A DNA stretch of 22,931 bases from IMG/VR virus record IMGVR_UViG_3300025818_000210, positions 1 to 22,931 of that record; one strand, given 5' to 3'. Below are positions 1-22,931 of the stretch, piece by piece. Both the position numbers and the translations under genes were made by a program. Source of the DNA: a virus. Position 1 is the first letter of the stretch. Each line of letters opens with the position of its first letter. Under the pieces are notes generated by a model that saw only the letters and a list, made by a program, of their open reading frames with translations, had not been told where the DNA came from and ran no database searches.

Positions 1-2
1 AC

Positions 3-959
3 GCGACCGACTGGACGGCGTCGGTGACGACGCAATCCGATTTTCAATACATGAACGAAGAGTTCGGCCCGGTGACGGGCGTCGTCGGCGGCGAATTTTT
101 GGTGGTCTTCCAAGACCGCGCAATCACGCGGGCGGACTATGTCGGCCCGCCGACCATCTGGAACTTCGACGAAGTGTCGTCGAACCTTGGCTGTTCGGTG
201 CCGAACTCGATCGTGCAACGCGGGCAAGATATTTATTTCTTGTCGTCGGAAGATTTCTACGTCTTCACGGCGTCTGGCGTTCGTCCGTTAGGCGCGCAGC
301 GTGTGGCGAAGTGGTTTTACAGCAACTTCAACCAGACCTATCAGCACCGCATGTCTTCCGCCGTTGACCCGATCAACTCGTTGATCATCTGGTCATTTCC
401 GAGCAATAGCTCCGCAAACGGCACGCCGGACACGATGATTATTTATAACTGGGTGCTCGACCGTTGGGCTTACGCGTCGTTCAGCCACGAGATGATCTAC
501 CGATCCCTTTCGAAAAGTTACACCCTCGAAGGGCTCGACGACGTGAGCGCGAGTATTGAGAACCTCGCCCTGAGCCTTGATAGCCGGGCCTGGGCCGGGG
601 GCAAGCTTCTGCTTTCGGCATTCGACACAAGCAACCAGTTAGCGTTCTTCACGGGGACGTCACTTACAGCCCGTTTTGATACGGGCGACTTTACGCCGCG
701 TAATGGCCAGACGTCGGTTCTGCTCCGCGCGCGGCCGATCGTCGACGGCTCGAGTGCCACAATTACGGTCCAGCACGGCGCGAGGCAGAAGCCGACCGAC
801 ACGGTATCTTTGGGGTCGGCGTTAAGCCCCAACGCGACGACGGGGAACGTCTTTATTCGAGAAAAAGGCAGGTATCATCGCCTACGTTTTAATGTGGCGG
901 GCGGTTTCGACTTCGCTCAAGGTTTTGAGGCGGATTATTTGGTCCGAGGCCATCGATGA
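3..959 (+). CDS. Tail / head-tail structural protein, C-terminal part (5' end outside window)
   Basis: The frame is open from the first bases of the window. The first possible start inside it is a GTG at 24, but in-frame codons upstream read ATDWTASV without interruption, so this is most likely the C-terminal ~318 residues of a longer protein. The sequence carries the pattern GGEFLVVFQDRAI, then YVGPPTIWNFDEV, then GQDIYFLSSEDFYVF. I recognise this from phage tail-stabilisation or tail-tube-like proteins of podoviruses, where such proteins are usually several hundred residues long. No transmembrane segment is visible and the C-terminal third is beta-rich. The stop overlaps the next ATG (ATGA), so it heads or continues a structural operon. 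The structural role is fairly secure; the exact virion position is inferred. Confidence 0.7.
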   Translation, partial: ATDWTASVTTQSDFQYMNEEFGPVTGVVGGEFLVVFQDRAITRADYVGPPTIWNFDEVSSNLGCSVPNSIVQRGQDIYFLSSEDFYVFTASGVRPLGAQRVAKWFYSNFNQTYQHRMSSAVDPINSLIIWSFPSNSSANGTPDTMIIYNWVLDRWAYASFSHEMIYRSLSKSYTLEGLDDVSASIENLALSLDSRAWAGGKLLLSAFDTSNQLAFFTGTSLTARFDTGDFTPRNGQTSVLLRARPIVDGSSATITVQHGARQKPTDTVSLGSALSPNATTGNVFIREKGRYHRLRFNVAGGFDFAQGFEADYLVRGHR

Positions 960-1276
960 GGCCCGTACCTCCGACATACCGCGACGAGATGGCGCACCGT
1001 CGTCTCATAGCGAATGCCCTGCGTGAGTTGGCGAACGGAAAAGTTGACAGTGTCTCCTCGGTGACGCTTACGGCGAACCAGGCGACCACTGCGGTCACGG
1101 ATACCCGCGTCGGCCCTGACAGCGTAATTTTGTTTTCGGAGGAGACGGCCAACGCCGCCGCGGAGAGGGCGGCGGGCGGCATGTACGTTTCCTCGAAGGG
1201 TGATCAGGCGTTCACCATAACCCACGCGAACAACGCGCAGACGGATAGAACATTCGGATATGTCGTCTTTGGTTGA
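956..1276 (+). CDS. Small beta-rich phage structural protein
   Basis: 106 residues, starting at an ATG that overlaps the upstream stop by ATGA, which implies translational coupling. The N-terminal ~35 residues are charged and helical; the rest is rich in Thr, Val, Ala and Asn (TLTANQATTAVTDTRVG; FTITHANNAQTDRTFGYVVFG). The second half resembles small beta-sandwich appendage domains found at the ends of phage tail-fibre or decoration proteins, with the conserved-looking close FTITHAN...RTFGY. It sits between a tail protein and putative internal virion proteins, so a minor virion component is likely. No enzymatic motif is visible. The function is inferred from context and composition. Confidence 0.6.
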   Translation: MRPVPPTYRDEMAHRRLIANALRELANGKVDSVSSVTLTANQATTAVTDTRVGPDSVILFSEETANAAAERAAGGMYVSSKGDQAFTITHANNAQTDRTFGYVVFG

Positions 1277-1634
1277 AGACTTCAATAAATCGTGGCCGCA
1301 CCTCAAGAAGGCGCTGCGCTACACCGGCGGGACGCACACGAAGAGAGACATCTTCGACGGCGTGGCCACCGGCGACTTCCAACTTTGGCCCGGCTTCCGA
1401 TCGGCCGCGTTAACAGAGGTAGTGAAATATCCCCAGATGCGGGCCGTGCGGATTTTTTTAGCCGGCGGCCAGTTGGATGAATTGAAAAAAGTGGAGAGGC
1501 GCATCTGCGCGTGGGCGACCGAGATCGGCGCGACGCGCGTTGAGATTGCCGGCCGCCGTGGCTGGCTCCGCTCTCTGGACGAGTACCAAGAAAGCTGCAC
1601 TTGGATGCACAAGGAGTTACCGAGCGATGAGTAA
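1260..1634 (+). CDS. Conserved small phage protein, possibly with a GNAT-like fold
   Basis: 124 residues. The ATG at 1260 lies 17 bases inside the preceding gene. The sequence has a helical N-terminus (W at 12), a QLWPGFRSAALTEV segment, an AVRIFLAGGQLDEL strand-helix, and near the end VEIAGRRGWLRSLDEY. This pattern (substrate-like GRxGWxRxLxxY at the end) is known to me from short phage proteins encoded next to internal virion genes, sometimes noted as acetyltransferase-like. I cannot identify a complete acetyl-CoA binding motif, so catalysis is not claimed. It is part of the structural gene string and its stop overlaps the next gene start by 8 bases. Confidence 0.6.
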   Translation: MSSLVEDFNKSWPHLKKALRYTGGTHTKRDIFDGVATGDFQLWPGFRSAALTEVVKYPQMRAVRIFLAGGQLDELKKVERRICAWATEIGATRVEIAGRRGWLRSLDEYQESCTWMHKELPSDE

Positions 1635-2490
1635 AGGCGGCGGCACGAGAGAACGCACGGAGGTCGCGACGACTAAGACCGACCCGTGGGGGCCCCAGCA
1701 AGAGTATTTGAAAGACGTCTTCAGCGAAGCGCAGAACGTCTATCAGAGCGGGTCACCCAAGTATTACGAGGGCGACACTGTCGTCGATTACTCGCCCCAG
1801 ACCGAGCAGTCGCTGAACATGATTGAGAACCGCGCCCTGGCGGGGTCTCCCATCACGCAGCAAGCTCAAAACAATTACCAGCAAACGCTGAGCGGAAATT
1901 ATCTGTCGGGCAACCCATTCTTCCAAGGCGCCTTCGAGGCCCAGGTTCGGCCGGCGGTCGAGCAATACACGCAGCAAATTGCCCCCGGCATCGACGGCAA
2001 CTTCAACGCGGCGGGCCGCCTTGGCTCTAATGCGTACGCCACGGCTCGTAACACGGCCGACGATACGTTTGCTCGGGCGTTGTCGGATACGGCGGGTAAG
2101 TTAGCGTTCCAAAATTATGGCATGGAACGCGGCGCTCAGAACGCGGCGATGATGAACGCGCCGGCTTACGCCGCGACGGACTACAACGACGCCTTGCGCC
2201 TCGCCACGGTAGGTGGTGCTCGAGAGCAGAAACAAGCCGAGTACATGCAAGCCGACCGAGATAAGTGGGACTTCAACGAAATGGCTCCGTGGGAGCGTCT
2301 CGGCCGTTACGGCGCCCTTGTTGCGGGCGGGAACTTTGGCGGCACTTCGACGTCGTCTCAGCCGATTTACAGTAACACGGCGTCGGGGATTCTCGGCGGC
2401 GGCATGATGGGCGCGGGCGTCGCGCAGATGGCGGGTGTGAACCCACTATATGGCGCGATTGGCGGCGGTCTTCTCGGGGCTTGGGGGTAA
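1627..2490 (+). CDS. Putative internal virion / DNA-ejection protein
   Basis: 287 residues from ATG 1627. An in-frame ATG exists at 1540, but the 1627 start overlaps the previous stop by 8 bases and gives the expected N-terminus, MSKGGGTRERTEV followed by DPWGPQQEYLKDVF. Known phage internal proteins share this N-terminal PWGPQQxYL pattern followed by YYxGxTVxxYSPxT. The middle is Gln-, Asn- and Ala-rich and helical. The C-terminus (about residues 255-287) is a glycine-zipper-like hydrophobic stretch (GILGGGMMGAGVAQMAG, GAIGGGLLGAWG) that could insert into a membrane, which fits a protein ejected with the DNA. The ejection role is inferred; no enzyme motif is visible. Confidence 0.6.
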   Translation: MSKGGGTRERTEVATTKTDPWGPQQEYLKDVFSEAQNVYQSGSPKYYEGDTVVDYSPQTEQSLNMIENRALAGSPITQQAQNNYQQTLSGNYLSGNPFFQGAFEAQVRPAVEQYTQQIAPGIDGNFNAAGRLGSNAYATARNTADDTFARALSDTAGKLAFQNYGMERGAQNAAMMNAPAYAATDYNDALRLATVGGAREQKQAEYMQADRDKWDFNEMAPWERLGRYGALVAGGNFGGTSTSSQPIYSNTASGILGGGMMGAGVAQMAGVNPLYGAIGGGLLGAWG

Positions 2491-2493
2491 GAT

Positions 2494-3675
2494 ATGTTCG
2501 GAAAAAGTCCCTTTGCTAATCTGCTCACGCAGGCGCAGCAGCAGAACGCAGGCTGGAATTCTATGATCCCCGCCGGCGCCGCCCTGCTGGCGAACAGCGG
2601 CTGGTCGAGAACCCCCCGCACGTTAGGCCAAGGGTTAGGCGCGGCGGGCCAGGCGTTCAGCCAGGCGTATAATCAAAACGCCATGCAAACCGTGCAGGCC
2701 GACGAGATGCTTCGCCAGCGCGCCGCCGCCCAGACGGCCGCGCAGCAAGCTGCCCAAAAACATGCCGCGTGGCAAAAAGAGCAAGCGCTCAAAATGCAAG
2801 AGATCGCAGGCATGAAGGCGTGGTGGCAAAAACGTGGCGGAGACCCGAACACCCCCCTAAGCGAGATCAAGGCGTCCATAGACCACGAACGTGCCCTGCG
2901 CCTAGAGGAGGCCAAGGCCGGCCTGAAGGCGCAGTCTACTATTGGCAAGTTGGTGGCGGACAGAGACGCCGGCCGCATCACCGAAGAGGAGTTCCAGATC
3001 GGCGTCGCCGCGGCCAAGAAACCCCTCGTCGACATGACCGCAAACCCCATGAAGGAACTGGACGCGAAGTGGGTCAGCGAAAACCAAGCGAAATGGAACG
3101 ACGCCAGCGAGGCCGGCCTCGACGCCGACCAAGGTTTGGCGGATATTGAGAACATGCTCGGCAACGGTATGAAGACCGGCGGCGGGCAGACGATTTTGAA
3201 CACCACTGCGAAGTGGGCCCAGAATGTTCTCGGCCTCGACGTCGATCTTACCAACGCCGCGTCGGCGGAAAAGCTGACGTCGACGGTGAACCAACTTATC
3301 GCGCCCAAGGTCAAACTTCTCGGCGTCAACCCGACCGACCGAGACTTGCAATTTATCCAGGAGATTTTCCCCTCTATCAGTAACACCCTCGAGGGGAACC
3401 TTTACGTTTCGCGGATCCTTCGGCGTCGGGGGCAACGCGACAGAGCTATTGCGGCGGCGGTCAATAGAGTGCGCAACGATCCCACGTACGCGCGTGACCC
3501 CGGCGCCATGCGCGTGGCTATGCGTAATGCCGCGTCCGAGATCATGGCAAGCTACCCGGCGATCACTGACCAGGAACGGCAGGCGATCGCCCGTATTGCC
3601 CGCGGCGCGTCCGGCGGCGATGCCGGCCTGCCGGCACTCAAACCGCTCCCTGGCTCCGAAGGGACAGGTAACTAA
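2494..3675 (+). CDS. Putative internal virion protein, coiled-coil rich
   Basis: 393 residues beginning 3 bases after the previous stop. The N-terminus (residues ~20-55) is hydrophobic and Gly/Ala-rich. Residues ~60-110 form a long Ala/Gln-rich helix (QRAAAQTAAQQAAQKHAAWQ), probably coiled coil. A charged helical region follows to ~190, and a folded part (DPTYARDPGAMRVAM) lies near the end. I recognise no enzymatic motif. It lies between two other probable ejection proteins and its stop overlaps the next start by TAATG, the usual tight packing of podovirus internal-protein genes. A scaffold or tape-measure-like role is an alternative but less likely given the neighbours. Confidence 0.55.
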   Translation: MFGKSPFANLLTQAQQQNAGWNSMIPAGAALLANSGWSRTPRTLGQGLGAAGQAFSQAYNQNAMQTVQADEMLRQRAAAQTAAQQAAQKHAAWQKEQALKMQEIAGMKAWWQKRGGDPNTPLSEIKASIDHERALRLEEAKAGLKAQSTIGKLVADRDAGRITEEEFQIGVAAAKKPLVDMTANPMKELDAKWVSENQAKWNDASEAGLDADQGLADIENMLGNGMKTGGGQTILNTTAKWAQNVLGLDVDLTNAASAEKLTSTVNQLIAPKVKLLGVNPTDRDLQFIQEIFPSISNTLEGNLYVSRILRRRGQRDRAIAAAVNRVRNDPTYARDPGAMRVAMRNAASEIMASYPAITDQERQAIARIARGASGGDAGLPALKPLPGSEGTGN

Positions 3676-5636
3676 TGGCTGAGAAACTTCCCGACGATGG
3701 GCCGAAGATGGAGTTCCCGGACCTGCCCGAGATGTCCGAAGTTGACATCGGCTTTTGGGAAAGCGCCATCCCCAACTTGATGATGGGACTTACTGTTGAC
3801 CCGGTCGAGAAGGCGCGCGTCATCCAAACGCAGTTTAAGGATGACGACCGCCTCGGCGAGGTCGGCGTGGACAAGTTCGGCAACCCCGTCATCACATGGA
3901 AGGGCGAGCGCTTCTATGTGAACAAGCCCGGCCTGTCTATGACAGACGCCACTGACTTGGTAGCCCAAGGGACGCAACTCCTTCCCGCGGCGAAGTACGC
4001 CGGCGGGGGGCTTTCTCTTGTGGGCAAGGGCGTGCGTGGCTTGATGTCTTACGGCGCGACGAGCGCGGCGCAGCAACAAGGTGTTCGCGCGGCCGGGGGC
4101 AAGCAGTACGTCGACCCAACGCAAATGGGCGTTGAGGCGGCTACAGGCGCCGTCACTGAGATGGCTATGCCCGTCGTCGGAAAATACGTCCTCGACCCCG
4201 TCATGGATCCGATCACGAAGCGTTTTATTGACCCCGCGATCGACGCGGTGAAGGGCGCATTTACCTCGCAGACGGCTAAAGCCGTCGAGAAAGACGCCGT
4301 CGACGAAGTCATCGACGCCGCGCTCAATAAATTGGGGGAGGCGGAGAGCAAGTATCCCCTGACGCAGGGGCAGCGCTCGCGAGATCCGAAGCAGTTGGCT
4401 CGTGAAGATCTCCTTCGAAATACGCCCGAAAGCGCCGGCTCGGCGCAGGTCCGTAATTTCGACCAGCGTCAACTCGACGCCATCAGAGAGGACGCGTCTA
4501 AACTCCAGCCGGGGAAAACAGGCTTCGGCGACGACGCAATGCCCGACGTTGGCCAGGAGCTTCAAGGCAGATTGGTGAGCCGTGCGAGGGCGCTTAAAAA
4601 CCGCGGTGACGCCGTCTACAAGGCGGCCGAAAAGGCGTCTAAGGAGCGCCCCGCCATTTTCACGCCCGCGAGCCTAGATGATATGTATGGGCGGATGCTC
4701 GGCGTGATCGACGAGATGGGTATAGAGCCCGAACAACTCGCACAGATGAGCAATCTGAAGCGCGCCACGGACGCCCTCCGAACCCGCATGTCGAACCTCG
4801 ACGCGGACCCATCCTCTCTCACGTTCGATCGCCTGGAGGGGTTACGTAAATCCCTTTGGGTGGACTACGGCAACGCCGCGCCCAAGTCTCCCGAGGCCAA
4901 GGCCGTAAGGGATATGATCGATCGTATGGACGCGTCGGTGGATGACGCGATCACGTCCGGCCTCGTTTCCGGCGACCCGGCCACGGTTGAAATTATCAAG
5001 AAGGCGCGCTCCGCGTGGAACAGGTATAAAAGCTTCACGGGCGGGAAGAGGACCGACCCGTCGACGGTTATTATGGAAAAGCTCGTCGACCCGACGCGGA
5101 GCACGCCCGAGGAATTGGTGCGGGCTATTTTCGGTGTGTCGAAGATCGATAATAGCGCGCGGGCGCGGAACTTGGTTCGGCGCATCGTGAATGAGTTCGG
5201 CAAGGATAGCCCGGAGGTTGCCAAACTTAAAGACGCCTTCCTTTATCGCACCTTCGTGAATACGAAGGGCGAGCTTTCGCGCGAGGCGATCCTTCGCAAT
5301 GTACGTAAAAACATTCTGCAAACGCGATCGATCGCGGGGGCTCTTTTCTCAGATAAAGAACTGGGCTCTATTCTCGAGCTTGCGCGAAACGTCGCGCCGA
5401 CAGTGGAGGCGGAGATCCGCCGGAACAACTCCGCGAGCGCGTACACGATTATTGGCGCGTTCCTAGATAAGTACGGCGCCCTCACGGGGCCAATTCGAGA
5501 CATCTTTAAAACCTTTAAAGACATTCGCGACGCGCAGCGGGCCACCTACGACGCGCCCGTCCTTAAGTCCCGTCCCGGCCTTTCGGCGCCGGCGGCGGGC
5601 GTAGGGGCGCCTATGATTGAGGAGAACATGCAGTGA
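3675..5636 (+). CDS. Large putative internal virion protein
   Basis: 653 residues, with ATG 3675 overlapping the previous stop by one base. Near the N-terminus it has TVDPVEKARVIQTQF, then DKFGNPVITWKGERFYVNKPGLS, a signature I associate with phage internal or ejection proteins (the D-x-FGNP and NKPGLS elements). A Gly/Ala-rich segment around residues 100-165 (YAGGGLSLVGKGVRGLMSYG) may be membrane-active. The remainder is long and helical with many charged residues. There is no lytic transglycosylase ExxS motif that I can see, so a cell-wall degrading activity is not claimed. Together with the two preceding genes it forms an internal-core set; the function is inferred from the set. Confidence 0.6.
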   Translation: MAEKLPDDGPKMEFPDLPEMSEVDIGFWESAIPNLMMGLTVDPVEKARVIQTQFKDDDRLGEVGVDKFGNPVITWKGERFYVNKPGLSMTDATDLVAQGTQLLPAAKYAGGGLSLVGKGVRGLMSYGATSAAQQQGVRAAGGKQYVDPTQMGVEAATGAVTEMAMPVVGKYVLDPVMDPITKRFIDPAIDAVKGAFTSQTAKAVEKDAVDEVIDAALNKLGEAESKYPLTQGQRSRDPKQLAREDLLRNTPESAGSAQVRNFDQRQLDAIREDASKLQPGKTGFGDDAMPDVGQELQGRLVSRARALKNRGDAVYKAAEKASKERPAIFTPASLDDMYGRMLGVIDEMGIEPEQLAQMSNLKRATDALRTRMSNLDADPSSLTFDRLEGLRKSLWVDYGNAAPKSPEAKAVRDMIDRMDASVDDAITSGLVSGDPATVEIIKKARSAWNRYKSFTGGKRTDPSTVIMEKLVDPTRSTPEELVRAIFGVSKIDNSARARNLVRRIVNEFGKDSPEVAKLKDAFLYRTFVNTKGELSREAILRNVRKNILQTRSIAGALFSDKELGSILELARNVAPTVEAEIRRNNSASAYTIIGAFLDKYGALTGPIRDIFKTFKDIRDAQRATYDAPVLKSRPGLSAPAAGVGAPMIEENMQ

Positions 5637-7306
5637 GCATTTTTGATTGGTCGACGACGGCGGGTAACAATACCACCGTCGGATCCATAAACTGGGCGGA
5701 AGGTCAAGCCCCATCGACGGTTAACGACAGCGCCCGCGCTGAGATGGCCGACGTCGCAGCATGGCGGGACTTTCTGGGTGGGGCCAAGACCACCAGCGGG
5801 ACGGATACAATCACGCTCACGTCCGGCATGTCTGTTACTGCGTATGCGGTGGGTCAGATGTTCGTCGCCAAGCTCGGCGGAACAAACACCGGCGCGGCAA
5901 CGCTCAACATTGACAGCGTGGGGGCGGCTGCGGTTGAGATTAACGGGTCCGCTGTTTCTGCCGGTGATCTGGCAAGCGGGAAATATTACCTGTTCGTCTA
6001 TGACGGCACTGCGTTTCAGGCAACGCGGCTTTCTGGCGGGGTCAAGGTGTCGAGCGATGATACGACGCCTAGCGATCTGGAAACGAAAGTCTTGGCATCT
6101 GGTCTAGTCGGTCTGACAACGCAGAATGGCGGTGGCAATGAAACCCGCACTGTCGACGTTCCTATCGCTTCGCAAGCGCAGGCCGAAGCCGGTACGGACA
6201 ATGCCACGGCGATGACGCCGCTTCGCGCCGCACAGGCTATTGCCGCGCTGGCGGCATCAGGCTCCGACCAAGTCGCGAGGGATATGGCGGCGTCTGCTCT
6301 TGCGTATGTTCTGGCGCAGAACGATGCCACGTCTATCGCGGGTTCTCTTGGTGCCTTCTGGCTCTCCGATGACTTTGAGAGCGACAGCCTCGCGGTCAAG
6401 ACAAATGCGACCTATGACGCGACGAACGACAAATACCACAATCCGGCGGGTGCTGATACCGGTTCAGCGTCAACGACGTATACGAGCATTCTTGATGCCG
6501 ATCACGGATCACAAAACTGGGATGATTATTCAATTCGTCAAGTTGTTCCGAACGCATCCATATCTACGAGTGGCGACTGGGTGCGTGTGCAAATTGTTGC
6601 ACCTGCAACGGGCACTTTTTCGGCTGATAATATTTCAATTGTAGAAAGGTCGGGTTCAACGGCGGATGGCACTGTGGCACCAACAGAGTTGCTGTTCTCG
6701 GGAGGCTCAGGCGTGACGGTATCTGGGGGGTCGAGCACGTGGTCGGATTGGACGCAACTGGCGATTGACGAAACCAAAGATTATCTTGCCATTATTGATT
6801 TTAACGCAACAAACGACGATGGCCGATACAAAGAATCCACGGGAACGAGTTACTACAAAGCCGCAACAAACAGTTATGCAACGCAGAGTGTTTCCGGCTT
6901 TTCGTCGGAAACACGGACTTGGTGCGTCGGTAATATTGAAGTTGCGCCATCCGCAAGCCCAGCCGATATGACGCTGGAACCGAGTGATGCAACACTTACG
7001 ACAGCCAACCCCACCGATCTTCTCGCTTACTTCGTAATCGACCCCGGCACTGCTGACTTCGATACGAATGGGGATGCTGGTGCGGGTGATGACATCATCG
7101 GCAAGATGTCCATCGATAGCGGGGCCACTCTTGCAACAGGTACATGGACAAAGGTCGGCGATATTGGATCGAGTGGTGAGGAACTATGGCGTCTTGAGGC
7201 TGACGTCTCTGGACAGACAGGTTCCGCACTCATGTACCAGATCACAACCCAGAACACCGAGACAGTCGAACTGCATGATTGCGTCGGCGTTGTCGCAATT
7301 TACTAA
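5633..7306 (+). CDS. Tail fibre / receptor-binding protein
   Basis: 557 residues from GTG 5633, which overlaps the previous stop (GTGA) and has GGAG eight bases upstream. The N-terminus, FDWSTTAGNNTTVGSINWAEGQAPSTVN then ARAEMADVAAWRDFL, is the classic virion-attachment part of phage tail fibres. Residues ~50-130 form a beta-rich repeat (NTGAATLNIDSVGA), and ~185-205 carry the common TPLRAAQAIAA element. The C-terminal ~330 residues are Ser/Thr/Asp-rich beta structure with repeated carbohydrate-binding-like strands, probably the receptor-binding part. Base and codon use become less GC-rich from about 6400 than in the genes upstream, which suggests the distal part was exchanged horizontally. 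Confidence 0.8.
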   Translation: MSIFDWSTTAGNNTTVGSINWAEGQAPSTVNDSARAEMADVAAWRDFLGGAKTTSGTDTITLTSGMSVTAYAVGQMFVAKLGGTNTGAATLNIDSVGAAAVEINGSAVSAGDLASGKYYLFVYDGTAFQATRLSGGVKVSSDDTTPSDLETKVLASGLVGLTTQNGGGNETRTVDVPIASQAQAEAGTDNATAMTPLRAAQAIAALAASGSDQVARDMAASALAYVLAQNDATSIAGSLGAFWLSDDFESDSLAVKTNATYDATNDKYHNPAGADTGSASTTYTSILDADHGSQNWDDYSIRQVVPNASISTSGDWVRVQIVAPATGTFSADNISIVERSGSTADGTVAPTELLFSGGSGVTVSGGSSTWSDWTQLAIDETKDYLAIIDFNATNDDGRYKESTGTSYYKAATNSYATQSVSGFSSETRTWCVGNIEVAPSASPADMTLEPSDATLTTANPTDLLAYFVIDPGTADFDTNGDAGAGDDIIGKMSIDSGATLATGTWTKVGDIGSSGEELWRLEADVSGQTGSALMYQITTQNTETVELHDCVGVVAIY

Positions 7307-7317
7307 GGAGCAGGAGT

Positions 7318-7500
7318 ATGGCATCAGGTAAACTACAGGCACGGCAATCGCTAGGGCGGGAACGCCCCCTGTCGACAGACGAGTTCGACGCGGCGTGTCT
7401 CCTTGCAGACATCATTGAAGCAACCCCAAGCGGTCAAAGAACACAAAGAATGCAGGACCACCTTGATCGCGTTCGCGCAATCGTGTCTGCGAAAATATAA
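7318..7500 (+). CDS. Small hypothetical protein (60 aa)
   Basis: The start is set at ATG 7318 because AAGGAG lies 7 bases upstream and the ATG is 12 bases after the tail-fibre stop; an in-frame upstream start would run inside the tail fibre gene. The protein is basic at the N-terminus (MASGKLQARQSLGRER), then predicted helical with two helices (DEFDAACLLADIIEAT and RMQDHLDRVRAIVSAKI). No membrane segment or metal site is visible. Its place directly after the tail fibre gene could suit a small chaperone-like or regulatory protein, but I do not recognise the family. Confidence 0.6.
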   Translation: MASGKLQARQSLGRERPLSTDEFDAACLLADIIEATPSGQRTQRMQDHLDRVRAIVSAKI

Positions 7501-7524
7501 GTAAAATTGGGACAAGGCCCAGTC

Positions 7525-7635
7525 ATGAACCAAAATCGGAAAGAAGGCGACGGTAAAATCTGGTCTGCAATAATGCGGCCACAATTATTGCCGTTGACGC
7601 CTACGACTTCACGACAGGATGGTGACGATGCCTGA
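7525..7635 (+). CDS. Possible microprotein (36 aa)
   Basis: An ATG at 7525 preceded by AAGG at a spacing of about 7 opens a 36-codon frame that ends inside the start region of the next gene (8 base overlap with ATG 7628). The same leader string ggacaaggcc precedes the metallophosphoesterase start at 8846, which suggests a genuine ribosome-binding context. The peptide (MNQNRKEGDGKIWS at the start) has no recognisable motif. It is the only candidate in the 127 base gap between its neighbours. Treat it as tentative. Confidence 0.3.
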   Translation: MNQNRKEGDGKIWSAIMRPQLLPLTPTTSRQDGDDA

Positions 7636-7939
7636 GTTAGACCATCTTTCCGAAATCATCGGCACGTTGCGGGCGGAGGTAAAGGAAAACCGCCGCCAGC
7701 ACGATGCATCATTTAAAAAGCTCGACATCATTGACGAGAAAATAACCAAGCTGACGGGCGCGGTTGAAATGCTCGCCGCCGAACACGCGAGTCTAAAAAA
7801 AAGGGTGGACCATGACATTGACCCGGTTATCACCGATTACAAGGCGCTAAAGAATAAGGGGCTGGGCGTGATTGGTATCGTCGGCCTCATGGGGACGGGA
7901 ATCGGGGCAGGGATAATCAAGTTTTTCTACGGAAACTGA
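7628..7939 (+). CDS. Coiled-coil protein with C-terminal membrane anchor (DUF1515-like)
   Basis: 103 residues from ATG 7628, which has AGGA 8 bases upstream; an ATG three codons earlier is possible but has no spaced ribosome-binding site. Residues ~5-60 are amphipathic heptads (ELDHLSEIIGTLRAEV, LDIIDEKITKLTGAVEML), clearly coiled coil. Residues ~78-97 (GLGVIGIVGLMGTGIGAGII) form one Gly-rich transmembrane segment. The DPVITDYKALKNKGLG linker resembles proteins of the DUF1515 type seen in alphaproteobacterial prophages. Located at the left edge of the lysis genes, it may act in lysis or as a membrane tether. The family match is from memory and moderate. Confidence 0.65.
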   Translation: MPELDHLSEIIGTLRAEVKENRRQHDASFKKLDIIDEKITKLTGAVEMLAAEHASLKKRVDHDIDPVITDYKALKNKGLGVIGIVGLMGTGIGAGIIKFFYGN

Positions 7940-7949
7940 GGAGTCTCTC

Positions 7950-8396
7950 ATGCGCTTTCTGCTGGCCGCACTCGCGGCTTTTTTTGTGTCTGCATGCGTA
8001 GCGGACGTGCCGCCCGTAACGGAGCAAGTGGCAGAAAGGTGTGGGCATCGCCTCAACTGGTATCCGGGATACAAGGCGGAAATCAGGCAGCGCAACGCAG
8101 ACCGGGAAGTCCTTGAGCGATACTTAAACGAAGCAGAGACAAAGACATTCAATCAGGCATACAACGAAACCCCGCCGCAGTCTCACAGAACCTCCGCGAA
8201 TGTGGCGGTCTGGATTGCCCGCGCCGCATTGGACGCGCACCTTGCCCGGCAGACGCCTAACAATTCCATGCCAGCCGGGATTGTGGTCTGGATCGGCGGG
8301 GACGGGTGTATCCAAACCAAGGAAATCATTCCGCTCCTGATTATCGAATCCCTGCTTTCCGGCCATCCATACATTCCGGGCGGGCGTGATTCGTGA
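7950..8396 (+). CDS. Putative phage lipoprotein
   Basis: 148 residues with a strong ribosome-binding site (GAGGAG region right after the previous stop). The N-terminus is a lipoprotein signal: MRFLLAALAAFFVSAC, with Val-Ser-Ala-Cys as lipobox and Cys16 as the predicted lipidated residue. The mature part has two further cysteines (in AERCGHRLNWY and GDGCIQ), possibly a disulphide, and an amphipathic helix with VAVWIARAALDAHLA. It is too long for a typical outer-membrane spanin and lacks the proline-rich stretch, so a spanin role is only a possibility. Surface exclusion of other phages is an alternative use of such lipoproteins. The stop overlaps the next start (GTGA). Confidence 0.65.
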   Translation: MRFLLAALAAFFVSACVADVPPVTEQVAERCGHRLNWYPGYKAEIRQRNADREVLERYLNEAETKTFNQAYNETPPQSHRTSANVAVWIARAALDAHLARQTPNNSMPAGIVVWIGGDGCIQTKEIIPLLIIESLLSGHPYIPGGRDS

Positions 8397-8824
8397 GGGA
8401 TGCGGCAATCTTCCTCATCGGGGCGCTGTTCGCCTCGGTTCTCCTGACGGCGTATCACCAGCCAGATCCGTTCATGCCGAGGGTGGTCCTGAAATCATCC
8501 GAGGAAATCAACCGCGAGTTCTGCCCGGACGGGGGATGTCTTAACACCGTCGCGCTCTATAACAACGATACGAAAACAATAACGGTCAACGAGAACCTTG
8601 ACCCGACGAAGGAATACGACCTTTCCGTCCTGTTGCATGAGTTCGTTCACCACCTGCAGAACATCAACGGGCATCGCCGCTCGGATTGTTCCGGGGAGCG
8701 TGAGGGGCAGGCATACACGACACAGCGCGCCTTTCTGAAATCTCGCGGGGATAAAGACACCAGCGCGACGATGGGCGTGGACGCATTCACAGAGCTACTT
8801 ATTTCGCAGTGTCACTATCGTTGA
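8393..8824 (+). CDS. Membrane-anchored HExxH protein, probable zinc metallopeptidase (DUF6647-like)
   Basis: 143 residues from GTG 8393, coupled to the upstream stop. The N-terminal 20 residues (MRDAAIFLIGALFASVLLTAY) form a signal anchor or signal peptide that would place the rest in the periplasm. The catalytic signature is LLHEFVHHLQ at residues ~82-91: two histidines and a glutamate in HEFVH, as in zincin peptidases. A conserved-looking acidic pair follows in SGEREGQAYTTQRAF, where the Glu residues of EREGQAY could provide the third ligand. Two cysteines lie before (FCPDGGC) and two after the motif. Activity on a periplasmic protein during lysis or exclusion is inferred; the substrate cannot be told from sequence. 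Confidence 0.65.
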   Translation: MRDAAIFLIGALFASVLLTAYHQPDPFMPRVVLKSSEEINREFCPDGGCLNTVALYNNDTKTITVNENLDPTKEYDLSVLLHEFVHHLQNINGHRRSDCSGEREGQAYTTQRAFLKSRGDKDTSATMGVDAFTELLISQCHYR

Positions 8825-8845
8825 AACTGGACAAGGCCATTACGC

Positions 8846-10012
8846 ATGGCGTTTATCCTAGACCCGAATCTTGAGCAGTTCTCGACGCCTCGGCAGTGGG
8901 AAGTGCTAACCGCGCTGACGCAATACGACTCGGAGCGCATCGCCGCCGAAGCGATAGGGTGCAACAGGCGGGTTTTCCATACCGCCAAGCGGGCCGTGGC
9001 GCTGAAGGCCGCAATGGCGGGGTATGCTCCCGAATACGACCTGACGCACCAATCCCCGCCCGGATATTCCCTCAAGGGCACGTCAACCCTGTACGGGCCT
9101 GACGGTGAAATGAAGGCGCAATGGGTCAAGACGGATCGGGACCGGGAAGCGCAAGAGCAGGCCATGCGGGAAGCCGTCGCGGCGCTTTCCGAAGACATCC
9201 CCCGCGCCAAGCCAATCAAGGCCCCCAAGGCCACGATTGACGACCTATGCAATCTCATGGTGCTGACGGACTACCATCTCGGCATGTTGGCGTGGCACCG
9301 CGAGACGGGCGAAAACTGGAACATCGACATTGCCGAGGAATTACTCGTCAAGTGCTTCGCTCACATGCTTGCGGTTGCCCCCGACGCAAAGACCGGCATT
9401 GTCTGCCAGCTTGGCGACTTCCTCCACTTCGACGGGATACTTTCTGTAACCCCGACCTCCAACCACGTTCTAGACGCCGATTCCAGGTTCGCCAAAATCG
9501 TTGCCGTTGCCATTCGTGCGCTGCGGCAGGTCATCGATATGGCCTTGGCGAAACACGAACACGTCCACGTTATCATGGCCGAGGGCAATCACGACATGGC
9601 GTCATCTATCTGGCTTCGTCAGATGTTTGCTGCGCTTTATGAGAAAGACCCCCGCGTTACCGTGGAGACAACCCCGCTCCCATATTATGCATATCAGCAC
9701 GGCGAGACGGCGCTGTTCTTCCATCATGGGCATTTGAAGAAATTCGCCGGTCTGACCTCGTTATTCGCGGCTCAGTTCCCGAAGGTATGGGGCAACACGG
9801 TCAAGCGGTACGGACACTGCGGACACCTTCACCACACGCACGTCAAGGAAGATGACGGGATTATCCTGACGCAGCACCAGACCCTTGCGGCAAAGGACGC
9901 ATACGCGGCCCGAGGGGGCTGGTTTGCCGAGCGGAAAACAAGCTGCATCACGTATCACAAGGAACACGGCCAAGTCGCCGTCAATCACGTAACCCCGGAG
10001 ATGATTGAGTGA
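8846..10012 (+). CDS. Calcineurin-like metallophosphoesterase with N-terminal helix-turn-helix
   Basis: 388 residues. The metallophosphoesterase core has all expected metal motifs in order: DYH (142-144), GD (190-191), GNHD (247-250), HGH (294-296) and GHLHHTH (326-332), so it should bind two metals and hydrolyse phosphoester bonds. Residues ~14-51 (TPRQWEVLTALTQYD, then IAAEAIGCNRR) look like a helix-turn-helix, suggesting a nucleic acid target. Proteins of this layout are common in alphaproteobacterial prophages, but their substrate is not settled to my knowledge. It lies between the HExxH protein and the endolysin; the stop overlaps the following start (GTGA). Confidence 0.85.
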   Translation: MAFILDPNLEQFSTPRQWEVLTALTQYDSERIAAEAIGCNRRVFHTAKRAVALKAAMAGYAPEYDLTHQSPPGYSLKGTSTLYGPDGEMKAQWVKTDRDREAQEQAMREAVAALSEDIPRAKPIKAPKATIDDLCNLMVLTDYHLGMLAWHRETGENWNIDIAEELLVKCFAHMLAVAPDAKTGIVCQLGDFLHFDGILSVTPTSNHVLDADSRFAKIVAVAIRALRQVIDMALAKHEHVHVIMAEGNHDMASSIWLRQMFAALYEKDPRVTVETTPLPYYAYQHGETALFFHHGHLKKFAGLTSLFAAQFPKVWGNTVKRYGHCGHLHHTHVKEDDGIILTQHQTLAAKDAYAARGGWFAERKTSCITYHKEHGQVAVNHVTPEMIE

Positions 10013-10272
10013 AAGCATCAACCGTATTCGCCACCGCTGCAATGCTTGTTGACGGAGACAGGCGGGAAAGCCACGGCGATCCAAAACAATCCTTCGAGAG
10101 AATCGCCGCCCTCTGGTCTGCATATACGGGCGTAACCCTCTCAGCAAGGGACGTGGCCATGATGATGGCGCTCTTAAAGATAGGGCGCACCTGCTACGGC
10201 AAAAACAACGATGACGACTATGTGGACGCGGCGGGATATATCGCTATCGCGAGTGAGGTAAACGATGGTTGA
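10009..10272 (+). CDS. DUF6378-type small phage protein
   Basis: 87 residues from GTG 10009, overlapping the upstream stop by four bases. The sequence LVDGDRRESHGDPKQSFERIAALWSAY followed by DVAMMMALLKIGRTCYG and DDYVDAAGYIAIA is the family pattern I know as DUF6378: an all-helical small protein frequent in phages and prophages. The spacing of conserved acidic and histidine residues (HGD; the D pair near YVDAAGY) recalls MazG-like all-alpha NTP pyrophosphohydrolases, but no enzyme activity has been shown that I know of. It overlaps the endolysin start by 8 bases. Confidence 0.7.
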   Translation: MKASTVFATAAMLVDGDRRESHGDPKQSFERIAALWSAYTGVTLSARDVAMMMALLKIGRTCYGKNNDDDYVDAAGYIAIASEVNDG

Positions 10273-10636
10273 CTGGTCAAAGGTTAAGCACTTTCGGGAA
10301 TCAGAATTTATCTGTTCGTGCGGTTGTGGCCGCGCTCACGTAACCCCCGGCCTTGTCATGGCGCTGGATGCCCTCAGAGAGGCCTACGGCAAGCCCATGA
10401 CGGTCACAAGCGGGTTTAGGTGCGCCAACCACCCCGAGGAACGAGATAAGCCCTCACCGGGCGCGCACGGGCAAGGACGGGCCGCTGATATCGCTACCCC
10501 AGACGCAACCAGCAAATACGAATTGAAACGTCACGCCTACGCCCTCGGATTCCTCGGGATCGGGCACGGCAAGACATTTACACATCTGGACGTTGGCCAC
10601 GATGCGGCGACACGTCCGGCAGACTGGACATATTGA
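10265..10636 (+). CDS. Endolysin, M15 peptidase (D-Ala-D-Ala / L-Ala-D-Glu type)
   Basis: 123 residues, a single-domain Peptidase_M15_3 enzyme that cuts peptide cross-bridges in peptidoglycan. Visible features are the family N-terminus FRESEFICSCGCG, the SGFRC element (49-53), GAHGQGRAADI with zinc ligands His68 and Asp75, and FTHLDVG with His107 and the adjacent Asp109. It has no signal peptide, so it should leave the cytoplasm through the holin encoded directly downstream. The length is normal for phage M15 lysins. The four Cys near residue 17-22 and 53 are usual in this family. Confidence 0.88.
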   Translation: MVDWSKVKHFRESEFICSCGCGRAHVTPGLVMALDALREAYGKPMTVTSGFRCANHPEERDKPSPGAHGQGRAADIATPDATSKYELKRHAYALGFLGIGHGKTFTHLDVGHDAATRPADWTY

Positions 10637-10637
10637 T

Positions 10638-11030
10638 ATGGCATTTGGCATTGACGACGCGATAGGCGCTGGCCTCAAGATTATCAACAAGTTCATTCCA
10701 GATCCTGCCGAGAAGGCGAAGGCGGAGCAGGAATTACGCACCGACCTGTTGGCGTGGGACGCCGCCCAGAACAAGGTCAACGAGGCGGAGGCAAACACCG
10801 GCTCGCTGTTCATTGGCGGCTGGCGCCCTGCAATCGGGTGGTGCTGTGCCATCGCTCTCGGGTTTCAGTACGTTGTTACCCCGCTGGCATTGTGGGGTGG
10901 TGATCTGGTCGGGCATCCCCTGCCGAAGCCGCCTGTGCTGGATCAGGTTCTATGGGAGCTTATGTTCGGCATGCTCGGCATGGGCGGGTTGCGGACTTAC
11001 GAGAAGATCAAGGGCGTGGCCAAGCCGTGA
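10638..11030 (+). CDS. Holin, 3-TM family
   Basis: 130 residues. The start is ATG 10638, one base after the endolysin stop; an in-frame upstream ATG would lie within the endolysin gene. The N-terminus DDAIGAGLKIINKFIPDPAEKAKAEQEL, then NTGSLFIGGWRPAIGWCCAIALGFQYVV, matches the GTA-type three-transmembrane holin family: the PDPxxKA helix, the conserved WRP-x-x-GW before the first membrane helix, a second hydrophobic segment (TPLALW) and a third (LWELMFGMLGMGGL). It would form the inner-membrane lesion that releases the endolysin. The stop overlaps the next start (GTGA). Confidence 0.85.
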   Translation: MAFGIDDAIGAGLKIINKFIPDPAEKAKAEQELRTDLLAWDAAQNKVNEAEANTGSLFIGGWRPAIGWCCAIALGFQYVVTPLALWGGDLVGHPLPKPPVLDQVLWELMFGMLGMGGLRTYEKIKGVAKP

Positions 11031-11242
11031 GCGTCATAGACTTCCCCGGAGAAACCAGGCTGGACCTCGACCCCAAGCGCATCTTCGAAACCGCACTTGA
11101 ACATGATTTTGAATGCGTCCTAGTCGTAGGCTGGAAAGAGGACGGCGATATGTACCTTGCCGGATCGTCTGCGAACGTCATTGAAACGATAGGCACACTT
11201 GACATAGCCAAGGCCGCGCTGCTCAAGGATATGGTGGAATGA
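11027..11242 (+). CDS. Small conserved phage protein of the lysis cassette (71 aa)
   Basis: Start taken at GTG 11027, which overlaps the holin stop; a longer in-frame reading would sit inside the holin gene. The protein reads VSVIDFPGETRLDLDPKRIFE, then CVLVVGWKEDGDMYLAGSSAN, and ends with a helix (TLDIAKAALLKDMVE). The VVGWxEDGxxYLAGS strand pair followed by a short helix is a recurring pattern in small proteins next to alphaproteobacterial prophage lysis genes; the function is unknown. It is the last rightward gene before the convergent accessory operon, which starts its stop codon 22 bases further on. Confidence 0.65.
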   Translation: MSVIDFPGETRLDLDPKRIFETALEHDFECVLVVGWKEDGDMYLAGSSANVIETIGTLDIAKAALLKDMVE

Positions 11243-11263
11243 ACATCGCCTTTCTTGCTCTCC

Positions 11264-11461
11264 TCAGTCGGCTGATTTGTAAATCGGTAGGCAGGTGAGT
11301 TCGTATTCCTTACAATCATCCAGTAAGTCCATGTCCTCCTTTGCCCTATCCTCGTCGGCATATGCCCTCAGAACGCCAGACCCCGACCCGTCTCCATAGC
11401 GCCAAGATAAAACCCAAATTTCATCCATTCTCATGCCCTCCAAAGGCTCGTTAATCGTCAT
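11264..11461 (-). CDS. Small phage protein (65 aa), last gene of the leftward accessory operon
   Basis: Reads MTINEPLEGMRMDEIWVLSWRYGDG, then GVLRAYADEDRAKEDMDLLDD and YELTCLPIY. The IWVLSW start, the ADEDRAKEDMDLL helix and the final beta strand resemble small phage proteins of unknown role that have an alpha-beta layout. A start at the internal Met10 or Met12 is possible. ATG 11461 is covered by the preceding 55-residue gene, whose TAA lies 8 bases inside this gene, so the two are translationally coupled. It converges with the rightward lysis operon. Confidence 0.65.
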   Translation of the reverse strand: MTINEPLEGMRMDEIWVLSWRYGDGSGSGVLRAYADEDRAKEDMDLLDDCKEYELTCLPIYKSAD

Positions 11462-11618
11462 CTAAAATACTTGCTGCGATGGCTACAGTTACAGCCGTGT
11501 CGCGCACATCATCACCGTCAACAGTTCGACGGCGGTTAATCTTTTTGCGGTGAGGGCACTCCACGATCCCGCAACTTCTCCGCATGTACCCGCCGCACCT
11601 TGCACATTCCTTCTGCAT
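11451..11618 (-). CDS. Small zinc-ribbon-like protein (55 aa)
   Basis: An ATG at 11618 preceded by a near-perfect ribosome-binding site (AGGAGGAG, 6-7 bases upstream) opens a 55-residue frame. The N-terminus has CARCGGYMRRSC followed by CPH: a CxxC pair, then two more Cys and a His, which could hold one zinc ion. A basic stretch (RKKINRRR) follows, consistent with nucleic acid binding, and the end is acidic (SILDDD). The stop overlaps the next gene by 11 bases. I do not recognise a named family. The strong ribosome-binding site is the main evidence that it is real. Confidence 0.65.
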   Translation of the reverse strand: MQKECARCGGYMRRSCGIVECPHRKKINRRRTVDGDDVRDTAVTVAIAASILDDD

Positions 11619-11639
11619 CAATTACTCCTCCTACCGGGC

Positions 11640-11695
11640 GTCGGCCTTTGCGCTCTCAGTCCCTACGCAAATATGATTTGGGGACGGGCCGACAT
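11640..11695 (-). promoter_or_regulatory. Structured leader upstream of the 55-aa zinc-ribbon gene
   Basis: The 96 base gap between two genes of the leftward operon holds nested inverted repeats: GTCGGCC (11640-11646) with GGCCGAC (11687-11693), and inside it GTCCC (11659-11663) with GGGAC (11681-11685). A competing or pseudoknot pairing exists between TTTGCG (11647-11652) and CGCAAA (11666-11671). A 10-codon frame with its own AGGAG starts at 11695 and stops at 11663, running through one side of the stems. No U-run follows, so it does not look like a terminator. It could act as a translational attenuator for the next gene. Confidence 0.4.
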
Positions 11696-11714
11696 AATTC
11701 TCCTACTGTGCTCC

Positions 11715-12101
11715 CTATTGTGCGCCGTCGATTGGCCAGCGGGTTTCCTCGTAAGGCCCAAGGCTCTCGACAAGCGCGTTTAAAAGTTTATGCCCCAGCG
11801 TCCCTTCGGGCGTTTCCTGCCCTGCCAATTCCGACATAGCCCAAAGGGTCAGGTCATAGGCCAGCGCCTCACGCTCAGCGATATCGCCCGTGCCCGGCGG
11901 ATGAGGCGCGACGAATGGGAATACAAATGGGTTGTCGGATAGATTGATCTCGACATCTTCATTGTAGAACCGGGATTCGGGATTGAAGTCGTCGCCGTCA
12001 ACGAACATCACAAGCTCAACGTCGCTACCGTCTGCAAGCCAGTAATAAGCGTTCTCGTCCGGCGTTATCTCTGCGGCGCGTTTCCATAGAAAATCTGGCA
12101 T
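11715..12101 (-). CDS. Hypothetical acidic phage protein (128 aa)
   Basis: Start set at ATG 12101 because GAGGG lies 9 bases upstream; a TTG two codons earlier is less likely. The N-terminus is MPDFLWKRAAEITPDENAYY, then LADGSDVELVMFVDGDDF and repeated acidic segments; the C-terminal half is a long helix (REALAYDLTLWAMSELA) ending in a proline-rich tail. The protein is strongly acidic with several DGDD or NEDV clusters, a trait seen in some phage inhibitor proteins, although that alone proves nothing. No catalytic motif or membrane segment is visible, and I do not know the family. Confidence 0.6.
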   Translation of the reverse strand: MPDFLWKRAAEITPDENAYYWLADGSDVELVMFVDGDDFNPESRFYNEDVEINLSDNPFVFPFVAPHPPGTGDIAEREALAYDLTLWAMSELAGQETPEGTLGHKLLNALVESLGPYEETRWPIDGAQ

Positions 12102-12119
12102 CGTCAAAATCCCTCGTTT

Positions 12120-12314
12120 TCAGTGCTTCACTCTGTTGTCGCCATATAGGCGGTCAAATTTCTCGTTCGGTGCGCCCTTGCGCCATGCTTCGATTTCATC
12201 AAGCCAGTGCTGTTCGCATTGCTCGCAACGGTCCTCGTAGTATTCGATTTCCTCTGCGTTGATCGGCTTCCCGCATTCTCGGCATGGCGCTGTCTCAATC
12301 GGTTGCCACGTCAT
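12120..12314 (-). CDS. Small zinc-ribbon protein (64 aa)
   Basis: MTWQPIETAPCRECGKPINAEEI followed by EDRCEQCEQHW gives two CxxC pairs about 20 residues apart, a typical treble-clef or zinc-ribbon site. The WQPIETAP opening is common in short phage proteins. The ATG is preceded by AAGGGAG at good spacing and overlaps the upstream stop by one base (TGATG). The rest is charged and helical. DNA- or protein-binding is likely from the metal site; the precise role is unknown. Confidence 0.65.
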   Translation of the reverse strand: MTWQPIETAPCRECGKPINAEEIEYYEDRCEQCEQHWLDEIEAWRKGAPNEKFDRLYGDNRVKH

Positions 12315-12541
12315 CAGCTATCTCCCTTGGCGCGTTCTGCGAGATTGCGGTTATTACTCACAATCTCCAACTCTGCGACACGCGCCTCTAGGGTGTCGAT
12401 GCGGTCAAGGTCTAGCGCGTGGCGCAGCCATACCGCCCAGCTAACTTGAACGCCATCTAACATAGGAAACGCGCCTTTGCCAAAACCTCTAGAGATACCG
12501 CGGCAGACTTCCAAAAGATACTCGTCTGTAATCCTGTTCAT
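12314..12541 (-). CDS. Hypothetical small helical phage protein (75 aa)
   Basis: Starts at ATG 12541 with GGGAG close upstream and overlaps the preceding stop by ATGA. The sequence MNRITDEYLLEVCRGISRGFG then QVSWAVWLRHALDLDRIDTLEARVAELEIV is mostly helical, with a short leucine-zipper-like heptad run at the end (LDRIDTLEARVAELEI), suggesting dimerisation. There is no membrane segment or metal motif. It belongs to the tightly coupled leftward operon; the family is unknown. Confidence 0.6.
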   Translation of the reverse strand: MNRITDEYLLEVCRGISRGFGKGAFPMLDGVQVSWAVWLRHALDLDRIDTLEARVAELEIVSNNRNLAERAKGDS

Positions 12542-12729
12542 TTCTTACTCCCAAAAGCGTCAGCTTCCATCGGATTATCAGGCCAATCGTTATCGACCAC
12601 CTGACAGGCTTGCATCCCGTTACAGCAATCCGCTATCCCGGTGCCGTTGCATTCGGGGCAGGGCCCGTGGATTATGAATGGCTCGCGGGTCGTTTTCTCG
12701 CCGCTGCCTTGGCAAAATTCACACTTCAT
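12538..12729 (-). CDS. Small DnaJ-type zinc-finger protein (63 aa)
   Basis: Two CxxCxGxG motifs are visible, CEFCQGSG (3-10) and CPECNGTG (24-31), as in the central zinc finger of DnaJ chaperones; a further CC pair and Cys follow (DCCNGMQAC). The protein lacks a J domain, so it is a stand-alone zinc finger, a type often seen in phages. It may bind RNA, DNA or unfolded protein. The ATG has GGGAG 8 bases upstream and lies 11 bases inside the preceding gene; the stop overlaps the following gene by ATGA. Confidence 0.7.
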   Translation of the reverse strand: MKCEFCQGSGEKTTREPFIIHGPCPECNGTGIADCCNGMQACQVVDNDWPDNPMEADAFGSKK

Positions 12730-13399
12730 GGGCCAAGCTCCCGTAATGACCCTCCGAAACGCCGTGCGACGTGCGCCGATCGATCCGCGCTTGGATCTGC
12801 GCCCGGACGGCGCCGGGCACTCCGTCGTATATGAGGACGTTATCTTTGGCGCCGTAATACCCCCTCGACCACACTGATCGAAGGATGCTCAGACCCTTCG
12901 CCCCCGTCAGCGCGACGCCCCTCCCGCGAAGGATTCCGCACCAGAATTCGGCGTTTGGGCGTTGGTACACATATTCGCTGTCCGTGGCTAAATCACACCC
13001 CCACAGGCCAACGATATCGCCTGGCTTGGTGTATAATGCCGCAAAGGCGAGCATGTACGCGACGGTGCTTTCGAGATACCTACCACCCGACAAGGCGTCG
13101 ACATCCTCAAAAGGGTACGCGACGCTGTTCGGGATCTCCGGGTCTATGGCCGGCAGTAGCAAGGGCGAATTTTCTGAGGTCATCTCGTTTATGTACGAGA
13201 TGAGGGCGCCGGGGCGGTCTCCGCACGGATAGAATTTCGCGTTCTTGCGCCAATCCGCGTGAGGCTCGAAATACAGGTCTAGGTGCGGCACGGGGATCCA
13301 AGGCATGCCCCAGAAGATCCAACTCGTGTCACCGATGGGTGCCTCGGCGAGGGAGGGGCCCCCGCCGAGGATCGCTATCTTCAAAGGCTCATCTGACAT
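12719..13399 (-). CDS. Phage protein with Rossmann-like start, first gene of the accessory operon
   Basis: 226 residues from ATG 13399, which has GGGAGGTG 6 bases upstream; an 18-residue longer reading exists but lies across the TGAACCA repeats and has no ribosome-binding site. It begins LKIAILGGGPSLAEAP, a strand plus glycine loop typical of Rossmann folds. Later it carries GRYLESTVAYMLAFAALY, then GDIVGLWGCDLATDSEY and QRPNAEFWCGI. I know this arrangement (GxDxxxxxEYxxQRP) from uncharacterised phage proteins sometimes compared with glycosyltransferase or DUF115-like folds. Its substrate is not evident. The base composition is as GC-rich as the structural region, unlike the genes that follow it. 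Confidence 0.65.
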   Translation of the reverse strand: MSDEPLKIAILGGGPSLAEAPIGDTSWIFWGMPWIPVPHLDLYFEPHADWRKNAKFYPCGDRPGALISYINEMTSENSPLLLPAIDPEIPNSVAYPFEDVDALSGGRYLESTVAYMLAFAALYTKPGDIVGLWGCDLATDSEYVYQRPNAEFWCGILRGRGVALTGAKGLSILRSVWSRGYYGAKDNVLIYDGVPGAVRAQIQARIDRRTSHGVSEGHYGSLAHEV

Positions 13400-13424
13400 C
13401 GTGTTCACCTCCCGTTCTGGTCGG

Positions 13425-13464
13425 TGAACCAATATGAACCATTTTTGAACCACCCCGCACTGTC
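13425..13464. repeat. Putative integrase arm-type sites, left of attP core
   Basis: TGAACCA occurs three times, at 13425, 13435 and 13446, spaced 10 and 11 bases apart, which is about one helical turn. The last copy extends into a longer string through CCCCGCACTGTC that ends at 13464 and is repeated to the right of the core. This regular phasing next to an attachment core is what arm-binding sites of lambda-type integrases look like. The assignment rests on pattern and position only. Confidence 0.55.
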
Positions 13465-13492
13465 CTAGAAAATGGTAAGTGCTTGGTTTTAT

Positions 13493-13538
13493 TGGTCGGA
13501 GTGAGAGGATTTGAACCTCCGGCCCCTGCCTCCCGAAG
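13493..13538 (-). other. attP core: 3' part of a tRNA-Pro(CGG) gene
   Basis: On the minus strand these 45-46 bases read from the anticodon loop (TTCGGGA, anticodon CGG) through a variable loop, a T arm with stem GGAGG and loop TTCAAAT, the 3' acceptor strand CACTCCG, discriminator A and CCA. The bases before the anticodon loop do not pair with the anticodon stem, so the 5' half is absent and this is not a functional tRNA gene. It lies 120 bases from the integrase stop. Phages that integrate into tRNA genes carry such a copy to restore the host gene, so this is the expected crossover site. Confidence 0.85.
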
Positions 13539-13630
13539 ACGGTTATAGCCCATATATTGAGCCTCCTTTCGCCAATCTACGCTATATGCGGTATCTCGTA
13601 GCCAATTAAACCAACGTAAAAACGTCTTGT

Positions 13631-13658
13631 TGGTTCAATGAACCACCCCCGCACTGTC
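13631..13658. repeat. Putative integrase arm-type site, right of attP core
   Basis: TGGTTCA (13631-13637) and TGAACCA (13639-13645) form an inverted pair, and the second copy continues as CCCCCGCACTGTC to 13658, matching the left-side repeat with one extra C. The end of the repeat runs into the integrase stop codon (13660-13658). Placed on the other side of the tRNA-like core, it completes an attP with arms on both sides. Confidence 0.55.
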
Positions 13659-14629
13659 TATAAGTCCAACGCCGCAGCAGCGTCGGTGAGGTGCCCAGGC
13701 TGGTGGCGCGCGTATACGCGCTGCGTAACGCTGATGTCGGAGTGCCCCAGGAACGCGGAAATTTGTTCAATGGGGATCCCCCGCTCACACATCCAAACGG
13801 CCGCTGTGTGGCGCAGGTCATGAATGTGGACATCTTCCAAGCCGGCGGCTCGGGTGGCCCTTTCGAAGGCGTGGCGGATGTTCTTGATCGGCCGGCCTTC
13901 ATATTCGACCACATACTCCGACGTGGCCCGACCGCGAGCTTCTTCCAGGATCCCGCGCAGGGTATCAGACATCGGCACGGTGGCGCGCTTCTTGCCGTTG
14001 GCTTTTTGCCCCAGCCAGATCTCGTTCTTGTCAAAGCGCACCTGCATCCAAGTTAGCTGCAGAAGGGCCTCCTTCCGTCCAGCCGTGCCTATGGCGAGAT
14101 GTAAAAAGAGGAACAGATGCTCGGAGCCTGCCTCGTCGAGGAGGCGCTTGAACTCGTCCCGCGTTAGCCAACGGTCGCGGGGCTCAGGCTCGGGCAGGCA
14201 CTCGACGACGGCGGGCGTTTGGGGGTCATGCCACCGCAAAGCCGCGCGGAGAGTACGCAGTTCCTTATTGATAGTGCCGTCCGCGACGTCACGTCTGCGA
14301 TGCTCCACGTACTGGCGACAGGTCGCACGGCTCACCTGCTCCGGCTTAAAGCCAGCAAAGAAGGGCGACAGGCGCTTCCACGCGTCGCGCAAACGATAGA
14401 TATCGACGACACGGTCGGCGCGGTCTTCGAGGTACGCCTCGACGATCGGCCCGACGCGGTCTTCGACTGGGGCAACAAAGGCGTTTACAATTTCACGCGC
14501 CTTCCGTTGGGCAGCGTCACGATGTTCGTCTGTTGCGGCGAAGCCGGTAGATAGTCGCCGGCGTTTTCCTCCGGCGTTGAAGCGGGCGCACCATTGGTTT
14601 CGGTACGCGACGAGATCGAATGTGTGCAT
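13658..14629 (-). CDS. int: Tyrosine-recombinase integrase
   Basis: 323 residues. The N-terminal ~50 residues (RNQWCARFNAGGKRRRLSTG) are an arm-binding-like domain, ~55-135 a core-binding helical domain, and the rest the catalytic domain. The catalytic residues are visible: Arg185 in GTAGRKEALL, Lys in ANGKKRATVP (~213), HDLRH with His270 and Arg273, His296 in FLGHSD, and the nucleophile Tyr306 in VYARHQ. It should recombine attP with the host tRNA-Pro gene. The ATG is preceded by GGAG and lies 145 bases inside the excisionase-like gene, so int is made from the end of the leftward early operon. Confidence 0.93.
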   Translation of the reverse strand: MHTFDLVAYRNQWCARFNAGGKRRRLSTGFAATDEHRDAAQRKAREIVNAFVAPVEDRVGPIVEAYLEDRADRVVDIYRLRDAWKRLSPFFAGFKPEQVSRATCRQYVEHRRRDVADGTINKELRTLRAALRWHDPQTPAVVECLPEPEPRDRWLTRDEFKRLLDEAGSEHLFLFLHLAIGTAGRKEALLQLTWMQVRFDKNEIWLGQKANGKKRATVPMSDTLRGILEEARGRATSEYVVEYEGRPIKNIRHAFERATRAAGLEDVHIHDLRHTAAVWMCERGIPIEQISAFLGHSDISVTQRVYARHQPGHLTDAAAALDL

Positions 14630-14865
14630 TTTTCAAACTCCAATACATCTGTGTGCGGGATGCGGTAGAGGCGTCCGACCCTAAACGCTGGGAGGTCTCC
14701 ACGTTCAATCATATTACGGATCGTCTGTGGTGAACACTCCCAGCGTTCGGCCAGGGTGTGCGGCGTAAAAGGTCGGGACGGAGCGATGGGGAGGTCATCG
14801 CTCGACGGGGCACACAACCCGTCCATGTTGGAGAGAGGGAGGGGCTCTCGTTCATGACGTCCCAT
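14485..14865 (-). CDS. Excisionase-like helix-turn-helix protein
   Basis: 126 residues. Residues 33-80 (FTPHTLAERWECSPQTIRNM, then DLPAFRVGRLYRIP and a VLEFEK helix) form a MerR/AlpA-type winged helix as used by phage excisionases, which bend DNA at the attachment site. The first 30 residues and the C-terminal ~45 are low-complexity. The C-terminal third is encoded in a different frame over the start of int (145 base overlap). Start ATG 14865 is three bases after the upstream stop. An AlpA-like transcriptional regulator is the alternative, but the position before int favours Xis. Confidence 0.8.
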   Translation of the reverse strand: MGRHEREPLPLSNMDGLCAPSSDDLPIAPSRPFTPHTLAERWECSPQTIRNMIERGDLPAFRVGRLYRIPHTDVLEFEKCTHSISSRTETNGAPASTPEENAGDYLPASPQQTNIVTLPNGRRVKL

Positions 14866-14868
14866 CTA

Positions 14869-15138
14869 TCAACCCCAATTCAAATGGAGTTGATCTTTTT
14901 GGAAGTCCGCGAGGACTTTCGCCCGGGCGGGGAGACCGTCAACCAATTCCGAGCGCACAGCCCAGATCCCTGACGTGCTTTGCTCCACCCATACGTGGAC
15001 GGGGTGCCCAACCTTGAGCCACGCTTGGCGGATCTTACCCGCCAAGGCATCGGCACCTTTACGTGTCGTGTAGTCCGCGTTGAACACTTCTGCGTTCGTG
15101 CCTTCGGTGGGGCGGCCTCTAAACTCGGGGTGTTTCAT
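14869..15138 (-). CDS. Hypothetical small phage protein (89 aa)
   Basis: MKHPEFRGRPTEGTNAEVFN, then DALAGKIRQAWLKVGHPVHVWVE and IWAVRSELVDGLPARA. The middle has a helix followed by two beta strands (VHVWVE, IWAVRSEL), an alpha-beta layout. No catalytic or metal site is evident. The ATG overlaps the stop of the 30-residue microprotein upstream (ATGA), with AAAGGA about 9 bases before it. The family is not recognised. Confidence 0.6.
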   Translation of the reverse strand: MKHPEFRGRPTEGTNAEVFNADYTTRKGADALAGKIRQAWLKVGHPVHVWVEQSTSGIWAVRSELVDGLPARAKVLADFQKDQLHLNWG

Positions 15139-15227
15139 TGAAAAACATCCTTTAATGGAGTGAAGACGATGTAGCCGACCAACATGGCGGCCCAGAAAAA
15201 GGCGAAGGCTAGAAACTCACGGATCAT
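15135..15227 (-). CDS. Membrane microprotein (30 aa)
   Basis: A 30-codon frame, MIREFLAFAFFWAAMLVGYI then VFTPLKDVFQ. Residues 4-22 make a single hydrophobic membrane helix with a charged N-terminus and a short polar tail. Its ATG overlaps the stop of the 27-residue frame before it and its TGA overlaps the ATG of the next gene, both as ATGA. The chain of overlaps and the clear membrane segment are the reasons to believe it. The role is unknown; small phage membrane proteins of this size often modulate host membrane processes or superinfection. Confidence 0.55.
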   Translation of the reverse strand: MIREFLAFAFFWAAMLVGYIVFTPLKDVFQ

Positions 15228-15307
15228 CGGTAGAGCCCCCACCGGATATTGGCGAGTGTGCGAGTGCGGTGCTTCACGCCAAAAAATTTCAGAATACGCT
15301 TGATCAT
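15224..15307 (-). CDS. Basic microprotein (27 aa)
   Basis: A 27-codon frame, MIKRILKFFGVKHRTRTLAN then IRWGLYR. It carries nine basic residues including His-Arg clusters and no acidic residue, with an amphipathic N-terminal helix. Start and stop each overlap the neighbouring frames as ATGA (15307-15304 and 15227-15224). The amphipathic cationic sequence could bind nucleic acid or membranes. It is supported only by its place in the overlap chain, so existence as a protein is probable but unproven. Confidence 0.45.
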   Translation of the reverse strand: MIKRILKFFGVKHRTRTLANIRWGLYR

Positions 15308-15483
15308 GACCCGTAGATCTCCTCCGCCTTGCGGTAGAGATCCGCGATCTGCGTCAGGCCGAGTGTGTGACTGACCAGGATCCGGTCGGCCGCCTCCTGC
15401 CAAGGTTCCCCTTCGATCTCGACGGCGCGTCGGAGATCGACGACGGCGTTGTAGTACGCCCGGTCAATTTCTGCGTCGTCCAT
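15304..15483 (-). CDS. Small acidic helical protein (59 aa)
   Basis: Starts at ATG 15483, which overlaps the upstream stop by one base (TGATG); a GTG one codon earlier is an alternative. The sequence MDDAEIDRAYYNAVVDLRRAV then EPWQEAADRILVSHTLGL is helical and acidic at the N-terminus. It resembles small three-helix phage proteins but I cannot name a family. The end overlaps the microprotein start by ATGA. Confidence 0.6.
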   Translation of the reverse strand: MDDAEIDRAYYNAVVDLRRAVEIEGEPWQEAADRILVSHTLGLTQIADLYRKAEEIYGS

Positions 15484-15686
15484 CACTCAACGTTCCCACG
15501 CAAGCCGGCGTCGAGCATGCCGTCGACGATCGGGGACAAGTAACGCGGCTCGACAGCAAAAGCTCTGCCGACCATCGGCGCGTCTTCGGGGAGGTGGTCA
15601 GCGCACCAGTCTTCGGCGTCGCTGGAAAGGGGCGTCAAGGTCAGGATCGATCCGCCGACGTTGCCCACAAAAAAGTCGTATGCCAT
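15483..15686 (-). CDS. Small phage protein (67 aa)
   Basis: Start chosen at ATG 15686, because GGAGG lies 5 bases upstream; a 13-codon longer reading has no such site and would begin inside a hairpin. The protein MAYDFFVGNVGGSILTLTPL begins with beta strands, then DAEDWCADHLPEDAPMVG and FAVEPRYLSPIVDGMLDAGL. The W-x-x-x-x-LPEDA and VEPRYLxPIVDGM elements recur in small phage proteins of unknown role. It is the second gene of the leftward early operon. Confidence 0.65.
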   Translation of the reverse strand: MAYDFFVGNVGGSILTLTPLSSDAEDWCADHLPEDAPMVGRAFAVEPRYLSPIVDGMLDAGLRGNVE

Positions 15687-15704
15687 ATTGGCCTCCGTCT
15701 GCTT

Positions 15705-15773
15705 GGCCCCGCTTCCTGTGTGCAAATAGAAAGGCGGGGCCGGGTTGAAGGGGGAGGGTTCGAGCCCTCCCCC
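15705..15773 (-). promoter_or_regulatory. Two tandem stem-loops in the leftward early operon
   Basis: The 93 base gap after the first gene of the operon contains GGGGGAGGG (15750-15758) paired with CCCTCCCCC (15765-15773) across a 6-base loop, and next to it GGCCCCGC (15705-15712) paired with GCGGGGCC (15734-15741) across 21 bases. Neither is followed by a T-run in the direction of transcription, so they are not ordinary terminators. An attenuator, an RNA-processing site or an antitermination site is possible. The ribosome-binding site of the next gene comes 6 bases after the second stem. Confidence 0.45.
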
Positions 15774-15779
15774 GACTCA

Positions 15780-16136
15780 TTAGAACTCGACGCCGCGGTA
15801 ACGGTCTTCGCCGAACCCTAAAGCGTTGAGTGTGGCGAGGGTCGCCTTCGCCGACTGAACGATCGGCATAACTTCCCGCTCAAAACCGACGGGGTCGGAA
15901 TAGTATTTCGCCCGGCTCACGAAATCGGCCATCGTTTGTTCGGCCGTCTCGCCGGGATACCCTGGGTCGGGCTCCGACGTGTCGATGACGTAGAAGCGCT
16001 TATACTCTCCAATGATCGGCGGAGTGCGGGTCTCGCAGTTGACGCAGTCATCATAGAACCGCTTCGGAATACGGACGCTCACTTGCTTAAAAGTGTTAGG
16101 CGCCGTCTCGACCATTTTTCTGGACTTGCCTTGCAT
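15780..16136 (-). CDS. First gene of the leftward early operon, basic N-terminus (118 aa)
   Basis: Start chosen at ATG 16136, which has AAGGGAG 8 bases upstream; the longer reading from 16193 would begin inside the -10 box of the promoter. The N-terminus MQGKSRKMVETAPNTFKQVS is basic, followed by VRIPKRFYDDCVNCETRTPP (a CxxC pair) and VIDTSEPDPGYPG. The C-terminal half is helical. Function is unknown; early left genes of temperate phages often encode antitermination, anti-host or recombination functions, but no such motif is visible. Confidence 0.65.
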   Translation of the reverse strand: MQGKSRKMVETAPNTFKQVSVRIPKRFYDDCVNCETRTPPIIGEYKRFYVIDTSEPDPGYPGETAEQTMADFVSRAKYYSDPVGFEREVMPIVQSAKATLATLNALGFGEDRYRGVEF

Positions 16137-16164
16137 TTTGCTAACTCCCTTAGCGTTGGTTGAT

Positions 16165-16178
16165 GGGGCGTGCGCCCC
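16165..16178 (-). promoter_or_regulatory. Leader hairpin of the leftward early transcript
   Basis: GGGGCG and CGCCCC, separated by two bases, form a compact GC-rich inverted repeat in the ~50 base leader between the predicted transcription start and the first gene. Its position is like that of boxB or nut elements in lambdoid leaders, but the sequence is not boxB-like and no N gene is recognised. Confidence 0.35.
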
Positions 16179-16191
16179 GTTGGCAATCACC

Positions 16192-16219
16192 ATAATAAGG
16201 AGATTTCCTACGTCGTCAA
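16192..16219 (-). promoter_or_regulatory. Leftward early promoter (PL-like) with operator
   Basis: On the minus strand TTGACG (16219-16214) and TATTAT (16197-16192) are separated by 16 bases, a good sigma-70-type promoter. The spacer contains GTAGGAAATCTCCTTA (16211-16196), nearly the same as the operator in the rightward promoter. It drives the leftward early operon ending in xis and int. Confidence 0.7.
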
Positions 16220-16239
16220 CAGAAATTTTCTTACGTTGT

Positions 16240-16273
16240 GAAAAAAGTTTCGCCGGCGTTTTACGGCCGGCGA
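16240..16273 (-). terminator. Rho-independent terminator after the repressor gene
   Basis: On the minus strand an 8-bp stem, TCGCCGGC paired with GCCGGCGA (16273-16266 and 16257-16250), with an 8-base loop is followed by AAAC and six T. It begins 5 bases after the repressor stop and would keep repressor transcripts from entering the leftward early operon. Confidence 0.8.
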
Positions 16274-16277
16274 GACT

Positions 16278-16628
16278 TTACATATCGATCGTAATCTTGA
16301 CTTGGCTTGGATCACAACCCGCCGCTTGGGCGATCCTTTCCTTACTTTGTGCGATCGTCACGGACAAAGCTTGAGGCTCAAACGCTTCTTGTAGTTTATC
16401 TAGGGACGACGCAAACGCGGCCGCCTCGTCAGGTAAAAGCTCCGACAGGCTAATCCCCAAGCGCCTCGCCAGATACCGCGCCTCTTTTATAGGTAAGCGC
16501 TGCGGCGACCCGCGGTTGATGTACTGCTGCAAGTATGCGGCGTTCTTCCCCAACGACCTAGACAGAGACGCCAAACTTTCTTTGCGATCTTTAACGACGC
16601 GCAATAACGCCGACCTTTGTGCGTCCAT
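16278..16628 (-). CDS. Phage repressor, XRE-type helix-turn-helix, without peptidase domain
   Basis: 116 residues from ATG 16628, which has GGAGGG 7 bases upstream; a longer in-frame reading starts inside the operator region. Residues ~4-65 match the N-terminal DNA-binding domain of alphaproteobacterial LexA/S24-type phage repressors (ASLSRSLGKNAAYLQQYINR, then RYLARRLGISLSELL). The usual S24 self-cleaving domain is absent; instead a ~50-residue tail (LDKLQEAFEP; SKERIAQAAGCDPSQVKITI) follows, probably for dimerisation. It lies between the two operator-bearing early promoters and is transcribed leftward, so it is the likely lysogeny repressor. Confidence 0.8.
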   Translation of the reverse strand: MDAQRSALLRVVKDRKESLASLSRSLGKNAAYLQQYINRGSPQRLPIKEARYLARRLGISLSELLPDEAAAFASSLDKLQEAFEPQALSVTIAQSKERIAQAAGCDPSQVKITIDM

Positions 16629-16647
16629 AATTGTACCCTCCAACAGA

Positions 16648-16676
16648 ATGATAACACGAGAGTAGGAAAAATCCAT
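16648..16676 (-). promoter_or_regulatory. Probable repressor-maintenance promoter with third operator-like site
   Basis: TATCAT (16653-16648) is a good -10 box; at 17 bases the -35 position is ATGGAT (16676-16671), which is poor and suggests activation is needed. GTAGGAAAAATCC (16662-16674) overlaps this region and shares the GTAGGAAA half-site of the two main operators. Expected start is about 13 bases before the repressor gene. Confidence 0.45.
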
Positions 16677-16684
16677 ATCTCTTG

Positions 16685-16713
16685 TTGACAGCGTAGGAAA
16701 ATTTCCTTAATCG
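16685..16713 (+). promoter_or_regulatory. Rightward early promoter (PR-like) with operator
   Basis: TTGACA (16685-16690) is a perfect -35. A 17-base spacer leads to TAATCG at 16708, a weak -10 (TTAATC with 16 is the alternative). The spacer holds AGGAAAATTTCCT (16695-16707), a perfect palindrome around a central A. Binding there would block RNA polymerase. It drives the Cro-like gene and the replication operon. Confidence 0.65.
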
Positions 16714-16743
16714 GAATGCACCTCAACTTTTTATAGCGGGCGC

Positions 16744-16938
16744 ATGTTACTCCTTCCTGACACTCCCAAAAAATTAGCAGACCAGATCGCCGCCTTTCTC
16801 GAGCGGTCGCAGATGAGCAAGACGCGCTTCGGCAAGGACATGGCCGGCGACCCAAACCTGGTCGAAGACCTGCGCCGCGGCCGAAACCTGCGTCACTCAC
16901 TCTTGGTCCGCATCCTGGAAAAAATCAATGCCGAATAG
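16744..16938 (+). CDS. Cro-like small DNA-binding protein (64 aa)
   Basis: First gene of the rightward early operon, about 30 bases after the promoter. Residues ~11-57 (ADQIAAFLERSQMSKTRFGK, then GDPNLVEDLRRGRNL) match small helix-turn-helix proteins of alphaproteobacterial phages in which MSKTxFG is the turn and LRRGR the end of the recognition region. It most likely competes with the repressor at the shared operators, as Cro does. The ribosome-binding site is weak. Its end overlaps the next gene by 11 bases. Confidence 0.75.
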   Translation: MLLLPDTPKKLADQIAAFLERSQMSKTRFGKDMAGDPNLVEDLRRGRNLRHSLLVRILEKINAE

Positions 16939-17263
16939 AAACAAACAACGCGGCTATGAGCTCGAGGCGGAGACCGTCAAGCACTGGCAAAGTCTGGGCG
17001 TCGAAGCCAAGCGCGTCTTTGCCAGCGGCGCGCACAAGGCGCACCTCGGCGATGAACACGCCGGCGACTTAATGATCGCCGGCTTCTGCGTCGAAGCCAA
17101 ACGTAAAAAGTCGGGCTTCAAGTTCCTCTATGACGCACTAGCCCAGGATGACGGCATTAGTGACATGCTCGTCCTCAAACAGGATCGGCACGCGCGCCTT
17201 TATGTGCTGCGCGAGGAAACACTCGAAGCTCTCTTTAGACAGGCGGGGGTGATCCGTGGGTAA
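16928..17263 (+). CDS. Hjc-like PD-(D/E)xK nuclease (Holliday junction resolvase type)
   Basis: 111 residues. The core motifs of archaeal-Hjc-like resolvases are present: RGYELEAE near the N-terminus (catalytic Glu), FASGAHKAHLGD, GDLMI with Asp47, and VEAKRKK with Glu56 and Lys58. The final strand-helix (ARLYVLREETLEAL) completes the fold. It would cut branched DNA during replication, recombination or packaging. A generic VRR-NUC or restriction-like nuclease is the alternative. It is coupled by an 8-base overlap to the methyltransferase gene. Confidence 0.75.
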   Translation: MPNRNKQRGYELEAETVKHWQSLGVEAKRVFASGAHKAHLGDEHAGDLMIAGFCVEAKRKKSGFKFLYDALAQDDGISDMLVLKQDRHARLYVLREETLEALFRQAGVIRG

Positions 17264-17765
17264 GCGTTCATCTTTTGCACGTAAGGAGCGCGATTTTTAC
17301 CCGACGCCTTACGAAGCTGTTTTGCCGCTGCTCCCGCATTTACCCCCCGCGCTCGTTTACGATGAGCCTTGCGCCGGGGAAGGCGACTTGATTCGCCACT
17401 TACAAAAAGCCGGCCACCGTGTCGACGCGCACTATGACCTGGCAGAGGGCTTCGACGCCCGAGCCATCCAACAGTGCTACGGGGCGATGTTCATTACGAA
17501 CCCACCCTGGCCGGTAACACGCGGCGAGCCGACGCTGTCGATCGCCAAGCACCTGTCAGAGCTCGCGCCAACGTGGTTACTCCTTAGCGCCGACTTTTGT
17601 CACAACCTGTATTTCGCAGAGATTGCCCCGCGATGCCAAAAAATTGTCAGCGTGGGCCGAGTGTCTTGGGAAGGTAATGGCACCAAGGGCAAGGACAACT
17701 GCGCCTGGTATCTCTTCGACTTGGCGCACAAAGGCCCCACTGAATTTTATGGACGCTCTAAATGA
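17256..17765 (+). CDS. DNA N6-adenine methyltransferase-like protein
   Basis: 169 residues from GTG 17256. FYPTP (14-18), EPCAGEGDL (37-45, SAM-binding motif I) and NPPW (82-85, motif IV) are all visible, the signature of amino-methyltransferases that act on adenine in DNA. It is short and lacks an obvious target-recognition domain, which is typical of phage-encoded versions. It may modify phage DNA against host restriction or regulate gene expression. It overlaps the preceding nuclease gene by 8 bases and the next gene by ATGA. Confidence 0.8.
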   Translation: MGKRSSFARKERDFYPTPYEAVLPLLPHLPPALVYDEPCAGEGDLIRHLQKAGHRVDAHYDLAEGFDARAIQQCYGAMFITNPPWPVTRGEPTLSIAKHLSELAPTWLLLSADFCHNLYFAEIAPRCQKIVSVGRVSWEGNGTKGKDNCAWYLFDLAHKGPTEFYGRSK

Positions 17766-17938
17766 GCACGACGGAATGCAGGTGGATACCCGTGTCCGAT
17801 GTTGACCGTATCGCCGCGCATATTGCTGAAGGTTGGAGCGTCGTCCCCGACGTCGGCCACCACGGCTTCTATTCAATCTTGTTAACTCGGGAAGAAAGGA
17901 AAAAAGATGAAGCAAGCAATGAAGGAGACCAGCGGTAA
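17762..17938 (+). CDS. Small phage protein (58 aa)
   Basis: A 58-codon frame starting at an ATG that overlaps the methyltransferase stop (ATGA). It reads MSTTECRWIPVSDVDRIAAH, then IAEGWSVVPDVGHHGFYSIL, ending in a charged tail. The W-x-V-SD...A-x-x-I-x-x-GWSVV...HHGxYS pattern is a small alpha-beta layout seen in short early phage proteins. It overlaps the following gene by 32 bases, and the ribosome-binding site of that gene lies inside it. Function unknown. Confidence 0.6.
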   Translation: MSTTECRWIPVSDVDRIAAHIAEGWSVVPDVGHHGFYSILLTREERKKDEASNEGDQR

Positions 17939-18308
17939 GGCTGAGTTCTCTTTGCTCGTCGAAGACTTCGTTGAGGAAATGGTGCGCGTACGTGAATTCG
18001 GCGCACAAAAATATGCTAAATGGGACTGGATGCACGGCAGGGAGTGGACCGACTACTCGGACGCTTTACGCAGGCATCTGAAAGCTTTTTTGAGCGGTGA
18101 AAGTTGCGCCCCCGACAGCAAATGCCACCACATGGCGCACATCGCCGTCACGGCGATGTTCCTCTTCTGGTTCGATCGCATGGGCCGCGGCGTTGACAAC
18201 CGCCCCGGCGTTATGGCCGAACGCATCCTCGAACTTCTTAAAGAGCAGGACGAGCGAGAGGTGGCAGGCGACAGCTACTACGACCACCTGACGAGTGCCG
18301 TACGATGA
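17907..18308 (+). CDS. DUF5664-type protein, probable dATP/dGTP diphosphohydrolase
   Basis: 133 residues with AAGGA 6 bases before the ATG. The all-helical core matches the family: FGAQKYAKWDW (31-41), EWTDYSDALRRHLKAFLSGE (46-65) and CHHMAHIAVTAMFLF. The conserved Glu, Asp and His residues form a metal site like that of MazG-type pyrophosphohydrolases. The family name I recall is dATP/dGTP diphosphohydrolase N-terminal domain; it would adjust nucleotide pools during replication. Similar folds help phages that use altered adenine, but no other gene of that pathway is in the window. Confidence 0.7.
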   Translation: MKQAMKETSGKAEFSLLVEDFVEEMVRVREFGAQKYAKWDWMHGREWTDYSDALRRHLKAFLSGESCAPDSKCHHMAHIAVTAMFLFWFDRMGRGVDNRPGVMAERILELLKEQDEREVAGDSYYDHLTSAVR

Positions 18309-18469
18309 CGGCGCCGAAGCTTCACGAAGAGAACGCCCAACTGAGAGTTGAGACGTTCGAGGGGCAGCCCGCGATCGTCGTCCGGTCTGTCTTCGATAAG
18401 CAAACGCACGTCATGACAAAGGAACACGCCAAGGCCATCGCGCTGGCGTTATGGAAGGCAGCGCAATGA
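18305..18469 (+). CDS. Small early phage protein (54 aa)
   Basis: A 54-codon frame linked at both ends by ATGA overlaps (18305-18308 and 18466-18469). It reads MTAPKLHEENAQLRVETFEG, QPAIVVRSVFDKQTHVMTKE and a final helix HAKAIALALWKAAQ. A strand-strand-helix layout is likely. The ribosome-binding site of the helicase gene lies at its 3' end. Function unknown. Confidence 0.6.
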   Translation: MTAPKLHEENAQLRVETFEGQPAIVVRSVFDKQTHVMTKEHAKAIALALWKAAQ

Positions 18470-19740
18470 TTGACCTCTTTCCGTACCAAGAGGAGGGCGT
18501 GCGCTTCCTGCGCGCACGGAAGGCCGCCCTCCTCGCTGACGTGCCCGGCCTGGGTAAAGGCATCCAGGCGGCGGCAGCGTCGGCGCATGACCGAGACGTG
18601 CTCTACCTTTGCCCGGCGTCCCTGTGCGAAGACGTGCGCCGTAAATACGAATACTTCGACCGCAAGATGCACGTTGTGCGCGGCGGTCGCACAGACATCT
18701 CGAAGCATGCCGGCTTGATAATGTCATACGACACGGCGCGACGTGACGCGTTGGCGTCACAGATTATGGCGCGGCGTTGGGACATCCTGATTTGCGACGA
18801 GAGCCATTACTTAAAGTCTCCCGCATCCCTTCGCGCTAAGAAGGTTTTAGGGAACGCCAAAGAGCCCGGCTTCGCGTCAATGGCGGAGCGTGTCTGGCTG
18901 ATGACGGGTACGCCTGTCCTGTCCCACGTCGGTGAACTTTGGACTGCCCTCCAAGCCGTCCGGCCGGATCTCGTCGACGGCATGTCTTACCAAAAATTCG
19001 TGCAGCATTACTGCGTGACGAAGAGGCACCCACGCTATGGCCTGCGCGTGCTCTTTCACAAGCAAGGCCCCGTCAAAAGTCTCCGCGCACGTCTCGACGA
19101 AGACTTCATGCTGCGACGCCTCAAGCGGGACGTGCTTTCGGAACTGCCTCCCATGCGCGTCGAGCCGTTGTACGTTCAGGCTACGATTCAAGACGTCGAC
19201 GAAGACGCTGTTATGGACGCCGTAGAGGAGGGCGCCGAGAAGGCTATCTCGACCGTGCGGCACGACACGGAACTCGCCAAGGTCAACGTCGTGTCGGACA
19301 TCGTCCGGGAAGAGTTCGACGCCGGCGAGATTAAGAAGCTGATCATCTTCGCGCATCATCACGACACGATCGACGCCTTGAAGGATCGCCTAAAGAAGTA
19401 CCGCGCCGCCGTCCTGCATGGCGGCCTGACGCCTGAGAAGAAACAGGAAGCCGTCGACGCCTTTACGTCTGGGCGCTGCCAGATCCTGATCGCGCAAACC
19501 ATCGCCGGCGGCGTTGGTTTCACCTTGCACTGCGACGGCGCATGCACGGACGTTCTATTCATGTCCCTGGACTTCACGCCGGCGAATAACAAGCAGGCCA
19601 TGATGCGTATTCACCGCATCGGCCAACCCAATGCATGCCTGGCGCGTTACGCCGTCGCCTCGGGCACAATCGACGAGCGCGTGAACTACGTACTCGCACA
19701 AAAACTCAAACGCATCATGGATGTTATGGAGGAAGAATGA
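18466..19740 (+). CDS. SNF2-family DNA helicase / translocase
   Basis: 424 residues; the start at ATG 18466 overlaps the upstream stop and has GGAAGG 7 bases before it. Helicase motifs appear in order: FPYQEEGVRFL (Q-like motif, Gln8), DVPGLGKGIQ (motif I, Lys31), DESH (motif II, 111-114), TGTP (motif III, 147-150), LHGGL, IAQTIAGGVGF (motif V) and MMRIHRIGQ (motif VI, arginine fingers Arg381/384). Motif I reads GKG where GKT or GKS is usual. Phage SNF2-type proteins of this size commonly sit in replication modules and are thought to remodel or unwind DNA. Confidence 0.9.
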   Translation: MIDLFPYQEEGVRFLRARKAALLADVPGLGKGIQAAAASAHDRDVLYLCPASLCEDVRRKYEYFDRKMHVVRGGRTDISKHAGLIMSYDTARRDALASQIMARRWDILICDESHYLKSPASLRAKKVLGNAKEPGFASMAERVWLMTGTPVLSHVGELWTALQAVRPDLVDGMSYQKFVQHYCVTKRHPRYGLRVLFHKQGPVKSLRARLDEDFMLRRLKRDVLSELPPMRVEPLYVQATIQDVDEDAVMDAVEEGAEKAISTVRHDTELAKVNVVSDIVREEFDAGEIKKLIIFAHHHDTIDALKDRLKKYRAAVLHGGLTPEKKQEAVDAFTSGRCQILIAQTIAGGVGFTLHCDGACTDVLFMSLDFTPANNKQAMMRIHRIGQPNACLARYAVASGTIDERVNYVLAQKLKRIMDVMEEE

Positions 19741-20849
19741 GCGCGCACGCAAAGCTCTCCCCGTCCGCTCGCCACCGTTGGACGAAATCCGCCTGCCCCG
19801 CGTCGGCGAGCTTAGAGCCACAATACCCCGACAAGTCCTCCCCCGCCGCGGAGCGAGGCACGTACCTGCACGCTGTGGCGGAGGCCCTTCTCAAGGGCTC
19901 ATACAAGTTCGCAAGCCAATGGAACATGACGGACGCGGCGTGGATTGAAGGCCAAGAGCCGCCCACGGATCAGGAGTTGAACGCTGTCCAGATCTACCTC
20001 GACACGATCTATAACGACCAGGCAAAATATGGCGGTGATCTGCATATCGAACGGCGCGTCTTTATTGCCGACGAGCACTGGGGGACGGCCGACGCGATCC
20101 TGATCTCGCCGAAGGCTCTGCGTGGTTACGACTTCAAGTCCGGCTCGGGCGTCTACGTCCCCGAAGATAGCCTGCAAGGCCAGTCGTATATCTCCGGCGC
20201 CGCAAAGATGATCAACGACCTCGACGCGATCGAAACTTTCGAATTTGTGATCGTGCAGCCCCTCTTCGCGGGAGCGGAGCCGGTGCGACGTCACACCTTC
20301 GACCGGGCGACCTTCGACCAATACGAACGGCGTATCGAAGAAGACGTCGCCGAAGCCCTTTCCGAAAACCCAACGCTGCGTGCGGGCCGTTGGTGCCAAT
20401 GGTGCAAGCACGCGCACAACTGCGAGGCATTGAGAAACATGGCGCAAGAAGCGGCAAAGACTGAATTCGACGACGATACCAGTGAGATGGATTTCAGCGA
20501 GATGCTCACCCTCGCGGACGTCGTCGAGACGTGGGTCAAGGAAGTGCGCGCGCACGCCTATGGCCTCGCCATGGAGGGCGCGACGATTCCTGGATACAAG
20601 CTCGTGGAGGGGCGCAAGACGCGCAAATGGAAGGACGAAGTTAAGGCGGCGAAGATCCTACGCAATCACGACGTCGACCCACACGAGCACAAAATGCTGT
20701 CGCCGGCCAAGGCTGAGAAAGCCCTCGGCGCGCATGGAAAAAAGGTCATCCAAGATTTGGTGACCTCAGAGGCCAGTGGCTTGTCCCTGGTGCCGGATAC
20801 CGACCGACGTCCGGCCGCGAAACTCGACGCGTCGGTCGACTTTGAGTGA
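19737..20849 (+). CDS. DUF2800 protein: RecB/Cas4-like nuclease with probable Fe-S cluster
   Basis: 370 residues from ATG 19737, overlapping the helicase stop (ATGA). Nuclease motifs are AERGTYLHAVAE (His45), GTADAIL (Asp119), YDFKSG (Asp132, Lys134) and GQSYISGAA. Four cysteines are arranged as in Cas4 and AddB nucleases, one early (Cys20) and three late (CQWCKHAHNC, 220-229), an iron-sulphur pattern. DUF2800 proteins accompany DUF2815 ssDNA-binding proteins and DNA polymerase in many phages, suggesting a recombination exonuclease. The C-terminal ~120 residues are helical and carry no motif I recognise. Confidence 0.85.
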   Translation: MSAHAKLSPSARHRWTKSACPASASLEPQYPDKSSPAAERGTYLHAVAEALLKGSYKFASQWNMTDAAWIEGQEPPTDQELNAVQIYLDTIYNDQAKYGGDLHIERRVFIADEHWGTADAILISPKALRGYDFKSGSGVYVPEDSLQGQSYISGAAKMINDLDAIETFEFVIVQPLFAGAEPVRRHTFDRATFDQYERRIEEDVAEALSENPTLRAGRWCQWCKHAHNCEALRNMAQEAAKTEFDDDTSEMDFSEMLTLADVVETWVKEVRAHAYGLAMEGATIPGYKLVEGRKTRKWKDEVKAAKILRNHDVDPHEHKMLSPAKAEKALGAHGKKVIQDLVTSEASGLSLVPDTDRRPAAKLDASVDFE

Positions 20850-20872
20850 CATGGAAAAAAGGAGTTAAGTGC

Positions 20873-21490
20873 ATGTCCGATTCTATCCCAAACGTGGCGT
20901 CAAAGCGCCAAGGTACTAAGGTTTGGACGCCAACTTTCCGCGGTGGCTTCGTGAACCTCCTTAAACCGAAGCAGATCCCCGGCACTGATCAAGAGCCGTC
21001 TTATTCCCTGATGATGCTTTTCTCTGGTGACGCGGATCTCTCGCACATGCGCCAAGCTATGATCGACGCGGCCAAAGAGAAGTGGGGCGACAACGCTAAG
21101 AAGATCGTCGAAAGCCCCAAGTTCAAGGATCCCTTCAAAGACCAGGGCGACCAAGTCAACAAGCAGGGCGAACTTTACGCGGGCATGACCGCCGGCGCCA
21201 TGTGCGTGCAGGCGTCTTGCAAGCAATCCTTCGGCCGGCCCGGCGTTGTCGACCTGGAAGGCAACGATTTGATCGACGCGGACGACGTCTATAGCGGCGC
21301 ATACTATCGTGCCACTGTGAAAGCTTACGCGTGGGAACACCCTACGGGTGGTAAGGGCGTCAGCTTCGGCCTTCAAAACGTCCAAAAACTCGCCGAAGGT
21401 GAAAAGCTGGGCGGTGGTCGGTCGGGCGTCGACGAAGACTTTGAGCCCGTCGCGGGCAGTGAATCCGCGGGTAGCGACTGGGACGACTGA
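20873..21490 (+). CDS. DUF2815: single-stranded DNA-binding protein (T7 gp2.5-like)
   Basis: 205 residues, from ATG 20873 with GGAG 8 bases upstream. The opening WTPTFRGGFVNLLKPK, then YSLMMLFSGDADLSHMRQAM and YRATVKAYAW...GVSFGLQNVQKL, matches DUF2815, an OB-fold family related to T7 gp2.5. The C-terminal tail is acidic and ends GSDWDD, as in ssDNA-binding proteins that use such a tail to contact partner proteins. It follows the DUF2800 nuclease and precedes the polymerase, the usual set. Confidence 0.85.
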   Translation: MSDSIPNVASKRQGTKVWTPTFRGGFVNLLKPKQIPGTDQEPSYSLMMLFSGDADLSHMRQAMIDAAKEKWGDNAKKIVESPKFKDPFKDQGDQVNKQGELYAGMTAGAMCVQASCKQSFGRPGVVDLEGNDLIDADDVYSGAYYRATVKAYAWEHPTGGKGVSFGLQNVQKLAEGEKLGGGRSGVDEDFEPVAGSESAGSDWDD

Positions 21491-21514
21491 TCTCCGAATG
21501 ACCCCCTAAAACTA

Positions 21515-21557
21515 GGCGCCGGTCTGAATTGGACCTCTGGCCGGCGCCAATCTTTTT
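21515..21557 (+). terminator. Rho-independent terminator / attenuator between ssb and the polymerase genes
   Basis: GGCGCCGGTC (21515-21524) pairs with GGCCGGCGCC (21539-21548) with one G-T pair across a 14-base loop and is followed by AATCTTTTT. It lies 25 bases after the ssDNA-binding gene and 22 bases before the exonuclease start, whose ribosome-binding site (AAGGGAG) comes right after the T-run. Confidence 0.75.
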
Positions 21558-21578
21558 AAGCCAAGGGAGATCAGTCGA

Positions 21579-22097
21579 ATGCATGCTACCATCACGCATA
21601 TAGATTTCGAAACAAAAAGCGCCGCGGACCTCCGCAAGACGGGCGCACATAAATACGCCGCGCATCACACGACGGGCATCTGGTGCCTCGCTTACGCCTT
21701 CGACGACGAGGAAGTCCATATATGGACCCCCGACAGGGAAGACCCCGAAGACCTTCTCGCGCACGTCGCCTCGGGAGGGACGATCGCCGCACACAACGCG
21801 GCCTTTGAATTAGCCGTCTGGCGGCATGTCCTTACCGACCGCCTGGGTTGGCCGGAACTGCGCGCGGATCAATGCCAATGCACTATGGCGAAAGCCCTAT
21901 CGCTCGGCCTGCCGGCGTCCCTTGACGGCGCCGCCAAGGCCGTCCAGTTGCCCGTTAAAAAAGATAAGGACGGCGCTTACTTGATGCGTCGTATGGCATC
22001 CGGCGGGGATTGGGATCAAGAGAGCATTGACCGCCTCATTCAATACTGCGTGCAGGACGTCAAAGTTGAGCGCGCCCTTGAGAAGAAGATGGGTTGA
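21579..22097 (+). CDS. DNA polymerase I, 3'-5' exonuclease part (separate gene)
   Basis: 172 residues with AAGGGAG 9 bases upstream. DEDD-type exonuclease motifs are clear: IDFETKS (Asp9, Glu11), AHNAAFE (71-77) and YCVQDV (156-161, Tyr and Asp), so it should be a proofreading exonuclease. In related phage polymerases the text after YCxQDV runs straight into the polymerase part (LSxxEQxVWxLDQ). Here a TGA stops it after 172 residues and the polymerase follows in the -1 frame. It therefore makes a stand-alone exonuclease unless frameshifting occurs. Confidence 0.88.
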   Translation: MHATITHIDFETKSAADLRKTGAHKYAAHHTTGIWCLAYAFDDEEVHIWTPDREDPEDLLAHVASGGTIAAHNAAFELAVWRHVLTDRLGWPELRADQCQCTMAKALSLGLPASLDGAAKAVQLPVKKDKDGAYLMRRMASGGDWDQESIDRLIQYCVQDVKVERALEKKMG

Positions 22098-22931
22098 TGA
22101 CGGGCTTATCGGAACAAGAGCAACGCGTCTGGGTGCTCGATCAGATCATAAACAATCGCGGCGTGCCGGTCGACGTGCCCACAATCGAAAAGGCGATCGA
22201 CCTCGCCGAAAAAGCTAAGGCCGATCTAAACGCGCGAATGAAAGCAATCAACGGCATTCACGCTTCACAAGTAGCCGCCCTGACAATGTGGATTGAAGGC
22301 CAAGGCTACCCCATCAAGAGCCTCGCCAAGACTACCATGCTAGAAGCCCTCGACGATGACGCATGCCCCGATCAAGTGAAGGACGCCATACAAGTGCGCC
22401 TGGAATTCGCCAAGGCATCTACGGCCAAGCTCCAGGCCATGATCGACGGCGCAGATGATGACGGCAGGATCCGGGGAACGATGCAATACCATGGCGCGCA
22501 CACGGGGCGCTGGGCTGGAAGGCGCATACAACCCCAGAACCTCCCACGCCCCACGATGTCGCAGGAGGAGATCGAAGAGGCCGTCGAAAAAATTTCCCGC
22601 GGAGATACGGACTTCGACAACCCTATGGAGGTCTTGTCGAACTGCATCCGCGCCATGATCAAGGCGCCTCCTGGCCATGAGTTCGTGGCCGTGGACTTTT
22701 CCTCCGTTGAGGCGCGCGTCCTGGCGTGGCTCGCCAACGAGGCGGAGCCCCTGTCCGTTTTTGAGAATGGCGGGGACATCTACCTTCACGCCGCGTCGAA
22801 CATCTACGGCCGGCCGATCACGAAGAGCGACAAGGAGGAGCGACAGATCGGTAAGGTGAGCACGCTCGCACTTGGCTACGCGGGAGGCGTCGGCGCCTTT
22901 CAGAACATGGCGCGTGTTTATGGCGTCAAGG
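22097..22931 (+). CDS. DNA polymerase I, polymerase part (3' end outside window)
   Basis: 278 residues in the window, starting at ATG 22097 that overlaps the exonuclease stop (TGATG); open to the last base. It begins MTGLSEQEQRVWVLDQIINN and contains a thumb region, GAHTGRWAGRRIQPQNLPRP (template/DNA-binding), VDFSSVEARVLAWLA (motif A, catalytic Asp) and RQIGKVSTLALGYAGGVGAF (motif B, O helix with Arg and Lys). These are family A polymerase signatures. The last motif C and the C-terminus lie beyond the window. No other start with a good ribosome-binding site is visible, so translation is probably by coupling. Confidence 0.88.
   Translation, partial: MTGLSEQEQRVWVLDQIINNRGVPVDVPTIEKAIDLAEKAKADLNARMKAINGIHASQVAALTMWIEGQGYPIKSLAKTTMLEALDDDACPDQVKDAIQVRLEFAKASTAKLQAMIDGADDDGRIRGTMQYHGAHTGRWAGRRIQPQNLPRPTMSQEEIEEAVEKISRGDTDFDNPMEVLSNCIRAMIKAPPGHEFVAVDFSSVEARVLAWLANEAEPLSVFENGGDIYLHAASNIYGRPITKSDKEERQIGKVSTLALGYAGGVGAFQNMARVYGVK

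Follow-up and report, generated by a model that had tools for sequence, protein, structure and literature searches.

The switch region and its genes

The window, by which we mean the whole analysed stretch of 22,931 bases, belongs to a temperate phage, as it encodes an integrase and an excisionase recognised by Pfam and PHROGs and contains a probable attP core in a tRNA-Pro gene (Table 1). The repressor gene lies between the leftward (PL) and the rightward (PR) early promoter, and the gene for a Cro-like protein is the first of a rightward operon that also encodes a nuclease, a methyltransferase and a helicase. The terminator proposed to insulate the repressor gene in a preliminary description of this DNA is supported by its stem-loop, T-run and folding energy. 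Regarding PR, no convincing -10 box was found at 16-18 bp spacing from the -35 box (TAATCG or TTAATC). The Rfam search gave a single, implausible match.

Table 1. Features of the phage switch and of the neighbouring integration genes (window coordinates)
Feature	Position	Strand	Details
Probable attP core, 3' half of tRNA-Pro(CGG)	13493..13537	-	Exact copies in other genomes
Tyrosine integrase	13658..14629	-	Phage_integrase 1.6e-27
Excisionase-like HTH_17 protein	14485..14865	-	HTH_17 1.8e-10; excisionase PHROGs
First leftward gene behind PL, 118 aa	15780..16136	-	No known family (Pfam, PHROGs)
PL	16192..16219	-	-35 TTGACG (16219-16214), 16 bp, -10 TATTAT (16197-16192), OL1 between the boxes; no other sigma-70 match in the region
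OL1, GTAGGAAATCTCCTT	16197..16211	-	17.0 bits, rank 2; inside the PL spacer
OL2, GTAAGAAAATTTCTG	16220..16234	-	11.8 bits, rank 4; directly adjoins the PL -35 on its upstream side
Intrinsic terminator	16244..16273	-	Between repressor gene and PL; stem-loop 16273-16250, then T-run; -20.4 kcal/mol, z = -4.2
Repressor, 116 aa	16278..16628	-	HTH of the HTH-S24 family; ATG at 16628, GGAGG ahead
Probable repressor promoter	16648..16656	-	Extended -10 TGTTATCAT, -10 at 16653-16648; from sequence only
ORM, GTAGGAAAAATCCAT	16662..16676	+	21.1 bits, rank 1; over the repressor promoter
PR -35	16685..16690	+	Perfect TTGACA, from sequence; missed by the sigma-70 search
OR1, GTAGGAAAATTTCCT	16693..16707	+	13.9 bits, rank 3; behind the PR -35; half-site spacing N5
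Cro-like protein, 64 aa	16744..16938	+	Probable HTH fold; homologues, AlphaFold, Foldseek

The DNA-binding domain of the repressor places it in the alphaproteobacterial HTH-S24 (CI/LexA-like) family. Direct family searches gave weak matches only, and single-sequence searches recovered no relatives, either among genome contigs (repressor as query) or among viral contigs (repressor, Cro-like protein and integrase as queries); profile queries, in contrast, did recover relatives. By tblastn against plasmids, the relatives of the repressor were HTH-S24 regulators from Sphingomonas and Sphingobium; among these a Sphingomonas regulator matched best, with 54% identity over 56 residues of the HTH. Relatives were present in 28 of 385 alphaproteobacterial genomes, nearly all in frames of about 200 aa or longer, and the segment GKNxAYLQQYIxRGSP of the HTH is conserved in the family. 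Both relatives that were checked contain an S24 peptidase domain. The phage protein has no Peptidase_S24 match in the Pfam search and ends about 50 residues past the HTH. A 137-aa relative without the S24 motif, encoded on a short bacterial contig (L058 / L124), is a further case of this kind. The repressor's sequence matches in the PDB were designed repeat proteins and were disregarded, and its single-sequence AlphaFold model (pLDDT 66.6) was set aside.

The first rightward protein has no convincing match in Pfam. Its AlphaFold model (pLDDT 86.8) consists of four helices, and the best Foldseek matches, all of them weak (E > 0.1), include HipB and HTH regulators of the C.AhdI type. Its position and predicted fold make it a probable Cro-like protein. 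In a tree of Cro-like proteins the window's copy sits on a long, unplaced branch.

Predicted operator sites in the window

The motif GTAGGAAA occurs three times in the window, at 16204-16211 (-), 16662-16669 (+) and 16693-16700 (+), and all three copies fall in the two control regions flanking the repressor gene. Shuffling gave an expectation of 0.32 copies per whole window, and three copies were reached in 0 of 100 shuffles; the earlier observation of sites in both control regions is confirmed. Two post hoc tests were also made: 69 of 20,000 shuffles of the control regions held some 8-mer in at least three copies, and the test for a 9-mer family on the window alone gave 15 of 1,500. Judged from the window alone, the repetition of the motif is moderate evidence.

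The preliminary description counted three operator sites. Those three stand, but their number has to be corrected, as a fourth related site, OL2, had been overlooked. The half-sites are separated by N4 in ORM and OL1 and by N5 in OR1; the perfect 13-base palindrome pointed out earlier (AGGAAAATTTCCT, 16695-16707) is thus confirmed as a sequence, but its spacing is off the family consensus. Neighbouring operators have 23 bp (the OL pair) and 31 bp between them. Placement of sites between the -35 and -10 boxes holds for PL and is half shown for PR, where the -35 box is good but the -10 box is not. We agree that a further site lies over the probable repressor promoter, as ORM covers the spacer and the -35 position belonging to the extended -10 box.

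The predicted operator of the HTH-S24 family

The motif GTAGGAAA was first sought deliberately in promoters of chromosomal homologues of the repressor; an open ranking of 7-mers and a matrix scan came later. In the ranking, TAGGAAA came out as the top 7-mer: it was present upstream of 35 of the 51 non-redundant homologues and in 16 of 370 background windows. The samples come from related genomes and are therefore non-independent. The family operator has the consensus TAGGA-N4-TCCTA, with N4 between the half-sites in 42 of 46 chromosomal family matches (both strands counted). Of 60 genomes from one order, ten contain exact TAGGAAAWWTCCTA, and in eight of these ten it adjoins the start of an S24 gene. 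Many homologue promoters hold the block AAATCCTAC-TTGTC-TAGGAAAAATCCTA, the operator of which directly abuts the -35-like TTGTC; the corresponding gap in the window is 4 bases.

The weight matrix was built from the promoters of the chromosomal relatives alone, with the window left out. When about 45,800 positions of the window were scanned with it, the four control sites took ranks 1-4; the next best position scored 10.4 bits, and none outside the four reached 11.5 bits. Going by these promoters, the operator is common to the whole family and not private to the phage. ORM is predicted to be the strongest site for the repressor, because it has the N4 spacing whereas the palindromic OR1 has N5. 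A scan of viral contigs for a combined promoter and operator pattern gave two single-site matches, one within a thyX-like frame (L017) and one alone in a prophage (L018), which we treated as chance.

Switch layout in viral relatives

In viral contigs, a profile search recovered 159 encoded relatives of the repressor, and the best 80 loci were kept, 73 of them non-redundant. Among the relatives in these best 80 of 159, a divergent Cro-like gene was present in 45 of 73, and operators were found upstream in 52 of the 70 with enough sequence, compared with 26 of 518 background windows. Within the same selection, operators up to 350 bp past the repressor stop codon were a minority feature (11 of 46, nine of them within 100 bp), and bins further past the stop gave 2/42, 6/41, 3/40 and 2/36. 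Four relatives (L206, L257, L269 and L232) have two operators past the stop, 22-25 bp apart, as compared with 23 bp in the window. L232, with a protein of 122 aa and operators on both sides, is a second example of a viral repressor without S24.

Agrobacterium phage Atu_ph08 (L016) and the loci L032-L037 encode a homologous Cro-like protein together with another repressor. Their layout is the same but the palindrome differs (TCCTCTATAGAGGA, for example), and no family site was found in these phages. Since the Cro-sharing phages with another repressor have another palindrome in the same place, the operator goes with the repressor. The palindrome or a similar sequence lies behind the PR -35 and upstream of the Cro-like gene (2958-2979 in L016), and the repressor of these phages is short.

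In relatives of Octadecabacter DB virus 2 (L015, L019-L031), the TTGACA of the matching promoter, upstream of the Cro-like gene, is flanked by an inverted repeat, TTCGGACA / TGTCCGAA (4670-4720 in L015). No divergent repressor gene was seen at this place.

Chromosomal pairs and defence genes

The order of G015, which the plasmid relatives suggest to be Sphingomonadales, has the HTH family in 186 of 246 genomes and the Cro-like family in 301 of 396. In 43 of 55 non-redundant loci from the class and order samples, genes of the two families lie next to each other in divergent orientation. Core copies adjoin ordinary genes (cysS, aldehyde dehydrogenase, TPP enzyme), and PADLOC found no match among their neighbours. 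The pair standing by ordinary genes (e.g. L157, L160, L164) is nearly order-wide and looks like a domesticated phage switch.

Accessory copies were taken mostly from genomes with extra copies, and so the nine with an adjoining PADLOC match at E 1e-10 or better, out of 13 examined, do not represent an unbiased rate. The matches were Zorya I (L165), DrmD (L172), Pbe (L176), BREX (L177 and L188), DISARM-like genes (L187) and SNF2 helicases with partners (L173, L174 and L178). We give the SNF2 cases little weight because the helicase encoded in the window matches ZorD too. The defence genes lie downstream of the Cro-like gene and on the same strand in six of the nine loci. Seven accessory copies placed in a tree form one clade. 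A tblastn search of plasmids for the defence-type Cro-like protein found nothing.

GTTC-N7-GTTC is the LexA box of alphaproteobacteria. It was present between the two genes in all 12 accessory intergenic regions examined, and in 12 of 51 homologue upstream regions, compared with 1 of 370 background windows. The 12 accessory regions vary in their matches to the family matrix, with none at 8 bits in L180 and L188. The phage control region (16137-16743) contains no GTTC-N7-GTTC. The only two copies of GTTC-N7-GTTC / GAAC-N7-GAAC in the window, at 13403-13417 and 13436-13450, lie just upstream of a leftward gene (about 12719-13399). The one at 13403-13417 overlaps the ribosome-binding site of this gene and may be due to chance.

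A probable two-arm immunity switch and its alternatives

The attP core was found exactly in 4 of 137 sampled alphaproteobacterial genomes. In the S24-rich order it had three mismatches in all 32 matching genomes (128 searched). The host thus probably lies outside this order, which we had regarded as the likely host and dropped for this reason. A search of the same order for a 214-aa protein of the phage found nothing.

In our view the region very likely serves a temperate phage as a two-arm immunity switch of the lambda type, with one operator type at four places. The compact lambda-like switch of the preliminary description is supported by the external matrix, which ranks the four sites first, and by the viral relatives, which repeat the layout. 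The same operator type lies at PL, PR (its -10 box being uncertain) and the repressor promoter.

From the computed sites, family assignment, layout and recurrence in relatives, we infer binding, repression, autoregulation and induction as follows. The repressor would bind the four operators of the TAGGA-N4-TCCTA type. At OL1, in the spacer, and OL2, against the -35 box, it would shut the leftward operon, which runs from PL towards the excisionase and integrase genes, and at OR1, behind the PR -35, it would shut the rightward operon. Bound at ORM, the best match to the family, it would limit its own synthesis. The Cro-like protein, as the first product of PR, probably binds overlapping sites and would direct the phage to lytic growth, which is the least supported step of the model. 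Because the repressor has no S24 self-cleavage domain, we would not expect RecA-driven cleavage to induce the prophage; an antirepressor or the Cro-like protein may act instead.

It is improbable that the Cro-like protein is the main ligand of these sites and the repressor binds them weakly or binds elsewhere. Homologues of the Cro-like protein do accompany the operator both on chromosomes and in viruses, a co-occurrence that cannot separate the two proteins. However, operators are also found upstream of HTH-S24 genes with no Cro-like neighbour (e.g. L048, L049, L059), and the phages that combine a homologous Cro-like protein with another repressor have no family sites.

We find it very hard to believe that the sites are kept for a DNA-damage-cleavable HTH-S24 regulator of the host, which would silence the prophage wholly or partly. 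There is a precedent in GIL01, which is repressed by the host LexA (PMC4551915). The consensus of the phage sites is also that of the operators of chromosomal HTH-S24 proteins, and the phage repressor itself has no S24 domain. On the other hand, an HTH protein of this family is encoded by the phage itself, in the expected position, the attP core suggests that the host does not belong to the order in which chromosomal HTH-S24 genes are common, and three of the four genomes with the exact attB core had no HTH-family match in the class search. Finally, that the repeated motif arose by chance or as a by-product of AT-rich promoter sequence is scarcely credible and largely refuted, for despite the modest outcome of the window-only post hoc tests a matrix derived from other genomes selects just these four sites.

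Relation to known switches and significance

The immunity region of lambda comprises CI, Cro, OL and OR, and a lambda-type switch is as a kind already known. The two-arm switch of the window shares with lambda the leftward repressor gene between the early promoters, the Cro-like gene as the first rightward gene, and several like operators at both early promoters and the repressor promoter. It differs in its S24-less repressor, in the single operators placed in promoter spacers and in the 23 and 31 bp gaps. With the HTH-S24 regulators of alphaproteobacteria and their prophages it has in common the GKNxAYLQQYIxRGSP segment, the operator consensus and the divergent Cro-like gene, whereas its repressor stops shortly after the HTH, where these continue into a peptidase. 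Atu_ph08 likewise has a short S24-less HTH repressor, a divergent homologous Cro-like protein and a palindrome behind the PR -35, but its repressor is of the HTH_3 subfamily and its palindrome is another one.

The nearest published parallels are FddR (PMC13148647), GIL01 with the host LexA (PMC4551915) and BrxR (PMC9122601). FddR of Francisella is a chromosomal phage-type repressor that is autoregulated through a palindrome and controls a divergent gene (PMC13148647), as the chromosomal relatives described here appear to do; it differs in binding GTG-N11-CAC, in being an S24 protein and in not belonging to the phage itself (PMC13148647). BrxR proteins are WYL-domain regulators of defence islands (PMC9122601). 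Like the accessory HTH-S24/Cro-like pairs they are small regulators located by diverse anti-phage systems, but they have a WYL domain, no S24 domain and no divergent Cro-like partner (PMC9122601).

The operator gives a readable code for a large family of alphaproteobacterial repressors. In the open-access literature searched we found neither this HTH-S24 operator nor an S24-less repressor acting on it described. The presence of such a repressor in a temperate phage raises the question of how the prophage is induced. It is conceivable, although we judge it unlikely, that phage repressors and the defence-linked HTH-S24/Cro-like switches read one operator code, in which case cross-silencing would be possible either way. 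A phage with a non-cleavable repressor, resident or infecting, could then hold the BREX, Zorya, DISARM and Pbe promoters of the host silent, and, conversely, a phage entering the cell could be silenced by an S24 regulator of the host. Such cross-talk between phage immunity and host defence is only hypothetical here, since the host of this phage is probably outside the S24-rich order. The chromosomal repressor/Cro-like pair is widespread and lies partly by anti-phage systems, and at these defined sites both its control by DNA damage and its possible cross-talk with phages become approachable.
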